64,000 nucleotides of DNA from an uncultured Prevotellaceae bacterium. GTDB taxonomy: Bacteria; Bacteroidota; Bacteroidia; Bacteroidales; Bacteroidaceae. The notes below the pieces were generated by a model. The model saw nothing but the letters and a program-made list of their open reading frames with translations. It ran no database searches and had not been told where the DNA came from. The position numbers and the translations under genes are program-made. The first letter of the stretch is position 1, and every line of letters begins with the position of its first letter. The stretch lies in contig CAMWQU010000004.1 in assembly GCA_947176535.1 (NCBI GenBank), positions 52,495 to 116,494 of the forward strand. Direction: 5' to 3'. Positions 1-64,000 of this stretch are shown here, piece after piece.

Positions 1-84
1 CTTGCCGGTGGGCAAGGAATACATGTGAAAAAGGCGTTTTCTGGACGCTTTGGTTTTGGCGGTGTAGAACTTCGCAAACTCTAA
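1..84 (+). CDS. 3' end of an unrecognised protein (partial, runs in from the left edge)
   Basis: Frame 1 is open from the first base to a TAA at 82-84 and gives 27 residues ending in GRFGFGGVELRKL. The ORF track does not list it because its start lies outside the window. The Gly/Phe-rich and basic tail does not match any family I can name with confidence. It lies in the same AT-rich tract as the TerB-like cassette, so it may belong to the same acquired segment. It could also be a chance open frame, since only 81 coding bases are visible. Confidence 0.35.
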   Translation, partial: LAGGQGIHVKKAFSGRFGFGGVELRKL

Positions 85-528
85 TCATCAAGTCAGAAAC
101 AAAGTAACGGGAACGCCTCATGAAGGTGTAGTTATTACACGCATCATTGATAGTGGACAGCCATAGTTGAGTCCTTTTATCAGTATGTATCGTTGTACAT
201 ATACCTTTCGTGGGGCTAATCCGCGTTGCTCGTTTAGACTTGATGGGCAATGCGAAGGCCTTACACCGTGGAACGAGCGACAGGAGCTGGCTCCACGTTC
301 TTTATTCATGTGTAAAACAGATATTTCACACCGTTTTTAGGAGCCAAACGGGCAAAGTTGTAGCAATGTTTGGACGTCAGAAATCGGCTTTTCGAGAATG
401 CAGTCGTACTTGGTGGCATCAATCAAGTACGACCGGGCTGATGTTGTCCGCTCTATCGCAAAAGGAAGCAACTGAAAATAATGTGTTGCAGTGTGTTATT
501 TATAAAGTATAACTAAATCATTTACAAA
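85..528. other. 444-bp stretch without a convincing gene; possible mobile-element end or structured RNA
   Basis: Two ORF-track entries lie here (118-309 minus, 210-512 plus), but neither has a recognisable domain or a convincing start context. The stretch contains several self-complementary segments. One is a perfect 10-bp inverted repeat, GTCGTACTTG (403-412) and CAAGTACGAC (424-433), with an 11-nt loop. Another is a GTGGA..TCCAC pairing around 270-296. Conservation of structure rather than of protein is plausible, but I cannot assign it to a known RNA family. No typical -7 box lies immediately before the 529 ORF. Confidence 0.4.
403..433. repeat. Perfect 10-bp inverted repeat upstream of the TerB-like cassette
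   Basis: GTCGTACTTG at 403-412 pairs exactly with CAAGTACGAC at 424-433 around an 11-nt loop. It lies about 95 bp before the first cassette gene and is not followed by a T tract, so it does not look like a terminator. A recombinase or regulator site, or a stem in a transcript, would fit equally well. Confidence 0.6.
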
Positions 529-948
529 ATGGAAGAAAACAAAGTAAACACCCCGTTGGTTGATGATGTCCTTAGGTGGCACTTCTTCAACATGTACCGT
601 CTGTCTTTGTCTGATGAAGAATTTGATTTCACGGAGAGGCAGGTTCTGTATGAAATTGGTGTAGAACATGGGATTACTCCTGAACAGATTAACGAAGTGA
701 TTCTTACCGCCAACCTTGTTCCTGCTATTCCTGACACCATCGAGGGGAAAGTTGAGTGCCTTTATGATTTGGCAAGAATGGCATGGGCAGATGGGGAAAT
801 AAAACAGGAAGAGCGTGACATGATGAGAAAATGTGTAATCCGTTATGGCTTTCTGCCTGAAAATGCAGACGGCATTGTGGATTATTTTATTAAGAGTGTA
901 AAAGAAAACAAACCTAAAATCGAGATTCTACATGAAGTTAATGGATAA
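529..948 (+). CDS. TerB-like (tellurite-resistance fold) cytosolic protein
   Basis: A 139-residue, all-helical, acidic protein without signal peptide or membrane segment. Residues about 75-110 (DLARMAWADGEIKQEERDMM) have the pattern 'A..DG.i...E...' typical of TerB-like domains, in which two metal-binding helical repeats carry conserved acidic residues. A weaker similar segment lies around residues 25-60. TerB-like proteins are known from ter stress and defence loci, often with vWA proteins. Here the gene is first in a cassette and its stop overlaps the next start (ATG at 932 or 941), so the two are probably translationally coupled. It is AT-rich compared with the genes to the right of the tRNA. 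The fold assignment is by motif only; the role is unknown. Confidence 0.7.
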   Translation: MEENKVNTPLVDDVLRWHFFNMYRLSLSDEEFDFTERQVLYEIGVEHGITPEQINEVILTANLVPAIPDTIEGKVECLYDLARMAWADGEIKQEERDMMRKCVIRYGFLPENADGIVDYFIKSVKENKPKIEILHEVNG

Positions 949-2209
949 ATTAAAGGGTGGTTCTGTCAAGAGCTTGTTCGCCACCAAACCGGAATCTATA
1001 GATGCCGGCTCAGAGACTGCTTTTCAGAGTGTATCGCAAACAGGAACTTCTGCGCGTAAAAAAGGGGAACCCTATAAGCAATATGGTTTGCGCGTTGCAG
1101 GATTGTCGGCAGGTGAACTTCATACGCTTCTTCCTTATCTTCAGTCTGTTTACTTGAGTATACGCAAGGAGCAGGAAAGCGATGCAAAATTACAAGAAGC
1201 GTTAAGAAATAAATTGGATGCTAAAAAGGCGGACTTGGAAGCGGAACGCCAAAATAAGAATGAGGAAATAGCAAGCTCCCAAAATCAACAAAATCAACTC
1301 TTAACAGAGATTGAGGAACTTAACGAAGAGCTTGCCACCTTAAAGCATGGGACAAAAGAACGTAATCGTGATGCGTGGATAACGCTGGTCATTTCAAGCG
1401 TGTTGCTTGTGCCATTCTCTATTTATTTCTTTATATTTTATAGTTCCGTAGGCTATTCTGCATTCTTTAAACAGTTTGATATAGGTAACATTGCAAACGG
1501 TGATTTTACGTTGTCACAAGCAATTTTCGATTCTCAGGCTATTGCAAGCGCATGGGAAGATGGTTTTGCAGAGCTGATGTTCATACTTTTTATGCCGGTT
1601 ATATTTCTTGCATTTGGCTTCGTGCTTAACCGATGGGAGCGTGAGGATGGTTGGTTAAAGTATATTAAGATTCCTACGCTTATTACTGTCGCCTTTGTAT
1701 TTGACTCTCTCCTTTCGTTTGGAATCTGTAAAAAGATTTATGCCTTGAATGCAATGATGCAATTAAATGATGTTCCTTCATATAGTGTATCTTTAGCTTC
1801 TAAGGATGAGGACTTTTGGATTATTATATGTCTCGGTTTTGTTTCTTATTTGATTTGGGGATTTGTTTTCGGCTTTTGGATAAAAGCATGGGAAAACCTT
1901 GACCTTAATCCGGAGAAGCGCAAGAGAATGGAAGACAAGATAGAAGAAACTAAGAGAAAGTTGGAAACTGAACGTCAGAATTGCTTAAACCTAAAAGCGG
2001 AAGTGACAGGCATAGGGCCTAAGATTAAGGAAATTGAGTCTCAAATGGGAGTAAGTACACGTTATGATATTGGCAAGATTAAGTTGGAATTGAATAATTT
2101 CTTTGCCGGATGGCAAACTTATCTCGCGGTTCTTAATAAGCCGGATATCGAAAAACAAGAAGCTACAAATCTCTTTAATGACATGATAGGTTCAATTCAG
2201 AATTTATAA
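932..2209 (+). CDS. Four-pass membrane protein with two coiled coils
   Basis: 425 residues. An N-terminal soluble part (1-70) is followed by a strong coiled coil at about 76-145, rich in E/K/Q. Predicted membrane segments lie at about 149-171, 213-232, 247-266 and 295-317, and a second coiled coil spans about 325-375. With four passes, both coiled coils should face the same side, presumably the cytoplasm. I do not recognise a family. ATG 932 overlaps the end of the TerB-like gene by 17 nt; ATG 941 (MDKLKGG) is an alternative. Its position between a cytosolic TerB-like protein and an exported vWA-like lipoprotein suggests it links the two across the inner membrane, which is inference. Confidence 0.75.
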   Translation: MKLMDKLKGGSVKSLFATKPESIDAGSETAFQSVSQTGTSARKKGEPYKQYGLRVAGLSAGELHTLLPYLQSVYLSIRKEQESDAKLQEALRNKLDAKKADLEAERQNKNEEIASSQNQQNQLLTEIEELNEELATLKHGTKERNRDAWITLVISSVLLVPFSIYFFIFYSSVGYSAFFKQFDIGNIANGDFTLSQAIFDSQAIASAWEDGFAELMFILFMPVIFLAFGFVLNRWEREDGWLKYIKIPTLITVAFVFDSLLSFGICKKIYALNAMMQLNDVPSYSVSLASKDEDFWIIICLGFVSYLIWGFVFGFWIKAWENLDLNPEKRKRMEDKIEETKRKLETERQNCLNLKAEVTGIGPKIKEIESQMGVSTRYDIGKIKLELNNFFAGWQTYLAVLNKPDIEKQEATNLFNDMIGSIQNL

Positions 2210-2222
2210 AACTTATATAATT

Positions 2223-3080
2223 ATGAAGTCCAAAGTATTATTATCAGTTGTGGCTGTTGCTATGGTTGCAATGGCGTTTGTATCTTGTGGGAAGGATGCT
2301 GAGACTAAAACAAATGCTGCCGGTAAAGGAACAATTACTTCGGCTCATGTGGACAAACCTCTGAATATTTCTATTTATCTTGACTTGTCCGACAGACTTG
2401 TTCGGGATATGACTCCAAGTCAGAAAGACAGGGATATTGAGATAGTGAGTTATATAACGGAATACATAAAGAGCCATTCTGAAGCACAAAAAATAATTCC
2501 TTCAAAAGACAGAATCAAGGTGTTCTTTTACCCCACTCCGGCTGATCCAAAGATTGCCTTGCTTTCAAGTGACCTTGAAATGGATTTGAGTAAAGCCCAA
2601 CCTGCAGATAAGAAAAAGATGCTTAAAGAGTTTCAAAAGAACTTCAATACGAGTCTTACTCAGATTTATGACGCAACGCTTAAAGCAAAAGACTGGCCTG
2701 GAAGTGACATTTGGGGTTTCTTTAGAAAGCAAGTTGATACATATTGTGTAAGAGAAGATTCTCGCAACATAATTGTGATTTTAACCGATGGATATATTTT
2801 TTATGCTCAAAATAAAGTTAAGGTTGGTAATAATTATAGTTACATTACCCCTGCGACATTGAAGAATCCAAACTCCGGTTTGATAGCTGAACGTGATGGA
2901 CTCGATAACATAGAGGTTCTTATGCTGGAAGTAAATCCCATTGATCCCAAACATCAGGATCAAATGGAGCGTATTCTTCAAAAATGGTTTTCAGACATGG
3001 GTGTTCAGAAATTCTATGTCGGAGAAACAGACCTGCCGTCAAATACAAAATTGATTATTGATAAATTCTTGAAAGAATAA
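2223..3080 (+). CDS. Exported lipoprotein with a vWA-like domain
   Basis: 285 residues. Residues 1-22 form a lipoprotein signal (hydrophobic stretch, lipobox AFVSC, Cys22). The mature part starts with ISIYLDLSDR (about 49-58), in the place of the MIDAS D-x-S-x-S motif of vWA domains but with the last serine replaced, and continues to NIIVILTDGY (about 182-191), the typical vWA strand with its Asp. Metal binding may therefore be altered. It starts 13 nt after the membrane-protein gene and completes the cassette. TerB and vWA proteins are known partners in ter loci, where the vWA proteins (TerF/TerY-like) are usually cytosolic. An exported lipidated version is unusual. Function unknown. Confidence 0.7.
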   Translation: MKSKVLLSVVAVAMVAMAFVSCGKDAETKTNAAGKGTITSAHVDKPLNISIYLDLSDRLVRDMTPSQKDRDIEIVSYITEYIKSHSEAQKIIPSKDRIKVFFYPTPADPKIALLSSDLEMDLSKAQPADKKKMLKEFQKNFNTSLTQIYDATLKAKDWPGSDIWGFFRKQVDTYCVREDSRNIIVILTDGYIFYAQNKVKVGNNYSYITPATLKNPNSGLIAERDGLDNIEVLMLEVNPIDPKHQDQMERILQKWFSDMGVQKFYVGETDLPSNTKLIIDKFLKE

Positions 3081-3119
3081 GGACGTTGTGCCGCACCGGT
3101 TGGTAACCCCACTGGCGCG

Positions 3120-3195
3120 ACTATAGCAGGACGGGGCTCTGTCCATAGCGGGATTGAGGCCCGTCCATAGCGGGACGAGGACGGGTCGTCGTATG
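3120..3195. repeat. 22-bp-period palindromic repeat array, locus A
   Basis: GTCCATAGCGGGAT at 3141 and GTCCATAGCGGGAC at 3163 are spaced by exactly 22 bp. They are flanked by degenerate units (ATAGCAGGAC at about 3123 and a GTATGGAC end at about 3191). The core is an imperfect palindrome (GTCC...GGAC). The same unit recurs at 21,875-21,950 and 58,320-58,378. The array lies between the 3' end of the vWA lipoprotein gene and the 3' end of tRNA-Met. Confidence 0.75.
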
Positions 3196-3198
3196 GAC

Positions 3199-3231
3199 GT
3201 TCGCCGGGCTACTTGCCGTAGGCCGGCGAAC
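3199..3231. repeat. Strong 14-bp stem-loop
   Basis: GTTCGCCGG (3199-3207), one mismatch and CTAC pair with GTAG, one mismatch and CCGGCGAAC (3223-3231) around a TTGCC loop. No T tract follows on either strand, so it is not a standard intrinsic terminator. It sits next to the 22-bp repeat array and before the tRNA-Met terminator and may stabilise the 3' end of the lipoprotein mRNA. Confidence 0.6.
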
Positions 3232-3250
3232 GCTGTAATGCAGGTAAAAA

Positions 3251-3289
3251 GAAAAGAGGAGATAACTTGAAAAATTACCTCCTCTTTTC
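3251..3289 (-). terminator. Intrinsic terminator of tRNA-Met
   Basis: GAAAAGAGGAG and CTCCTCTTTTC form a long stem. On the minus strand it is followed by a T-rich run (TTTTCTTTTT). It lies 4 bp downstream of the tRNA 3' end and so fits termination of the tRNA transcript. Confidence 0.8.
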
Positions 3290-3292
3290 GTG

Positions 3293-3366
3293 TAGCGGGA
3301 AAGGGACTTGAACCCTTGACCTTCGGATTATGAATCCGACGCTCTAACCAGCTGAGCTATCCCGCC
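3293..3366 (-). tRNA. tRNA with CAT anticodon (Met, or Ile2 if lysidine-modified)
   Basis: The minus strand folds into a standard 74-nt cloverleaf. The acceptor stem GGCGGGA pairs with TCCCGCT with one G-U, followed by D-arm GCTC/GAGC, the anticodon loop TTCATAA, T-arm GGG-TTCAAGT-CCC and discriminator A. The 3' CCA is not encoded. The sequence alone does not let me separate elongator Met from the lysidine-modified Ile2 isoacceptor; I favour Met. Its 3' end faces the AT-rich cassette at 1-3,080, which is the usual geometry for an island integrated at a tRNA gene. Confidence 0.95.
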
Positions 3367-3403
3367 ATCCTAATTTTAAGAACGCTTTTTGCGAAATGCG
3401 CTG

Positions 3404-3435
3404 CAAAGGTAGACTAAAAAATCGGAATCTGCAAA
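3404..3435 (-). promoter_or_regulatory. Promoter of tRNA-Met (-7 TACCTTTG, -33 TTTG)
   Basis: On the minus strand, TTTG (3432-3435) and TACCTTTG (3404-3411) are separated by 20 bp, matching the Bacteroidetes primary-sigma consensus. The -7 box is 37 bp upstream of the tRNA 5' end. Confidence 0.75.
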
Positions 3436-3495
3436 GAAAAGTATCGTTTTTTTTATTATTAACGTCTATTTCTTCTTTCGTCGTTATTTTATTCG

Positions 3496-3503
3496 TATCT
3501 TTG
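3496..3503 (+). promoter_or_regulatory. -7 box (TATCTTTG) for the lptF/ribBA operon
   Basis: TATCTTTG matches TAnnTTTG and places transcription start near 3510. This rules out the GTG at 3503 given in the ORF track and supports the ATG at 3551, preceded by AGGAA. The -33 region is weak. Confidence 0.65.
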
Positions 3504-3550
3504 TGGGCCACTCGCAATGCGGGGCGGCTTGCGCAACACATGTAGGAAAT

Positions 3551-5473
3551 ATGGGATTCATAAAACGGTTGGACTGGTTTGTTCTGAAAGCGTTTCTGCA
3601 ACTGCTTGCAGCCACGTTCTTCATCTGTCTGTTCGTGTTTATGATGCAGTACACGTGGCGCTATATTGATGAACTTATCGGTAAGGGATTGTCTACGAAA
3701 GTGTTGGCGCAGTTTTTCTGGTATATGGGCCTGAACTTTGTGCCCGTGGCCCTTCCGCCCGGCATTTTGCTGGCCTCGCTTATCACGTTTGGCAACATGG
3801 GCGAGAAACTGGAATTGCTGGCCATGAAAGCAGCCGGCATACCGCTCATCCGCATTTTGGAACCTCTGTTCTTTTTGGTGTTATTGCTGTGCGGCGCCAG
3901 TTTCTATTTCCAGAACAACGTGGCTCCGGAGGCTACGAAGCAACTGGGGGCTTTGGTGTATTCCATGAAGCAGAAGTCGCCGGAACTGGACATTCCCGAA
4001 GGTGTGTTCTACGGCGAGATTCCGGGCTATAATATCTTTGTGGAGCGTAAGAATCCGGAGACGGGCATGCTCTACGGGGTGATGATTTACTCGAACACGA
4101 ACGCTCAGGAGGACACGCAGATTGTCCTCGCCGACTCGGCGCGCCTGCAGAGCACGGCCGACAAGATGCACCTGATGCTCACACTGTATAGCGGCGAACG
4201 TTTCCGCAACATGGATTCCCGGAGCGCCAACATGATGAAAGCGGATGTGCCCTATATGCGCGAGACGTTCACTCATGAGGTGGATTTGATAGCTTTCGAC
4301 GGGAACTTCAATGTGATGGACGCCTCGCTGTTTGCCGGCAACGCGTCTACAAAAGACCTCAGAAACATAACGTTGGGAATAGATTCGCTGACGCAGCGCA
4401 TCGACAGCATGGGGCATGCCCTCTACGACATGGAGCGGCGCACGGTGATGGAACGCGACTGGGCTGTGGGACGGCAGCCCTCGGAGGCGGATTCGTCGCA
4501 GATGATGGCCCGATTGGATAAGGCACAACCTTTCGATTCGCTCTACATCTCGCTCACGCACGAGCAGTTGCAGTCCGCCGTCCGCACGGCAACGTCCAAG
4601 GCGCGGCAGTTGCAGGCCGAATATGAATTCCGTCGGCTGATGACAGACGAGGACAACCGGGTGCTCCGGCTCCATAAGGTGGAATACCATAAGAAGTTCA
4701 GTCTCTCGCTGGCCTGTTTGGTATTTTTCTTCATCGGTGCTCCGTTGGGGGGAATCATCCGCAAGGGAGGTCTCGGAATGCCCGTCATCGTGAGTGTAAG
4801 CATATTTATTTTCTACTACATCGTGAACATCAGCGGAGAGAAGATGGCCAAGACCGGCACGTGGTACATACCCTTCGGGGTGTGGCTGAGCACAATGGTG
4901 CTGGCTCCCATCGGGGCTTTCCTCACATACAAGGCAAACAACGATTCGGCTGTCTTCAACATGGACGGCTACCGGATGTTCTTCATGCGGCTGCTCGGTC
5001 TGCGCGAGTCGCGCAAGCTGAACCGAAAAGAGGTGGTCATCTACGAGCCAGATTATCGGCGCTTGCTGACCGATATGGCCTTGCTGCGGACGGACTGTCG
5101 GGATTATGCCACGCAGCACCGACTTATGCGCATACCCGACTACCGGAGGATATTCTTCCGCTACGAAGATGATACGGCCGTCGCAGACCTCGACCGGCGG
5201 TTGGAGGCTATGGTCGCGGAGCTGCACAACAGTCGTGACAGCGTGATACTGGGTACGCTGAACGAATTACCCGTATTGGTTCCGGACGCCCATACGCGCC
5301 CGTTCCGGGATGCCCGTTGGAACATGGCTGCGGGCCTCTTCCTGCCCGTCGGGTTGCTGCTCTATGTGCGCATCTGGCGCTTCCGCGCCCGTCTCCGTCG
5401 CGATATGAACGTCATACAGGAGAAACTGCAACGGATTGAAGACCGGATAAAGAAATTGGAAAACATGTCGTAA
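3551..5473 (+). CDS. LptF/LptG (YjgP/YjgQ) family permease
   Basis: 640 residues from the ATG at 3551 (MGFIKRLDWF). Membrane helices cluster at the N-terminus (about residues 10-130: FLQLLAATFFICLFVFMMQY and following) and near residues 380-470. A large periplasmic domain lies between, which is the LptF/G arrangement. LptF/G form the membrane part of the LptB2FG exporter that extracts lipopolysaccharide from the inner membrane. Escherichia coli LptF/G are about 360 residues; the extra length here lies after the last helix bundle and includes a further TM segment and a C-terminal coiled coil, as in other Bacteroidetes homologues. It is the first gene of a six-gene plus-strand run and is followed after 18 bp by ribBA. 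F versus G cannot be decided. Confidence 0.88.
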   Translation: MGFIKRLDWFVLKAFLQLLAATFFICLFVFMMQYTWRYIDELIGKGLSTKVLAQFFWYMGLNFVPVALPPGILLASLITFGNMGEKLELLAMKAAGIPLIRILEPLFFLVLLLCGASFYFQNNVAPEATKQLGALVYSMKQKSPELDIPEGVFYGEIPGYNIFVERKNPETGMLYGVMIYSNTNAQEDTQIVLADSARLQSTADKMHLMLTLYSGERFRNMDSRSANMMKADVPYMRETFTHEVDLIAFDGNFNVMDASLFAGNASTKDLRNITLGIDSLTQRIDSMGHALYDMERRTVMERDWAVGRQPSEADSSQMMARLDKAQPFDSLYISLTHEQLQSAVRTATSKARQLQAEYEFRRLMTDEDNRVLRLHKVEYHKKFSLSLACLVFFFIGAPLGGIIRKGGLGMPVIVSVSIFIFYYIVNISGEKMAKTGTWYIPFGVWLSTMVLAPIGAFLTYKANNDSAVFNMDGYRMFFMRLLGLRESRKLNRKEVVIYEPDYRRLLTDMALLRTDCRDYATQHRLMRIPDYRRIFFRYEDDTAVADLDRRLEAMVAELHNSRDSVILGTLNELPVLVPDAHTRPFRDARWNMAAGLFLPVGLLLYVRIWRFRARLRRDMNVIQEKLQRIEDRIKKLENMS

Positions 5474-5491
5474 TTAACCTATACCCGATAT

Positions 5492-6691
5492 ATGAACGAG
5501 AAACTAAAAAACATAGAAGAGGCTATCGAAGACTTCCGTCAGGGAAAGTTCGTGATAGTAGTGGATGACGAAGACCGCGAGAACGAAGGAGACTTCATTA
5601 CGGCGGCCGAGACCATCACGCCGGAGAAGGTGAACTTTATGCTGCAGAACGGCCGCGGAGTGCTCTGTGCCCCTATCACCATCAGCCGGGCCGAGGAACT
5701 GCAGTTGCCCCATCAGGTGGAGGACAATACCTCGATGCTGGGAACTCCGTTCACCGTTACCGTCGATTTGCTGGAGGGTTGCACCACGGGCGTCAGTGCC
5801 CATGACCGTGCGGCCACGATACGTGCCTTGGCCGATCCTGCCCGCAAACCGTCGGATTTCGGTCGTCCGGGACACATCAATCCTCTTTATGCGCAGGACA
5901 AGGGCGTGCTTCGCCGCGCCGGACATACGGAGGCGGCCATCGACCTTGCGCGTCTGGCAGGCTTGCAGCCGGTGTCGGCACTTATCGAGATTCTGAATGA
6001 GGACGGCACCATGGCCCGCATGCCTCAGTTGAAAGAAGTTGCTCAGCGTTTCGGTCTGCGCATTATAGCCATCAAAGACCTTATCTCATATCGCCTGCAG
6101 CGCGAATCGCTCGTGGAGAAAGGCGTGGAAGCCGATATGCCGACGGAACACGGCCATTTCCGCATCATACCTTTCCGTCAGAAAACCAATGGACTGGAGC
6201 ACGTGGCATTGTTCAAAGGCGAGTGGGAGAAGGACGAGCCGGTATTGGTGCGTATGCACAGCAGTTGCATGACGGGCGACATCTTCGGCAGCCGGCGCTG
6301 CGACTGCGGAGAACAGTTGCACAAGGCCATGGAACTTATCGAACGTGAGGGAAAGGGCGTAGTCGTGTATCTCAATCAGGAGGGGCGCGGCATCGGTCTG
6401 ATGAACAAGATTGCGGCCTATAAGTTGCAGGAACAGGGAGACGATACGGTGGATGCTAACATTCATCTCGGTTTCCAACCGGACGAACGCGACTATGGCG
6501 TGGGCGCACAGATTCTGCGTAGCTTGGGTGTCTCCAAAATCCGGCTTATCACCAATAATCCAGTCAAGCGCGTCGGTCTCGAAGGCTACGGTCTGGAGAT
6601 TGTGGAGAATGTCCCCATCGTGATAGAGCCCAATGACTACAACCGTCGCTATCTGGAGACGAAGAAGAACCGCATGGGACATAAACTTTAA
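5492..6691 (+). CDS. ribBA: Bifunctional 3,4-dihydroxy-2-butanone-4-phosphate synthase / GTP cyclohydrolase II
   Basis: 399 residues. The N-terminal RibB domain (about 1-200) has the acidic [10 protein letters not shown] motif (25-34) that binds Mg and ribulose-5-phosphate, and [10 protein letters not shown]. The C-terminal RibA domain (about 205-399) has the zinc cysteines in [17 protein letters not shown] (Cys259, Cys270, Cys272) and the [10 protein letters not shown] motif. Both halves of riboflavin synthesis entry, from GTP and from ribulose-5-phosphate, are therefore intact. It lies 18 bp after the LptF/G gene and 36 bp before the aminotransferase gene. Cytosolic. Confidence 0.97.
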
Positions 6692-6727
6692 GAACAGAAT
6701 TTATAACGAACATTAAATACAGATATT

Positions 6728-7924
6728 ATGGGAGCACAACTATCCGAGAGACTGAACCGTCTGTCACCCAGCGCCACACTGGCGATGAGCCAGCGCAGTA
6801 GCGAACTGAAAGCACAAGGCATCGACATCATTAACATGAGTGTGGGCGAGCCTGATTTTGATACACCCGACCACATCAAGGACGCTGCCGTACAGGCCGT
6901 GTGCGACAACTGGAGCCGCTATTCTCCCGTGCCCGGTTATCCTGCCCTCCGACAGGCCATTGTGGACAAGCTGAAGCGTGAGAACGGGGTGGACTACACG
7001 CCGGCTCAGATTCTTTGCTCCAACGGAGCCAAGCAGAGCGTCTGCAATACGATTATGGCCGTTGTGAATGACGGTGACGAGGTCATTATCCCGGCTCCTT
7101 ACTGGGTAAGTTATCCTCAGATGGTGCTGCTGGCCGGTGGTAATCCCGTTTTTGTGGAAGCCGGTATCGAACAGAATTTCAAGATAACGCCCGAACAACT
7201 GGAGGCCGCTATTACGCCCCGTACACGCGCCCTCATCCTTTGTTCGCCCAGCAATCCCACCGGTGCCGTATATAGCCGGAAAGAACTGGAGGGACTGAAG
7301 GACGTATTGCTGCGCCACGAGAATGTTATCATCATTGCCGACGAAATCTACGAGCATATCAACTACGTGGGCGAACATGCCTCGATGGCTCAGTTCCCTG
7401 AGATTAAAGACCGTGTGGTTATTATCAACGGAGTTAGCAAGGCTTACGCCATGACAGGATGGAGAATCGGTTTTATTGCCGCTCCGGAATGGATAGTCAA
7501 GGGCTGCAATAAGTTGCAGGGACAATACACCAGTGGCCCGTGCAGTGTCAGTCAGAAAGCCGCCGAGGCTGCATTTGCCGGCTGTCAGGACTGTGTAGAG
7601 GAAATGCGTCTGGCTTTTGAACGCCGCAAGAATCTTATCGTGAAACTGGTGAAAGAGATTCCCGGACTGGAGGTCAATGAGCCGGAGGGAGCGTTCTATA
7701 TCTTCCCCAAGTGCAGCAGTTTCTTCGGTAAACGCGATGGCGACCGCCTCATAAACAGCAGTAGCGACCTCGCCATGTACCTGTTGGAAGTAGGGCATGT
7801 GGCTACGGTTGGTGGTGATGCTTTTGGTGCTCCCGAGTGCTTCCGCATGAGCTATGCGACCAGTGACGAAAACATTGTAGAGGCTTTGCGACGAATCAAG
7901 GAGACACTGGCGCGTCTCAAGTAA
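6728..7924 (+). CDS. aspC: Pyridoxal-phosphate aminotransferase, aspartate aminotransferase type
   Basis: 398 residues, fold-type I class Ib aminotransferase. Visible motifs are NMSVGEPDFDTP near the N-terminus, SPSNPTGA (173-180), ADEIYEHINY, and the Schiff-base lysine Lys238 in NGVSKAYAMTGWRIG. It transfers the amino group between aspartate/glutamate and 2-oxoacids; related enzymes also act on aromatic substrates or prephenate, so the exact specificity is open. It lies 36 bp after ribBA in the same run. Confidence 0.92.
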   Translation: MGAQLSERLNRLSPSATLAMSQRSSELKAQGIDIINMSVGEPDFDTPDHIKDAAVQAVCDNWSRYSPVPGYPALRQAIVDKLKRENGVDYTPAQILCSNGAKQSVCNTIMAVVNDGDEVIIPAPYWVSYPQMVLLAGGNPVFVEAGIEQNFKITPEQLEAAITPRTRALILCSPSNPTGAVYSRKELEGLKDVLLRHENVIIIADEIYEHINYVGEHASMAQFPEIKDRVVIINGVSKAYAMTGWRIGFIAAPEWIVKGCNKLQGQYTSGPCSVSQKAAEAAFAGCQDCVEEMRLAFERRKNLIVKLVKEIPGLEVNEPEGAFYIFPKCSSFFGKRDGDRLINSSSDLAMYLLEVGHVATVGGDAFGAPECFRMSYATSDENIVEALRRIKETLARLK

Positions 7925-7956
7925 TCGGGCCTTCGGAATCTTAAAGAGAGTTACAG

Positions 7957-9465
7957 TTGAATAGAACCCGACTGATACGAAACTTGTTTGTGCCGCGACT
8001 GCACGGGCTCGACCGGTATGCCACGGATGCGGAATATCTGCAACGCAAGGTACTCGTGCACTTGCTGAAGAAGGGCAAGCACACCCAATGGGGTGCGAAG
8101 CATGGCTATGACAAGATTCTTTCCTACGAACAGTTTGCCCGTTCGTCGGCTGTCGCCACTTACGAAGACCTGAAAACCTACATCGACCGGATGCGTCACG
8201 GCGAACGTAACGTATTGTGGCCGGGGCAGGTCAGGTGGTATGCCAAGTCGAGCGGTACGACGAACGACAAGAGTAAGTTCATCCCCGTGACGTCCGACGG
8301 TCTGCGCGATACTCACTACCGGGGCGGAAAGGATGTTGTTGCGTGGTATCTCAGGAATAACCCGAACAGCCGTCTTTTCGACGGTCGGGCCCTCATCCTG
8401 GGAGGAAGCCATGCCCCCAATTACAACCTGCCTCATTCACTCGTGGGTGACCTCAGTGCCATACTCATAGAGAACATCAATCCGCTGGTGAACCTTATTC
8501 GCGTTCCCAACAAGAAGACGGCCCTGCTGTCCGACTTTGAGGAGAAGCGCGAACGCATTGCCCGCGAGGCCATAAATAAGGATGTCACGAACCTGAGCGG
8601 CGTACCCTCGTGGATGCTGTCGGTATTGAATGCCGTCCTCGATGTGTCCGGGAAAGCGAACATCAGCGACGTCTGGCCCCACTTGGAAGTTTTCTTCCAC
8701 GGCGGAGTGGCTTTCACCCCCTATCGCGAACAGTTCCGTCGCATCATTGCCAGTCCCCTCATGCACTACATGGAGACTTACAATGCCTCGGAAGGTTTCT
8801 TCGGCGTGCAGGACGACCCGTCCGACCCCGCCATGAGCCTGATGCTGGACTACGGAGTCTTCTATGAGTTCATTCCGATGGAGGAACTGGGTAAGCCCTC
8901 GCCTGCGGTGGTGCCGCTGTGGGGGGTGGAGACGGGGCGTAACTACGCCATGGTCATCAGTACGACAAGCGGCCTGTGGCGCTATCTGATAGGTGATACT
9001 GTCCGCTTCACCAGTCTCCACCCGTACAAGTTCATCATCACGGGACGCACGAAGTCTTTTATCAATGCTTTTGGCGAGGAACTGATTGTGGACAATGCCG
9101 AACGCGGCATCGAAGTTGCCTGCAAGGCCACGGATGCCGAGGTGCGGGAATACACGGCGGCTCCGGTTTTCATGGATGAGCATGGCCGTTGCCGTCATCA
9201 GTGGCTGATAGAGTTCAGCCGTCCTCCGGCCGACACCGAGGCCTTTGCCGCCCGTTTGGATTTGGCCCTGCAGACCCTCAACAGCGACTATGAGGCGAAG
9301 CGCTACAAGGACATCACCCTGCAGCGGCTTCAGGTTATTCCGGCCCGTCCGGGCGTTTTTGATGACTGGCTGCGCCAGCAGGGCAAACTGGGCGGTCAGC
9401 ACAAGATTCCCCGCCTTTCCAATGAGCGGAAAGTGATAGAGGAACTTCTGAGATTAAATGGATAA
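7957..9465 (+). CDS. GH3 auxin-responsive promoter family (acyl-adenylate/amidase-type) enzyme
   Basis: 502 residues from a TTG start preceded by AAAGAGAG. No ATG occurs early enough, and family members start with a similar MN..(L/I)IR..F.PR segment. Motifs of the adenylate-forming fold are visible: WYAKSSGTTNDKSKFIP (ATP/phosphate loop), ETYNASEGFFGVQ, LWRYLIGDTVRFT and FIITGRTKSFINAFGEEL. Plant GH3 enzymes conjugate amino acids to acyl hormones; bacterial substrates are unknown. It is carried in an operon with housekeeping genes, 32 bp after the aminotransferase gene and 28 bp before an Ig-like lipoprotein gene. Confidence 0.88.
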   Translation: MNRTRLIRNLFVPRLHGLDRYATDAEYLQRKVLVHLLKKGKHTQWGAKHGYDKILSYEQFARSSAVATYEDLKTYIDRMRHGERNVLWPGQVRWYAKSSGTTNDKSKFIPVTSDGLRDTHYRGGKDVVAWYLRNNPNSRLFDGRALILGGSHAPNYNLPHSLVGDLSAILIENINPLVNLIRVPNKKTALLSDFEEKRERIAREAINKDVTNLSGVPSWMLSVLNAVLDVSGKANISDVWPHLEVFFHGGVAFTPYREQFRRIIASPLMHYMETYNASEGFFGVQDDPSDPAMSLMLDYGVFYEFIPMEELGKPSPAVVPLWGVETGRNYAMVISTTSGLWRYLIGDTVRFTSLHPYKFIITGRTKSFINAFGEELIVDNAERGIEVACKATDAEVREYTAAPVFMDEHGRCRHQWLIEFSRPPADTEAFAARLDLALQTLNSDYEAKRYKDITLQRLQVIPARPGVFDDWLRQQGKLGGQHKIPRLSNERKVIEELLRLNG

Positions 9466-9493
9466 GTAAAGTTAGGGCATAAGAGCAAGCGCA

Positions 9494-11452
9494 ATGAGAC
9501 GAACGGCCATATTTAACTACCTCGTTTTAGCTTTCAATATACTTCTGGTCGCCTGTGCCAGTATCGGCAGCCCCGACGGCGGGCCTTACGACGAGACACC
9601 GCCAAAGGTCGTACAATGTACTCCCGATAATAAATCTACGGGCAATACGAAGAAGAAAGTCAGCATCCTCTTCGACGAATACATCAAGATGGAGAATGCC
9701 AGCGAGAAGGTCGTTATCTCTCCGCCACAGATAGAGATGCCGAACATCCGCACGGCGGGTAAGCGTGTGAAGATAGACCTCTTCGATTCCCTGCGTGCCA
9801 ACACGACCTACACCATTGACTTTAGTGATGCCATTGTGGACAGCAACGAGGGTAATCCGTTGGGCAAGTACACCTATTCGTTCAGCACGGGTGAGACCAT
9901 CGACACGATGGAAGTGTCCGGCACGGTGCTCAATGCCGAAGACTTGGAACCCGTCAAGGGAATATTGGTGGGGCTGTATGCTGCCGATTCCACCTACAGT
10001 GATACCCTCTTCACGAGTTCGCCGCTCATCCGTGTTGCGCGGACAAACGGCAGCGGACAGTTCACCATCAAGGGAGTGAAAAACGGGGCCTATCATGCCT
10101 TTGCCCTTCAGGATATGGACGGCAACTATTATTTCAGTCAGAAGAGCGAGGTGCTGGCTTTCGATACGGCTTCGTATTCCACCAGTCATCGCCCCGACCT
10201 GAGGCCCGATACCGTGTGGTCGGCCGACAGCGTCATACAGAAAATACGCATGGTGCCTTATTACCACTATTATCCCGACAATGTGGTGTTGCGTGCTTTC
10301 CTTGAGGCCGGTCAGGACAAACATCTGCTGAAGACGGAGCGCAAGAATCCCGACAGTTTCACCTTATACTTCACGGCACCGCAGGACACGCTGCCGCAGA
10401 TTACGGGCATAGGATTCGACGCGGAGCGGACGCTGTTGGCCGACCCCTCGCTTCACAACGACACGATAACGTACTGGATTACAGATACGCTCGTCTCTTA
10501 TCCCGACACTATTGCTTTTGCTCTGACTTACCCCGACACGGACACGCTGGGTATCGACCGGCTGCGGACGGACACGCTGGAACTGGTGGCGAGGAACACA
10601 CATGCCAAGCTGGAGAAAGAGCGGCAAAAGAACTCCGAGGAGTGGCAGAAACAGCGTGAAAAGCGGATAAAGAAGAGCAAGGGCGAGGTGAAACCCGAGG
10701 AAAACCCCTACGAAACTGTTTATATGACCACGCAACTGAATCCTTCGGGCACGCTCGATCCCAATCAGAATATCACGTTCACGTTTGGCGAACCCATTGC
10801 AGAGGTCGATATGGAGCACGTGCACTTTACGCTGAAGGTGGACTCCGAATACGTGGCCGCTCCCTTCCTGTTGCAGCCCGTACCCGGGAAAATCTGTCAG
10901 TATCGCCTTTACGCCGAATGGGAGCCGCAGGAGAGATACCGCTTTGAGGCCGACAGCCTGGCTTTCAAGAGCGTGCTTGGCCACTATGCGAAGTCCATGA
11001 AGAACGAGTTTCGTGTCCGCTCTCTCGACGAGTACGGGGCCATCTTCATCCGCCTCGTCGGTGTGGAGAAAGGCGACACGGCAGACTACATCGTGCAGTT
11101 GCTGAACAAGAGCGACAAACCCGTGGTCTCGCAGAAAGCCGTGGACGGGCGCGCCGACTTCTTCTACCTGAAGCCCACCGAGTATTACATGCGCCTCATC
11201 ATCGACCGCAACCGGAACGGGCGGTGGGACACGGGAGACTACCGGAGTCAGACGCCGCCGGAGGAAGTGTTCTACTTCCCCCGTCCCATCCCTCTGCGGG
11301 CAAAGTTCGAGATGGAGCAGGACTGGAATTTCCGTTCCATAGAAGCCACCCGCCAGAAACCCCAGGCCATCACCAAGCAGAAACCGGATAAGGAGAAAAC
11401 CGTGAAGAACAAAAACCGGCAGCGCGAGCTGGACAAGCAGCAGAAACGCTAA
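9494..11452 (+). CDS. Ig-like domain lipoprotein (Bacteroidetes conserved)
   Basis: 652 residues with a lipoprotein signal (LLVAC, Cys21). The segment after it, GSPDGGPYDETPPKVVQCTP, followed by SILFDEYIKMENASEKVVISPP, is the typical start of the N-terminal bacterial Ig-like domain of this Bacteroidetes family. Further beta-rich repeats follow, including a transthyretin-like segment at about 140-210 (VSGTVLNAEDLEPVKGILVGLYA). A charged Lys/Glu linker (about 370-400) and a highly basic Lys-rich tail end the protein. It is presumably outer-membrane anchored. The role is unknown. It lies between the GH3 and DUF3108 genes in the same run. Confidence 0.85.
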   Translation: MRRTAIFNYLVLAFNILLVACASIGSPDGGPYDETPPKVVQCTPDNKSTGNTKKKVSILFDEYIKMENASEKVVISPPQIEMPNIRTAGKRVKIDLFDSLRANTTYTIDFSDAIVDSNEGNPLGKYTYSFSTGETIDTMEVSGTVLNAEDLEPVKGILVGLYAADSTYSDTLFTSSPLIRVARTNGSGQFTIKGVKNGAYHAFALQDMDGNYYFSQKSEVLAFDTASYSTSHRPDLRPDTVWSADSVIQKIRMVPYYHYYPDNVVLRAFLEAGQDKHLLKTERKNPDSFTLYFTAPQDTLPQITGIGFDAERTLLADPSLHNDTITYWITDTLVSYPDTIAFALTYPDTDTLGIDRLRTDTLELVARNTHAKLEKERQKNSEEWQKQREKRIKKSKGEVKPEENPYETVYMTTQLNPSGTLDPNQNITFTFGEPIAEVDMEHVHFTLKVDSEYVAAPFLLQPVPGKICQYRLYAEWEPQERYRFEADSLAFKSVLGHYAKSMKNEFRVRSLDEYGAIFIRLVGVEKGDTADYIVQLLNKSDKPVVSQKAVDGRADFFYLKPTEYYMRLIIDRNRNGRWDTGDYRSQTPPEEVFYFPRPIPLRAKFEMEQDWNFRSIEATRQKPQAITKQKPDKEKTVKNKNRQRELDKQQKR

Positions 11453-11497
11453 GTCGCGGTTAAACGGTGGCTCCGGAAGACGGTCTAACCGAACAGT

Positions 11498-12343
11498 ATG
11501 ATTATGAACAAACGAATTATTGCCCTATTGCTCCTCATCGCAGGATGCTCTCCGCTCCTCACCAGCCGCAGCGTTCTGCTCCGTGCCCAGTGCCCCGTGA
11601 CGAACACGGCCATACAGGGAGGTGAGCGGCTGGAGTATAAACTCTACTTCAACTGGAAATTCATTTGGAAGACGGCGGGTTCGGCCACCATGACGACCCG
11701 CAACGTCACCTATCGCGGCGAGGCGGCCTATCAGACTGACCTCATCACCCGCACGGCCAATCTCGTAGACCGGTGGTTCTGCATGCGCGACACGCTCCGG
11801 GCCGTCTATTCGGAGAACATCGTTCCTTACTACTACCGTAAAGGTGCCCAAGAGGGGGATAAGTATCGCCTGAACGAAATACGCTACTCCTACGCCGGCG
11901 GGCAGACGCGGCTGCATCAGTATTACCGCCACGGCGACGGGCGTGTCTCCGTAGCCGACAATTCGTCCTCGTCCTGCGTCTATGACATGGTGTCGATGGT
12001 CATGCGCGCCCGTTCCTACAAGTCGAGCGACTTCGTTGTGGGACAGCGCATTCCGTTTCAGTTTGCCGACGGCAACCGCATAAAGGAAGAAACCCTCATT
12101 TATCGGGGTGTGAAGAAGTTCACGACGGAGGGTGAAAACAGAAAGACCTATCGCTGTCTGGTATTTTCCTACATGGAGAAAACGAAGAAAAAGGAGAAGG
12201 AAATCGTAACCTTCTACGTCACGGACGATGACAACCACACTCCCGTCCGCCTCGACCTCAATCTGCGCTTCGGCACCGCCAAGGCTTACCTCACGCGGGC
12301 CACGGGCTTGCGCAATCCGGAAACCAGCATCGTAAAGAAATAA
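11498..12343 (+). CDS. DUF3108 domain exported protein
   Basis: 281 residues (279 if the second ATG at 11504 is used). A signal peptide with IALLLLIAGC is followed by the DUF3108 signature GERLEYKLYFNWKFIWKTAG and a beta-rich body ending FYVTDDDNHTPVRLDL. DUF3108 proteins are predicted periplasmic or outer-membrane lipocalin/LolA-like folds of unknown role. It is the last gene of the run that starts at 3551; gene spacing within the run is 18-45 bp, suggesting one operon. Confidence 0.85.
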   Translation: MIMNKRIIALLLLIAGCSPLLTSRSVLLRAQCPVTNTAIQGGERLEYKLYFNWKFIWKTAGSATMTTRNVTYRGEAAYQTDLITRTANLVDRWFCMRDTLRAVYSENIVPYYYRKGAQEGDKYRLNEIRYSYAGGQTRLHQYYRHGDGRVSVADNSSSSCVYDMVSMVMRARSYKSSDFVVGQRIPFQFADGNRIKEETLIYRGVKKFTTEGENRKTYRCLVFSYMEKTKKKEKEIVTFYVTDDDNHTPVRLDLNLRFGTAKAYLTRATGLRNPETSIVKK

Positions 12344-12380
12344 TCTGCGGACGTGTTCTTAGGGAAGCGTTTGGCCGGTC

Positions 12381-12480
12381 GCTGTCAATAGCGTGACAGC
12401 AGTGCTGCCAAGCGTGATGATACTGCCGGTGTCATCGGCGTGACAGCGGTAGTGTCATTATGGTGAAACTTGAGTGAAAC
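12381..12480. repeat. 23-24-bp-period repeat array with TGTCA..TGACA palindromic cores
   Basis: Between two convergent genes, GCTGTCA-6 nt-TGACAGC (12381-12400) is followed by degenerate units. TGTCA-like half sites fall at 12383, 12406 (TGCCA), 12430 and 12453, which is a spacing of 23, 24 and 23 bp. The best units are palindromic. The period is close to that of the GTCCATAGCGGGAC arrays, but the core sequence differs. Confidence 0.6.
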
Positions 12481-12526
12481 CGATATGGGGTTGAAAGAAA
12501 GTGTATTGTGTCTTTCGGTGCTCGGC

Positions 12527-13546
12527 CTATAACCATCCCTCCTGCTTATACCACGCCACGGAACGGCGAACGCCCTCCGCCAGTCCGACCTGCGGTTCGT
12601 AGCCGAGGTCGCGTCGGGCCGGTTCGATGTCGCATTGCCAGTTGCGCTGGCTGAGAATGTAGTATTTGTCGAGGTTCAGGGTCGAGAGTTTGCCGAACCA
12701 TCGGCTTACCGTCCCGCTGACGGCGCAGACGCAACGGAGAAACCACAGCGGAGCCTTGATATGCAGCACAAATGAAGTTCCCATTTCCTTCTGCAGCAAG
12801 TCGCTGAACGCACGACTGTTGTACACCCGGCCGTCGGAGAGGAAGTAACTTTTGCCCACAGCGTGCGGGGCGTCCATCGACTTGAATACCGCCTGCACGA
12901 CATCGTCCACGTAGACGAACGTCAGGTCTTGCGGCCGGTAGCCTACGGCGAAGTCGATGTGCTGTTTGATGCTCTTGCCCATGATGTAATAGTCGCGTTC
13001 GCGCGGCCCGTAGATGCCGGTGGGGCGCAGAATTACGAAGGGGAAATTGTCGAGCCCCTGCAGAAACTGTTCGGCCTTCCACTTGCTCTCGCCGTAGGCC
13101 GTGTTGGGGACGGGCGTGTCCTCGTCACGAATCGGCAGATAGGGATAGGGCGTTTCGCGGATGGCACCGAAAATGCTGAGCGAGGAGACGAAGACGAAAC
13201 GCCGGGGAATCATGTCCTCGGCCATCAGGGCACGCACCAGATTCTTTGTTCCCTCCGTGTTCGTGCGGAAAAATCCGGCTCTGTCCGGGCTTTTTGTAGC
13301 TCCCGCGGCATGCACGATGTAGTCCCAGCCTTTTCCCTCCATGTGCTGCTTGTAGCGGCGCAGTTGTCCACGCAGTTTCTCATAGTCGCCCAAATCCAAT
13401 TCGGCAAACTTCAGACGTTTGTCCTTCAGATACTTGCAGCTACTCGTGCTGCGCATGCCTGCCCACGTGTCGAATCCCTTTTCGAGGGCTTTCTCACACA
13501 CGAAACTTCCCACGAAGCCGCTGGCTCCTGTCACAAGTATGGTCAT
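12527..13546 (-). CDS. NAD(P)-dependent epimerase/dehydratase (extended SDR)
   Basis: 339 residues with the N-terminal Rossmann motif TGASGFVGSF (residues about 6-15) and the catalytic YxxxK in NTAYGESKWKAEQ. A Thr/Ser-rich HAAGATKSPD segment takes the place of the usual HxAA motif. The substrate could be a nucleotide sugar or a sterol/flavonoid-like ketone; the sequence does not decide. It is transcribed alone from a TAACTTTG box at 13574-13581, divergently from rnr, and converges on the DUF3108 gene. Confidence 0.88.
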   Translation of the reverse strand: MTILVTGASGFVGSFVCEKALEKGFDTWAGMRSTSSCKYLKDKRLKFAELDLGDYEKLRGQLRRYKQHMEGKGWDYIVHAAGATKSPDRAGFFRTNTEGTKNLVRALMAEDMIPRRFVFVSSLSIFGAIRETPYPYLPIRDEDTPVPNTAYGESKWKAEQFLQGLDNFPFVILRPTGIYGPRERDYYIMGKSIKQHIDFAVGYRPQDLTFVYVDDVVQAVFKSMDAPHAVGKSYFLSDGRVYNSRAFSDLLQKEMGTSFVLHIKAPLWFLRCVCAVSGTVSRWFGKLSTLNLDKYYILSQRNWQCDIEPARRDLGYEPQVGLAEGVRRSVAWYKQEGWL

Positions 13547-13573
13547 CTTGTCTTCTTTTTTTGTTCAGCGTGA

Positions 13574-13581
13574 CAAAGTTA
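13574..13581 (-). promoter_or_regulatory. -7 box (TAACTTTG) of the epimerase gene
   Basis: TAACTTTG on the minus strand, 27 bp before the ATG at 13546. It lies back to back with the rnr -7 box. Confidence 0.6.
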
Positions 13582-13594
13582 CAATAAAATTCCT

Positions 13595-13602
13595 TATATT
13601 TG
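13595..13602 (+). promoter_or_regulatory. -7 box (TATATTTG) of rnr
   Basis: TATATTTG on the plus strand, 28 bp before the rnr ATG at 13631. The divergent -7 boxes are only 13 bp apart, so the two promoters must compete or be read alternately. Confidence 0.6.
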
Positions 13603-13630
13603 TCATAAAATTATAGATAAACTTACGACT

Positions 13631-15838
13631 ATGGCAAAGAGCAAAGGCAGCAAGCGCATCACCCGCAAACAGATGGTGGCTTATCTGGAGCGCACTTTCG
13701 AGGCGCATCCCGACGAACGGATGGAGTTGAAGGAGATATTCCGCACGCTTAATCTGACCACTCACCCCTCTAAGATGCTCTGCATGGACGTGCTGGAGGA
13801 TATGATAGAGGATGATTACCTCGTGGAGAAGCCCCGTTACACGTATGGGCTGAAGACTCAGGGGCAGGTGATGGAGGGCGTCTTTGCGCGGAAAGCCAAC
13901 GGGAAGAACACGTTCCTGCCCGACGGCGGCGGACATCCCATTTTGGTGGCCGAGCGCAATTCGCTGCATGCCATGGACGGAGACCGCGTGAGGGCTACGA
14001 TGATGGCTCGCCGGCGCAATCACGTTCGCGAAGCGCAGGTGACGGAGATTCTGAAGCGGGCCGACAAGAGTTTCGTGGGCAGGCTCCGTTGTCAGCGCGA
14101 TATTGCTTATCTGCTTACCGAAGACCGTACATTGGCGAACGATATTTTCATTCCTCGTCGGAACCTGAAAGGAGCCAAGGACGGCGACAAGGTGGTGGTG
14201 AAGATTATCGAATGGCCGGCCGAGGCCAAGAATCCTGTCGGAAAGGTGGTGGACGTGCTGGGGCAGTCGGGCGAGAACGATGCCGAGATGCACGCCATAC
14301 TGGCGGAGTTCGGACTCCCTTACCGCTATCCACAGCAGGTGGAGGATGCCGCCAATCTCATACCCGACCGGATTCCCGAGGAGGAAATCCGGAAGCGCGA
14401 GGATATGCGTGAAGTCATGACTTTCACCATCGACCCGCGCGATGCCAAGGACTTTGACGACGCTATCTCCATCCGCAAGGTCAGCACACGGATGTGGGAG
14501 GTTGGGGTGCATATTGCCGACGTGTCGCACTACGTGCAGGAGGGCAGCATCATCGACAAGGAGGCGCAGAAGCGCGGCACCAGTGTCTATCTCGTAGACC
14601 GCACCGTGCCCATGCTTCCGGAGCGTCTGTGCAACAACATCTGTTCTCTGCGCCCCGACGAGGATAAACTCGCGTATAGTGTCATCTTCCTTTTGGATGA
14701 GGAAGCGGAAGTGAAAGACTGGCATTTGGCAAAGACCGTCATCCGCAGCAACCGGCGCTTCATCTACGAGGAGGTGCAGCAGGTGCTGGAGGCCCACGGG
14801 GAGGCCAGTCCCGAAGATTATCAGAATCCGGGAGACCGTGTGGAGCCTGAGCGTCCCGACTATGAACCGGCCGAGCACTTTGCCGAGGAACTTATCATGC
14901 TGAACCGCATGGCAAAGGCTCTCCGGGCACGGCGTTTCCGGCAGGGAGCCGTGGATTTCGACCGTCAGGAGACGCGCTTCGAGATTGACGAAAAGGGTAA
15001 ACCGCTGAGCGTTTATTTCAAAGTGGCGAAGGATGCCAATAAGCTGGTTGAGGAGTTTATGTTGCTGGCCAACCGTACTGTGGCGGAGGGCATCGGAAAG
15101 GTGGGTAAGAACAAGACATCTAAGGTCTTTGTCTACCGTGTACATGACCAACCCGACCAAAACAAACTCATCAATCTTTCCGAGTTTGTCGTTAAGTTCG
15201 GTTTACGCCTGAAACCTACGGGCTCGAATAACGCTGTCAGTCAGAGCCTGAATAAGATGTTGCATGAGGCGAAGAGCACGAAGGCAAGCAATCTGATAGA
15301 AATGGTGACTCTGCGGGCCATGATGAAGGCTAAGTACAGCACGGATAATATCGGACACTACGGACTGGCCTTTGACTACTATACCCACTTCACAAGCCCC
15401 ATACGCCGCTATCCGGACTTGATGGTTCACCGTCTGCTGGCTCGTTATGCCGATGGCGGACGCAATGTTCAGCGGAGCCGTTTTGAGGAAGAGTGCGAGC
15501 ACGCCAGCCGGATGGAGCAGACGGCGGCACTGGCCGAACGTGCGAGCATCAAGTATAAGGAGGTGGAATTCATGCAGGAACACGTCGGGCAGGAGTATGA
15601 CGGTATCATTTCGGGTATCACCGAATACGGCCTGTATGTGGAAATCAAAGAAAACAAATGCGAAGGAATGGTGCCCTTGCGTGACCTTGACGACGACCTG
15701 TACGAGTTTGACGAGAAAAACTATTGCCTGTGGGGCCGCCGCCATCATCATCGCTATTCGTTGGGCGATGAGGTGCGCATCCGTATCGTTTCCGCCAACC
15801 TTGAGCGCAAGCAACTCAATTTCTCCCTCGTCAAATAA
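13631..15838 (+). CDS. rnr: Ribonuclease R
   Basis: 735 residues. The order is an N-terminal winged-helix/cold-shock part (about 1-230), the RNB exonuclease domain with the catalytic acidic motif FTIDPRDAKDFDDAIS (267-280), and a C-terminal S1 domain (GISGITEYGLYVEIKENKCEGMV near 660-680). It degrades structured RNA 3' to 5' and takes part in rRNA and tmRNA-linked mRNA turnover in the cytosol. The length is normal for the family. It is preceded by its own -7 box and ends 31 bp from a convergent gene. Confidence 0.96.
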   Translation: MAKSKGSKRITRKQMVAYLERTFEAHPDERMELKEIFRTLNLTTHPSKMLCMDVLEDMIEDDYLVEKPRYTYGLKTQGQVMEGVFARKANGKNTFLPDGGGHPILVAERNSLHAMDGDRVRATMMARRRNHVREAQVTEILKRADKSFVGRLRCQRDIAYLLTEDRTLANDIFIPRRNLKGAKDGDKVVVKIIEWPAEAKNPVGKVVDVLGQSGENDAEMHAILAEFGLPYRYPQQVEDAANLIPDRIPEEEIRKREDMREVMTFTIDPRDAKDFDDAISIRKVSTRMWEVGVHIADVSHYVQEGSIIDKEAQKRGTSVYLVDRTVPMLPERLCNNICSLRPDEDKLAYSVIFLLDEEAEVKDWHLAKTVIRSNRRFIYEEVQQVLEAHGEASPEDYQNPGDRVEPERPDYEPAEHFAEELIMLNRMAKALRARRFRQGAVDFDRQETRFEIDEKGKPLSVYFKVAKDANKLVEEFMLLANRTVAEGIGKVGKNKTSKVFVYRVHDQPDQNKLINLSEFVVKFGLRLKPTGSNNAVSQSLNKMLHEAKSTKASNLIEMVTLRAMMKAKYSTDNIGHYGLAFDYYTHFTSPIRRYPDLMVHRLLARYADGGRNVQRSRFEEECEHASRMEQTAALAERASIKYKEVEFMQEHVGQEYDGIISGITEYGLYVEIKENKCEGMVPLRDLDDDLYEFDEKNYCLWGRRHHHRYSLGDEVRIRIVSANLERKQLNFSLVK

Positions 15839-15869
15839 GGGGATGCGAGAGCACGGTTAGACTACCTAT

Positions 15870-16730
15870 TTACCATTCGAATTGCAGGACGCCCACGAAA
15901 CGGGCGTTCTTGCCTTGGTGGTCGAGCGGAATTTCGCGACCGTCGGCGTTGGGCAGGTAACGGGTATATTCAAAGTAGGAATGCGAGTGGCCGCCCAGAA
16001 CGACGTCTATGCCGCGGGTGGCACGGATGACGGCGGGGTCTTGGTCGTCGTCATCGCCATAACCTAGATGAGAAAGGCAGATGACAAAGTCGCAACGCTC
16101 CTCGTTGCGCAGCCGGTCTACTATCTGTTGGGTCGCTTGGATGGGGTGGGTGTATTTCACGCCCTGACAGTTGGCGGCGGAGACGAGGCCCTCCAGTTTG
16201 GGACATAGGCCGAAAATGCCGATGCGCATGCCTGCACGTTCCTTGACGATGTAGGGCTTTACCAGTCCCTCGCATACGGTACCCGTGAAGTCGTAGTTGG
16301 CGCAGACGATGGGGAAACGGGCCATGCGGAACAGGCGGGCCATGTTGTCCAGACCGCTGTCGAACTCGTGGTTGCCGATGGTGCAGGCGTCGTAGCCCAT
16401 AAGGTTCATCAACTGCACCTCCACTTCTCCCTTGAAGAGACTGTAATACACGCTTCCTTGCGAGAAGTCGCCGCAGTCGAGCAATAGCAGGTCGGGATGT
16501 TCTTGGCGCAGCTCCTTGATGAGGCTTACGCGGCGCACATATCCTCCCTTGTCGGCCTGATTAGGGTCTACGTCGTGTGGTGAGATGGGTTCGACGCACG
16601 AATGCGTGTCGCTGGTGTGGACAAGCGTCAGAGTTTGTTTCTCCGGCGCAGTTTGTGCGGCGGCGTTTTGCAGGGAACAAAGGCCGAATAAGAGACTGAA
16701 AGCTATAAATGCAAATGTGGTACGTTTCAT
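15870..16730 (-). CDS. Exported metallophosphatase, catalytic half of a 5'-nucleotidase
   Basis: 286 residues with a signal peptide (about 1-25). Calcineurin-like metallophosphoesterase motifs are all present: HTSDTH, DCGDFSQG, GNHEFD, and GGHSHSYFE. This is the N-terminal domain of UshA-type 5'-nucleotidases, which are usually single proteins of 500-600 residues. The C-terminal domain is encoded separately by the gene 41 bp upstream (16772-17512). It should hydrolyse nucleotides or related phosphates in the periplasm. Confidence 0.88.
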   Translation of the reverse strand: MKRTTFAFIAFSLLFGLCSLQNAAAQTAPEKQTLTLVHTSDTHSCVEPISPHDVDPNQADKGGYVRRVSLIKELRQEHPDLLLLDCGDFSQGSVYYSLFKGEVEVQLMNLMGYDACTIGNHEFDSGLDNMARLFRMARFPIVCANYDFTGTVCEGLVKPYIVKERAGMRIGIFGLCPKLEGLVSAANCQGVKYTHPIQATQQIVDRLRNEERCDFVICLSHLGYGDDDDQDPAVIRATRGIDVVLGGHSHSYFEYTRYLPNADGREIPLDHQGKNARFVGVLQFEW

Positions 16731-16771
16731 AAACTAATAGGGTATAATAGGGGTAATGGTGGAAAATAGCC

Positions 16772-17512
16772 TTATGGCTGAATAGTTATTCGGCCCTCTA
16801 TCTGCGAGGTTATCGTTCCGGCCCGCTCGATGCTCCGCATCATGCAATCGCGGGTGAAGAGGTTGCTGACGGCCGGTTTCGGGTCTTTCTTCAGGGAGTA
16901 CAAGCGGTCGTTACCTTCGGCCAGATAGTCGAGCGTGGCAATGCGGTAGATGCGTTCGGGGTCTACGGGCTGCCCGCAAACCTTGGCATCCGCCAACTTC
17001 CCGTCCGCAGTAATGACCAACTTTACCTCGTGACTCACCCCCTCACCGTGTACCGCAGCAATTTCCTGAAACAGGCAGAGTAGATCGCTTCCCGGCAGGT
17101 GCACGATGGTTAAGCGGTTGTCGAAAGGGGAGATGAGTAGGATGTTGCCCCGGCGCACGGTGCCTTCAGGCATATTGTTGCGTAGTCCGCCCATGTTCAC
17201 CAGTCCGAAGTCGGCTTTCTGCCCGTCTATAACGTCGGAAAACTCCATCATGACATCGGCCGCCCAGTTGGAGAGCAAACTTTCCGGTCTTCCGGCCGAC
17301 ATGGGCACGAGGCTGCGTCCCAAAACGGGAGCCATTACGCTGTCCACCGCCGGCTTATATTTTTCCATGATGCTCAGGGCCGCAGCGTCCGGATTTATGT
17401 CCAGTCGGTTAGTCACTTCCACCCGCTCCGTTATGATTTGCCGCTGGGCAAAAGAACGAAGCACGAAGAGGGAAGAATGGAGAATAAAGAGGAGTAATGC
17501 TATTCGTTTCAT
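16772..17512 (-). CDS. 5'-nucleotidase C-terminal (substrate-binding) domain protein
   Basis: 246 residues with a signal peptide. Motifs of the 5'-nucleotidase C-terminal domain are visible: SLLSNWAADVMME, DFGLVNMGGLRNNMPEG, GNILLISPFDNRLTIVHLPGSDL and YRIATLDYLAEGND. In UshA this domain binds the nucleoside and swings onto the metal centre. Here it is a free protein encoded first in a two-gene operon with the catalytic half. The arrangement recurs in Bacteroidales and the two products presumably act together. Confidence 0.87.
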   Translation of the reverse strand: MKRIALLLFILHSSLFVLRSFAQRQIITERVEVTNRLDINPDAAALSIMEKYKPAVDSVMAPVLGRSLVPMSAGRPESLLSNWAADVMMEFSDVIDGQKADFGLVNMGGLRNNMPEGTVRRGNILLISPFDNRLTIVHLPGSDLLCLFQEIAAVHGEGVSHEVKLVITADGKLADAKVCGQPVDPERIYRIATLDYLAEGNDRLYSLKKDPKPAVSNLFTRDCMMRSIERAGTITSQIEGRITIQP

Positions 17513-17537
17513 GTCTTTTCCGTGTAATTTATAGGTA

Positions 17538-17545
17538 CAAAGGTA
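17538..17545 (-). promoter_or_regulatory. -7 box (TACCTTTG) of the split 5'-nucleotidase operon
   Basis: TACCTTTG on the minus strand, 25 bp before the ATG at 17512. Confidence 0.6.
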
Positions 17546-17585
17546 CGAAAAAAGGCGTAGAGCACTTAATTTTGAATTAAATAAT

Positions 17586-17616
17586 TTTGAAAATTGGATT
17601 AAATGCCGTACTTTTG
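17586..17616 (+). promoter_or_regulatory. rplS promoter (-33 TTTG, -7 TACTTTTG)
   Basis: TTTG (17586-17589) and TACTTTTG (17609-17616) are 19 bp apart. Transcription should start near 17622 and leave a leader of about 90 nt before rplS. Confidence 0.75.
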
Positions 17617-17713
17617 TACCCGCTTTCCGCCCCAGGTCGCTGGCAGGATGCAGAGTTCCCTGTTATGCCTCGGGTTGAGATGTACAACAATTTAACAGAC
17701 CAAAACAAAAACA
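17617..17713 (+). promoter_or_regulatory. rplS 5' leader, possible autoregulatory element
   Basis: The region between the -7 box and the rplS ATG is GC-rich and can form short stems (for example CCAGGTCGCTGG at about 17632-17643, and GAGTTCCCTGTTATGCCTCGGGTT further on). Leaders of ribosomal-protein genes are often autoregulated. I see structure potential but no match to a named leader family. Confidence 0.35.
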
Positions 17714-18082
17714 ATGGCAGATTTAATTAAAATTGCTGAGGAAGCATTTGCTACGGGCAAGAGCCATCCCGCCTTCAAGGCAGGTGACACCGTGACCGTG
17801 GCTTACAAAATCATCGAGGGCAACAAGGAGCGTATTCAGCTCTATCGTGGCGTGGTAATCAAAATCAGCGGTCACGGCGACAAGAAGCGTTTCACTGTCC
17901 GCAAGATGTCGGGTATTGTGGGTGTAGAGCGTATCTTCCCCATCGAAAGCCCCAACATCGACAGCATTACCGTGAACAAGATTGGTAAGGTACGTCGTGC
18001 AAAACTCTACTACCTGCGTAATTTGACCGGTAAGAAGGCTCGCATTGCTGAAAAGCGTAACGCTACGGTTGCAGAGAAATAA
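17714..18082 (+). CDS. rplS: 50S ribosomal protein L19
   Basis: 122 residues with the L19 signatures [29 protein letters not shown] and [24 protein letters not shown]19 lies at the 30S-50S interface. The gene has its own promoter and leader and is followed by a terminator, so it appears monocistronic. Confidence 0.98.
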
Positions 18083-18108
18083 GCGAGCAACACTGAGTGA
18101 TGAGAGAG

Positions 18109-18147
18109 AAAGGCAACGGGAGCATATCGCTCACGGTGCCTTTTTTT
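18109..18147 (+). terminator. Intrinsic terminator after rplS
   Basis: AAGGCAACGGGAGC pairs with GCTCACGGTGCCTT (12 of 14 positions) and is followed by a run of T. Confidence 0.8.
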
Positions 18148-18171
18148 GTTTGAAGAGATTATACCTCGCAG

Positions 18172-19044
18172 ATGAAACATACGGAAAGGGGCGATAGCCC
18201 GGAAATACGGTTGGGGCGGATGAACCGCCTGACGGTTGTGAAGACGGTGGATTTCGGTTTGTATCTTGACGGAGGAGATGTCTACGGACGTATCCTGCTC
18301 CCGTCGCGTTATGTGCCTGAAGGTACCGGGATAGGCGACAATATCGACGTTTTTCTCTATCTCGACCAGGAAGAACGTATTGTGGCCACGACCGAACGCC
18401 CGCTGGCTCAGGTCGGTGACTTTGCCTATCTGGAGGTGGCATGGGTAAATAATTTCGGTGCATTCCTGCATTGGGGCCCGATGAAAGACCTCTTTGTGCC
18501 TTTCCGTGAGCAGAAGATGAAGATGCAGAAAGGACAGAGCTACATCGTGCATGTCCATCTGGATGACGAGAGTTACAGAATCATGGCCTCCGCCAAGGTA
18601 GAGCGTTTTCTGGACAATCGTTTCCCGCCGTATCGACAGGGGGAGGAAGTGGATGTCCTGATATGGCAGAAGACGGACTTGGGTTTCAAGGCCATTGTGG
18701 ATAACCGCTTCGGTGGTCTGCTCTACGACCGGCAGATTTATCGTGACCTGCACACCGGTGACAAACTGAAAGCCTATGTGGAGAATGTCCGCGAGGATGG
18801 CAAAATAGACCTTATCCTGCAACGTCCGGGACACGGCGCGGCTACGGATTTCTCGGCCCGGTTGCTTCAGCATTTGCAGGACTGCGGCGGCCGTGAGGCG
18901 GTGGGCGACAAGAGTCCGGCCGAGCAGATTTACAGCTTGTTCGGGGTAAGCAAAAAGGTTTTCAAGAAAGCCGTTGGCGACCTTTACAAGCGACACCTGA
19001 TAACGATTCGGGATGAGGAGATTACGTTAATTTCGGAGGACTAA
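18172..19044 (+). CDS. CvfB/YitL-like S1-domain RNA-binding protein
   Basis: 290 residues. Repeated S1-type OB folds are visible: LTVVKTVDFGLYLDGGDVYGRILLPSRYVP (about 18-47), VNNFGAFLHWGPMKDLFVPF (about 90-110) and DLGFKAIVDNRFGGLLYDRQIY (about 165-190). A winged-helix-like C-terminus follows (IYSLFGVSKKVFKKAVGDLYKRHLI). This is the CvfB architecture; CvfB affects virulence-gene expression in staphylococci, but the role in Bacteroidetes is unknown. It is 12 bp upstream of the LolD-type gene, so the two are probably co-transcribed. Confidence 0.85.
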   Translation: MKHTERGDSPEIRLGRMNRLTVVKTVDFGLYLDGGDVYGRILLPSRYVPEGTGIGDNIDVFLYLDQEERIVATTERPLAQVGDFAYLEVAWVNNFGAFLHWGPMKDLFVPFREQKMKMQKGQSYIVHVHLDDESYRIMASAKVERFLDNRFPPYRQGEEVDVLIWQKTDLGFKAIVDNRFGGLLYDRQIYRDLHTGDKLKAYVENVREDGKIDLILQRPGHGAATDFSARLLQHLQDCGGREAVGDKSPAEQIYSLFGVSKKVFKKAVGDLYKRHLITIRDEEITLISED

Positions 19045-19056
19045 GAAAGGTAATAT

Positions 19057-19815
19057 ATGATACATTTGAGGAACATCACAAAGAGTTTTGGTGCCCTGCA
19101 AGTGCTGAAGGGTATTGACCTCGATATTGCAAAAGGCGAGGTGGTGAGCATCGTAGGCCCCAGCGGAGCCGGAAAAACCACGCTTCTGCAAATCATGGGT
19201 ACGTTGGACAGGGCCGATTCGGGCGTTGTGGAGATTGACGGTGTGGAACTTACCCGGCTTTCCCAGAGCGAGTTGAGCCGTTTTCGTAATCAGAAGATAG
19301 GTTTTGTCTTTCAGTTCCACCAGTTGCTGCCCGAATTTACGGCCTTGGAAAACATCATGATTCCTGCTTTCATCGGCGGAATGGGCCGGAAAGAGGCCAC
19401 TCGGCGTGCCGAGGAACTGTTGAAGTTCATGGGTTTGGAAGACCGTGCCGACCATAAGCCGAACGAACTTTCGGGTGGCGAAAGGCAGCGTGTGGCTGTG
19501 GCACGGGCCTTGGTGAATCGCCCCGCGGTGCTCATGGCCGATGAACCCTCCGGTAGCCTCGATTCCAAAAACAAGGAGGAACTGCATCGCCTGTTTTTCG
19601 AGCTTCGGGATAAATTGGGTCAGACGTTCGTCATTGTTACACATGACGAGGAACTGGCCCGACTGAGCGACCGAACCATCCATCTGCGCGACGGCCGCAT
19701 AGAAGATGTCGAAGCCTCGGAGACGGGAGAGCAGGGGGGTAATTATTATATTGCCTTCAAAGAAAATCCTTTGGCATTAAAAAAGACATCTCAGTCGCTG
19801 TATTTAAGCGGTTGA
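19057..19815 (+). CDS. lolD: LolD-type ABC transporter ATPase with a terminator-encoded C-terminal extension
   Basis: 252 residues. Walker A GPSGAGKT (34-41), Q-loop Gln86, signature LSGGE (138-142), Walker B VLMADEP (158-164) and switch His196 are all present. The sequence belongs to the MacB/LolD class that powers lipoprotein release from the inner membrane. No permease gene lies next to it. Homologues usually end soon after the HLRDGRI segment (about residue 214). Here the frame continues for about 38 residues and stops inside the downstream terminator hairpin (19780-19826), which suggests loss of an earlier stop or a shifted end. Confidence 0.85.
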
Positions 19816-19826
19816 GATATCTTTTT
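19780..19826. terminator. Bidirectional intrinsic terminator overlapping the end of lolD
   Basis: AAAAAGACATCTCA pairs with TGAGATATCTTTTT, with A- and T-runs on both sides, so it can act on both strands. The lolD stop (TGA 19813-19815) lies in the 3' arm. Confidence 0.75.
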
Positions 19827-19915
19827 GAAGGTGTTAAGAGACTTTATTGAGTAGCAATAATAATATAGGCTAAATCCGATTAGTGAGGAATTAAGATGTG
19901 AAAGTCATTGGGATG

Positions 19916-20689
19916 CTACCATCCAAAATCTTCGACTATACCACTTCCCCCACAGAGACCACAAGTTCCACTTCCATTGCATGATGAACAGTCTACGTAT
20001 TGTCCAGGACTATAGTCTATAGAATTATATACGACGCCTCCTCCTCCGCATCCGCCACATCTGGAGGTTCCGTAACATAAGGGACATTGTTTATATTTCT
20101 TTGCTGGTTCTTCTTCAACTATTTCATAATCATCTGTGCTTATGCCAGACTTCATAGTTGCTGTATTTGATTCTTCTTGCTGTGAGTCTATTGATGATAT
20201 AACAAAATACACCGATTCTCCTATAGTCTTGGCATTGTATCTTTTTTTTATTTGCCCCAATCTACCTGTTCCTTTTTTTGCATGATCTCCATGAAGAACA
20301 TAGTCACCAGTCTGTATGTAATAATTTATCCAACATGAAGCTCTTAAGTGTTCATCTGAGGAATCATAGCCAGAGAGTGATTTTGTATCAGTATGAGGAC
20401 TAGTAATAGCATAATCTTCTCCCTTTTTGAATAAATCATATTGGCCCGCCTCTTCATAAATCCAGGCTTCAATATATCCTTCTTTTTCATTCCCTTTTCT
20501 TTCGTGATAGGAATCGACTGTTACCAATTTGCAATAATTCCAACCTTCTGATTCCATTAATTCGCGGACATTTTGAGGCCTTTTATTACAAGATGAAAGT
20601 ATTAAGGAAATGAAGAATATATAGTTTACATACTTTACTATGCCGTAAGCTGGATGCTGTCGAATATAGGAAATGGACAGAGTATTCAT
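19916..20689 (-). CDS. Exported lipoprotein with DnaJ-like CxxCxGxG zinc-finger repeats
   Basis: 257 residues. The N-terminus carries a hydrophobic segment ending LILSSC (Cys34), a lipobox; the 18 residues before it make the signal unusually long, but no better start is visible. The C-terminus holds two Cys/Gly-rich clusters, CPLCYGTSRCGGCGGGG and CSSCNGSGTCGLCGGSG, like the zinc-binding repeats of DnaJ. The middle part (about 45-170) is not recognised. Zinc-finger repeats on an exported lipoprotein are uncommon. The gene is AT-rich and is the last of three tandem exported-protein genes in an AT-rich tract. Function unknown. Confidence 0.65.
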   Translation of the reverse strand: MNTLSISYIRQHPAYGIVKYVNYIFFISLILSSCNKRPQNVRELMESEGWNYCKLVTVDSYHERKGNEKEGYIEAWIYEEAGQYDLFKKGEDYAITSPHTDTKSLSGYDSSDEHLRASCWINYYIQTGDYVLHGDHAKKGTGRLGQIKKRYNAKTIGESVYFVISSIDSQQEESNTATMKSGISTDDYEIVEEEPAKKYKQCPLCYGTSRCGGCGGGGVVYNSIDYSPGQYVDCSSCNGSGTCGLCGGSGIVEDFGW

Positions 20690-20742
20690 ACCGTATAATT
20701 TTAATTGCTTATAACATATTACGTTATTGACTTATGCTGTTT

Positions 20743-21222
20743 TTATCTTACTGTTACCATATGCGTTAGAGAAGAGGATGTACTACCTTTACTATTTGTA
20801 CATTCAACGTAGTAGTAGATATAGTATCCTCCACTATAACCGGCGTGCGATTTATCAAAAACTATACTTTCCGTCATACCTTTTTTGGCTCCTGTTTTAT
20901 AATAAGTAGCAGAACCGTATTGACGCATTGACTCTACCTTTGAGAGTTCGTTCTTACTTGGAGTCTTAGATGGTTTAGACGCATATGCAGACCAGTGAAC
21001 GGTTGCATTTATATTTTGTTCTTTATCTCCACCTGTTTTAAATCTAACACGGATAGAAAAACTTGCTTTATCTGATGTTGAAAGATATTTGTCAAAGGAA
21101 GGTCTCGTGATTGATTGCGATGAGGTCGAAGTGGAGGTAGAAAGTTTTGGATTATCTTCGTCGGGGTCACATGATGTGAAACATAAGCACAACATGATAG
21201 CAATAAACAGATTCCGTAACAT
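20743..21222 (-). CDS. Small Ser/Thr-rich lipoprotein
   Basis: 159 residues with a clear lipoprotein signal (CLCFTSC, Cys18), then a Ser/Thr-rich linker (STSTSTSSQS) and a beta-rich domain ending YYIYYYVECTNSKGS. The single family clue is this Ig-like or TTR-like strand pattern, and I do not recognise a named domain. It lies 53 bp upstream of the zinc-finger-like lipoprotein gene on the same strand. AT-rich. Function unknown. Confidence 0.6.
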   Translation of the reverse strand: MLRNLFIAIMLCLCFTSCDPDEDNPKLSTSTSTSSQSITRPSFDKYLSTSDKASFSIRVRFKTGGDKEQNINATVHWSAYASKPSKTPSKNELSKVESMRQYGSATYYKTGAKKGMTESIVFDKSHAGYSGGYYIYYYVECTNSKGSTSSSLTHMVTVR

Positions 21223-21306
21223 ATGTATAAATTATTTAGAATCAACAAGGTAATATTCGAACCGGAGTTTGATGTGGATAAGTGATAACCCACTTAATAC
21301 TCATTA

Positions 21307-21597
21307 TTACCATTTTCTAAGTCCATGCTTTTCTGGACCATGACCACAAGTGTGTCCATGCCCATCTGTATTTGAGCAGGCACCTTCGTATGTGCCATTA
21401 TTGTGCTTGTAGCCCCAATAACCAGAACAACTACAATTAGAGTTTGCACACCTATTCCTTGTTTTCACGAATTCCTTTGTTTTTTGTGATAATGCAGTTG
21501 CTACAGGTTTCGATGCTGCAAATGATCGCATTGAGAATGCTATACCTGTTATCGTTACAATCGCAATACAGAAAAGAATTGTTTTTTTAGGTTTCAT
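21307..21597 (-). CDS. Small secreted Cys/His-rich protein
   Basis: 96 residues. A signal peptide or N-terminal membrane segment (about 1-28, ILFCIAIVTITGIAFSMRSFAA) precedes a short mature part with NRCANSNCSCSGYWGY and EGACSNTDGHGHTCGHG, giving six cysteines and several histidines. In size and layout it resembles the small exported NVEALA-type peptides of Bacteroidales, but the NVEALA motif is absent, so this is only an analogy. It is first in the AT-rich triad, behind a TACTTTTG box at 21647-21654. Disulphide bonding or metal binding is plausible. Function unknown. Confidence 0.6.
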   Translation of the reverse strand: MKPKKTILFCIAIVTITGIAFSMRSFAASKPVATALSQKTKEFVKTRNRCANSNCSCSGYWGYKHNNGTYEGACSNTDGHGHTCGHGPEKHGLRKW

Positions 21598-21646
21598 TTG
21601 AGATAGATTTTAATGATTAGAAAAATGATTTTTATTATCCTGAGGA

Positions 21647-21680
21647 CAAAAGTACAAAATAATATTAGAATACCCCCCCC
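21647..21680 (-). promoter_or_regulatory. Promoter of the exported-protein triad with a G8 tract at the -33 position
   Basis: On the minus strand TACTTTTG (21647-21654) is a good -7 box. About 19 bp upstream, where -33 TTTG is expected, lies GGGGGGGG (21673-21680). Length change of this tract would move or alter the -33 contact region. Confidence 0.5.
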
Positions 21681-21849
21681 AGCGTGTTAAATTGTGTTAA
21701 TCGTATTAAAATTGTTATTTCTTGAAGCGGATATCTGTAATAATCCCTCTTTGGGATTAAAATACATAAAGGTATCAATGTCGGGCAGGCATTCGGCTAA
21801 TTCGTTCTTTTATCTTTATTAAAGGAATTGCGCCCGCGCGTACACGCCC

Positions 21850-21957
21850 GCACACGTAGGCAGGACGGGCCTCCGTCCATAGCGGGACCGAGGCTTGACA
21901 ATAGTAAGGATTGGCGTCCGTCCATAGCGGGACGGTGCCCCGACGATAGTAGGGCCC
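21850..21957. repeat. 22-bp-period palindromic repeat array, locus B
   Basis: GTCCATAGCGGGAC occurs at 21875-21888 and 21920-21933. Degenerate units GACAATAGTAAGGAT and GACGATAGTAGGGCC lie between and after them, so four or five units run with a spacing of 22-23 bp. Same unit as loci A (3120-3195) and C (58320-58378). Confidence 0.75.
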
Positions 21958-22013
21958 GGAGGGAGACATCGGGGAAAGGGGATTTTGTGTAAGAAAGTAA
22001 GGAGGAACGAAAG

Positions 22014-24140
22014 TCAGTTTCTGATGAACATCCGTCGGAAAGGATTGGTCTGCCGTGTTACGGCGCGTCCGTTAGGCTGAAAGATGGAAACAGCTTCTTC
22101 GGGATTGCCCCATTGGTCGGGGAAGAGCAGCATGACGCTGGTATGACTGAAATAGCGGTGGATGAGCAGGGGGAGGTTTTCAAGACGCCCCTGGTAGGAA
22201 ATGGATCCCGGACGGGCACTGACCACCACGAGTAGGTGATCCTTGCCAAGTTGGTGTGACATGGAGACGAGCTGCGTCCAACGCTCCATCTCATGGTATT
22301 CTGTCCGGACGTTGTGGTGCCGCTGCCGCATGTATCTGCTGATGTGGGGCAGAGTGGCGGAATGGGCGCGGAACTCCATGTGGCAACCCGTCTGTTCGCC
22401 GATGCGGCAGACGTGCTCCAGCCATTTATAGAAGCCCACTTCGTATTCGGCTTTCTGCGGAACGGCCACGATGACACGCCGCAGGGTACCGGGTGGAACG
22501 ATGCAGCGTAGGGCCATAACCTCTCGGTTGCTGCCCTCCAGAATGTTGTCGATGACCGGGCCAAGGGACGTTTTGGGCATGTCCGTCGTGCGGTCGTTGA
22601 GGCTGACGATGACCTCACCGCATTCCTGTTCCACCATCGTGTGCAGAATGCCGCTTGCGACGTTTGTGCTTATGCGGTTCATCGTCTTCATCTTCACGTC
22701 GGCGGCTGCGGCCGTCTTTTCGGCCCGCTCCAGTAGGCGTAGTGCCTCCTCATGCTCCTTTCTGCCCGCCTCATCGGGCTGTCCGTTGTCGGAGTTCCTT
22801 ATGTCCTTGAAAGACACTGTTAGGCCCATCAAGCTGTCCGGGATATATGGATTGCGGATGAGAATGGCCAGTTGGGTGATGATGTCGGCATTGATGCCCG
22901 GTGCGTAGGTCACTAAGCACTTGCCGTGATACGAACCCCGGTTCTTTTCCGGCTGCGTGTCTTTCAGTACGAGGTGTCGCGCTCCGCGGTTGGTGGCGAG
23001 CGAGGAGATGATGCACGAGAAGAAAATGAGCATGACCGTTCCGTTCAGTACGGCATTGTCCATGAGGCGGACGGCCGGGTCGGTACCAATCATGACGATG
23101 GCCAGTGCGCCGGCCGCGTGTCCGTTGGTGAGGCCGAACATCAGCAGGGCGTGGTCGTGGTTTTCGCCGCTTGTCAGGTTCATCACTTCGGCGGCAATCC
23201 ATTTGGTGAGCGTGGCCGTCACGACCATTACGGCGACAATCCAGATGGTGTGGGTGTCTTTCATGAGGATGCCCACGTCGATAATCATGCCTACGCCGAT
23301 GAGGAAATAGGGGATGAACAGTGCGTTGCCCACAAACTCGATGCGGTTCATCAGAGGGGATGTGCGGGGTATCAGTGGATTCACCACTAGACCGGCGAGG
23401 AAGGCACCCAACAGCCCTTCCAGTCCGACGAACTCGGCCAGTGCGGCACTCAGGAAGACGAGAGAGAGGATGAAGATGTACTGCATCACGCTGTCGTCAT
23501 AGCGGCGCAGGAACCAACGGCCCAGACGGGGGAAGACGAGGATGACGAAGGCACTGTAGAGGACGCACTTGACGACGAACCACAGCCAGAAGTGCCAGTT
23601 GGACTGAGGATTGAGCCGGCCGACGATGACGGCTACCATGAGCAGGGCGAGGAACGTGGCGATGGCGGTGGCGACGACCGAGACGACGACGCTGCGGTGG
23701 CGGCCCAGTCCGTAGCGTCCGACGATGGGATAGCTGACGAGCGTATGGGACGAGAAAATGCAGGCCAGTAGCAACGATGTGTCGGTGCTGAAGTGCAGGA
23801 CGTAGCGTGCGGAGGCGAATCCGAGCACAAAGGGAATAAGGAACGTGAGCAGACCGAAGCGCAGACCGCGCCGGCCGTAGTGCTCCACGCTGCCCATGTC
23901 CAGTTCCAGAGCGGCAAGGAACATGATGTAGTAGATACCTACCTGCCCGAAGATTTCAAAGGAACGGTCGCGCTCTATCAGGTTGAGGCCGAAAGGGCCA
24001 ATCAGGATGCCCGCCAGCATCAGACCGATGATGTGCGGTACGTGCAACCGGCTCAGTAACAGCGGGGCCAACAGGATGATGGCCAAAACGAGGAAGAAAC
24101 TCCACGTAGGGTCTGTTATCAGTACGCTTAGAAGATTCAC
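22014..24140 (-). CDS. Cation:proton antiporter, CPA2 (Na+/H+ exchanger) family
   Basis: 708 residues from a GTG at 24140 (MNLLSVLITDPTWSF). The first 400 residues hold about 12 membrane helices with the family patterns LHVPHIIGLMLAGILIGPFGL, FLAALELDMG and LVGLEGLLGAFLAGLVVNPLIP. The remaining 300 residues are soluble and resemble tandem universal-stress-protein-like domains (RRVIVAVPQKAEYEVGFYKW and LLVVVSARPGSISYQGRLENLP). It should exchange Na+ or K+ for protons across the inner membrane. A TAACTTTG box ends only 5 bp before the GTG, so transcription from it would be nearly leaderless; read-through from the trhP-like gene upstream is also possible. Confidence 0.88.
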   Translation of the reverse strand: MNLLSVLITDPTWSFFLVLAIILLAPLLLSRLHVPHIIGLMLAGILIGPFGLNLIERDRSFEIFGQVGIYYIMFLAALELDMGSVEHYGRRGLRFGLLTFLIPFVLGFASARYVLHFSTDTSLLLACIFSSHTLVSYPIVGRYGLGRHRSVVVSVVATAIATFLALLMVAVIVGRLNPQSNWHFWLWFVVKCVLYSAFVILVFPRLGRWFLRRYDDSVMQYIFILSLVFLSAALAEFVGLEGLLGAFLAGLVVNPLIPRTSPLMNRIEFVGNALFIPYFLIGVGMIIDVGILMKDTHTIWIVAVMVVTATLTKWIAAEVMNLTSGENHDHALLMFGLTNGHAAGALAIVMIGTDPAVRLMDNAVLNGTVMLIFFSCIISSLATNRGARHLVLKDTQPEKNRGSYHGKCLVTYAPGINADIITQLAILIRNPYIPDSLMGLTVSFKDIRNSDNGQPDEAGRKEHEEALRLLERAEKTAAAADVKMKTMNRISTNVASGILHTMVEQECGEVIVSLNDRTTDMPKTSLGPVIDNILEGSNREVMALRCIVPPGTLRRVIVAVPQKAEYEVGFYKWLEHVCRIGEQTGCHMEFRAHSATLPHISRYMRQRHHNVRTEYHEMERWTQLVSMSHQLGKDHLLVVVSARPGSISYQGRLENLPLLIHRYFSHTSVMLLFPDQWGNPEEAVSIFQPNGRAVTRQTNPFRRMFIRN

Positions 24141-24144
24141 GCTG

Positions 24145-24152
24145 CAAAGTTA
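24145..24152 (-). promoter_or_regulatory. Candidate -7 box (TAACTTTG) directly before the antiporter GTG
   Basis: TAACTTTG on the minus strand. The expected transcription start coincides with the GTG start at 24140, implying a leaderless transcript or a chance match. A -33 TTTG is not clear. Confidence 0.35.
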
Positions 24153-24182
24153 CGATTATTCCGGCAGAATGTCAAGTGGTAG

Positions 24183-25460
24183 TTATTCTTTTGAGAGGTT
24201 CTGCTCGGTGATAATGAAAAGTTTGTCGTTGCGGCGGACTTTCTGCGGAATGGGGATGCTGATGTGCCATCCTTTTTTGGCCACATCCACCGGACGGAGT
24301 TCAAACCGGATTTCCTCTGCCGTGGCGTACAGGGCACCCGTGGTGGGGCCGGTGATGAGGATGCGGTCGCCGCGGTGCAGCTCGCAGGCCTCTATCTTAA
24401 ATTCGGCAACGCCCAGTTTCGAGTAGTAGCGCACACCCTTTGCGCAGTAGGTCTTTTTCTCCGTTGCGGAAGAACCCGGTTTGCGGGTCCACTCGCCCAG
24501 TAGCTGGCCTTGGTAGTAGCCGTCCCAGAATCCGCGATTGAATACCCGCGACAGCCTTTCGTTCCACTCCTTCTTCTTCTCCTCGCAGAACGTGCCCTCT
24601 TCGACGGCCCGGATGGCCTCCTTGTAGCAGCGGACAACGGTATCTACGTAGTCGGCTCCGCGGGCCCGGCCCTCAATCTTGAAGACACGCACGCCGGAGG
24701 CAATCATTCGGTCGATGAAGTCGATGGTCTTCAAGTCCTTCGGGCTCATGATGTACTTGTTGTCCACTGTGAGTTCGGTACCGGTCTCCGTGTCGCGGAC
24801 GGTGTAGGAGCGGCGGCAGAGCTGCATACACTCACCCCGGTTGGCCGAACGGCCCATGTTGTCGAGACTCAGGTAACACTTTCCGCTGACGGCCATGCAG
24901 AGGGCACCGTGGCAGAACATTTCGATGCGCACTAACCGGCCGCCGGGGCCCGTGATGTGTTGTTCCCGGATTTGCCGGTATATTTCCGCAACCTGCTCCA
25001 TCCGCAATTCGCGGGCCAGAACGACCACATCGGCAAACTGAGCATAAAAGCGCAGCGCCTCGATGTTGGAGATGTTAAGCTGAGTGGAAAGGTGTACTTC
25101 CATACCGCGCTCTCGGCAGTAGGTCATGACGGCCACGTCAGAGGCAATGACGGCGTCGATGCCCGCCTCGCAGGCCGCATCTATAATTCGGTGCATCAGG
25201 TGGATATCGTTGTCGTAGATGATGGTATTGACCGTGAGGTAGCTCTTTACGCCGAATGTGTTACACTCGCGGGCGATGCGGTGCAGGTCGTCAATGGTGA
25301 ACGTGGAGGCCGAGTGAGCTCGCATGTTCAGTTGTTCGATACCGAAATAGATGCTGTCGGCCCCGGCACGCAGAGCGGCGGCCAGAGATTCGAGGGAGCC
25401 TACGGGTGCCATGATCTCGTAGGCGGTATGTGGGGTAGGGGAAGTGGCGTTGGCAGTCAT
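24183..25460 (-). CDS. U32-family protein, TrhP-like tRNA uridine hydroxylation protein
   Basis: 425 residues from the ATG at 25460 (MTANATSPTPHTAYEIMAPVGS). The longer ORF-track start would run deep into dus. The U32 signature is complete: IEMFCHGALCMAVSGKCYLS, with further cysteines in RGECMQLCRR that could hold an Fe-S cluster. The N-terminal barrel (EIMAPVGSLESLAAALRAGADSIYFG) and the C-terminal beta-barrel extension match the TrhP/YegQ branch, which acts in prephenate-dependent 5-hydroxyuridine formation at tRNA position 34; peptidase activity is doubtful for this branch. It starts 2 bp after dus, another tRNA-modification gene, which supports an RNA role. Confidence 0.85.
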   Translation of the reverse strand: MTANATSPTPHTAYEIMAPVGSLESLAAALRAGADSIYFGIEQLNMRAHSASTFTIDDLHRIARECNTFGVKSYLTVNTIIYDNDIHLMHRIIDAACEAGIDAVIASDVAVMTYCRERGMEVHLSTQLNISNIEALRFYAQFADVVVLARELRMEQVAEIYRQIREQHITGPGGRLVRIEMFCHGALCMAVSGKCYLSLDNMGRSANRGECMQLCRRSYTVRDTETGTELTVDNKYIMSPKDLKTIDFIDRMIASGVRVFKIEGRARGADYVDTVVRCYKEAIRAVEEGTFCEEKKKEWNERLSRVFNRGFWDGYYQGQLLGEWTRKPGSSATEKKTYCAKGVRYYSKLGVAEFKIEACELHRGDRILITGPTTGALYATAEEIRFELRPVDVAKKGWHISIPIPQKVRRNDKLFIITEQNLSKE

Positions 25461-25462
25461 TT

Positions 25463-26476
25463 TTAGTAGATTAACGGTCTTACGGATTCCATGATGTCGA
25501 AGAGTTCCCGGGTGGTTTCGGCCCGGAGCATGCGGATGCGTGTTTCGCGGAAATTGGGAATGCCTTTGAAAAGCGGGGAGGCGGCAAGGTGGCGGCGGCT
25601 GTGCAGGATGCCCCGGTATTCGTCTATTCGTTCGACGCTCGTAAGCACCTGCTGTTTCAGCACGGAGAGCTTCCATTCGGGAGACAGCACATTGTCGTCC
25701 GCCTGTTCCGCACCCTTTTCTCCCTGCCGGTCAAGGAAATTCCTGATTTCGCGGAATATCCACGGACGGCCGAACGTGGCACGTCCCACCATGATGGCAT
25801 CCACGCCGTAACGTTCGAAGCACTCTCGGGCCCGTTCGGGCGTAGTGATGTCGCCGTTTCCGATGATGGGAATGCGGATGCGCGGGTTTTGCTTGACTTC
25901 GCCGATGAGCGACCAGTCAGCCTCTCCGGTGTACATCTGGGCACGGGTTCTGCCGTGGATGGTCAGTCCCTGTATGCCGCAGTCCTGCAACTGTTCGGCT
26001 ATCGTAGTGATGTCCGTGCGGTGCTCATGATCCCAGCCGAGACGTGTCTTCACCGTCACGGGAGTACCGGGTACGGCATCCACCACGGCGCGGGTAATTT
26101 CGAGCATGAGAGGGATATTCTGCAACATACCGGCCCCGGCTCCTTTTCCCGCCACTCGTTTTACGGGGCATCCGAAGTTGATGTCCAAAATATCGGGATG
26201 GGCCTGTTCCACGACAATTTGTGCCGCATCGCGCATCGCCTCCACAAAGCGGCCGTAAATCTGAATGGCCACCGGACGTTCCTCGTCGCACACCTGTAAT
26301 TTCTCCAGACTGCGATTGACGCCGCGGACGAGTGCATCGCTCGATACAAACTCAGAGTACACGAGATCGGCCCCCATCTGTTTGCAGAGCAGACGGAACC
26401 CTATGTCCGTGACGTCCTCCATGGGCGCAAGGAAGACCGGATAGGGATTGCTGAAAACGATATTGCCGATATTCAT
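25463..26476 (-). CDS. dus: tRNA-dihydrouridine synthase
   Basis: 337 residues from ATG 26476 (MNIGNIVFSNPYPVFLAPMEDVTD), which overlaps the sufE TGA by ATGA. The longer ORF in the track is an artefact of the overlapping frame. Dus motifs are present: LAPMEDVTD, INFGCPVKRVAGKGAGAGML with the catalytic Cys, TVKTRLGW, LTIHGRTRAQMY and IIGNGDITTPE. It uses FMN to reduce uridines in tRNA. It forms a translationally coupled pair with sufE upstream and lies 2 bp from the U32 gene downstream. DusB-type specificity is likely but not proven. Confidence 0.95.
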   Translation of the reverse strand: MNIGNIVFSNPYPVFLAPMEDVTDIGFRLLCKQMGADLVYSEFVSSDALVRGVNRSLEKLQVCDEERPVAIQIYGRFVEAMRDAAQIVVEQAHPDILDINFGCPVKRVAGKGAGAGMLQNIPLMLEITRAVVDAVPGTPVTVKTRLGWDHEHRTDITTIAEQLQDCGIQGLTIHGRTRAQMYTGEADWSLIGEVKQNPRIRIPIIGNGDITTPERARECFERYGVDAIMVGRATFGRPWIFREIRNFLDRQGEKGAEQADDNVLSPEWKLSVLKQQVLTSVERIDEYRGILHSRRHLAASPLFKGIPNFRETRIRMLRAETTRELFDIMESVRPLIY

Positions 26477-26892
26477 GCTTTCGCGGAGAAGGCCAATGCG
26501 TACATCCTCATTTGCTTCAACATGGCCAGCAGTCCGTTGGAGCGGGTGGGGGAGAGATGTTCGCGCAGACCGATTTTGTCGATGAAGTACAGGTCGGCGG
26601 AGAGGATGTCTTTGGGTGTCTGATTGTCTAGAATGCGGAGCAACAGAGTGACGATACCCTTCACGATGAGGGCGTCGCTCTCGGCCCGGAAGCGGATGCG
26701 CCCGTCCACGAGGTCGGCCTGCAGCCATACCCGGCTTTGGCATCCGTCGATGAGGTTACTCTCCGTTTTGTATTTTTCGGGCAGAGGCTCCTCGTCGTTC
26801 CCCATGTCGATGAGCAGTTGGTAACGATCCATCCAGTCGTCGAGTTCGCTGAACTCTTCGATCACTTCGTCTTGTATTTCGTTGATTGTCAT
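26473..26892 (-). CDS. sufE: SufE family Fe-S cluster assembly protein
   Basis: 139 residues from ATG 26892 (MTINEIQDEVIEEFSEL). The SufE core is visible: WMDRYQLLIDMG, LIDGCQSRVWLQADLVDGRIRF with the sulphur-accepting Cys, SDALIVKGIVTLLLRI and HLSPTRSNGLLAMLKQMR. SufE takes sulphur from SufS and passes it to the SufBCD scaffold. It lies apart from the other suf genes here, in an operon with a peptidase-like gene and dus. Confidence 0.94.
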   Translation of the reverse strand: MTINEIQDEVIEEFSELDDWMDRYQLLIDMGNDEEPLPEKYKTESNLIDGCQSRVWLQADLVDGRIRFRAESDALIVKGIVTLLLRILDNQTPKDILSADLYFIDKIGLREHLSPTRSNGLLAMLKQMRMYALAFSAKA

Positions 26893-26914
26893 AACAGTTT
26901 TATATAGTGCATCC

Positions 26915-27922
26915 TTAGATGCCGTTGTAGTTGTAGATAAGTTGCAGCACACTCTGTCCCACGGCCTCCAACACGTCCGGGTCGATGTTGTCCGGTGTGT
27001 CGTCGATGGTGTGCCATGTGGGGCCGAACGAACTGGGCCCGCTCTTGTGGTAAGGGATGATGTCGATGCAGGGAATCTGTGCAATCTGATTGACGTTCAG
27101 GTGGTCGTCCACGATGCTCCCGCCGTCGCTCTGCGGAAAGAAGTGGCCGTACCCGATTTGCTGTGCCGTGTGCCATAGTTTCTCCACGACCGGCCCGGCG
27201 TAGTAGGCGGATATCCTTTCTTTCGCAAACGTGCTACCACGTCCGCCCACCATGTCGAACAATATGCCGAAACGCGCCGTGTAACCCTCCTGTGCGGCTT
27301 GGGTGGCCCATGCCTTTGAACCCAGGCACCAACCGCTTTCCTCGTTCTCTCGGAACGTTTCGTCCCATTGGGGCTGCCCGTAGTCCTCTACATCGAAGCA
27401 TACAAAATCTATGCCAATCGTGAAAGTCGTGTCGGGAGACATGAGACGTGCCAGTTCGAGCATCAGTGCCACGCCGCTGGCTCCGTCGTTGGCGGCCGGA
27501 ACGGGCGTGTGATGATTTTTCTCGTCCTCGTCGTTATCGGCCCAAGGGCGCGAATCCCAGTGTGTGCAGAGCAGAATGCGTTTCGGGCTTTCGGGATTCA
27601 GGTGCGCCATGATGTTGCGGCAGGGCAATACCGTCCCGTCGTAGGCCGTCACGTTCAGTCGTTGTTCTTCGGTGGGAAGTCCGAGCGCGGAGAACCATGC
27701 GACGATGGAGTCGCCGCAGATGCGCCACGCCTCGGTGCCCGGAACCCTCGGGCCGAAAGCACACTGTTTCCGGATATACTGCATGGCGTTGGCCGATTCG
27801 AAAGTCGGACAAGGTTGCATGGGGATGCTGTCCGGTGCGTCGGTCTTCTTCGTCCGTCCGCCGCAGGAGACTAAGCACATGAGGCATGTAAGCAGGGTGA
27901 AAGTCTTTTGTCGGTATGTCAT
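26915..27922 (-). CDS. M28-family lipoprotein, glutaminyl-cyclase-like
   Basis: 335 residues from ATG 27922 (MTYRQKTFTLLTCL) with a lipobox CLVSC (Cys20). Zinc-ligand regions of the M28/glutaminyl cyclase fold are visible: CTHWDSRPWAD, PAANDGASGVALMLELARL, DFVCFDVEDYGQPQWDE, and FGPTWHTIDDTPDNID. It is therefore either an aminopeptidase or a glutaminyl-peptide cyclotransferase; the single-zinc pattern, the insertion around WDETFREN and the overall length favour the cyclase. N-terminal pyroglutamate is common on exported mature proteins of Bacteroidetes, which fits an envelope location. It lies 22 bp before sufE and 14 bp after the C26-M19 fusion gene. Confidence 0.85.
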   Translation of the reverse strand: MTYRQKTFTLLTCLMCLVSCGGRTKKTDAPDSIPMQPCPTFESANAMQYIRKQCAFGPRVPGTEAWRICGDSIVAWFSALGLPTEEQRLNVTAYDGTVLPCRNIMAHLNPESPKRILLCTHWDSRPWADNDEDEKNHHTPVPAANDGASGVALMLELARLMSPDTTFTIGIDFVCFDVEDYGQPQWDETFRENEESGWCLGSKAWATQAAQEGYTARFGILFDMVGGRGSTFAKERISAYYAGPVVEKLWHTAQQIGYGHFFPQSDGGSIVDDHLNVNQIAQIPCIDIIPYHKSGPSSFGPTWHTIDDTPDNIDPDVLEAVGQSVLQLIYNYNGI

Positions 27923-27936
27923 AAGGAATGAGACTA

Positions 27937-29715
27937 TTAGGATTGTGTTTGTGATTCGCCTGGCTGTCCGGACTGTACAAGCCGCATCAGGCGGAGCAGA
28001 TTCCCGCCCCATAGCAACTTCAGTTGTTCCTCGTTGTAGCCGGCCTCGCGCAGCAGTCGGGTAAGGTTCGTCACTTCGCCGGCATGAGCGATACCGGGCA
28101 CTCCGCCGTCGCCGTCGAAGTCGGTGCCGATACCCACATGTTCAATACCCATGACCGATACGGCATGATTGATGTGTCTGACGGCATCCTCCACGGTGGC
28201 CTGTCCGTCGGTGCGCAGGAATCCGTTGTAGAACGTCACCTGCATGACACCTCCCGTCCGGGCCAGTGCCGCCATCTGTTCGTCGGTGAGGTTCCGGGGA
28301 TGGTCGCATAAGGCCCGGCAACTGGAGTGGCTGCAGAAGATGGGCGTTCGGCTCACCTGCAAAGCATCCCAGAAGGTGCTCTCCGCAGCGTGGCTCAGGT
28401 CTACCATCATCCCCACGCGGTTCATTTCCCGCACGACCTCGCGGCCGAACGCACTCAATCCGCCGTGTTCCCCGTTTCCTCGGGCAGAGTCGCAAATGTC
28501 GTTGTCGCCGTTGTGACATAATGTCATGTACACGACGCCCCGGCTCCGGAAATGCTCCACCCGCGAAAGGTCGCGCCCGATGGCGTAGCCGTTCTCAATG
28601 CCTTTCATGATGGCTTTCTTCCCCTCCTCTTTCAGTCGGAACAGTTCGTCGGGTGTCCGTGCGATGGCTGCGGCCTGCGCGTTCTCCTCCACCATCTTTT
28701 CAATGCCCGTCAGGATGCCGTCGGCTTTCCGTGTGGCCGCCTTCAGCGACTCCTCGTCACGCTCTCCTTGCGGCAGATAAGCCACCATGATGCTTGCATC
28801 GAGGTGCCCCTCCGTCATTTTGTGCAAATCGACGAGTGCTTTCGGGTCGCGTCGGCCGAAGCGTATGCCCTGCCCGAAGAGCATGGGCGTGTCGCAATGA
28901 CTGTCTATCGTCAGGATGCGCCGGTGGATGTCCAAGGTTTCCCGGAACGAGCGTGCGCTGTCCACCAACCAGTGGAAGAGCGGCATCATGGAACGGTCAC
29001 CGCGCAGGATGAAGCATTCGGGATGCCACTGCACGCCGAGTATATTCTTGTTCTCGCAGCTCTCCACGGCTTCAATGACCCCGTCGGGTGCCGTGGCCGA
29101 AACCGTCAGATGCGGGCCGGGCAGATTCACGGCCTGATGATGGAACGAATTTACGGCCAGCCTCTCGGTCTGCATGATGCGGTGGATGAGGCTGCCGGGC
29201 CGTAGCGCAACATGATGCGAGGCATATTCGCGTGGCAAGTCCTGACTGTGTTTCAGCAGTGCCGCGCCGGGCATGGCCTCGGCAATGTCCTGCAGCACGC
29301 TTCCGTCCAGTGCAGCGGCCAGCAACTGTATGCCCCGGCAGATGCCCAGCATAGGGATTTGCCGGTCGTAAGCCATCCGGGCCAGCAACAGTTCGGGCAA
29401 GTCGCGTCGCGGATTGATGCTGTGCAGAGCGGGTGACGGCTCCTCGCCCACGTAGAGCGGATTGAGGTCTCCGCCGCCGGAGAACAGGATTCCGTCGAGG
29501 TGCTCAAGGGTGGCGATAAGTGCCTCCCCGTCCTCGAAAGGAGGAATGACGAACGGTATTCCGCCGGCCTCTAGCACCGACCGGAAATACCCCTCCGCCA
29601 GTTCGCATCCCCTGTCTCCGAAGTTTGCGGTAATGCCGATGACGGGCCGGTTGCCGTAGTCGGGTGCTTCGTCGTGAAGCGCGTCGTATGTTGCTTTCCA
29701 GTCGAAGGCGTTCAT
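27937..29715 (-). CDS. Fusion of a class I glutamine amidotransferase-like (C26) domain and a membrane dipeptidase (M19) domain
   Basis: 592 residues. The N-terminal part (about 20-255) is a PuuD/C26-type hydrolase with GICRG (nucleophile Cys126) and the VQWHPE His-Glu pair. The C-terminal part (about 262-592) is an M19 zinc dipeptidase with TIDSHCDTPMLFGQG (HxD zinc ligands), VDLSHAAESTFWDAL, CSHSSCRALCDHPRNLTDEQM and HVGIGTDFDGDGG. No signal peptide is visible. The two activities could act in sequence on gamma-glutamyl and dipeptide bonds, for example in turnover of glutathione-like or peptidoglycan-derived peptides; this is inference. It lies 6 bp after the Lrp-type regulator gene. Confidence 0.88.
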   Translation of the reverse strand: MNAFDWKATYDALHDEAPDYGNRPVIGITANFGDRGCELAEGYFRSVLEAGGIPFVIPPFEDGEALIATLEHLDGILFSGGGDLNPLYVGEEPSPALHSINPRRDLPELLLARMAYDRQIPMLGICRGIQLLAAALDGSVLQDIAEAMPGAALLKHSQDLPREYASHHVALRPGSLIHRIMQTERLAVNSFHHQAVNLPGPHLTVSATAPDGVIEAVESCENKNILGVQWHPECFILRGDRSMMPLFHWLVDSARSFRETLDIHRRILTIDSHCDTPMLFGQGIRFGRRDPKALVDLHKMTEGHLDASIMVAYLPQGERDEESLKAATRKADGILTGIEKMVEENAQAAAIARTPDELFRLKEEGKKAIMKGIENGYAIGRDLSRVEHFRSRGVVYMTLCHNGDNDICDSARGNGEHGGLSAFGREVVREMNRVGMMVDLSHAAESTFWDALQVSRTPIFCSHSSCRALCDHPRNLTDEQMAALARTGGVMQVTFYNGFLRTDGQATVEDAVRHINHAVSVMGIEHVGIGTDFDGDGGVPGIAHAGEVTNLTRLLREAGYNEEQLKLLWGGNLLRLMRLVQSGQPGESQTQS

Positions 29716-29721
29716 GGGTTT

Positions 29722-30225
29722 TCAGTCCGTTGAATTGTCAATGTATATGGGTACGTTCTCTCTCTGCTGCTCGCCGATGGGGATTTCCTTCTTGATGCTC
29801 TGGTTGAGCGAGATAAGCGTTTCGGTTGCGATTACCCCCGGTATTTCCTGAATCCTGTTGTTGAGCAGTTCCATCAGGTGGGCGTTGTCGCGTGCATAGA
29901 GTTTGATGAGCATCGTGTACGGCCCCGTCGTGAAGTGGCACTCCACGATTTCGGGAATTTCCGTCAGGGCCCGGCTCACGTCCTTGTACATGGCCCCGCG
30001 TTCCAGTTTGATGCCCACGAACGTGCAAGTGCTGTAGCCCAGACTTTCGGGGTGGATGTGGTAGCCCGAACCGATAATCACTTTCAGGTCGATAAGCCGC
30101 TGCACCCGTTGGTGGACGGCCGCGCGGCTCACGCCGCATTCCGCGGCCACATCCTTAAACGGGATGCGTGCGTTGGCCGAAATGATTTCAAGTATCTGCT
30201 TGTCCAGTTTGTCAATCTTTTCCAT
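29722..30225 (-). CDS. Lrp/AsnC family transcriptional regulator
   Basis: 167 residues from ATG 30225 (MEKIDKLDKQILEIISANARIPFKDVAAECGVSRAAVHQR). The longer ORF start in the track lacks support. The helix-turn-helix covers about residues 20-45, and the RAM ligand-binding domain covers about 65-145 (TFVGIKLERGAMYKDVSRALTEIPEIVECHFTTGPYTMLIKLYARDN). It is encoded 6 bp before the C26-M19 fusion gene and may control the peptide/amino-acid genes downstream. The ligand is probably an amino acid. Confidence 0.92.
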   Translation of the reverse strand: MEKIDKLDKQILEIISANARIPFKDVAAECGVSRAAVHQRVQRLIDLKVIIGSGYHIHPESLGYSTCTFVGIKLERGAMYKDVSRALTEIPEIVECHFTTGPYTMLIKLYARDNAHLMELLNNRIQEIPGVIATETLISLNQSIKKEIPIGEQQRENVPIYIDNSTD

Positions 30226-30355
30226 GATGATGTAGGTATGTTCCCGTAAATGCGATACAGGTTGGTGAGCCGCCGTGCGATTCATCAACCTGCGCTTTTT
30301 GCAGTAAGGAGTGAGCGTCAGGGTGTGCCCTCTCCCGTGGTGCGTATGCTCTATC

Positions 30356-31249
30356 CTACTTTTCGATGTCCAGCAGCTCAACGGTGAAGATGAGTGTGGA
30401 GAAAGGCGGGATTGTGCTCATGTCGCGGTCGCCGTAGGCCAGTTCCTGCGGGATGTAAAGCTCCCATTTCGAGCCTACGGGCATCATGGTGAGAGCTTCC
30501 GTCCATCCCTTGATGACCTGGTTGCATCCGAACGTGGCGGGTTCGTTACGCTTGTAGGAACTGTCGAACACGGTACCGTCGATGAGGCGTCCCTCGTAGT
30601 TCACCTTCACGCGCTGTGTGGCGGTGGGAATCTCCCCTTCGCCCTTCTGAATCACTTTGTATTGCAGTCCGCTCGCCGTGGTGACGACATCCTTCTGCTT
30701 GCCATTCTGTTTCAGGAAATCCTCTCCCGCCTTGCGGTTGGCACCGTACTTGCGCTCCATGGCAGCCCCGTGGTAATAGTCCATCTGCTTTCTCACCGCC
30801 TGCTGCGTGCTGTCCATGCTGACGGGCAGCCGGTCGTTCTCGCCCGAGAGTCCGGCGCGGAATCCCGCAACGAACTCTTCGGGGGCGATAATCTGCAACG
30901 AATCGTCCACTTGCTTCGTGATTTGCGGGATAATCTGCTCCTGCAACTGCGTGCGGATTTCGATGCCCGCCATGCGTGCCTTCTGCCGCTTGTCGTTTTC
31001 GGTGAGCTGACTGTTGTCGAATCCCAGCAGGAAGTCGGCGATGTAGGCCGTGTCTATGCCCATGCGCTCCGTCAGATACTGTTTCAGGCCCAGCGTGTTG
31101 GCCTTGCCCATGAGATAGCTGAAGTCGGCCGCGCTGAGGGTGTCCACTTTCTCGACGACAGCCACAGCCTTCTTGGCGACCTTCTTCTTAGATGCTGCGC
31201 CGGCCGACAGGCAGCACAGCGCAGCAATCAAGATACATAGTTTTTTCAT
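30356..31249 (-). CDS. FKBP-type peptidyl-prolyl isomerase, exported (paralogue 3 of 3)
   Basis: 297 residues with a cleavable-type signal peptide (LCILIAALCCLSAGAAS). An N-terminal FKBP dimerisation domain (about 40-175) precedes the C-terminal FKBP domain with VKVNYEGRLIDGTVFDSSYKR, CNQVIKGWTEAL and WELYIPQELAYGDR. It catalyses proline isomerisation and folding of envelope proteins, as FkpA-type proteins do. It follows the next paralogue after only 2 bp. Confidence 0.93.
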   Translation of the reverse strand: MKKLCILIAALCCLSAGAASKKKVAKKAVAVVEKVDTLSAADFSYLMGKANTLGLKQYLTERMGIDTAYIADFLLGFDNSQLTENDKRQKARMAGIEIRTQLQEQIIPQITKQVDDSLQIIAPEEFVAGFRAGLSGENDRLPVSMDSTQQAVRKQMDYYHGAAMERKYGANRKAGEDFLKQNGKQKDVVTTASGLQYKVIQKGEGEIPTATQRVKVNYEGRLIDGTVFDSSYKRNEPATFGCNQVIKGWTEALTMMPVGSKWELYIPQELAYGDRDMSTIPPFSTLIFTVELLDIEK

Positions 31250-31251
31250 AC

Positions 31252-32118
31252 TTACTTCTCAATGCTCAGCAACTCGATGGTGAACACCAGTGCGGAGAAA
31301 GGCTTGATTTGTCCGGCCTCGCGGTCGCCGTAGGCCTGCTCCTGCGGAATGTAAACCTTCCACTTCGAGCCGGCGGGCATGTGCGTAAGGGCGTTGGTCC
31401 ATCCGGGGATAACCTGATTGCAGCGGAACGTTGTAGGCTCGTTGCGGCGGTAAGAGCTGTCGAAGATGGTGTCGTTGATGAGGCGGCCTTCGTAGTGCAC
31501 TTTCACGCGGCTGGTGTCGGCGGGAATTTCGCCGTTGCCCTCTTCGATGATTTCGTAGTAGACGCCGTTGTCCAGTTTCTGGACGCCGGCCTTCTTAGCC
31601 AGTTTGCTCATGAACGCCTCGTTCTCCTCTTTCCAGGGGCCGTAGAGCTTTGCCATCTGTTCGGCTTTGATTTCCGACTGCTTCTCGCGGGCATAGAGGT
31701 TAGCCTCGTCCATGGTCATGATGCCGTCCTCCTGCAGGGTGCCGCAGACGAAACCGGCCATGAAGTTCTTGAGGCTGATGGTCTGTGTGCTGTCCTCGCC
31801 GAAGATTTCGTAGTTGATGCCCTTAATCATCTGCTGGCTGATCTGCTGTCCGATCTGCACGCCGATGTAGTAGGCCGACTTCTTCTGGTCGTCGCCGGCG
31901 TTCACGCCCTCGTTCAGACCCTTGATAAACTCGTTCATCTGTGTGCTGTCCACGCCCATCTGCTCCAGATATTGATGCAGACCCTGTGTCATGGTGAGGC
32001 CGCGCACGTAGCTCAGTGTGTCGATGTCGCTTTTCAGATCGGCCTTGGGAGTGCCGTTGCCGCAGGAAGCAATCACGGCTGCGATTGCCACTGCAAAGAA
32101 GAAACTTAACTTTTTCAT
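31252..32118 (-). CDS. FKBP-type peptidyl-prolyl isomerase lipoprotein (paralogue 2 of 3)
   Basis: 288 residues with a lipobox AVIASC (Cys19). The same FKBP_N plus FKBP_C layout as its neighbour is visible, with VKVHYEGRLINDTIFDSSYRR, CNQVIPGWTNALTHMPAG and YIPQEQAYGDREAG. The paralogues are clearly diverged at the protein level (for example different N-terminal domains), so the duplication is not recent. Envelope-located through its lipid anchor. Confidence 0.93.
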   Translation of the reverse strand: MKKLSFFFAVAIAAVIASCGNGTPKADLKSDIDTLSYVRGLTMTQGLHQYLEQMGVDSTQMNEFIKGLNEGVNAGDDQKKSAYYIGVQIGQQISQQMIKGINYEIFGEDSTQTISLKNFMAGFVCGTLQEDGIMTMDEANLYAREKQSEIKAEQMAKLYGPWKEENEAFMSKLAKKAGVQKLDNGVYYEIIEEGNGEIPADTSRVKVHYEGRLINDTIFDSSYRRNEPTTFRCNQVIPGWTNALTHMPAGSKWKVYIPQEQAYGDREAGQIKPFSALVFTIELLSIEK

Positions 32119-32173
32119 TGCTTGTTTTATTTTTAGATGTTTATAATTTCCTTGATGACGCCTGTGTGTATGG

Positions 32174-32758
32174 TTACAACACCTTGATGAGTTCCACGTC
32201 GAAGATGAGCGTGGAGTAGGGCGGAATGCTGCTTCCGGCCCCCTGTTCGCCGTAGCCCAGCAGATAGGGGATGAAGAAGCGGTACTTGGCTCCCTCTTTC
32301 ATGAGCTGCACGCCCTCCGTCCATCCGGCGATGACCTGATTCAGTCCGAAGTCGGCCGGCTCGTTACGCTGATAAGAGCTGTCGAACACTTCGCCGCTGA
32401 TGAGCCGTCCCTCGTAGTGGCAGCGCACGCGATCCGTGGCCTTGGGGCTGCGTCCCGTACCCTCCTGCAACACCTCGTATTGCAGACCGCTCTTGGTCGT
32501 TGTCACTCCCTCGCGCGCTCCGTTGTTCGTCAGGAACACTTTTCCCTCGGCGATGGCCTTCTGCGAATCCTCGGCCGCCTTCCGGGCGAAGTAGTCGTTC
32601 AGCATCTCCTGTGCCTCGCGGGCCGTCATTTCGGTTGTGCGGCCCTCCAGCACGTCGCCGATGCTGCGGGTAAACTCATTGATGTCAAATCCGTCAATAT
32701 TCATGCTCTTGAGCTGCTGGCCGATGCCCATGCCCAGAGCGTAGCTGATTTTCTCCAT
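32174..32758 (-). CDS. FKBP-type peptidyl-prolyl isomerase (paralogue 1 of 3)
   Basis: 194 residues without an obvious signal peptide (MEKISYALGMGIGQQLKSMNIDGF), so probably cytosolic. A short FKBP_N helical domain leads to an FKBP_C domain with VRCHYEGRLISGEVFDSSYQR, LNQVIAGWTEGVQLM and FIPYLLGYGEQGAGSSIPPYSTLIFDVEL. It is first in the tandem set behind a promoter at 32806-32836 and is MIP/FklB-like in size. Confidence 0.93.
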   Translation of the reverse strand: MEKISYALGMGIGQQLKSMNIDGFDINEFTRSIGDVLEGRTTEMTAREAQEMLNDYFARKAAEDSQKAIAEGKVFLTNNGAREGVTTTKSGLQYEVLQEGTGRSPKATDRVRCHYEGRLISGEVFDSSYQRNEPADFGLNQVIAGWTEGVQLMKEGAKYRFFIPYLLGYGEQGAGSSIPPYSTLIFDVELIKVL

Positions 32759-32805
32759 GATGTCTTAATGCCTTATATAATATACATGTATCCGGTAACG
32801 GCCTG

Positions 32806-32836
32806 CAAAGTTACGAAAAAAGGAATGCAGTACAAA
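32806..32836 (-). promoter_or_regulatory. Promoter of the FKBP operon (-33 TTTG, -7 TAACTTTG)
   Basis: On the minus strand TTTG (32833-32836) and TAACTTTG (32806-32813) are 19 bp apart, 48 bp upstream of the first FKBP start. Confidence 0.75.
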
Positions 32837-32922
32837 AGAAATTATTCTTTTTTAACTTATCGCCGTGCTTTTCCTCCCATGCTATTTTATAAATGACAAT
32901 GTAAAGGTACAGTTCTTTTATG

Positions 32923-32958
32923 AAAAAGCCGCGCCGTTCAAAGCGAACGGCGCGGCTT
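32923..32958 (-). terminator. Intrinsic terminator of the fimbrial operon
   Basis: A perfect 14-bp stem (AAGCCGCGCCGTTC / GAACGGCGCGGCTT) with a 5-nt loop, followed on the minus strand by TTTTT. It lies 20 bp downstream of the fimbrillin stop. Confidence 0.9.
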
Positions 32959-32978
32959 GTAATTAAGCGTTATACTTA

Positions 32979-34130
32979 TTAGTTGTTGGTAGAAATGGTG
33001 ATAGTGTTGGTGTTAGTCTCATCATTCAACGTACCTCCGTCTGTACCTTTCTTCCAGTCATCAATAGCAGTAGCAGTGGTCTGGAATACAATAGCGTCGA
33101 GGCCTGCAGTGCTGCCGCCGATTTTGATGTTGTAGGTGTATTGGTAACCTATCTCCCAAGTCGGCAGCCATGATCCGCTCATATTGCGGCTGAGGACAAT
33201 CTCGTCGCCCTTTTTGATTGTGGCCGTGAATGAAATGCTAACCTTGTTTTCACCAGAAATATAGGTATGAGGCATTACAAATGCGATGTCTGTGCTCGGT
33301 ATCACGGGTTCGACTGTTACAGGTTCGTCTGTGCTACCAACCGCAGGAGTCAGTGTTCCGCCATTGCGCGCTACAAGAGGGTCTTTGTTTGCTTCCCAAA
33401 GTGCTACGTAGGGAATCGGGTTCTCGTCAGCAGGATTGATTGTATTCACACGGATCTGGTTGATCCATTTCTCGTCAAAGGCACTATAGTCACCTTTATT
33501 CCGGATGTTAGAGATTTGGACATTGCTGATTTCAACTTCATACTCCGGTGCGAAGTCACTGAAGAACTTGGCATCAACTTTGGTCAGGATGTGGGCAAAC
33601 TTGAATTGTACGGTTGAATTGGCCGCTTTTTTGAGACCCTCATTCTTGTCGAACAACAAGTCGTGCTGATGCGTGTTATCGCAGATGTAGTTCGTGATTT
33701 TGAAAGCACGACCCTCTTTCGTCGGCTGGGTAACGTCCATGCTGAAGCTACCGTATTGTGCGCCGAGCTTTTCTACATTACCACAATTGTAAGCATAGAA
33801 GTAGTACGTGGCATCGGGTACCCAGTAGCGGGTGTTGTTGTAAGTCCACTCAGTTGAACCGGGAGCCTTTCTGGTCACCGGCTCGTTATTGAAGACGAGG
33901 ATACCGTGATCCGGATCAGGGTTTGTTTCGCTCTCGAATGCGTAATAGCCGAATACGCTGAACGTTTCGAAACTCCCGTTGTCGATTGTCGTGGCACGGG
34001 TCTGTTTGCTTACCACATTCTCGAATCCGATAGCATTACTGTGAATGCTACTCTCGTCAAGCACTTCCTCGGAAGTACATGCAGTGAGTGCCAATGCACC
34101 TGCTGCGAGATAAAAGAAACTCTTTTTCAT
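32979..34130 (-). CDS. Fimbrillin family (Mfa1/FimA-like) lipoprotein
   Basis: 383 residues with a lipobox LALTAC (Cys18). The N-terminal pattern after it (TSEEV..., KQTRATT, FSVFGYYA) and the later WVPDATYYFYAYNCGN and VQFKFAHILTKVDAKFF segments are typical of Bacteroidales fimbrillins. These are processed after lipid export (often at a conserved Arg) and polymerise by strand exchange. It is the third gene of a DUF3575-DUF5119-fimbrillin operon and may be the shaft or an accessory subunit. Base composition is lower in GC than its neighbours, as is common for surface antigens. Confidence 0.85.
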   Translation of the reverse strand: MKKSFFYLAAGALALTACTSEEVLDESSIHSNAIGFENVVSKQTRATTIDNGSFETFSVFGYYAFESETNPDPDHGILVFNNEPVTRKAPGSTEWTYNNTRYWVPDATYYFYAYNCGNVEKLGAQYGSFSMDVTQPTKEGRAFKITNYICDNTHQHDLLFDKNEGLKKAANSTVQFKFAHILTKVDAKFFSDFAPEYEVEISNVQISNIRNKGDYSAFDEKWINQIRVNTINPADENPIPYVALWEANKDPLVARNGGTLTPAVGSTDEPVTVEPVIPSTDIAFVMPHTYISGENKVSISFTATIKKGDEIVLSRNMSGSWLPTWEIGYQYTYNIKIGGSTAGLDAIVFQTTATAIDDWKKGTDGGTLNDETNTNTITISTNN

Positions 34131-34189
34131 GTGATTAAATAATTAAGTGAATAAATGAATTAGTTTAAGTTATTTGTTCTATTGTTTTT

Positions 34190-35233
34190 TTATTTAGTTT
34201 GTTCCGTTCCCACCGGCAGGTCTATTACCTCGTGGTTGCCCCAGCCGGAGACATCGACTTCGAAGCCGGAGGCACTTTGGTTTTCTTCGTCCTCGATTCT
34301 CAGTCCGCTGACTGTGATTACCCCTCCGCGCGGCTGATTGGCCATCTGGTCGGAAACGTCGAAATTGAACTCAAGCGTTTTGCCGTTTTTCAGCTGGACT
34401 TCCAGATTCAGGGTATAGGGGCGTTCGTCGGGCTGGTCGGGCGAGCGGCCGTAGTATTCGTCCGGGAATCCGGGAATGCCGAATGACCTGACGTGCGCTT
34501 CGCAGCCGAAGGGGCGCAGTGCGCAGTCGTAGAGGATGATGGCGGTCTCTTCGGAGGTGGTTCCGTCGCGGAGGTAGACCGACTCCGCCATGCCTCCCAG
34601 TGCGCCGCGGGCCTGACTGACGTGTTGCAGACCGTACTCAAATTCGTAGCGCACGACGTAGGTGTACACCAGCGGCTGCATCTTCACCGGCATGGCCCGC
34701 GTCTCGTGGTTCCGGATGGTGGGCACGTCCTTGAGGAAGGCCGAGTAGAGGATGTCGGGCGAGTTGGTGGTGCGTGCGTTGGGGTGCCGTTCCACCATGA
34801 CGCCAACGATGGCCGAGGAGCGTGAGCGCGAGGTGGCCGAGGCCCGCGCGGCATAGAGGGAGGCCATGTCGGAGAGCACGATGTATTCCGTGTCACCGTT
34901 GTAGAAGAGGATGGAACTCTCCTTGCCGCTGATGGAAATCTGCGCTCCGCCGGGCCGGAGAAAACGCTCGTCGGGCAGGTCGTCGTCGGTGTATCTCACC
35001 ATCGTCACCCATTCGGGCGTTCCGGGGCGCAGGGCGTTGTAGTCGAATCCGTAGTATTGGGGATTCCAGTCGCTGAGGTGGTAGCGGCCGTAGTCGCGTT
35101 CCCACTCCTGCTCGTAGGAGAATCGGATGTCGGCCGACGGGAAGTGGTTGTAGCACAGTTCCTGACGGCAGGATGCGAGTATCGGCAACAGGAGCATCGC
35201 AACGGCCTTTATGATATGTCTGTTCACGCTCAT
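34190..35233 (-). CDS. DUF5119 fimbrial-operon lipoprotein
   Basis: 347 residues from ATG 35233 (MSVNRHIIKAVAMLLLPILASC, lipobox Cys22); the start overlaps the stop of the DUF3575 gene (ATGA). The mature start RQELCYNHFPSADIRFSYEQEWERDYG is characteristic of DUF5119 proteins, which accompany fimbrillins in Bacteroidales. They are presumed assembly or minor tip components on the cell surface. The C-terminal part is beta-rich. Function not established. Confidence 0.82.
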   Translation of the reverse strand: MSVNRHIIKAVAMLLLPILASCRQELCYNHFPSADIRFSYEQEWERDYGRYHLSDWNPQYYGFDYNALRPGTPEWVTMVRYTDDDLPDERFLRPGGAQISISGKESSILFYNGDTEYIVLSDMASLYAARASATSRSRSSAIVGVMVERHPNARTTNSPDILYSAFLKDVPTIRNHETRAMPVKMQPLVYTYVVRYEFEYGLQHVSQARGALGGMAESVYLRDGTTSEETAIILYDCALRPFGCEAHVRSFGIPGFPDEYYGRSPDQPDERPYTLNLEVQLKNGKTLEFNFDVSDQMANQPRGGVITVSGLRIEDEENQSASGFEVDVSGWGNHEVIDLPVGTEQTK

Positions 35234-36525
35234 ATTCCCGGTCGTTTCAGTTTGTTCCTGTCGAGGAAGCGCCACACCAGAGAAAATTTCAGTTTCAGGG
35301 GGCCGAAGTAGTGCAGCTCCTTGGTGCGCTGATAGAGGTGGTGTCCTTCGTAAGGCTCGTATTCCTTAAATCGCGTATAGAGGTAGCCCGCTCCTACGCC
35401 GGCCTCTAAGGAGAGGCGTCGGCCGATGGGCCACATGTAGCCGAGTGAGGCTCCGGCGAGGGCTCCCTCGCCGTACTTTCCGGGGCCGCCGTTTTCGAGG
35501 TCGTACCATCCGCCGCCGGCAAAGAGGCCCACGTAGAGGCCGTGCCACGGTTCGCGCGGCTTTATCCAGTGGCGCACTTCCGCGTCGATGAGCGACAGGC
35601 GGTAGCTCTTCAGTTTCGAGTATCTGCCCCACGATGCGACGTTGCCTTCCACGGCCACCGACCAGCGGTCGTGGCAGCGCCACTCCAGTTCCAGATTGGG
35701 CAGCAGGGCACCGTAGTAGAGGAGGTTTGTCTTCAGGGCCAACAGGTGGTACGGGGGCAGTTGGGGGCCGTCGGTCTCCGGTTCCGTTTCGGCGGTGGCC
35801 GGAATGTTGGTGCCGGCAAGCGAACTGCCGGACAGGCTGTCCGGGCAGACGGTGGGCACGGTGTCCCGTTCGTGGGCGGCGACGAGCGTGTCGGCCGTCA
35901 CGGGGCTTTCGTCGGCCCGGTCGGTGTCGGGCTGCGGCGTGTCGCTGTCCGACTTGCGGCAGACGGACAAGGCGAGGGCGTAGCGCAACTGCGGGAACAG
36001 GTGGCCGAGCATCCAGCGGTAGGGCTGTCCGCCGGCGAGCGAGCGCAGGCGCGCCTTCCGGTTAAATACCCCCCCCACGGGGTAAATTCGCAGGCTGGTG
36101 CTGTCGAGGATTTCCAGTATCTCCTCGCGTTTCGGAACGTCCTGATTGTCCGTCACCAAACGGCGCAACTCGTCCCACGCGATGCCTCCGGGCTGCGTCA
36201 GGATGGCCTCCCGGGAGATGCCCGTGCGGCGGACGATGTAGGCGGCGATGGCCTCGCAACGGCTTTTCGCGAGGCGTTCGTTCACGCTCAGCGGGCCGTC
36301 GGGCGATGCGTAGCCCCGGATGACGATGTGGTCGAGGTCGTTGGCCGCGAGGGCGGCCTGTATGTTGCGGATAAACGTCTCCATCGTGGCCGCGTTGCCG
36401 CCGAGCGAGGGGTCGAAACGTCCCTGATTTACATTGAAATACACCCTCGTGGAATCCGTCCGGGCATGTCCGAGACCTACCCACACGGTCAGCAGCAGAA
36501 GTGTACTTACAACGACGTTTCTCAT
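35230..36525 (-). CDS. DUF3575 protein with an OmpA-like N-terminal domain
   Basis: 431 residues with a signal peptide. The N-terminal part (about 25-115) has an OmpA-like, peptidoglycan-binding pattern (IVIRGYASPDGPLSVNERLAKSRCEAI). A low-complexity acidic linker (about 200-265) precedes the C-terminal DUF3575 beta-barrel (LALKTNLLYYGALLPNLELEWR to the end). It is first in the fimbrial operon and could be an outer-membrane assembly or anchoring component. A run of eight G (C8 at 36069-36076 on the plus strand, codons for PVGGVFN) lies in the gene, so slippage there would shift the frame. Confidence 0.85.
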   Translation of the reverse strand: MRNVVVSTLLLLTVWVGLGHARTDSTRVYFNVNQGRFDPSLGGNAATMETFIRNIQAALAANDLDHIVIRGYASPDGPLSVNERLAKSRCEAIAAYIVRRTGISREAILTQPGGIAWDELRRLVTDNQDVPKREEILEILDSTSLRIYPVGGVFNRKARLRSLAGGQPYRWMLGHLFPQLRYALALSVCRKSDSDTPQPDTDRADESPVTADTLVAAHERDTVPTVCPDSLSGSSLAGTNIPATAETEPETDGPQLPPYHLLALKTNLLYYGALLPNLELEWRCHDRWSVAVEGNVASWGRYSKLKSYRLSLIDAEVRHWIKPREPWHGLYVGLFAGGGWYDLENGGPGKYGEGALAGASLGYMWPIGRRLSLEAGVGAGYLYTRFKEYEPYEGHHLYQRTKELHYFGPLKLKFSLVWRFLDRNKLKRPGI

Positions 36526-36572
36526 GTACTAAAATACGGTTGTTATGCAGTAAAAAGCGCGCTAATTGCCTG

Positions 36573-36580
36573 CAAAGATA
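36573..36580 (-). promoter_or_regulatory. -7 box (TATCTTTG) of the fimbrial operon
   Basis: TATCTTTG on the minus strand, 47 bp before the DUF3575 ATG. A CTTG 18 bp upstream may serve as -33. Confidence 0.65.
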
Positions 36581-36761
36581 CACATCTTTTTTATAAATCA
36601 AGCATCTGACGGCAATTTTTTTTCCTGCCGGGGCCAAATAATCGCTTCTCGGGGCACGGCGAGGCGGAACGCCGTGACATTCATGGGGTTGTCGGGGTGT
36701 ATTTCTACCCCCCCCCATGCGAAAAACCGACATCCCGTCACCATATTCTGTATTCACCGCC

Positions 36762-36834
36762 GATGAACGGCCGTCCGTCGTCGATGAACGCACATTTATC
36801 GACGGTGAATGTGCGTCCGTCGGTCGATGAACGG
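36762..36834. repeat. 21-22-bp-period GATGAACG repeat array
   Basis: GATGAACG occurs at 36762, 36783 and 36826, with GGTGAATG at 36804, so the spacing is 21, 21 and 22 bp. Within the array CGCACATT and AATGTGCG form an inverted repeat. The core differs from the GTCCATAGCGGGAC family but the period is the same. Confidence 0.65.
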
Positions 36835-36921
36835 AGAATGCTCCGGGGCGGCGAAAAAAAGGTTCGCTCCCGCTGCGGAAAAGGTCGGGGCGGGACGCAT
36901 GAAAATAATTACGGCGGAACC

Positions 36922-36952
36922 TTGCGGAAGATAAAAAAAAGAGGTAAATTTG
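36922..36952 (+). promoter_or_regulatory. aroB promoter (-33 TTG, -7 TAAATTTG)
   Basis: TTGC (36922-36925) and TAAATTTG (36945-36952) are separated by 19 bp. The -7 box is 26 bp before the aroB ATG. Confidence 0.65.
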
Positions 36953-36978
36953 TGCGGAAAAAATTGGAAATAAGTGTT

Positions 36979-38031
36979 ATGAGTGACCAGGAAGTGATAC
37001 TGAGCGAGCACATCGGCGAGACGCTGCCGGCGGCGATAGGGCGGACGGCGCACGACCGCCTGTTCGTGCTCACGGACGAGACCACCCTGCGCCTGTGCTG
37101 GCCCCTTGTGGAGGGCCTGCCCTGCATGGCCGGGGCGCGGATGATAACCATAGGAGCCACCGACGAACACAAGACACTGGAGTCGCTGGCCCACGTCTGG
37201 CGCAGCCTGCAGGAGGGCGGCGCGACGCGCCATTCGCTCATGGTGTGTCTGGGCGGCGGCATGGTGACCGACCTCGGCGGATTCGCCGCCTCGACGTTCA
37301 AGCGCGGCATGGCGTACATCAACGTGCCCACCACGCTGCTGGCTATGGTGGATGCGGCGGTGGGCGGAAAAACGGGCATCAACTTCGGCGGACTGAAGAA
37401 CGAAGTGGGCGTCTTCAACTGCGCCCGGACGGTGATTCTCGACGCCGGGTTCCTGCGCACGCTCGACGGGGCCAATCTCCGTTCCGGCTATGCGGAAATG
37501 CTGAAGCACGGGCTCATCAGCGACGCGACGACGTGGGCCGAACTGCTCCGTTTCGACCTCGACCGGATAGATTACACGGCCCTCGGCCGCATGGTGGCCG
37601 CGAGCGTGGCCGTGAAGGAACGCATTGTCCGCGAAGACCCCCTTGAGCAGGGCCTCCGCAAGGCCCTGAATCTGGGGCACACGGTGGGGCACGCCTTCGA
37701 GAGTCTCGCCCTGTCGGAAAACCGCACGGTGCTGCACGGGTATGCGGTGGCGTGGGGATTGGTGTGCGAACTGTATCTGAGCGCGCGGCGGCTGGGCTTC
37801 CCCAAGGAACGGCTGCGGCAGACCCTCGCTTTTGTCAAGGAAAACTACGGCACCTTTGCCTTCGGCTGCAACCGGTATGATACGCTCTACGAACTGATGA
37901 CCCACGACAAAAAGAATACGGCGGGCCGGGTGAACTTCACACTGCTGTCCGACATCGGCGAACTGCACATCGACCAGACGGCCACGCGTGAGGAAATTAC
38001 GGACATGCTGGACTTCTACCGCGAGGCGTGA
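36979..38031 (+). CDS. aroB: 3-dehydroquinate synthase
   Basis: 350 residues from ATG 36979 (MSDQEVILSEHIGETLP), supported by the -7 box just upstream. Motifs of AroB are visible: GGGMVTDLGGFAASTFKRGM and VPTTLLAMVDAAVGGKTGIN (NAD and substrate binding), GYAEMLKHGLI and LNLGHTVGHAFES (zinc ligands). It converts DAHP to 3-dehydroquinate, the second step of the shikimate pathway. aroA, a later step, lies 7 kb away in its own operon. Confidence 0.96.
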   Translation: MSDQEVILSEHIGETLPAAIGRTAHDRLFVLTDETTLRLCWPLVEGLPCMAGARMITIGATDEHKTLESLAHVWRSLQEGGATRHSLMVCLGGGMVTDLGGFAASTFKRGMAYINVPTTLLAMVDAAVGGKTGINFGGLKNEVGVFNCARTVILDAGFLRTLDGANLRSGYAEMLKHGLISDATTWAELLRFDLDRIDYTALGRMVAASVAVKERIVREDPLEQGLRKALNLGHTVGHAFESLALSENRTVLHGYAVAWGLVCELYLSARRLGFPKERLRQTLAFVKENYGTFAFGCNRYDTLYELMTHDKKNTAGRVNFTLLSDIGELHIDQTATREEITDMLDFYREA

Positions 38032-38098
38032 CCGCGACGGACGGGAACATCTTAATGCTACCAAACTATAATCGTTTATTAAATCCATTATCAAAACA

Positions 38099-41000
38099 AT
38101 GAAAAAGCTCTTTCTATTGCTGTTCGCGCTGCTGACGGGACTGTCGTCCCATGCCGCGTGGACCAAACCCGCCGTGCCGGAGGGACAGCCTCTGACGGCC
38201 GGAGCCGAGGTCTATCTCTACAACGTGGACTTCGGCGGCTTCCTCGTGGGAGCCAACGATTGGGGCACACGGGCCAGTCTGGACCCGACGCACGGCCACA
38301 AGGTCTACGTCCGGGAGTTTGCGGACGCCGATGCCGGTTATCCCTGGGACGGTGAGTCGTATTTCATCACCAACTACATCGAGAAAGGCGGCATGGCCGG
38401 ACAGGTGGGCAGTCTGTTCATCGGTGCCGTGGACGCCCTCTGGGTAGACCAGCCTACCAGTGTGAATGCCGACAACCAAGGCTTCACCTTTGCCCCGCAG
38501 GGCGGAAATGTCTACAAGATAGGACTTTCGCCTAAGAACAAGGACTTCAACAACTCCATCTACATGGGCTCCTGGGTGGGCGCGATTCCGGAGAAAAAGG
38601 ATACCCGCCTCTACATCTGCGGCCCCAACATGAGCTACGACACGGAGGCCTACCAAGTACGCTGGATTTTCGTGTCGCCGGCCGACTATGCCGACTACAC
38701 GGCCCGGCTTCTGCAGTACAAGGCCGCCGTGCGCCTCGGCGAGGCCATTCAAACGGCCAAGGCCGAGAATCCCGGCATCGACGTGTCGGTCGTGGAGGCG
38801 GTCTACAACAACGAAAACAGTACCGTGGAGCAGCTCCGCGAGGCCCTGCAGACGCTGGCCGACCTCGTGGTGGCCTTCCAGACGGAACGCGCCACGCCCG
38901 AGACACCGGCCGACTACACGAAGTACATCGTAAACCCCTCCTACACTGACGGAAACAACGACGGATGGAGCGGTACGAACGCCACAGTGGAGTCGTGGGG
39001 CGCGCACTACGACAATGCGGAAATCTATAATGCCAACTACGATTACTACCAGACGCTCACGGGACTGCCCGTCGGCGTGTATCGGGTGGACGTGACGGGC
39101 TACTACCGCTCGGGTACGAACAACGAGGATGCCGCCCATCAGGCGGAACTGCTGGAGACGGGGAAGACGGACTTCCGCGTGGCACGCCTCTATGCCGCCA
39201 ACAAGGCCGCCGGGTACACCAACGAGGCGTTGCTGCCCCTGCAGAACTCCGGAGCGACGGCCGAGAAGGTGGAGGGTAGCGATGCCGTGCAGACCGCCCT
39301 CGGCTACGTGCCCAACAGTATGCGCGATGCCTCGTTCTACTTCAAGGCCGGCAAGTATGAGGCTACGACGGTGCCCGGTTTTGTCAGTGACGGTTCGCTG
39401 ACCATCGGTCTCCGTAAGGAGGTGCACTACAACGACGAGTGGACGATGTGGGACGACTGGCACCTGTACTACCTCGGCGACAGTGACGCTTCCTTCCAGT
39501 GGCTGGCCCGCTACACGCTGAGCCACACGGTGGACTACGTGGAACTGATGGAGAACGATCCCGAAATCTACTGTCAGAAATCGGTGTACGAGGCGTATGC
39601 GTCGGCCCGTCAGGCACTGACCGCCGCCACCTCGGCCGCCGACATTCAGGCGTTGCTGGGCACACACGAGGCCACCGCTGCGGCACTGGCTTCGAGCATC
39701 CGGGCCTATGCCGCTTACTACGAACTTTACAGCCGCGCGCTGGACTGGTTGGAGACGATGGCAAACGACAGCGAGGAGGCCATCGCCCTGGCCGACTACA
39801 TCATGGGCGAGGGTAGCACGGGCTTCAACGGTAACGGAGGGGCCAAGTATATCCTGAGCGAGGGGCCCCTCGACGACGCACAGATTGCCGCCGAGCGAGT
39901 CTACCTCGACAAGCTCTTCACCGATGCGCAGGCCAGCGGCATGAAAGACGGCGACGACTGTACGTATATGCTCAAGAATGCCGGATTCTCGGAGGAGGGC
40001 ACCGGATGGAGCTACGGCCCGAGTGTGACTTTCCCCACCGACAACCGCAACATCATGCAGGGCTGGAACGTGGTGTTCGACGTTTATCAGGAACTCGAAG
40101 GCTTGCAGAACGGACTCTACGAGCTTAGCTACAACGGACTGTATCGTCCGACGGGGGCCGACGGATTCACCACCGACAAGGTGGCGGCCGCCAAGTGCTA
40201 TGCTTACATCAATAACTACGATACCAAACTCCCCGGCATCATGGACGACCTCTCCGCCGAGGCACTGGCCGGCGACGATGCCGACTATCTGGCGGAAGGC
40301 TACGGCCCGAACTCGGCCGCAGGGGCGGCCACGCACTTCCTCAACGGCAAGTATGCGGCTCACGCCTACGGGCTGGTGACGGACGGCAAACTGCGCGTCG
40401 GCTTCCGCAACGACCTGCGTGTGGACGACAATTCCGTGGCATGGGTAGGCCCCGTGAAGCTGATTTTCCGTGCCAAGAACGCCGAGGCACTGCAGGAGAT
40501 TCTGAGCATCACCAAGCCGCAGGCGCAGGAACTGGTGAACAACAGTTATTGCGGACTGCCGGAGATTATGGCACTGGACGATGCACTGAATGCCCTTGAC
40601 GGCAACGGCGACCTGTATGCGGCACTGATTGTCCTGAAGCAGGCCATGGAGGATGTGCAGCAGGGTGTCGGGATTTACGAGCGGCTGCGCATCGCACTGC
40701 TCAGTCTGGAGGCTACCATCGACGAGAATCCCGCATCGCCGAAACGGGCTGAGGCGCAGGAGCTGTACAACACGGTTTATAACGCTTTCAGCGACCAGGA
40801 ATATTCTAACGAGGAGGCCGAGCAGGCCATCACGGACGTGAATGCCATGGTGGTGAAAATCCTCTTCCCCGACGGTGACGAGGCCAGCGAAGAGAATCCC
40901 GTTGATTACACTTCCGCTATCGTGAACAACAACTTCGACCCTGAACGCGGTTCGAAGAGCGAGGGCACCATCGAGGGATGGACGACGACGGCCATGAACG

Positions 41001-42229
41001 GCTACAAGCAGTTTACGGTGTCGTACAACCGCGCTCCGTTCGAGCTGTATCAGGAACTTACGGGGCTGCCCAAGGGTAAGTATAAGGTGACGGTGCACAC
41101 GTACTACCGCGCCGGTTACTGGGACGAGGAGGAGAACCGCGTGAAGCAGGGTGTGGATACGCATCTGACGACGCTGTATGCTCAGACCTCCGGCGAGAAA
41201 TTCACCAAGCCCGTCATGAACCTCTACGAGGATGCCACGGACGCTCCCGTGGACGGCGTGAACTGCTATCAGTTGGGTAACGGCAAATACGCTCCCGACG
41301 GCACGGCTCCCACGGCGGCCTACTTCGCCGCCGGTTACTACCTGAACGAACTTGTGTTTACGGTTCCCGAGGATGGTAAGGTGACCATCGGTCTGTCGAA
41401 GACCAAGACGTTTGACAACGACTATGAGGTGGTGGGCGAGTGGAAACTCTGGTACATGGGCGACCCGAATCCGGGCCTCGGCGAGGAGCAGGATCGTTCG
41501 TCGCTCATCGTGAACAACAATTTCGACCCCGAACGCGGTTCGAAGAGCGAGGGCACCATCGAGGGCTGGACAACGACGGCCATGAACGGCTACAAGCAGT
41601 TTACGGTGTCGTACAACCGCGCTCCGTTTGAACTGTATCAGGACTTGGCCGGACTGGCCGAGGGTACCTACAAGGTGACGGTGCACACGTACTATCGTGC
41701 CGGTTACTGGAACGAGGAGGAAAACCGCGTGCAGCAGGGTGTGGAGACGCACCTCACCACGATGTATGCCCAGACGGCCGACCGGAAGTATGCGAAGCCT
41801 GTCATGAACCTCTACGAGGATGCCACGGACGAACCCGTGGACGGCGTGAACTGCTATCAGTTGGGTAACGGCAAGTATGCGCCCGACGGTACGGCTCCCA
41901 CGGCGGCTTATTTCGCTGCCGGTTACTACCTGAACGAGTTGCCTTTCTACGTGGGCAATGACGGCAGCGTGCGCATCGGTTTGTCGAAGACGGAGACGTT
42001 CGACAACGACTACGAAGTGGTGGGCGAGTGGAACCTCTACTACTACGGTAAGGGCGATAACGTAGACCTGCTGACGGGCATTGAGGACGTGAATACCGAC
42101 CGCCCGGCAGTCAGTGCCATGCCCGTGGGCTTCTATTCGCTCAGCGGCACGCGTCTGTCGGCTCCCCGCCGGGGTGTGAACATCGTCCGCATGGCCGACG
42201 GCACAGTGCGTAAGGTTCTCGTGAAATAA
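38099..42229 (+). CDS. Large secreted modular protein with four CBM-like modules and a type IX-like C-terminal sorting domain
   Basis: 1,376 residues with a signal peptide (LFLLLFALLTGLSSHA). A ricin/beta-trefoil-like N-terminal domain (about 20-200) and a helical linker are followed by four related beta-sandwich modules at about 280-465, 620-800, 939-1134 and 1135-1320. Each has a pattern such as IVNNNFDPERGSKSEGTIEGW and YQ.L.GLP.G.YKVTVHTYYRAGYW, as in carbohydrate-binding modules. The last two are a near-identical tandem duplication of exactly 588 bp. Residues 1325-1376 (GIEDVN..., FYSLSGTRLSAPRRGVNIVRM) resemble a type IX secretion sorting domain. It lies 18 bp before a GH43 gene. No catalytic domain is recognised. 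Confidence 0.75.
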   Translation: MKKLFLLLFALLTGLSSHAAWTKPAVPEGQPLTAGAEVYLYNVDFGGFLVGANDWGTRASLDPTHGHKVYVREFADADAGYPWDGESYFITNYIEKGGMAGQVGSLFIGAVDALWVDQPTSVNADNQGFTFAPQGGNVYKIGLSPKNKDFNNSIYMGSWVGAIPEKKDTRLYICGPNMSYDTEAYQVRWIFVSPADYADYTARLLQYKAAVRLGEAIQTAKAENPGIDVSVVEAVYNNENSTVEQLREALQTLADLVVAFQTERATPETPADYTKYIVNPSYTDGNNDGWSGTNATVESWGAHYDNAEIYNANYDYYQTLTGLPVGVYRVDVTGYYRSGTNNEDAAHQAELLETGKTDFRVARLYAANKAAGYTNEALLPLQNSGATAEKVEGSDAVQTALGYVPNSMRDASFYFKAGKYEATTVPGFVSDGSLTIGLRKEVHYNDEWTMWDDWHLYYLGDSDASFQWLARYTLSHTVDYVELMENDPEIYCQKSVYEAYASARQALTAATSAADIQALLGTHEATAAALASSIRAYAAYYELYSRALDWLETMANDSEEAIALADYIMGEGSTGFNGNGGAKYILSEGPLDDAQIAAERVYLDKLFTDAQASGMKDGDDCTYMLKNAGFSEEGTGWSYGPSVTFPTDNRNIMQGWNVVFDVYQELEGLQNGLYELSYNGLYRPTGADGFTTDKVAAAKCYAYINNYDTKLPGIMDDLSAEALAGDDADYLAEGYGPNSAAGAATHFLNGKYAAHAYGLVTDGKLRVGFRNDLRVDDNSVAWVGPVKLIFRAKNAEALQEILSITKPQAQELVNNSYCGLPEIMALDDALNALDGNGDLYAALIVLKQAMEDVQQGVGIYERLRIALLSLEATIDENPASPKRAEAQELYNTVYNAFSDQEYSNEEAEQAITDVNAMVVKILFPDGDEASEENPVDYTSAIVNNNFDPERGSKSEGTIEGWTTTAMNGYKQFTVSYNRAPFELYQELTGLPKGKYKVTVHTYYRAGYWDEEENRVKQGVDTHLTTLYAQTSGEKFTKPVMNLYEDATDAPVDGVNCYQLGNGKYAPDGTAPTAAYFAAGYYLNELVFTVPEDGKVTIGLSKTKTFDNDYEVVGEWKLWYMGDPNPGLGEEQDRSSLIVNNNFDPERGSKSEGTIEGWTTTAMNGYKQFTVSYNRAPFELYQDLAGLAEGTYKVTVHTYYRAGYWNEEENRVQQGVETHLTTMYAQTADRKYAKPVMNLYEDATDEPVDGVNCYQLGNGKYAPDGTAPTAAYFAAGYYLNELPFYVGNDGSVRIGLSKTETFDNDYEVVGEWNLYYYGKGDNVDLLTGIEDVNTDRPAVSAMPVGFYSLSGTRLSAPRRGVNIVRMADGTVRKVLVK
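40913..42088 (+). repeat. Tandem 588-bp duplication inside the modular protein gene
   Basis: Unit 1 (40913-41500) and unit 2 (41501 onward) match over long stretches, for example TTCGACCC-GAACGCGGTTCG and GTGGTGGGCGAGTGGAA at 41429 and 42017. The offset is exactly 588 bp (196 codons), so the frame is kept. DNA identity is high, mainly with synonymous or conservative changes, which points to recent duplication or ongoing gene conversion. Confidence 0.85.
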
Positions 42230-42247
42230 TCTATAAGAATCATTCGT

Positions 42248-43318
42248 ATGAAAATCAAATTATCAGTTATGCTTGCGGCCCTGCTCTTCGCGGTGGGGCT
42301 GCAGGCCAAACGGGAAAAGGCCCGCAGCGGCAATCCCGTATTGCCGGAGTTCCATGCTGACCCCGAAGTGATGTATTCCCGACAGACGGGACGTTTCTAC
42401 ATCTATTCCACCACCGACGGTGCACCCGGATGGGGCGGTTACTACTTCACGGTATTTTCCAGCAAAGACCTCACGGACTGGCGTCACGAGGGAATCATGC
42501 TCGACCTCGGTACCTCGCAGGTGCCTTGGGCAACGGGCAATGCGTGGGCACCGTGCATCGAGGAGAAACAGCAGTCGGACGGCAGCTACAAGTATTACTT
42601 CTATTACAGCGGCCATGACAAGGCGCGCGACCGCAAGAGCATCGGTGTGGCCGTCGGCGACAGTCCTACGGGGCCTTTCGTGGATCACGGCGAACCGATT
42701 GTCTTCGATAAGCCGGAGGGTGTCCGCGGCGGACAGCAGATTGACGTGGATGTCTTCACCGACCCGGTGAGCGGAAAGAGTTATCTCTACTGGGGCAACG
42801 GCTACATGGCCGGCGCGGAGCTTAGTGAGGACATGGTGAGTTTAGTGCCCGGCACGACGCGCGTAATGACGCCGCAGGGCGGTTCTCTGCGCGACTATCA
42901 GTTCCGCGAGGGGGCCTACGTCTTCTACCGCGACGGGAAGTATTATTTCCTCTGGAGTGTGGACGACACGGGTTCGCCCAACTATCATGTGGCTTACGGA
43001 ACGTCGGATTCTCCGCTCGGCCCCATCACCGTGGCGAAAGACCCCATTGTGCTCATTCAGGATGCCGAAAAGGGAATTTACGGCCCGGCGCACAACAGTG
43101 TGTTGCAGATTCCGGGACGCGACGAGTGGTACATCGTTTACCACCGCATCTCCAAGGATTACCTGCTGCCTGCGCCCAACGGCCCGGGCTTCCACCGTCA
43201 GGTGTGCATCGACCGCATGGAGTTCAATCCCGACGGCACCATCCGTCGTGTGCTTCCCACCCACGAGGGCGTGGCCCCGGTGAAGGTGAAGCACAAGGCA
43301 ACGAAGAAAGGGAAATAA
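42248..43318 (+). CDS. Secreted glycoside hydrolase family 43 protein
   Basis: 356 residues with a signal peptide (LSVMLAALLFAVGLQA). The five-bladed propeller pattern of GH43 is visible: FHADPEVMY (catalytic base Asp38), GNAWAPCIEEK, QIDVDVFTDPVSGKSYLYWGN (pKa-modulating Asp), FREGAYVFYRDGKYYF (general acid Glu221) and GPAHNSVLQIPGRDEWYIVYH. GH43 enzymes cleave arabinan, xylan or related side chains; the exact substrate is open. It lies 18 bp after the modular secreted protein and is followed by a terminator, so the pair probably forms a small polysaccharide-use operon, although no SusC/SusD genes are present here. Confidence 0.9.
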   Translation: MKIKLSVMLAALLFAVGLQAKREKARSGNPVLPEFHADPEVMYSRQTGRFYIYSTTDGAPGWGGYYFTVFSSKDLTDWRHEGIMLDLGTSQVPWATGNAWAPCIEEKQQSDGSYKYYFYYSGHDKARDRKSIGVAVGDSPTGPFVDHGEPIVFDKPEGVRGGQQIDVDVFTDPVSGKSYLYWGNGYMAGAELSEDMVSLVPGTTRVMTPQGGSLRDYQFREGAYVFYRDGKYYFLWSVDDTGSPNYHVAYGTSDSPLGPITVAKDPIVLIQDAEKGIYGPAHNSVLQIPGRDEWYIVYHRISKDYLLPAPNGPGFHRQVCIDRMEFNPDGTIRRVLPTHEGVAPVKVKHKATKKGK

Positions 43319-43340
43319 CGAAACAGAAGAATAAAGTGAA

Positions 43341-43386
43341 CAACGCGGGAGGCGGCTTGATGCCGGTTCCCGCGTTGCTCTTTTGT
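43341..43386 (+). terminator. Intrinsic terminator after the GH43 gene
   Basis: CAACGCGGGA (43341-43350) pairs with TCCCGCGTTG (43368-43377), with an inner GGC..GCC stem, followed by CTCTTTTG. Confidence 0.75.
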
Positions 43387-43439
43387 CCGCCACAAGGGGC
43401 GTGCTATTTTTTTTCTAATATTAGTCAATGTATCGCCTC

Positions 43440-43497
43440 TTATTGGATAAAAAATGTACTATTTTATCCAGTACAGTGGATTTATTGGATAAAAATG
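43440..43497. promoter_or_regulatory. Operator-like repeats before the AAA/DUF4143 gene
   Basis: TTATTGGATAAAAA occurs directly repeated at 43440 and 43482, and TTTTATCCA, the inverse of its core, lies at 43462-43470. The set ends just upstream of the -7 box at 43500, where a repressor would act. Confidence 0.45.
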
Positions 43498-43499
43498 AA

Positions 43500-43507
43500 T
43501 ATCTTTG
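43500..43507 (+). promoter_or_regulatory. -7 box (TATCTTTG) of the AAA/DUF4143 gene
   Basis: TATCTTTG, 21 bp before ATG 43529. It rules out the TTG start at 43505 in the ORF track. Confidence 0.6.
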
Positions 43508-43528
43508 CAGTGTGTAATACAATGCGAA

Positions 43529-44767
43529 ATGAAAAATATAATCCTCAATCAAAGGGCTGAACGTGATGAGCTGATGGCTCGTCCATATCAGCAGCGAGAC
43601 ACCAGATATAATTTTGATGAGTTACTCGCAAATCCGTTAATCAAATTGATTACGGGGCCTCGTCGCGTCGGTAAGTCGGTGTTTGCATTGCTCATGTTGC
43701 AGGGTAAGAACTTTGCCTATCTCAATTTTGATGACAACCTTCTGCTTGAAAACTGGGACGAGGATTTAGTCATGCAGATGCTTGATGATGTATATCCGGG
43801 CTATGGATATTTGCTGCTTGATGAAATCCAAAACTTGTCTGATTGGGATTTATGGGTTAATAAACTTTATCGGCGAGGCAAGAATTTGATCATCACAGGG
43901 AGCAACGCCAAGATGTTGAGCAGTGAGATGGCGACGGTACTGACCGGGCGGTATCTCCAGATTGAGATGTTGCCTTTCAGTCTTGCTGAAACGATGCGTT
44001 GGAAAAATATCAATCCGAATCTTGAGGAGCAGTCGGCACAGGCTATTGTTGTTGCCGATGATTATATGCGTAACGGTGGCTATCCCGAAACCATCCAGTC
44101 GCGCAACATCACTAAAAGCTACCTGTCTACTCTGTTCGACTCCATTCTGTTGAAAGATGTTGCCCAACGCCATAAGATTAGAAATACTACTGATTTGTAC
44201 AATCTTGCCACTTACCTACTTTCCAACTTCTGCAATCCGATTTCGGCGAATGAACTTGCTACAGAGTTGGGACTATCAAGTGTAACAACGACCAAAAAGT
44301 TCTGTGACTATTTGGCAGAACCTTACCTGTTCTTCTATCTTCCACGTTTCAATAACAAGATGAAGCTGATGAAGAAAGCACCAAGTAAGGTATATGTTGT
44401 GGATAACGGTTTTGTGCAAAGCACGGCTTTCAATTTAAGCGAAAATCTCGGAAGACTATTGGAGAACCAAGTGTTTGTGGAACTGTTGCGTCGCGGATAT
44501 ATTCCTGGCAAAACATTATTCTACTATCGAACACGCAACGATAAGGAGATTGATTTTGTGACCCGAAACGGAACTAAAGTAGAACATCTTATACAAGTGT
44601 GCTACGATATGTCCTCCGAGAAAACATGTAAACGTGAACTCGATGCCCTCGTCGAAGCTGCCGAAGAACTCCACTGCGACAACCTTCTTGTCATCACCAA
44701 TGAGCAACAAGAAAAAATCGAGTGGAAAGAGAAAATAATAGTATTAAAACCGATAAGCCGATTCTAA
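43529..44767 (+). CDS. AAA ATPase with DUF4143 domain
   Basis: 412 residues from ATG 43529 (MKNIILNQRAERDELMARPY). Walker A GPRRVGKS (43-50), Walker B YLLLDEIQN (about 92-100), a sensor-like LIITGSNAKML and the C-terminal DUF4143 region (YLAEPYLFFYLP, ENQVFVELLRRGY, FYYRTRNDKEIDFV) are complete. The C-terminal part resembles a restriction-endonuclease-like fold. These proteins are common accessory genes of unknown role, often variable between strains. AT-rich, with operator-like repeats upstream and a decayed SIR2-like fragment directly downstream. Confidence 0.9.
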   Translation: MKNIILNQRAERDELMARPYQQRDTRYNFDELLANPLIKLITGPRRVGKSVFALLMLQGKNFAYLNFDDNLLLENWDEDLVMQMLDDVYPGYGYLLLDEIQNLSDWDLWVNKLYRRGKNLIITGSNAKMLSSEMATVLTGRYLQIEMLPFSLAETMRWKNINPNLEEQSAQAIVVADDYMRNGGYPETIQSRNITKSYLSTLFDSILLKDVAQRHKIRNTTDLYNLATYLLSNFCNPISANELATELGLSSVTTTKKFCDYLAEPYLFFYLPRFNNKMKLMKKAPSKVYVVDNGFVQSTAFNLSENLGRLLENQVFVELLRRGYIPGKTLFYYRTRNDKEIDFVTRNGTKVEHLIQVCYDMSSEKTCKRELDALVEAAEELHCDNLLVITNEQQEKIEWKEKIIVLKPISRF

Positions 44768-44773
44768 TCAGAA

Positions 44774-44908
44774 ATGGACGCTATTTTATAGGCTAATGGA
44801 TTTAATCTGTTGTCTAAAGATGGCCCGTCATGGCAAGAACTTCTCACGAATATATCTGACCGATTTTCTATTGACCCGGGACTTGCCTGCGGGATAACAA
44901 AAAAATAA
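44774..44908 (+). pseudogene. Possible remnant of a SIR2-like gene, N-terminal fragment with in-frame TAG
   Basis: Reading from ATG 44774 gives MDAIL-stop-ANGFNLLSKDGPSWQELLTN and then ISDRFSIDPGLA up to TAA at 44906. The pattern '(G/A)NGxN...SWxxLL' is what I know from the N-termini of SIR2-like NADase proteins. The TAG at 44789-44791 would be a one-base change from a sense codon such as TTG. Nothing of the rest of the gene is left. The segment is short, so chance similarity is possible. Confidence 0.4.
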
Positions 44909-44941
44909 CGCCGAACATCGTAATGACGTTCGGCGTTATTT
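44899..44941 (-). terminator. Intrinsic terminator of tRNA-Pro
   Basis: AAATAACGCCGAAC pairs perfectly with GTTCGGCGTTATTT. On the minus strand a run of seven T follows. It lies 10 bp downstream of the tRNA 3' end. Confidence 0.85.
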
Positions 44942-44950
44942 GCTTAAAAG

Positions 44951-45024
44951 TCGGGATGACAAGATTCGAACTTGCGACCACACGCCCCCCAGACGCGTAC
45001 TCTACCGGGCTGAGCTACATCCCG
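44951..45024 (-). tRNA. tRNA-Pro (anticodon GGG)
   Basis: A 74-nt cloverleaf on the minus strand: acceptor CGGGATG/CATCCCG, anticodon stem CGCGT/GCGTG with loop CTGGGGG (anticodon GGG), T-arm AAG-TTCGAAT-CTT and discriminator A. CCA is not encoded. Confidence 0.95.
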
Positions 45025-45043
45025 CTCTTTGGTTTTGCGAGTG

Positions 45044-45075
45044 CAAAGTTACAACGTTTTTTTGTTATGACCAAA
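45044..45075 (-). promoter_or_regulatory. tRNA-Pro promoter (-33 TTTG, -7 TAACTTTG)
   Basis: On the minus strand TTTG (45072-45075) and TAACTTTG (45044-45051) are 20 bp apart. The element interlocks with the divergent aroA promoter. Confidence 0.75.
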
Positions 45076-45091
45076 CTTTTTTGTACTTTTG
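45061..45091 (+). promoter_or_regulatory. aroA promoter (-33 TTTG, -7 TACTTTTG)
   Basis: TTTG (45061-45064) and TACTTTTG (45084-45091) are 19 bp apart, 20 bp before the aroA ATG. Confidence 0.75.
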
Positions 45092-45111
45092 TTCGCTGAA
45101 ATCGCTTTTTT

Positions 45112-46371
45112 ATGCAAAAAGAGTACTTTGATATACGCCCCCCGAGGCGGTTGCAGGCACGCATTTGTCTGCCGGCCAGCAAGAGCATCAGCAATCGTGC
45201 GCTGATAATCAATGCGCTGTCACGCAGTGCGGTGATGCCGGAAAACGTCTCGGATTGTGACGACACGCGGGTGATGCTTGCCGCCCTGCGCGACAGACCG
45301 GAGGTGATAGACATCGGTGCGGCCGGAACGGCCATGCGCTTTCTGACGGCTTACCTCAGTGTAACCCCGGGAACGCACACGATAACGGGCACCGAGCGCA
45401 TGCGCCATCGCCCGATTGCCATTCTGGTGGATGCGTTGCGCCGATTGGGGGCCGATATCCGGTACGAGGGCGAGGAAGGCTTTCCCCCGTTGCGCATTAC
45501 GGGAAATCCGCATTTGCAGGGGGGCGAACTCACGTTGCCGGGCAATGTCAGTTCGCAATACATTTCGGCCCTGCTGATGATTGCTCCCACGCTGACGCGG
45601 GGACTGCGGATGGTGCTGACGGGAGACATCGTCAGTCGTCCGTATCTGAACATGACGGTGAGTCTGATGCGGGAGTTCGGCGTGGAGGCAGAGTGGGAGA
45701 GCGAGCAGGTGCTTTGCGTGGCTCCGCAGACGTACCGGCCCCGACCTTATATCATAGAGAACGACTGGAGCGCGGCCGGGTATTGGTATGAGATGGTGAC
45801 ACTGAGTAGCGACCCGCAGGCCGAGGTCGTGCTGCCGGGACTGCATGCCGAGAGTTTACAGGGCGACCGGCAAGTGAGTCGTCTGTTTGCCGAACTGGGC
45901 GTGACGACGGAGTTCTTCCGGGAGGCGGACGGCACGGAAAGCGTGCGTCTGCGCAAGGGAGGGACAGTTGCCGGACAGTTCCGGGGCGATTTCACCCGCG
46001 TGCCGGATTTGGCGCAGACGGTGGCCGTAGCTTGTGCGATGCTGGAGGTGCCGTTTGAACTGCACGGGTTACAGACCCTTCGCATCAAGGAAACCGACCG
46101 CATCAGTGCCATACGCTCGGAGTTGTGCAAATGGGGGTATGAGATAGAAACCACGGACGAGATGATGGCATGGCGGGGCACACAGGGCTGCAACGATGCG
46201 ACCGGCGACCTCGGAATTGCCACTTACGAAGACCACCGCATGGCCATGGCTTTTGCCCCGGCTTGTCTGCGGCGGGGGGAAGTCCGTATCTACTGTCCCG
46301 AGGTGGTGAGCAAGTCGTACCCCACCTACTGGGACGACTTACGTAACGCAGGATTTGAGGTATGCAGTTGA
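45112..46371 (+). CDS. aroA: 3-phosphoshikimate 1-carboxyvinyltransferase (EPSP synthase)
   Basis: 419 residues. AroA motifs are visible: CLPASKSISNRALIINAL, GAAGTAMRFLTAYL (the LXXXNXGTXXR-equivalent region), LPGNVSSQYISALLM, DWSAAGYWYEM, LRIKETDRISAIRSEL and YEDHRMAMAFA. It joins shikimate-3-phosphate with PEP. The GAAGTAMR segment departs from the usual NAGTAxR/NSGTTxR motif, as in other Bacteroidales enzymes. The stop overlaps the next gene by 10 bp. Confidence 0.95.
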   Translation: MQKEYFDIRPPRRLQARICLPASKSISNRALIINALSRSAVMPENVSDCDDTRVMLAALRDRPEVIDIGAAGTAMRFLTAYLSVTPGTHTITGTERMRHRPIAILVDALRRLGADIRYEGEEGFPPLRITGNPHLQGGELTLPGNVSSQYISALLMIAPTLTRGLRMVLTGDIVSRPYLNMTVSLMREFGVEAEWESEQVLCVAPQTYRPRPYIIENDWSAAGYWYEMVTLSSDPQAEVVLPGLHAESLQGDRQVSRLFAELGVTTEFFREADGTESVRLRKGGTVAGQFRGDFTRVPDLAQTVAVACAMLEVPFELHGLQTLRIKETDRISAIRSELCKWGYEIETTDEMMAWRGTQGCNDATGDLGIATYEDHRMAMAFAPACLRRGEVRIYCPEVVSKSYPTYWDDLRNAGFEVCS

Positions 46372-46766
46372 TTCTATACGTAGTCATCGCTTTGTGCCTG
46401 TTGGGAGGCGTGGCGGCCGTGTTGGGACGCTTGCGCTATCGTCGGATGCCGGAGGAGGAACCCGCGCTGAATCCTGTGGACATGGAATGTTGCGGACAGC
46501 ACGAAGTGTGCGAAAAGGAAAGCCTGCTGGCCGCTGTCAGCAAGCAGATAGAATATTACAATGATGAGGAACTCGACCGCCATCGCGGGCGTTCCTCGGA
46601 CGCCTATTCCGCCGAAGAGGCAGAGGAGTTCCGGGAAATCCTGTACACCATGCGCGAGGAGGAAGTGGCCGGCTGGGTGCGCAGTTTGCAGTTGCGCGGC
46701 GTGGAACTTCCCGACGAGGTGAGGGACGAAGTCCTGATGATTGTGAACGACCGGCGCAGCCGCTAA
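46362..46766 (+). CDS. Small single-pass membrane protein of unknown function
   Basis: 134 residues. One N-terminal membrane segment (about 3-21) is followed by a conserved-looking MECCGQHEVCEKESLL motif (Cys43, Cys44, Cys50, His47) that could bind a metal, and an acidic helical cytosolic domain (EYYNDEELDRHRGR, SAEEAEEFREILYTMREEEVAGWVR). It overlaps aroA by 10 bp and is 52 bp before porW, so it may be co-expressed with both. I do not recognise a named family. Confidence 0.75.
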   Translation: MQLILYVVIALCLLGGVAAVLGRLRYRRMPEEEPALNPVDMECCGQHEVCEKESLLAAVSKQIEYYNDEELDRHRGRSSDAYSAEEAEEFREILYTMREEEVAGWVRSLQLRGVELPDEVRDEVLMIVNDRRSR

Positions 46767-46818
46767 GGGCAATAAAAGTGCCCCGTACACGTTCTTACTA
46801 AAGGAGAACGAACAAGGC

Positions 46819-49782
46819 ATGAGAGGAGGTGAGAACAGCAGAAAGGGCCTTTGGGGAGTGCGACAGGTAGGACGCCCCCTTTGGGTAAGGCTCCGCAGGC
46901 AGGGGGCGTTGGCCGCTGTGCTTGTGCTTTTGTGCGCCCTCTTCTCGGTTTCATGCTCCACGCAACGGAACACTCCCGCCACCCGCTTCTACCATTCCAT
47001 GACGGCCCGTTTCAATACGTTCTACAACGGCCAACTGGCTTTCTCCGAAGGCGAAGAGGCGCAGATGCGGGGGCACCGGGACGATTATACCCGGCTGCTG
47101 CCCATGAACATAAGCACCGATAAGCAGACGGCAAGTTTAGGAAAAGGCAATTACGACACGGCCATCGAGAAGTGCGAGAAGGCCATAAAGCTCCACAGCA
47201 TAAAGAAGCGTCCGAAGACAAGCGGAAATAAGAAACGAACCCCGAAACAGAAAGAGTATCTGGCCCGCAAGGAGTTCAACCCTTATCTGCGTCGTGCGTG
47301 GCTGATGTTGGGCAAGGCGCAGTTCAATAAAGGAGACTTCATCGAGGCGGCCTCCACGTTCAACTACATCACCCGTCTGTATGCCACGCAGCCGGAAGTG
47401 TACAGCGTGGCCCGGATTTGGCTCGCCCGTTGCTACGTGGCCCTGGAGTGGCCTTACGATGCTGAGGATATGCTCGACAAGATTCGCCGCGACAGCATTT
47501 CGCCCGAAGGCAAGCGGGAACTGCCGGCCACCCGTGCGGCTTTCCTCATCGAGACCGGACAATACGGACAGGCCATCCCGGAACTGAAGAAAGCCATCGG
47601 GCATATCCGGTTTAAGTTGCAGCGTTCACGCCTGAACTTCCTGCTCGGACAACTCTACCGGGAGACCGGGAACAATCGGGAGGCTTACAAAGCATTTTCG
47701 AAAGTCATCCGCAGCAATCCGCCCTATGAATTGCAGTTCAACGCGCAGATTTTGCAGACGGAGGTGATGCCCGACGGACAGTACCGGCAGATGGTAAAGA
47801 AGCTGCAACGCATGGCCCGGAGCGATAAGAACAAGGACTATCTCGATCAGGTGTATTACGCTATCGGTAACATCCATCTTGCAGCCGGAGACACCCTCCG
47901 TTGCCTTGCCGCCTACGAGAAGGGAGTGGAGGAGAGCACGCAAAACGGATTCGCCAAGGCCGTGCTTCTGCTGAGACTTTCCCGAATCTATTGGGAACGC
48001 GAAAACTACGTCGATGCCCAGCGCACCTACGCTCAGTGTATCGCCATTTTAGATAAGGAGAACGAAGAATACAAGGAGTCGGAACGCCGCTCCAAGGCAC
48101 TGGATGAGGCTGCTCCTCCTTTGGCCGTCATTAAGTTGCAGGACAGTCTGCTCCTCCTGTCCGCGATGCCCGAGAAAGAATATCTGGCGGCCATAGACCG
48201 TGTGATAGAAGCCCTGAAAAAGAAAGAGAAGGAGGAGGCCAAGAAAGCCGGTGCGACAGAAGCGCAGGCCGGCAATGCCAATGCGGGGCAGAATGCGCCG
48301 AATCAGACCAACAACGCCACGACGCCGGTCGCAACGTCGAACAGTAAGGGGGCGTGGTACTTCTATAATCCGCAGACCGTGCAGGCCGGTAAGCAGGCTT
48401 TCCAGCGCAGATGGGGCAATCGGAAGAACGAAGACAACTGGCGGCGGAGTAACAAAACCGTGGTTCAGGGCAGCGACTTTGAAGATTATGATTATGAGGC
48501 AGACCCCAACTCGGTGGATGCCGCTCAGCAGGCGGAATTGGACGAGGAGGAAATGCGCCGGCGCGATTCGTTGGCCAACGACCCGCATCACCGGGAGTTT
48601 TATCTGGCGCAGATACCTTTCACCGAGGAACAAAAGGCCAATACGCACCGGCAGATAGAGGAGTCGCTTTTCCAAGGTGGCGTTTTGGTGATGGAGAAGA
48701 TACAGAACTATCCCTACGCCCTGCGCTTGCTCCTGCGCCTGCTGGCCGACTATCCCGACACTGAAAAACGGGCCGAGGCGTTTTATAATCTTTTCCTGCT
48801 CTACGGTCGAATGGCGGACGAGGAGAAGGCTCGGGAATACCGCGATTCTTTGATAGCCGCTTTCCCCGAAGACCGGAACGCCATCCGCGTGGCCAATCCC
48901 AACTATGAGAAGATTGCCCGTTACGGCCGTCATCTGGAGGATTCGCTCTATGCCGCCACTTACGAAGCCTATCAGGCCAACCGCTACGACGAAGTGGCCG
49001 CCAATTACGACTACCATACCGAGAACTTCTCCGAAGGGGCCCACCGTGCCCGCATCATGTTCGTCCGTGCCATGACCTATTTGTACACGGGCCACCGCAC
49101 GGAGTTCCTCAACCTGCTGCAGGAACTGATGAAAGCCTACGGCAAGGAAGAGATTGCGGAGTTGGCCGGCTTTATTGTGAAAGGTCTGCAGGACGGCCGT
49201 CTGCTGAGCGACGACAAGTACGAGAGCAGCGACATCTGGAAACGGCGCACTTCCGGCACATCGGCCGGCGATTCGGCAGCCGTGGCCGACACGCTGAGTG
49301 CGGAGCGGTTCTCGCAGTTCAACTTTGTCCTTGCCTATCCAACGAACAGTCTCGACGAAGACCAGTTGCTTTACGAAATGGCGTATTACAACTTCACCAG
49401 TTACATGGTGCGCAACTTTGAAATCGAGGTACTTGAGGAGGCGGGCATTTCGATGATGTGCATCCGCGGTTTCCTCAGTTACGACGAAGTGCACGCCTAT
49501 GCGCAGCACCTCTACGCCGACCGCCACATGGCTGCTGTGCTGAAGGGCATACGCACGTTGCTCATCAGCGACGAGAATCTCAGCCATCTGGGTTCCTCGT
49601 TCAGCTTCGACGAGTACAAGGAGTTCTTCGACAATAAGTTTGCTCCTCTGGACGTTCCCGACGATCTGAGAATCGACGAGCCTGCCGCACCGGAGTACAT
49701 CGACCCCGATGATGTGGTGCCGGAGGAGACGGACGCGGAGGAGGACGATACCGACTATGATGATTTTCCATACGGATTTTAG
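46819..49782 (+). CDS. porW: PorW/SprE-family type IX secretion TPR lipoprotein
   Basis: 987 residues. The signal is unusually long: a basic N-region of about 30 residues, then LAAVLVLLCALFSVSC (lipobox Cys46). TPR-like helical repeats cover about 60-470 (for example RRAWLMLGKAQFNKGDFIEAASTFNYI and AAFLIETGQYGQAIPELKKAIGHI). A low-complexity Ala/Asn-rich linker (about 470-500) precedes a second helical half (640-940) and an acidic tail. The start TRFYHSMTARFNTFYNGQLAF is typical of PorW/SprE, a lipoprotein needed for type IX secretion and, in flavobacteria, gliding. It sits 3 bp before porX. Confidence 0.85.
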   Translation: MRGGENSRKGLWGVRQVGRPLWVRLRRQGALAAVLVLLCALFSVSCSTQRNTPATRFYHSMTARFNTFYNGQLAFSEGEEAQMRGHRDDYTRLLPMNISTDKQTASLGKGNYDTAIEKCEKAIKLHSIKKRPKTSGNKKRTPKQKEYLARKEFNPYLRRAWLMLGKAQFNKGDFIEAASTFNYITRLYATQPEVYSVARIWLARCYVALEWPYDAEDMLDKIRRDSISPEGKRELPATRAAFLIETGQYGQAIPELKKAIGHIRFKLQRSRLNFLLGQLYRETGNNREAYKAFSKVIRSNPPYELQFNAQILQTEVMPDGQYRQMVKKLQRMARSDKNKDYLDQVYYAIGNIHLAAGDTLRCLAAYEKGVEESTQNGFAKAVLLLRLSRIYWERENYVDAQRTYAQCIAILDKENEEYKESERRSKALDEAAPPLAVIKLQDSLLLLSAMPEKEYLAAIDRVIEALKKKEKEEAKKAGATEAQAGNANAGQNAPNQTNNATTPVATSNSKGAWYFYNPQTVQAGKQAFQRRWGNRKNEDNWRRSNKTVVQGSDFEDYDYEADPNSVDAAQQAELDEEEMRRRDSLANDPHHREFYLAQIPFTEEQKANTHRQIEESLFQGGVLVMEKIQNYPYALRLLLRLLADYPDTEKRAEAFYNLFLLYGRMADEEKAREYRDSLIAAFPEDRNAIRVANPNYEKIARYGRHLEDSLYAATYEAYQANRYDEVAANYDYHTENFSEGAHRARIMFVRAMTYLYTGHRTEFLNLLQELMKAYGKEEIAELAGFIVKGLQDGRLLSDDKYESSDIWKRRTSGTSAGDSAAVADTLSAERFSQFNFVLAYPTNSLDEDQLLYEMAYYNFTSYMVRNFEIEVLEEAGISMMCIRGFLSYDEVHAYAQHLYADRHMAAVLKGIRTLLISDENLSHLGSSFSFDEYKEFFDNKFAPLDVPDDLRIDEPAAPEYIDPDDVVPEETDAEEDDTDYDDFPYGF

Positions 49783-49785
49783 CTT

Positions 49786-51336
49786 ATGAGTACATACAAG
49801 TTACTTTGGGTAGACGACGAAATAGAGCTGTTGAAGGCGCACATCCTGTTTCTGCAGAAGAAAGGGTACGAGGTGGACACGGTGACCAACGGTTTTGATG
49901 CTCTCGACCGTTGTGCGGAACAATCCTACGACCTGATTCTGCTCGACGAGAATATGCCCGGCATCAGCGGTTTGGAGACACTGTCCCGCATCAAGGAGCT
50001 GCGTCCCGCCGTCCCGGTGGTTATGGTGACGAAGAGTGAGGAGGAGAATATCATGGACCAGGCCATCGGGTCGAAGATTGCCGACTATCTGATAAAGCCT
50101 GTTAATCCCACCCAGATATTGCTGACGCTGAAGAAGAACATCCACCAGAAAGAGATAGTCACCGAGGTGGCGCAGACGGCCTATCAGCAGAACTTCGGCA
50201 AGATAGGTATGCAAATCAGCGACGCGCACACGTTCGCCGACTGGGTGGAGCTATACAAGCGACTGACCAACTGGGAGCAGGAACTGACGGCCGCCGACAG
50301 CCAGATGACGGAAATGCTCTCCGCACAGAAGAGCGAGGCCAATCAGGACTTCGGTAAATTCATCCGCAAGAATTATATGCGCTGGATAGAGGGGGCGGAC
50401 GACCGCCCGGTGATGAGCCCCGACATCTTCAAGTCGAACGTCTTCCCGGCCCTGAACCGGAACGAGAAAGTCTTTCTGCTGCTCATCGACAATTTCCGCT
50501 TCGACCAGTGGCGCATGATACAGGGCGAGATAGCCGATGCCTTCGACATTGACGAAGACCTCTATCTTTCCATCCTGCCCACCGCCACGCAGTATGCCCG
50601 CAACGCCATCTTCAGCGGTCTCATGCCCAACATCATCGCCAAGATGTTCCCCGACCTGTGGGTGGACGAGGACAGCGAGGAGGGAAAAAATCTGAACGAG
50701 GCGCCGCTCATCAAAACGCAGTTCGACCGCTACCGCCGCCGCAATACGTTCACTTACCACAAAATCAACGATTCGCAGGCTGCGGAAAAGTTGGTGCAGC
50801 AACTCCCTTCCCTCTCGATGTACGACCTGAACGTGGTGGTGCTGAACTTCATCGACATGCTCAGCCACGCCCGTACCGAGAGTCGCATGGTGCGCGAATT
50901 GGCCAACAACGAGGCTGCCTACCGCAGCATCACGCTCTCGTGGTTCCGCCATTCGCCCGTCAAGGAACTTTTCCGTGCTCTCGCCGCTTCGGACTACACC
51001 GTCATCCTGACCACCGACCACGGCAGCATCCGCTGCAACACGCCCATTAAGGTTGTCGGCGACCGCAACACCAACACCAACCTGCGCTACAAGCTCGGAA
51101 AGAACCTCAACTACAATCCGAAGGAGGTATTCGAAATCCGCGACCCGCTCCGTGCGCAACTGCCGGCGCCGAATCTGAGCACGGCCTACATCTTTGCCCT
51201 CGGCGACAGTTTCTTCGCCTATCCCAACAACTACAACTACTACGTTTCGTATTTCAAGAATACGTTCCAGCACGGAGGCATCTCCATGGAAGAGATGCTT
51301 ATCCCGCTTATTACCCTAAAGCCTAAAAAGAGATAG
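49786..51336 (+). CDS. porX: PorX, response regulator with PglZ domain
   Basis: 516 residues. The receiver domain (1-120) has acidic residues Asp10/Asp11, the phosphoacceptor Asp54 (LILLDENMP) and the conserved Lys104 (YLIKPVN). A helical linker leads to the PglZ/alkaline-phosphatase-like domain (about 205-516) with FLLLIDNFRFDQW, FIDMLSHARTESRM and ILTTDHGSIRC. PorX, with the sensor PorY, controls type IX secretion; its output domain binds zinc and can hydrolyse phosphodiester signals. Encoded directly after porW and before tsaE. Confidence 0.96.
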   Translation: MSTYKLLWVDDEIELLKAHILFLQKKGYEVDTVTNGFDALDRCAEQSYDLILLDENMPGISGLETLSRIKELRPAVPVVMVTKSEEENIMDQAIGSKIADYLIKPVNPTQILLTLKKNIHQKEIVTEVAQTAYQQNFGKIGMQISDAHTFADWVELYKRLTNWEQELTAADSQMTEMLSAQKSEANQDFGKFIRKNYMRWIEGADDRPVMSPDIFKSNVFPALNRNEKVFLLLIDNFRFDQWRMIQGEIADAFDIDEDLYLSILPTATQYARNAIFSGLMPNIIAKMFPDLWVDEDSEEGKNLNEAPLIKTQFDRYRRRNTFTYHKINDSQAAEKLVQQLPSLSMYDLNVVVLNFIDMLSHARTESRMVRELANNEAAYRSITLSWFRHSPVKELFRALAASDYTVILTTDHGSIRCNTPIKVVGDRNTNTNLRYKLGKNLNYNPKEVFEIRDPLRAQLPAPNLSTAYIFALGDSFFAYPNNYNYYVSYFKNTFQHGGISMEEMLIPLITLKPKKR

Positions 51337-51340
51337 AAGT

Positions 51341-51766
51341 ATGAGTAACAGTCAGATTACCGTTATCGACTACCGTTTGGATAACATCAGCGAGGCCGCT
51401 CGCCAGTTTGTGGAGGCCATGGGCGACCACACCGTTTTTGCCTTCTACGGCGGAATGGGTGCAGGCAAGACCACTTTCATCAAGGCTGTCTGTCAGGCAC
51501 TGGGCGTGACGGACGATGTGGTGGCTTCTCCCACGTTTGCTATTGTCAATGAGTACGATGCGCCCTGCGGGCCCATCTACCACTTCGACTTCTACCGCAT
51601 CCGCCGTCCGGAAGAGGCGGTGGATATGGGGTGCGACGACTACTTCTATTCGGGTTCTCCCTGCTTCATCGAATGGCCCGAACTCATCGCCTCCCTGTTG
51701 CCGGAAGAGGCCGTGCGGGTGGAGATTGCGGAGAACGAGGACGGTTCCCGTACCCTCCGTTTTTAG
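51341..51766 (+). CDS. tsaE: tRNA threonylcarbamoyladenosine biosynthesis ATPase TsaE
   Basis: 141 residues, the normal TsaE length. Walker A GGMGAGKTTF (37-46), SPTFAIVNEYDAPCGPIYHFDFYRI and the WPE motif (IEWPELIASLLPEEAVRVEI) are present. TsaE is the ATPase partner of TsaB/TsaD in t6A37 tRNA modification. It starts 4 bp after porX, so it is probably the last gene of the aroA-porW-porX run. Confidence 0.95.
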   Translation: MSNSQITVIDYRLDNISEAARQFVEAMGDHTVFAFYGGMGAGKTTFIKAVCQALGVTDDVVASPTFAIVNEYDAPCGPIYHFDFYRIRRPEEAVDMGCDDYFYSGSPCFIEWPELIASLLPEEAVRVEIAENEDGSRTLRF

Positions 51767-51871
51767 TCCGCCGTCTTTTTCTGTACTTTTCGCAGGAGGT
51801 TTTGCTGAGAATCTGCCTGTTGTGCGGCCTCCTGAAACGCGTTGTTCACAGTCAGTCGCTTACAGGACTAC

Positions 51872-51939
51872 ATTATTCAAAGGCGACCGGTTAATTATTC
51901 GCTCACCTTTGAATAATTAACCGGTCGCCTCTGAATAAT
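51872..51939. repeat. 29-bp inverted repeat with one mismatch
   Basis: Arms 51872-51900 and 51911-51939 are complementary except for one position and enclose a 10-nt loop. ATTCAAAGG (51875) and CCTTTGAAT (51906) form an additional nested inverted pair. No T tract follows, so a standard terminator is unlikely. It lies between convergent genes (tsaE and the small acidic protein gene). Confidence 0.85.
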
Positions 51940-51973
51940 CCCATGCAGCTATGCACTGCGGGGCGGATGTAGG

Positions 51974-52309
51974 TTATTCCTCCTCCAGTCCCTCGGCGTA
52001 TTCCATCTCTCCTTCCACAATCCAGCGCAGCTCTTCGGGGCTGAATTCTCCCATGTTGTCCTTTCGGGCCTGCTTCGCGAGGTGGTCGGCAATGGCTTCG
52101 ATGTCTATGTCGATGTAGCCGTCCTTGTCCGGCTGGGCATCCAGAATGCCGCTGTTGGCGTAGTACTCGATGATGACATCGAGGAAATAGAAGAGCAATT
52201 CGTCGGAAAAACGTTCCTTCAGTTCCTGGGGCAAATAGTTGCGGATGAACTGCACGGTGCGCAGATCGTCCTCTGCATCTTGCAGCAACTCGTCTTCAAA
52301 GTCTGCCAT
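51974..52309 (-). CDS. Small acidic conserved protein
   Basis: 111 residues, very acidic and predicted helical (MADFEDELLQDAEDDLRTVQFIRNYLPQELKERFSDEL), without signal peptide or membrane segment. It is the last gene after dnaE and trxA (28 bp behind trxA). The layout and start are clear but I do not recognise a named domain; the cytosolic role is unknown. Confidence 0.8.
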   Translation of the reverse strand: MADFEDELLQDAEDDLRTVQFIRNYLPQELKERFSDELLFYFLDVIIEYYANSGILDAQPDKDGYIDIDIEAIADHLAKQARKDNMGEFSPEELRWIVEGEMEYAEGLEEE

Positions 52310-52337
52310 GATACACTGTTTTTTTGCGGACGGGGGA

Positions 52338-52655
52338 TTACAGCAGAGCCTGAATGTGCTGTTCCAGCACGGCCTTGCTCTGTGCGCCCACGATGCGGTT
52401 CTTAACGTTACCCTCGGCGTCGAAGAAGAGGATGGTGGGGATGCTGCTGACCTTGAACTGTGCGGCCAGTTCCTCGTCTTCCTCCACGTCGCATTTGCCG
52501 ATGTTCACACGGCTGTCGTACTCTGCGGCCAGTTCGTCGATGATGGGTGCCACTCTTCTGCAGGGGCCGCACCATGTGGCCCAGAAGTCCAAAACTGCGG
52601 GCTTGCCGTTGCCGATAAGCTCCTTGAAGTTCTCACTTGAAATGTGTAGTGCCAT
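52338..52655 (-). CDS. trxA: Thioredoxin
   Basis: 105 residues with the active site WATWCGPCRR (Cys29, Cys32), the conserved cis-Pro region VSSIPTILFFDAEG and the usual thioredoxin length. It reduces disulphides in cytosolic proteins. It lies 51 bp after dnaE on the same strand. Confidence 0.97.
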   Translation of the reverse strand: MALHISSENFKELIGNGKPAVLDFWATWCGPCRRVAPIIDELAAEYDSRVNIGKCDVEEDEELAAQFKVSSIPTILFFDAEGNVKNRIVGAQSKAVLEQHIQALL

Positions 52656-52706
52656 AAGTGTAAAGGTTTTAGTTTGAATGTAATGTTCTGTTTCTGTCTC
52701 TGTCGC

Positions 52707-55700
52707 TCAGTTTATGGTGTACTCTAAGGCTTCGTTCTTTTCGATAAACTCGAGCAGCTCCGTTGTCACCTGAATGTTGTATCTTGTGGACAGGGTCTGC
52801 AACCGGATGTTCTTACCCACCTCGTAGATGTCGAACCGGAGCCGGGTGTTTCCCGGATTGCGTCGCACGATGTCCGACAGCGCGAACACGGCGTCCTCGT
52901 CGAGGTCTTCGATGCGGAGGGATATGGTAAGGCTCCGAATGGCCTTCTCTTTCACGTTGGAAAGGAAGTCGATGGACTCGATGCGTACTTCCGACAGTTC
53001 GGGCTGATACTTGCGGGGTTGCACACGTCCCTTGATGTAGAGCGTGTTACCGATTTCCATGTAGTTTGCCCAGCTCGCCCAGTCGTTGCCGAAGAGCGGC
53101 AGTTCGCCGTTGCCGTCGTAGTCCTCTATGGAGACAATGCCGTAGGGTAGCCCTTTCTTCGTGGCGCCGCGCCTTACGCCGGTGACGATGCCGCCGAAGC
53201 AGACTTCCTTGTTGTTGTAGGGCGTCAGGTCGGCCATCTTGCTCATGGAGAGGTTGCACGTGTGTTGCAGCACCACCGCATAGTCGTCCAGCGGATGAGC
53301 CGAGAGGTAGATGCCGATTTTATCCTTTTCCTTGTTCAGACGCTCCAGTGTGCTCCAAGGTTCGGCCACGGGGATGGGCGGCGTGTTTATCTCCACGGCA
53401 TCTATGCCGCCGAAGAGGGAGAACTGGGCCTCCTGCTCGGACTGCTGATATTGCAGGCTGAATTTGGTAAGTGAGTCGATGAAAGGTTCGCCTTTGACGT
53501 TCGTCGCGAAGAACTGTTCGCGGCTGATTTGGTCGGAGAAGGCATCGAATGCGCCGCTCAGTGCCAGACACTCTATTCCGCTCCGCTTCACCATGCTGAT
53601 GGGGATACGCTTGGCAAAGTCGAAGATGTCGAGGAATGGGCCGCGCTCGTCACGCTCCTTGACGATGGCATCGACGGCACTCGTGCCGAGGCCCGAAACG
53701 GCCGTCAGTCCGAAGCGGATGTTTCCGTTGGGGTCTACGCTGAACTTGTGGCGGCTGTAGTTTATGTCCGGGCCCAGTGTGGCGATACCCATGTCCTTGC
53801 ATTCGTTCATGAATTTGGTGACTTCGCTGATGTCCTTGGCGCGGCTCATGATGCCGGCCATGAACTGGGCGGGATAGTTGGCCTTCAGGAAGGCCGTCTG
53901 GTAGGCCACCCACGAGTAGCAGGTGGCGTGGCTCTTGTTGAAGGCGTAGGAAGCGAACTTCTCCCAGTCAGACCATATCTTCTCCAGCACTTTCGGGTCG
54001 TGGCCGTTGGCCTGCCCCTGTCTGATGAACTGGGGCTTCATGTGATCCAGTTTGTCCTTCATCTTCTTACCCATGGCCTTGCGCAGCGTGTCGCTCTCGC
54101 CTCGGGTGAAGTCGGCCAGTTGTCGGGAAAGTAGCATGACCTGCTCCTGGTAGACGGTAATGCCGTAGGTGTCCTTTAGGTACTTCTCCATGCAGGGAAT
54201 GTCATACTCCACGGGCTTCCGGCCCTGCTTGCGGTCGATGAAGTCGGGGATGTAGTCCATGGGGCCCGGCCGGTAGAGTGCATTCATGGCGATGAGGTCT
54301 TCGAACGTGGAAGGCTGCAATTCACGCAGGTACTTCTGCATGCCCGACGATTCAAACTGGAACGTTCCGATGGTGCGTCCGTCGCAGTACAGCCGGTACG
54401 TGGCGGGATTGTCGATGTCCAGTTTGTCTACATCTATCTCAATGCCGAGACTGTCAAGCACGTTCTGCTGGCACTCCTTAATCTGGGAAAGCGTTTTCAA
54501 GCCGAGGAAGTCCATCTTGATGAGACCGGTGTCCTCGATGACACTGCCTTCGTACTGTGTACAGAGCAGGCGCTCGCCCGTCTCCTTGTCCTCGGCGGTG
54601 GATATGGGTACCCAGTCCGATACGTCGTCGCGGCAGATGATGACTCCGCAGGCATGTACGCCGGTGTTCCGGACGTTACCCTCCAGTTTCTTTGCGTACC
54701 GTATGGTGTCGCTCAGCACCCGGTTGGGCGAACTCTCCGCCTGTTGCAGCTCGGGTACGACGCTGATGACGTTCGAGAGATTCATTTTCAGCGGCTTGCC
54801 GTCGGGGCCCGCCGGCATACGGTCGGGAATGAGGCGGCACAAGGCATTCGAGGTGTCCAGCGGCAGCTTCTGCACGCGGGAAACGTCCTTCAGGGCCAGT
54901 TTGGTGGCCATGGTGCCGTAGGTGATGATGTGGGCGACCTTTTCTTCGCCGTATTTCTGTGTGACCCACGAGAGCACTTTTCCGCGTCCGTCGTCGTCGA
55001 AGTCCACGTCGATATCGGGCAGTGAGATACGATCCGGATTCAGGAAACGCTCAAACAGAAGGTCATATTTTATGGGGTCTATTTTCGTGATACCGAGACT
55101 GTAGGCCACGGCACTGCCTGCCGCCGAACCACGTCCGGGGCCGACGCTGACGTCCAGTTCGTGCCGGGCGGCATTGATGTAATCCTGCACGATGAGGAAG
55201 TAGCCGGGGAAACCCATGGACTTCATGACGTGCAGTTCGAAGTCGAGACGCTCTTTCACGTCCTCGGGAATCGGGTCGCCGTAGACCCGTTTGGCTCCTT
55301 CGTAAGTAAGATGCTTGAGGTAGTCGCCTTCTAATTTCAGGCGATAGAGCTTTTCCACGCCTCCCATCCGGGCGATTTTCTTCTGCGCCTCCTCCTCGCT
55401 CATCACCACATTTCCGTGCTCGTCCTGTGTAAACTCGTTGAAAAGCTGTTCGTCGGTAAAACGTTCGTGGTACTGCTCCTCGGTGCCGAACTCTTCGGGA
55501 ATGCTGAAGTTCGGCATGATGGGTGCGTGGTCGATGTCATAAAACTCCACCTTGTCGAGCACCTCGATGGTGTTGGCCAACGCTTCGGGCACATCGTCAA
55601 AGAGGGCGTTCATTTCGGCTTTCGTCTTGAACCACTCCTGTTTGGAGTACAGCATACGCGCCGGGTCGTCGAGGTCGCGGCTGGTGGATAGACAGATGAG

Positions 55701-56426
55701 GCGGTCGTGGGCCTCGGCGTCGTCCTCGTCCACAAAGTGTACGTCGTTGCTGCACACGAGTTTGACATTGTGCTTGTGCGCCAGTTCTATGATGACCTTG
55801 TTCACTTCCTGCTGTATGGGGTACGTCTCGCGGTTGGCGCGGATGTTGGGGTCGGTGACCCGGTGGCGTTGCAGTTCCAGATAGTAGTCCTCGCCGAAGA
55901 GTTCCTTGTACCAGCGGATGGTCTGTTCTGCCCCCTCGATGTCTCCCTTGCGGATGAGTCGGGGCACTTCGCCGGCCAGACAGGCCGAGCAGACGATAAG
56001 TCCCTCGTGGTAGCGTTCGATGTCGGCATGGTCGGTTCGCGGTTTCTGGTAAAAACCATCGACCCACGCACGGGATACGATTTTGACAAGATTGTGATAT
56101 CCGGTCTGGTTCTTGGCCAGCAGGATGAGGTGGTAACGCACGCCGTCGCCCAGTTCCTTCTCTTTCGACTCCTTGCTGTTCTGCGCAACGTAGACCTCGC
56201 AGCCGATGACGGGTTTGAAAGGTTCCTCCCCGTTCGCCTTGCGCTCCTTGTTCAGTTTCTTGCAGGAATTGAAGAACTCCTTTATACCCATCATGTTGCC
56301 ATGGTCGGTGACGGCCATGCCCCGCATGCCGTCGGCAGTGGCCTTTTTCAGCAGCTTCGGGATGCTTGCCTGTCCGTCGAGCAGCGAATACTGGGTGTGT
56401 ACGTGTAAGTGAACAAAGTCTTCCAT
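52707..56426 (-). CDS. dnaE: DNA polymerase III alpha subunit
   Basis: 1,239 residues. An N-terminal PHP domain (FVHLHVHTQYSLLDGQ), the C-family polymerase core with the catalytic acidic motif LPDIDVDFDDDGRGKVL, the helix-hairpin-helix region, and a C-terminal OB-fold (VCFGGIVTGVRRGATKKGLPYGIVSIED) are visible. It is the replicative polymerase. The length is normal for Bacteroidetes DnaE. trxA and a small acidic protein gene follow. Confidence 0.98.
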   Translation of the reverse strand: MEDFVHLHVHTQYSLLDGQASIPKLLKKATADGMRGMAVTDHGNMMGIKEFFNSCKKLNKERKANGEEPFKPVIGCEVYVAQNSKESKEKELGDGVRYHLILLAKNQTGYHNLVKIVSRAWVDGFYQKPRTDHADIERYHEGLIVCSACLAGEVPRLIRKGDIEGAEQTIRWYKELFGEDYYLELQRHRVTDPNIRANRETYPIQQEVNKVIIELAHKHNVKLVCSNDVHFVDEDDAEAHDRLICLSTSRDLDDPARMLYSKQEWFKTKAEMNALFDDVPEALANTIEVLDKVEFYDIDHAPIMPNFSIPEEFGTEEQYHERFTDEQLFNEFTQDEHGNVVMSEEEAQKKIARMGGVEKLYRLKLEGDYLKHLTYEGAKRVYGDPIPEDVKERLDFELHVMKSMGFPGYFLIVQDYINAARHELDVSVGPGRGSAAGSAVAYSLGITKIDPIKYDLLFERFLNPDRISLPDIDVDFDDDGRGKVLSWVTQKYGEEKVAHIITYGTMATKLALKDVSRVQKLPLDTSNALCRLIPDRMPAGPDGKPLKMNLSNVISVVPELQQAESSPNRVLSDTIRYAKKLEGNVRNTGVHACGVIICRDDVSDWVPISTAEDKETGERLLCTQYEGSVIEDTGLIKMDFLGLKTLSQIKECQQNVLDSLGIEIDVDKLDIDNPATYRLYCDGRTIGTFQFESSGMQKYLRELQPSTFEDLIAMNALYRPGPMDYIPDFIDRKQGRKPVEYDIPCMEKYLKDTYGITVYQEQVMLLSRQLADFTRGESDTLRKAMGKKMKDKLDHMKPQFIRQGQANGHDPKVLEKIWSDWEKFASYAFNKSHATCYSWVAYQTAFLKANYPAQFMAGIMSRAKDISEVTKFMNECKDMGIATLGPDINYSRHKFSVDPNGNIRFGLTAVSGLGTSAVDAIVKERDERGPFLDIFDFAKRIPISMVKRSGIECLALSGAFDAFSDQISREQFFATNVKGEPFIDSLTKFSLQYQQSEQEAQFSLFGGIDAVEINTPPIPVAEPWSTLERLNKEKDKIGIYLSAHPLDDYAVVLQHTCNLSMSKMADLTPYNNKEVCFGGIVTGVRRGATKKGLPYGIVSIEDYDGNGELPLFGNDWASWANYMEIGNTLYIKGRVQPRKYQPELSEVRIESIDFLSNVKEKAIRSLTISLRIEDLDEDAVFALSDIVRRNPGNTRLRFDIYEVGKNIRLQTLSTRYNIQVTTELLEFIEKNEALEYTIN

Positions 56427-56479
56427 TCGGGGAAAGGTAAATTTTGGGCTTAAAGGTACGTTTCTTTTTTGAAATAAGC

Positions 56480-56530
56480 AACCTCACTTGCCAATTTTGT
56501 CGTCTAAAGGCAGGAAATAGAATCTTTTCT
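56480..56530 (+). promoter_or_regulatory. Conserved box upstream of psd, shared with pckA
   Basis: TTGCCAATTTTG followed by GGCAGGAAATA at about 56490-56523 resembles TTGCCAACTCTG followed by AGCAGGAAATA upstream of pckA at about 62473-62507. By eye about 26 of 34 positions match. It could be a shared activator or repressor site. Confidence 0.35.
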
Positions 56531-56539
56531 TGTCAAATC

Positions 56540-56571
56540 TTTGATTATTTGACGGAATACTATTAACTTTG
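56540..56571 (+). promoter_or_regulatory. psd promoter (-33 TTTG, -7 TAACTTTG)
   Basis: TTTG (56540-56543) and TAACTTTG (56564-56571) are 20 bp apart. The ORF-track start of psd at 56569 lies inside the -7 box and so cannot be used. Confidence 0.75.
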
Positions 56572-56619
56572 CCTCTGTATATAATAGGGAGGAGTATGCC
56601 TCTCTGCATGATTTGTGAA

Positions 56620-57309
56620 ATGGGTAAAAGGCTAAGAAAACTGCGTAAGCTGAGAATACATGCTGAGGGAAAGTGCATCCTCACTACATCTGCTGTCATA
56701 TTGTTTCTGTTGTGCTTGTCTTTCTTCTGCTGTTTTGAGGCCAGAACTCCCTTTATTGTCATCACTGCTTTGGCCACTGTTCTTTACGGACTGATGGTCA
56801 ATTTCTTTCGCTGTCCCATTCGCCTGTTTGAGGAGGAAACGGACGGCATCGTCATAGCTCCGGCCGACGGTAAAGTTGTGGTGATAGAGGAAGTGGAGGA
56901 GAACGAATACTTCCACGACTGCCGTTTGCAGCTATCTATTTTTATGAGTCCGCTGAATGTGCATGCCAACTGGATTCCGGTGGATGGCCGGGTGAAACTG
57001 GTGCGCCACCACAAGGGTAACTTCCATGCGGCATGGCTCCCCAAGTCCAGTGTCGAGAACGAGCGTTCAACGATTGTCATTGTCACCCCCGACGGTCAGG
57101 AAGTCCTTGTCCGGCAGGTGGCAGGTGCCATGGCACGCCGCATCGTGACGTATCTGGAAGAGGATAAGGACTACGAGATAGACGACCACATGGGATTCAT
57201 CAAATTCGGTTCGCGAGTAGACGTCTATCTGCCGTTGAGCGCGAAACCCTGTGTCACGATGAACCAGAAAACCACGGGTAACGAAACGATTATTGCAAAA
57301 CTGAAATGA
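56620..57309 (+). CDS. psd: Phosphatidylserine decarboxylase proenzyme
   Basis: 229 residues from ATG 56620 ([18 protein letters not shown]), chosen because earlier starts lie in or next to the promoter and because homologues begin in the same way. ATG 56596, right behind GGGAGGAG, is an alternative. A membrane hairpin (about 20-55) is followed by [30 protein letters not shown] and the self-cleavage site FIKFGSRVD near the C-terminus. It makes phosphatidylethanolamine. Overlaps pssA by ATGA. Confidence 0.94.
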
Positions 57310-58013
57310 TAAGAAAACATATACCGAATGCGCTCACGTGCTGCAATCTGATGTGTGGTTGCATGGCCACCGGGGCAGCTTTTTACGGAAACTATCGCTG
57401 GGTCCTGCTGATGATTGTGGTGGGTGCCGTTTTCGACTTCTTCGACGGCACGGTGGCCCGTCTGCTGAACGTCTCCTCTCCCATCGGGAAGGAACTCGAC
57501 TCGCTGGCCGACGTTGTCACTTTCGGTGTGGCTCCCTCTGCCATCCTCTTCTACCTCTTCCACGAGGTACACTATCCCGAACTGCTGTTGCCGCTTCGGA
57601 AATTCATTCCCTACACAGCTTTCCTGCTGGCCGCTTTCTCGGCCTTGCGTCTGGCAAAGTTCAATCTCGACAGCCGGCAGACCACGTCGTTCATCGGCCT
57701 GCCCACTCCGGCCAACGCCCTCTTTTGGGCTTCTTTGGTCATCGGCCGGCACGCCTTCCTCACGTCGCTGAGGTTCAATGCTGTGTTCCTCTTCCTGTTT
57801 ATGCTGCTTTCGTGTATGCTGCTGGTGGCGGAGATACCCCTATTCTCCCTGAAGTTCAAATCCTTCTCGTGGGAAGCCTCTCGCGTGCAGTACGTTTTCC
57901 TGTTCGGTTGTCTGCTCTGTCTGCCGTTGGGGCTGGCCGGTATCGCCACCATGATTGTGTGGTACGTGCTGCTTTCGCTTGTCATGAACTTTACTAACCG
58001 TCATGGCCTATGA
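57306..58013 (+). CDS. pssA: CDP-diacylglycerol-serine O-phosphatidyltransferase
   Basis: 235 residues with six to eight membrane helices. The CDP-alcohol phosphotransferase motif D-G-x2-A-R-x8-G-x3-D-x3-D is complete (Asp47, Gly48, Ala51, Arg52, Gly61, Asp65, Asp69). It supplies phosphatidylserine to Psd, whose gene it overlaps by 4 bp (ATGA); its own stop overlaps the DUF4834 gene in the same way. Confidence 0.96.
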
Positions 58014-58258
58014 TGAGCTTCATCCTGACCCTGTTTACCATCGTGTGCGTGGGATTCCTGTTCCTGCTGTTCCTCGGTCTGACGCTGTTCGACGGACTGT
58101 TGCGCCTGTTGGGATTCCGTTTCCGGCGTAACCCGTTTTTTCGTCCCCCGTCGTCCTCTTCTTCCGCATCTCCCCGGCCGGACGCTCCCAAGGAGTCGGC
58201 CCAGCGGAAAGTCTTTGACGACAGCGAGGGTGAATATGTCGATTTCGAGGAGGTCTGA
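58010..58258 (+). CDS. DUF4834 small membrane protein
   Basis: 82 residues (81 from the second ATG). An N-terminal membrane segment (FILTLFTIVCVGFLFLLFLGLTLFDGLL) is followed by a Pro/Ser-rich linker and the conserved acidic end GEYVDFEEV. DUF4834 proteins often accompany psd-pssA in Bacteroidetes. The start overlaps pssA (ATGA) and the stop lies in the terminator hairpin at 58247-58273. Role unknown. Confidence 0.85.
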   Translation: MMSFILTLFTIVCVGFLFLLFLGLTLFDGLLRLLGFRFRRNPFFRPPSSSSSASPRPDAPKESAQRKVFDDSEGEYVDFEEV

Positions 58259-58273
58259 CCTCCTCTTTTTTTT
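58247..58273 (+). terminator. Intrinsic terminator of the psd operon
   Basis: GAGGAGGTC (58247-58255) pairs with GACCTCCTC (58257-58265), followed by T8. The DUF4834 stop (58256-58258) lies in the loop. Confidence 0.85.
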
Positions 58274-58319
58274 GTCCCTCCCGGACGACGCGCCACAATC
58301 CCCCCGAGGACGAGGCTCC

Positions 58320-58378
58320 GTCCATAGCGGGACAGAGCCTCGTCCATATATGGACCAAGGCCCGTCCATACTATGGAC
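58320..58378. repeat. 22-bp-period palindromic repeat array, locus C
   Basis: GTCCATAGCGGGAC (58320), GTCCATATATGGAC (58342, a perfect palindrome) and GTCCATACTATGGAC (58364, palindrome around one base) are each 22 bp apart. Same family as loci A and B. It lies between the psd-operon terminator and tRNA-Arg. Confidence 0.8.
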
Positions 58379-58502
58379 TAAAATCCATCCTGCCGGGGGT
58401 GGGGCGGAGGCTACGCTGTTACGCGCGCGTACCTATATAATAATAGCGCATATTCTGTTGTAGTTTTTTGGGTAAACACTTCTGCGTATCAGAAAAAAGC
58501 AC

Positions 58503-58510
58503 TATCTTTG
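58503..58510 (+). promoter_or_regulatory. -7 box (TATCTTTG) of tRNA-Arg
   Basis: TATCTTTG, 20 bp before the tRNA 5' end. Confidence 0.65.
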
Positions 58511-58530
58511 CAGCAAGTTTTGAAATGTGA

Positions 58531-58602
58531 GCCCCTGTAGTTCAATGGATAGAACTACGGTTTCCTAAACCGCCAATCCGGGTTCGATTCCCGGCGGGGG
58601 TA
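58531..58602 (+). tRNA. tRNA-Arg (anticodon CCT)
   Basis: A 72-nt cloverleaf: acceptor GCCCCTG/CGGGGGT, anticodon loop TTCCTAA (anticodon CCT), T-arm CCGGG-TTCGATT-CCCGG and discriminator A. CCA is not encoded. Confidence 0.95.
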
Positions 58603-58660
58603 CATTCCGAATGGACAGAGAACAAGGTTTCAGAAATATAAAGATTACTCTCCGATACAA

Positions 58661-60499
58661 ATGGCAAATTCTTTAGAGATTAAGGAGCTGGATAGCGTTG
58701 TAGTACGCTTCTCCGGTGATTCTGGCGACGGAATGCAGTTGGCCGGAAACATCTTTTCCACCGTATCGGCCACCGTGGGAAACAGCATCAGCACGTTTCC
58801 CGACTATCCGGCCGACATACGTGCCCCGCAAGGTTCGCTCACGGGCGTGAGCGGTTATCAGGTGCACATCGGTGCCGCCCAGGTGTACACGCCCGGCGAC
58901 AAGTGCGATGTGCTTGTGGCGATGAACGCTGCCGCACTGAAGACCCAGTTGCGCTACGCCAAGTCCGACGCCACCATCATCATTGATACGGACGCCTTCG
59001 GCCCCAAAGATTTGGAGAAGGCCCAGTTTCAGACCGACGACCCCATACGCGAAATGGGTATCGACGAAGACCGCGTCATCGCCTGTCCGCTGACGACGAT
59101 GGTCAAAAACTGTCTGGCAGACAGCGGTATGGATCAGAAATCCATGCTCAAGTGCCGCAATATGTTTGCGGTCGGCCTCGTCTGCTGGCTCTTCAGCCGC
59201 GACCTGGAAGTGGCTTTCAGTTTCCTGCGTGAGAAGTTCGCCCGGAAACCGGCCATTGCCGAAGCCAACATCAAGGTGGTGCAGGCCGGTTACGACTACG
59301 GACACAATACCCACTCTTCGGCCCGGAACGTCTATCGCATCGAGACCCGCGAGAAGCATCCCGGCCGCTACATGGACATCACGGGCAACAAGGCCACGGC
59401 CTACGGCTTCATCGCCGCTGCCGAAAAGGCCGGTCTGCGTCTCTACTTGGGCTCATATCCCATTACCCCGGCTACGGACGTGCTGCACGAACTCTCGAAG
59501 CACAAGAGCCTCGGCGTTGTCACCGTGCAGTGCGAGGACGAGATTTCCGGCTGCGCCTCGGCCGTAGGTGCCGGTTTTGCCGGTGCACTGGCCGTGACTT
59601 CCACCAGCGGTCCCGGTGTCTGCCTGAAAAGTGAAGCCATGAACCTGGCCGTCATCATGGAGCTGCCCCTCGTCGTGCTTGACGTGCAGCGCGGCGGCCC
59701 GGCCACCGGTCTGCCCACGAAGTCGGAACAGACCGACCTCCTGCAGGTGCTCTACGGTCGTAACGGAGAAAGCCCCATGCCCGTAATTGCCGCCCTCAGT
59801 CCCACCGACTGTTTCGATGCGGCTTACGAAGCCTCGAAGATAGCACTGGAACACATGACCCCCGTGGTTCTGCTCACCGATGCTTACATTGCCAACGGCT
59901 CCGCGGCTTTCCGTCTTCCGGACTTGGCCGATTATCCTGCCATAGAACCTCCCTACGTGCCGGAGGAACTTCTCGGCGAGTGGACGCCTTATCAGCGCAA
60001 CGAACAAGGTGTGCGCTATTGGGCGGTGCCCGGTCGGGAGGGTTTCACGCACATCCTTGGCGGACTGGAGAAAGACAACCGGACGGGTGCCATCAGCACT
60101 GACCCCGAAAACCACGACCTCATGACGCGCCTGCGTCAGCAGAAGGTGGACAGCATACCCGTGCCCGACCTCGAAGTGTTGGGCGACAAGGAGGACGCCG
60201 AACTGCTCATTGTGGGCTTCGGTTCCACCTACGGCCATCTGCATACGGCCATGGACGAACTCCGTGCCCGGGGGCGCAAAGTGGCACTGGCGCAGTTCCG
60301 CTACATCCGGCCTCTGCCGGCTAATACGGCCGAGGTGCTGATGAAGTACCCCAAAGTGGTTGTGGCGGAGCAGAACATGGGACAGTTGGCAGCCTATCTG
60401 CGTATGCAGGTGGACGGCTTCGTACCCCTGCAGTTCAATCAGGTGAAGGGACAGCCGTTTGCCGTGAGCGAACTGGTGGAATACTTCTCGACACTGTAA
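58661..60499 (+). CDS. korA: 2-oxoacid:acceptor oxidoreductase, alpha subunit (gamma-alpha fusion)
   Basis: 612 residues. The N-terminal gamma-type domain (about 1-190: VVRFSGDSGDGMQLAGNIFSTV, PDYPADIRAPQGSLTGVSGYQVHIG) is fused to the alpha part (about 220-612: GNKATAYGFIAAAEKAGLRLYLGSYPITPATDVLHEL, SGPGVCLKSEAMNLAVIMELPLVVLDVQRGGPATGLPTKSEQTDL). This is the 2-oxoglutarate (KorA) type of the two-subunit enzymes, which form acyl-CoA with reduced ferredoxin. Its partner korB follows after 69 bp. Cytosolic. Confidence 0.94.
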   Translation: MANSLEIKELDSVVVRFSGDSGDGMQLAGNIFSTVSATVGNSISTFPDYPADIRAPQGSLTGVSGYQVHIGAAQVYTPGDKCDVLVAMNAAALKTQLRYAKSDATIIIDTDAFGPKDLEKAQFQTDDPIREMGIDEDRVIACPLTTMVKNCLADSGMDQKSMLKCRNMFAVGLVCWLFSRDLEVAFSFLREKFARKPAIAEANIKVVQAGYDYGHNTHSSARNVYRIETREKHPGRYMDITGNKATAYGFIAAAEKAGLRLYLGSYPITPATDVLHELSKHKSLGVVTVQCEDEISGCASAVGAGFAGALAVTSTSGPGVCLKSEAMNLAVIMELPLVVLDVQRGGPATGLPTKSEQTDLLQVLYGRNGESPMPVIAALSPTDCFDAAYEASKIALEHMTPVVLLTDAYIANGSAAFRLPDLADYPAIEPPYVPEELLGEWTPYQRNEQGVRYWAVPGREGFTHILGGLEKDNRTGAISTDPENHDLMTRLRQQKVDSIPVPDLEVLGDKEDAELLIVGFGSTYGHLHTAMDELRARGRKVALAQFRYIRPLPANTAEVLMKYPKVVVAEQNMGQLAAYLRMQVDGFVPLQFNQVKGQPFAVSELVEYFSTL

Positions 60500-60568
60500 C
60501 AATAGGGACGGATAGGTCTCGACGAGATAAGATAATCATAAACGTAAAAAGTATATAAAGAGAACATT

Positions 60569-61615
60569 ATGAATACAGGTTCTAACGGAAATGTATTCTC
60601 ATCCGGGGAGAAACAGCGTGTGGCCGCCGATTACAAGAAAGGGCAGCCGCGTTGGTGTCCGGGTTGTGGCGACCACTTCTTTCTGGCCTCCTTCCACAAG
60701 GCACTGGCAGAGATAGGTACGGCCCCGGAGAATATCGCCGTCATCAGCGGCATCGGTTGCAGCAGCCGTCTGCCTCATTACATGGCCACCTACGGCATGA
60801 ATACCATCCACGGCCGCGCCGTGGCCATAGCTACCGGCTGCAAGGTAGCAAAGCCGGGCCTCGACGTATGGCAGGTGAGTGGCGACGGTGACGGACTGGC
60901 CATCGGCGGAAACCATTTTATCCATGCCAACCGCAGAAACATAGACCTCAACATGATATTGCTCAACAACCGCATCTACGGACTCACCAAGGGACAGTAC
61001 AGCCCCACCAGTCCGCGCGGTTTTGTCAGCAAATCCAGTCCTTACGGGACGGTGGAAGACCCGTTCCGTCCGGCAGAGCTCTGCTTCGGCGCACGCGGCC
61101 ACTTCTTTGCCCGTGCTGTGGCCACCGACGCCCCCGGCACGATTGAGGTGCTGAAAGCGGCACACGCCCACAAGGGTGCCTCGGTGTGTGAGATCCTGCA
61201 GAACTGCGTCATTTTCAACGACGGCACGCACGAAAGCGTCTACACGAAAGAGGGACGCGCCAACAACGCCATCTACGTGGAGCACGGGAAACCCCTTGTC
61301 TTCGGCCCCGACAAGCAGTACGGTTTGGTGCAGGACGGCTTCTCCCTGAAGAAAGTGGAGATTGGCAAGGACGGCTACACGCTGGACGACATCCTTGTCC
61401 ACGACGCACATTGCGAGGACAACACGTTGCAGTTGAAACTGGCTCTCATGGGCGATGGCGACGGATTCCCCATCGCACTGGGCGTCATCCGCGATGTGGA
61501 GGCTCCTGCCTACAACGATGCCGTGGAGGCTCAGATAGAGGAACTGAAAGCCAAGAAGCCCTACCATACCTTTGCGGAACTCCTCGAAACTAATGAAGTT
61601 TGGGAGGTGAAGTAA
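60569..61615 (+). CDS. korB: 2-oxoacid:acceptor oxidoreductase, beta subunit
   Basis: 348 residues with the cysteine motif WCPGCGDHFFL for the Fe-S cluster, ISGIGCSSRLPHYM, and the thiamine-diphosphate motif GDGDGLAIGGNHFIHANRRNIDLNMILLNNRIYGLTKGQYSPTS. It forms the catalytic core with KorA, oxidatively decarboxylating 2-oxoglutarate (or a related 2-oxoacid) to the acyl-CoA. The pair is closed by a strong terminator. Confidence 0.95.
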   Translation: MNTGSNGNVFSSGEKQRVAADYKKGQPRWCPGCGDHFFLASFHKALAEIGTAPENIAVISGIGCSSRLPHYMATYGMNTIHGRAVAIATGCKVAKPGLDVWQVSGDGDGLAIGGNHFIHANRRNIDLNMILLNNRIYGLTKGQYSPTSPRGFVSKSSPYGTVEDPFRPAELCFGARGHFFARAVATDAPGTIEVLKAAHAHKGASVCEILQNCVIFNDGTHESVYTKEGRANNAIYVEHGKPLVFGPDKQYGLVQDGFSLKKVEIGKDGYTLDDILVHDAHCEDNTLQLKLALMGDGDGFPIALGVIRDVEAPAYNDAVEAQIEELKAKKPYHTFAELLETNEVWEVK

Positions 61616-61642
61616 GGAGGTCTCCGCTTCTTACGGACAACT

Positions 61643-61687
61643 AAAGAGCCGGGTCTGACTGATAGAACAAGTCAGACCCGGCTCTTT
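61643..61687. terminator. Bidirectional terminator between korB and upp
   Basis: A perfect 18-bp stem (AAAGAGCCGGGTCTGACT and its complement) with a 9-nt loop, A/T runs on both sides. It serves both convergent transcripts. Confidence 0.85.
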
Positions 61688-61726
61688 GGGTATGTTTCGT
61701 GGAGCAATCTTTCGGCCCCGCAGGAC

Positions 61727-62383
61727 TTACAACTTCTCTCCGTAGCAGAGGTCGCCGCAGTCGCCGAAGCCGGGAATGATGTATTTGTGCTCGTTCATGC
61801 CCGGGTCGATGCAGGCGCACCAGAGGGTGGTGTCGTCGGCCACGTTCTGCCGGAGCATTTCCACACCTTCGGGCGTTCCTATCACGCAGGCGATATGCAC
61901 ATGGGCCGGCCGTCCCGTCTTGAGCAACGCCTCGTAGGCGGCCACCATGGAACCGCCGGTGGCCAGCATGGGATCGACGATAAGCAGCGTCTTGCCCTCG
62001 ACGCTGGGCGAAGCCATGTATTCCGTGTGGATGCCCACCTCGGTATGTTCGCGGTTGGTGTACATACGGAAAGCCGAAACAAACGCATTCTCCGCATGGT
62101 CGAACACGTGCAGGAAACCTTCGTGGAAAGGCAGTCCGGCCCGCAGGACGGTAGCCAGCAGCAGGTCGTCCTTGGCCAAAGGAACGACGGCCGTTCCTAA
62201 AGGCGTTGTCACGCTCTGGGGTTGATACGTGAATGTCCGTGAGATTTCGTAGGCCATCGTTTCGCCGATGCGCCGGATGTTATTCCGAAAGAGCAGGCGG
62301 TTGCACTGGTAATTTTTGTCGCGGATTTCGGCCATAAAGTGGTTCATGACCGAGTTCTGCTCGGAGAGGTTGATTATTTTCAT
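61727..62383 (-). CDS. upp: Uracil phosphoribosyltransferase
   Basis: 218 residues. The PRPP-binding motif LLIVDPMLATGGSM, the uracil-binding C-terminal segment (IDPGMNEHKYIIPGFGDCGDLCYG) and VLRAGLPFHEGFL are typical of Upp. It salvages uracil to UMP. A TATTTTTG box at 62401-62408 lies 17 bp upstream, so the gene appears monocistronic. Confidence 0.95.
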   Translation of the reverse strand: MKIINLSEQNSVMNHFMAEIRDKNYQCNRLLFRNNIRRIGETMAYEISRTFTYQPQSVTTPLGTAVVPLAKDDLLLATVLRAGLPFHEGFLHVFDHAENAFVSAFRMYTNREHTEVGIHTEYMASPSVEGKTLLIVDPMLATGGSMVAAYEALLKTGRPAHVHIACVIGTPEGVEMLRQNVADDTTLWCACIDPGMNEHKYIIPGFGDCGDLCYGEKL

Positions 62384-62400
62384 GATAAAATGATTTTCTG

Positions 62401-62408
62401 CAAAAATA
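62401..62408 (-). promoter_or_regulatory. -7 box (TATTTTTG) of upp
   Basis: TATTTTTG on the minus strand, 17 bp before the upp ATG. A -33 TTTG is not clear. Confidence 0.5.
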
Positions 62409-62469
62409 GGAAATAATTGCGAATTACGGATGAGGGAAGGTCAGAAAAAAACGGGGGTGATAAATTCTT

Positions 62470-62510
62470 TTTTGCCAACTCTGCTTTCCAAAAGCAGGAA
62501 ATAAACAGAA
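62470..62510 (+). promoter_or_regulatory. Conserved box upstream of pckA, shared with psd
   Basis: TTGCCAACTCTG followed by AGCAGGAAATA; the middle can form CTGCTTT/AAAGCAG. See the matching box at 56480-56530. Confidence 0.35.
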
Positions 62511-62570
62511 ATATGGGGATGCACAAGGGCAAAAAACGGGCATTCTTTTTCCCGAATAAAAAAAAATGAT

Positions 62571-62578
62571 TACTTTTG
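62571..62578 (+). promoter_or_regulatory. -7 box (TACTTTTG) of pckA
   Basis: TACTTTTG, 74 bp before the pckA ATG, leaving a leader of about 68 nt. Confidence 0.65.
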
Positions 62579-62652
62579 TCATGCCCAAAAGGCGTACTTT
62601 TCAGAGTGAATAAAACAAGCGTTAAACCATAAACATTTTAAACTTTATACAA

Positions 62653-64000
62653 ATGGCAAAATTAGATTTAACTCAGTATGGCATTACAGGCAGCACTGTG
62701 ATCGCCCACAATCCTTCGTATGAGGTTCTTTTCGAGGAGGAGACCAAAGCCGGTTTGACGGGCTACGACAAGGGTGTGAACACCGAACTCAATGCCGTGA
62801 ACGTAATGACCGGTATCTACACCGGCCGTTCTCCTAAGGACAAGTATATCGTAGACGACGCTCAGAGCCACGACAAGGTATGGTGGACTACCGAGGAATA
62901 CAAGAACGACAACCACCCCATGTCGGAGGACGTATGGGCCAAGGTTAAGGACATCGCCATCAAGGAGCTCTGCAACAAGAACCTGTATGTTGTCGATGCT
63001 TTCTGCGGTGCCAACGAGGCCACCCGTCTGAGTGTGCGTTTCATCGTGGAGGTAGCCTGGCAGGCTCACTTCGTGACGAATATGTTCATCCAGCCCACTG
63101 CCGAGGAACTGGAGAACTTCGAGCCCAACTTCGTTATCTACAATGCTTCCAAGGCAAAGGTAGAGAACTATGAGGCTCTGGGCCTGAACTCCGAGACCTG
63201 CGTGGCTTTCAACACTACCAGCCGCGAGCAGGTTATCATCAACACCTGGTACGGTGGCGAGATGAAGAAGGGTATGTTCTCCATGCAGAACTACTACCTC
63301 CCCCTGCAGGGTATCGCCAGCATGCACTGCTCGGCCAACACCGACATGGAGGGTAAGAACACGGCTATCTTCTTCGGTCTCTCCGGTACCGGTAAGACCA
63401 CCCTTTCCACCGACCCGAAGCGTCTGCTCATCGGTGACGACGAGCACGGATGGGACGACGAGGGTGTGTTCAACCTCGAAGGCGGTTGCTATGCCAAGGT
63501 TATCAACCTCTCTAAGGAGAACGAGCCCGACATCTACGGTGCTATCCGTCGCGATGCCCTGTTGGAGAACGTTACCGTTGCCGAGGACGGCACGATTGAC
63601 TTCGCCGACAAGAGCGTGACCGAGAACACCCGTGTCAGCTATCCCATCAACCACATCGAGAAGATTGTTCAGAAGGTGAACGGCAAGAGCGCCGGTCCCG
63701 AGGCTAAGAACGTTATCTTCCTCAGTGCCGATGCCTTCGGCGTACTGCCTCCCGTGAGCATTCTGACTCCCGAGCAGACGAAGTACTACTTCCTCTCCGG
63801 CTTCACCGCAAAACTGGCAGGTACCGAGCGCGGCATCACCGAGCCCACTCCCACCTTCTCGGCTTGCTTCGGTCAGGCTTTCCTCGAACTGCATCCCACA
63901 AAGTATGCTGAGGAACTGGTGAAGCGCATGGAGAAGAGCGGTGCCAAGGCTTATCTGGTGAACACCGGTTGGAACGGTACCGGCAAGCGTATCTCTATCC
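62653..64000 (+). CDS. pckA: Phosphoenolpyruvate carboxykinase (ATP), 3'-truncated by the window edge
   Basis: Open from ATG 62653 ([27 protein letters not shown]) to the end of the window (449 codons), without a stop, which explains its absence from the ORF track. Motifs of the ATP-type enzyme are visible: [15 protein letters not shown], the kinase loop [40 protein letters not shown] and [15 protein letters not shown]. It interconverts oxaloacetate and PEP. In anaerobic Bacteroidetes it often runs towards oxaloacetate for succinate formation. About 85 residues of a typical 535 are missing. Confidence 0.97.

What the first reader, a model, noticed from the sequence alone, without database searches (positions are those of the whole stretch)
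529..3080. TerB-like / coiled-coil membrane / exported vWA-lipoprotein cassette as a candidate trans-envelope system
Three tightly packed genes (17-nt or 8-nt overlap, then 13-nt gap) encode a cytosolic TerB-like protein, a four-pass inner-membrane protein with two long coiled coils, and a lipidated vWA-like protein with a degenerate MIDAS (DLSDR) and an intact LTDG strand. TerB and vWA partners are known from ter stress and defence loci, but there the vWA proteins are cytosolic. Moving the vWA part outside the membrane, linked by a membrane coiled-coil protein, would connect an external event to a cytosolic TerB complex. The genes are AT-rich compared with the chromosome to the right. This is the best candidate in the window for an undescribed system.
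Basis: partly seen in the sequence, partly recalled or inferred. Interest (0 to 1): 0.72.

Follow-up and report, generated by a model that had tools for sequence, protein, structure and literature searches.

The report
TerB–membrane–vWA cassette, also CRISPR-linked
A small gene cassette that pairs an inner-membrane protein with an exported von Willebrand-type protein is a real, apparently undescribed unit found patchily across Bacteroidota; its distant relatives sit inside type III CRISPR immune loci, so it is probably a membrane-acting immune or stress module, although the copy in this window has lost its first gene.

Summary
Window 529-3080 encodes a TerB protein, a four-pass membrane coiled-coil protein (CC4TM) and an exported vWA lipoprotein. 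CC4TM and vWA were adjacent in 41 of 41 loci, whichever gene was the query; TerB precedes them in 33. The cassette is patchy (11/301 genomes of the family, 19/396 of the phylum). The vWA fold is supported by AlphaFold2 plus Foldseek. DLSDR and the TDG aspartate are invariant in 41 sequences, so the altered MIDAS is conserved, not decayed.

First, close relatives carry a fourth gene upstream, a transglutaminase-like protein; in the window only a deleted, frameshifted remnant is left (366-512). Second, the pair exists without TerB in a separate clade, several of whose members lie in or beside type III CRISPR loci (cas10/cmr, Cas1-Cas2, CARF, Csx20), including a single-ORF CC4TM-vWA fusion on a Runella plasmid.

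Best reading: a modular membrane effector pair driven from the cytosol, by TerB in stand-alone cassettes and by type III signalling in CRISPR loci. Defence function is inferred, not shown. No paper searched describes it, but key surveys were not available.

The parts
366..512 (+). Remnant (pseudogene) of a transglutaminase-like gene: start codon and N-terminal part, a frameshift, about 900 bp internal deletion, C-terminal end kept
   Evidence: DNA alignment with intact genes of L021, L023, L002; two collinear BLASTN blocks, window 356-466 (E 1e-7) and 480-554 (E 1e-13) against L021; intact relative hits PF01841 at E 4e-14
529..948 (+). TerB protein, 139 aa, cytosolic
   Evidence: PF05099 E 2.3e-6, above cut-off; profile hits to solved TerB-like proteins 2h5n and 2ou3; directly upstream of CC4TM in 33 of 41 loci
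932..2209 (+). CC4TM: inner-membrane protein, 425 aa, four membrane helices, N- and C-terminal coiled coils predicted in the cytosol
   Evidence: hydrophobicity and charge profile of 40 homologues; AlphaFold2 pLDDT 81; no Pfam family shared by the members
1169..1363 (+). N-terminal coiled coil of CC4TM (aa 80-144)
1904..2047 (+). C-terminal coiled coil of CC4TM (aa 325-372)
2223..3080 (+). vWA protein with lipoprotein signal peptide, 285 aa
   Evidence: AlphaFold2 model and Foldseek hits to vWA-fold proteins; immediately downstream of CC4TM in 41 of 41 loci
2286..2288 (+). Lipobox cysteine (Cys22, FVSC)
   Evidence: Cys in at least 90% of the family
2382..2396 (+). Variant MIDAS motif DLSDR (aa 54-58)
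   Evidence: invariant in 41 of 41 sequences
2784..2792 (+). TDG strand end (aa 188-190)
   Evidence: D189 and G190 invariant, T188 in at least 90%

Best explanation
The core is a two-protein inner-membrane effector: CC4TM, with its coiled coils in the cytosol, plus a vWA protein on the periplasmic side. A cytosolic input module drives it. In the cassettes of this clade the input is TerB, with a transglutaminase-like protein in some Bacteroidaceae; in the TerB-less clade it is probably a type III CRISPR or other defence signal. On triggering, the coiled coils are proposed to rearrange the four-helix membrane part, and the vWA partner to bind a target or assemble in the periplasm, perturbing the envelope to stop growth or phage spread. 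Shown: gene linkage, domain identity, predicted topology, the fusion ORF, the CRISPR context of sister-clade members, and loss of the transglutaminase-like gene in the window. Inferred: physical complex, inside-to-outside direction, defence or stress role, envelope damage. Whether the window copy still works is unknown.
For: Reciprocal searches always return the pair. A single ORF joins CC4TM (E 7e-57) and vWA (E 3e-35) inside a type III-B locus of a Runella plasmid. L084 lies with CARF, RT-Cas1, Cas2 and Cas6 genes and Cas10 17 kb away; L085 has Csx20 overlapping vWA and L080 a Csx20-like gene upstream. A viral contig has the pair after a reverse transcriptase and a DEAD helicase. Cas10 or Csx20 in 4 of 6 TerB-less against 2 of 30 TerB genomes. 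Patchy distribution; low GC in the window; nuclease-type accessory genes.
Against: No experiment. TerB cassettes are often alone among ordinary genes, and PADLOC hits nearby are scattered. L095 and L096 lack TerB and have no type III hit. The fusion is a single record and could be a lost stop codon. No CARF or other nucleotide-binding domain was detected in the pair. The small sample of CRISPR-linked loci limits the statistics.
Confidence: 0.48

Rival explanations
1. Outside-in envelope sensor: the vWA protein senses envelope damage or phage contact and signals through CC4TM to TerB in the cytosol.
For: Same anatomy; 13 Flavobacteriia-like loci have a response regulator, and 10 a TPR histidine kinase, upstream on the same strand.
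Against: The pair is kept where TerB is absent and type III CRISPR genes, which act on cytosolic RNA, are present.
Confidence: 0.22
2. Ter-type metal or oxidative stress module, not defence: TerB as a metal-responsive adaptor, vWA as a metal-binding partner outside.
For: TerB domain; conserved acidic site in vWA; general link of ter genes to stress in the literature.
Against: No TerC, TerD, kinase or phosphatase among the neighbours scanned; does not explain the CRISPR-linked clade.
Confidence: 0.14
3. In this genome the cassette is a decaying import without function, whatever it does elsewhere.
For: First gene deleted; foreign base composition; relative L022 has also lost the first gene and TerB.
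Against: The other three genes are intact, and changes against L021 concentrate at third codon positions (0.43-0.53, against 0.07-0.18 at positions 1 and 2). Other clades lack the transglutaminase-like gene altogether, so it is optional.
Confidence: 0.13

Closest known systems
Membrane effectors of type III CRISPR (Cam1, Csx23, CorA, Cam2/Cam3; PMC11229360, PMC10808066, PMC11014256)
   Same: Membrane protein with a cytosolic part, encoded in or near type III loci with ring nucleases (TerB-less clade only)
   Different: No CARF or other known sensor domain detected; an exported vWA partner is always present; most members are outside CRISPR loci and have TerB instead
TerY-P triads and Ter stress systems (described in PMC11090510)
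   Same: vWA and TerB are the kinds of domains used in ter loci
   Different: vWA is exported and has DLSDR instead of DxSxS; no kinase, phosphatase, TerC or TerD seen in the neighbours scanned
CoCoNuT systems (PMC11090510)
   Same: Coiled coils and vWA proteins in defence-like operons; internal vWA domains there also lack the MIDAS threonine
   Different: No McrB-like GTPase, helicase-nuclease or HEPN core in the TerB cassettes; core pair is membrane-bound and exported
BatB (Bacteroides aerotolerance vWA protein, PDB 3ibs)
   Same: Among the best fold matches (TM-score 0.53-0.56 on the target)
   Different: 13% identity; different motif; no Bat operon genes recognised in the loci examined

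Membership tests
TerB (PF05099) | Profile match above the curated cut-off | tested here: met
   28.3 bits against 24.4, but over only 46 residues; profile hits to 2h5n and 2ou3
vWA domain | vWA (Rossmann-like) fold | tested here: met
   AlphaFold2 core pLDDT about 90; Foldseek hits at E<=1e-3 are vWA-fold proteins; no Pfam match
vWA domain | Canonical MIDAS DxSxS...T...D | tested here: not met
   DLSDR invariant; G[S/A/C/V]D at the likely threonine site; D189 kept
Bacterial lipoprotein | Signal peptide with lipobox cysteine | tested here: met
   FVSC in the window, Cys in at least 90% of the family; L026, L085, Runella and L097 have only a hydrophobic segment
Ter stress system / TerY-P | TerC, TerD, or TerY with kinase and phosphatase in the locus | tested here: not met
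   None in the neighbours scanned in L021 and other loci
Type III CRISPR effector (window copy) | Type III cas genes in or near the locus or in the genome | tested here: not met
   No Cmr2 or Csx20 in the window's genome, which is 85% complete; type III-A Cas10 not searched separately
Type III CRISPR effector (TerB-less clade) | Located in or beside type III loci | tested here: met
   Runella plasmid, L084, L085, L080; not L095 or L096
Type III CRISPR effector (TerB-less clade) | Activation by a cyclic nucleotide or SAM-AMP | not testable with these tools
   No sensor domain recognised; needs biochemistry
CoCoNuT | McrB GTPase and coiled-coil nuclease tandem | tested here: not met
   No such proteins among the genes scanned around the cassette

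The most novel reading that the evidence does not exclude
CC4TM-vWA is an undescribed, modular inner-membrane immune effector acting across the envelope, switched between input modules: type III CRISPR signals in one clade, and TerB (with an optional transglutaminase-like protein and nucleases) in a stand-alone system spread through Bacteroidota.
Probability: 0.4. Interest if true: 0.82.

Novelty: new variant of a known kind. Interest (0 to 1): 0.62.

Why it matters
It would add a membrane effector with an exported vWA partner to the type III CRISPR arsenal. A recent survey notes ring nucleases in 31 loci that lack a known effector (PMC12409355). It would also suggest that TerB, an old domain without a clear role, can stand in for a CRISPR signal as the input to the same effector. 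The fusion ORF and the small gene set make it directly testable.

Tried and rejected
Phage-borne origin: no vWA match in 50,697 phage records; one distant viral contig only, and a CC4TM scan of viral contigs found no relative. Plasmid origin of the window copy: no plasmid relative except the distant Runella one. Known defence family: no meaningful PADLOC or PHROGs hit for the three proteins; hits to the membrane protein look like coiled-coil noise. DUF4407 kinship of CC4TM: weak matches in 3 of 40 members. CC4TM fold: mostly coiled-coil matches, none at E<=0.001. DUF6804 as an obligate part: it is widespread elsewhere (92 of 396 genomes), though beside the cassette in 7 of the 18 cassette genomes other than the window's. 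Repeats shared by the two flanks of the cassette: none found. Sequence search of solved structures with the vWA profile: nothing meaningful. More TerB-less members in the class of L084: only L084 itself and one weak fragment in 98 genomes. Not done: modelling of the complex; a separate type III-A Cas10 search; a background rate for defence genes near TerB cassettes.

Full report
WHAT IS THERE. The three genes stand at the given coordinates. Protein 1 passes the Pfam TerB cut-off. Protein 2 (CC4TM) has no Pfam family shared by its members; in the family average it has four hydrophobic cores near residues 155-170, 216-228, 250-260 and 295-311, and the charge pattern puts both coiled coils in the cytosol. 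AlphaFold2 models it at pLDDT 81, and Foldseek finds no significant match. Protein 3 has a lipobox (FVSC), and its model (mean pLDDT 74, core about 90) matches vWA-fold proteins at the top of the PDB list. The genes have GC 0.37-0.41 against 0.55-0.57 on both sides.

DO THE GENES TRAVEL TOGETHER. Starting from the vWA protein: 11 of 301 genomes of the family and 19 of 396 of the phylum. Starting from CC4TM: 17 of 393 genomes of the order, of which 12 are strong and the rest short coiled-coil hits. In every strong case the partner lies next door on the same strand: 41 of 41 loci, usually within a few bases. One further locus, L029, has a lone truncated vWA. TerB is directly upstream in 33. The 17-nt TerB/CC4TM overlap is kept in seven loci of the window's clade.

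THE MISSING FIRST GENE. In six close relatives (L002, L003, L004, L021, L023, L024) a ~343-aa protein precedes TerB; the one tested (L021) hits the transglutaminase core domain at E 4e-14. In the window two collinear pieces of that gene remain, 356-466 and 480-554, with a frameshift and about 900 bp missing. On the tree the gene belongs to one clade (support 100) and has been lost in the window and in L022. It is therefore optional, and the window copy is reduced. The other three genes still show third-position bias in their divergence from L021, though that averages over the whole divergence and says little about the time since the loss.

THE vWA SITE. Across 41 sequences D54, L55, S56, D57, R58, D71, Y149, G160, D162, N182, D189, G190 and W255 are invariant. 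The textbook MIDAS serine and threonine are replaced, but DLSDR is uniform. This argues for a specialised site (metal or salt bridge) and against decay.

THE CRISPR-LINKED CLADE. Pairs without TerB form a separate group (support 89). On the Runella sp. SP2 plasmid both proteins are one ORF, in a type III-B locus between cmr4-6/csx2 and the primase-polymerase, cas2 and cas1 genes, with a long CRISPR array. L084 lies with an NE0113 CARF gene, RT-Cas1, Cas2 and Cas6 and Cas10 17 kb away. L085 has Csx20 overlapping the end of vWA and an 18-repeat array about 18 kb away. L080 has a Csx20-like gene directly upstream. Csx20 is a demonstrated cA4 ring nuclease (PMC12409355). A viral contig carries the pair after a reverse transcriptase and a large DEAD helicase, with a WYL regulator like that of Runella. 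Cas10 or Csx20 occur in 4 of 6 TerB-less genomes and 2 of 30 TerB genomes (Fisher p 0.003); the sample is small and the genomes are related, so this is indicative only. L095 and L096 show the pair with no type III gene.

ACCESSORY GENES OF THE TERB CASSETTES. Same-strand neighbours recur: DUF6804 membrane protein (10 loci), DUF4236-type proteins (9), HSDR_N nuclease-like protein (9), small secreted proteins with a YHxxxxCxGL...CxxC pattern (8), Cys-rich SH3 proteins (6, one on the other strand), DUF1508 (5), secreted Endonuclease_NS or EEP nucleases, and in Flavobacteriia-like loci an upstream response regulator (13) and TPR kinase (10). Several of these loci are close relatives, so the counts are not independent. 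PADLOC hits among 86 neighbours were scattered: TerB cassettes are not consistently in defence islands.

HOW IT MOST LIKELY WORKS. The same membrane-vWA pair is kept while the likely input differs: TerB in one clade, type III CRISPR or other defence genes in the other. The simplest reading is that the pair is the output device, driven from the cytosol through the coiled coils, with the vWA protein completing the action in the periplasm. The direction, the physical contact and the defence role are inference.

KNOWN OR NEW. No paper found in the searched library describes this pair. Three works that could already list it (Shah 2019, Shmakov 2018, Anantharaman 2012) were not held. It is filed as a new variant of a known kind (membrane effector / TerB-vWA module), not as a member of Ter, TerY-P, CoCoNuT or any named CRISPR effector family, whose defining features were not met or not testable.

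LIMITS. The Runella fusion is one record and its junction contains a signal-peptide-like segment, so a lost stop codon is possible. The window's genome is 85% complete. The Cas10 search used the Cmr2 model only. Searches outside Bacteroidota were limited to plasmids, phages, viral contigs and one single-sequence scan of GTDB contigs.

Noticed in passing
window 3292-3366: tRNA-Met (cat) on the minus strand just after the AT-rich cassette; a possible integration site. No repeats shared by the two flanks were found.
   Followed up: partly
window 20001-22000 and 44001-45000: Two other AT-rich stretches (GC 0.36-0.43 against about 0.55), the second beside tRNA-Pro (44950-45024).
   Followed up: no
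L104 (viral contig IMGVR_UViG_3300043424_000947): Reverse transcriptase, a 241-aa protein, a 1455-aa DEAD helicase and a 273-aa coiled-coil protein upstream of a CC4TM-vWA pair, with a WYL regulator: looks like a further defence operon.
   Followed up: partly
L068-L082: In Flavobacteriia-like loci the cassette lies downstream of a TPR histidine kinase and a response regulator on the same strand, with a divergent ~310-aa gene of unknown function beyond them.
   Followed up: partly
L023, L025, L026, L068, L070, L071, L073, L074: Family of very small secreted proteins with a YHxxxxCxGL...CxxC pattern next to the cassette; no Pfam family found for the one tested.
   Followed up: partly
L002: Contig filed under a Succinivibrio MAG carries a cassette nearest to Prevotella ones; probably misbinned.
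   Followed up: no
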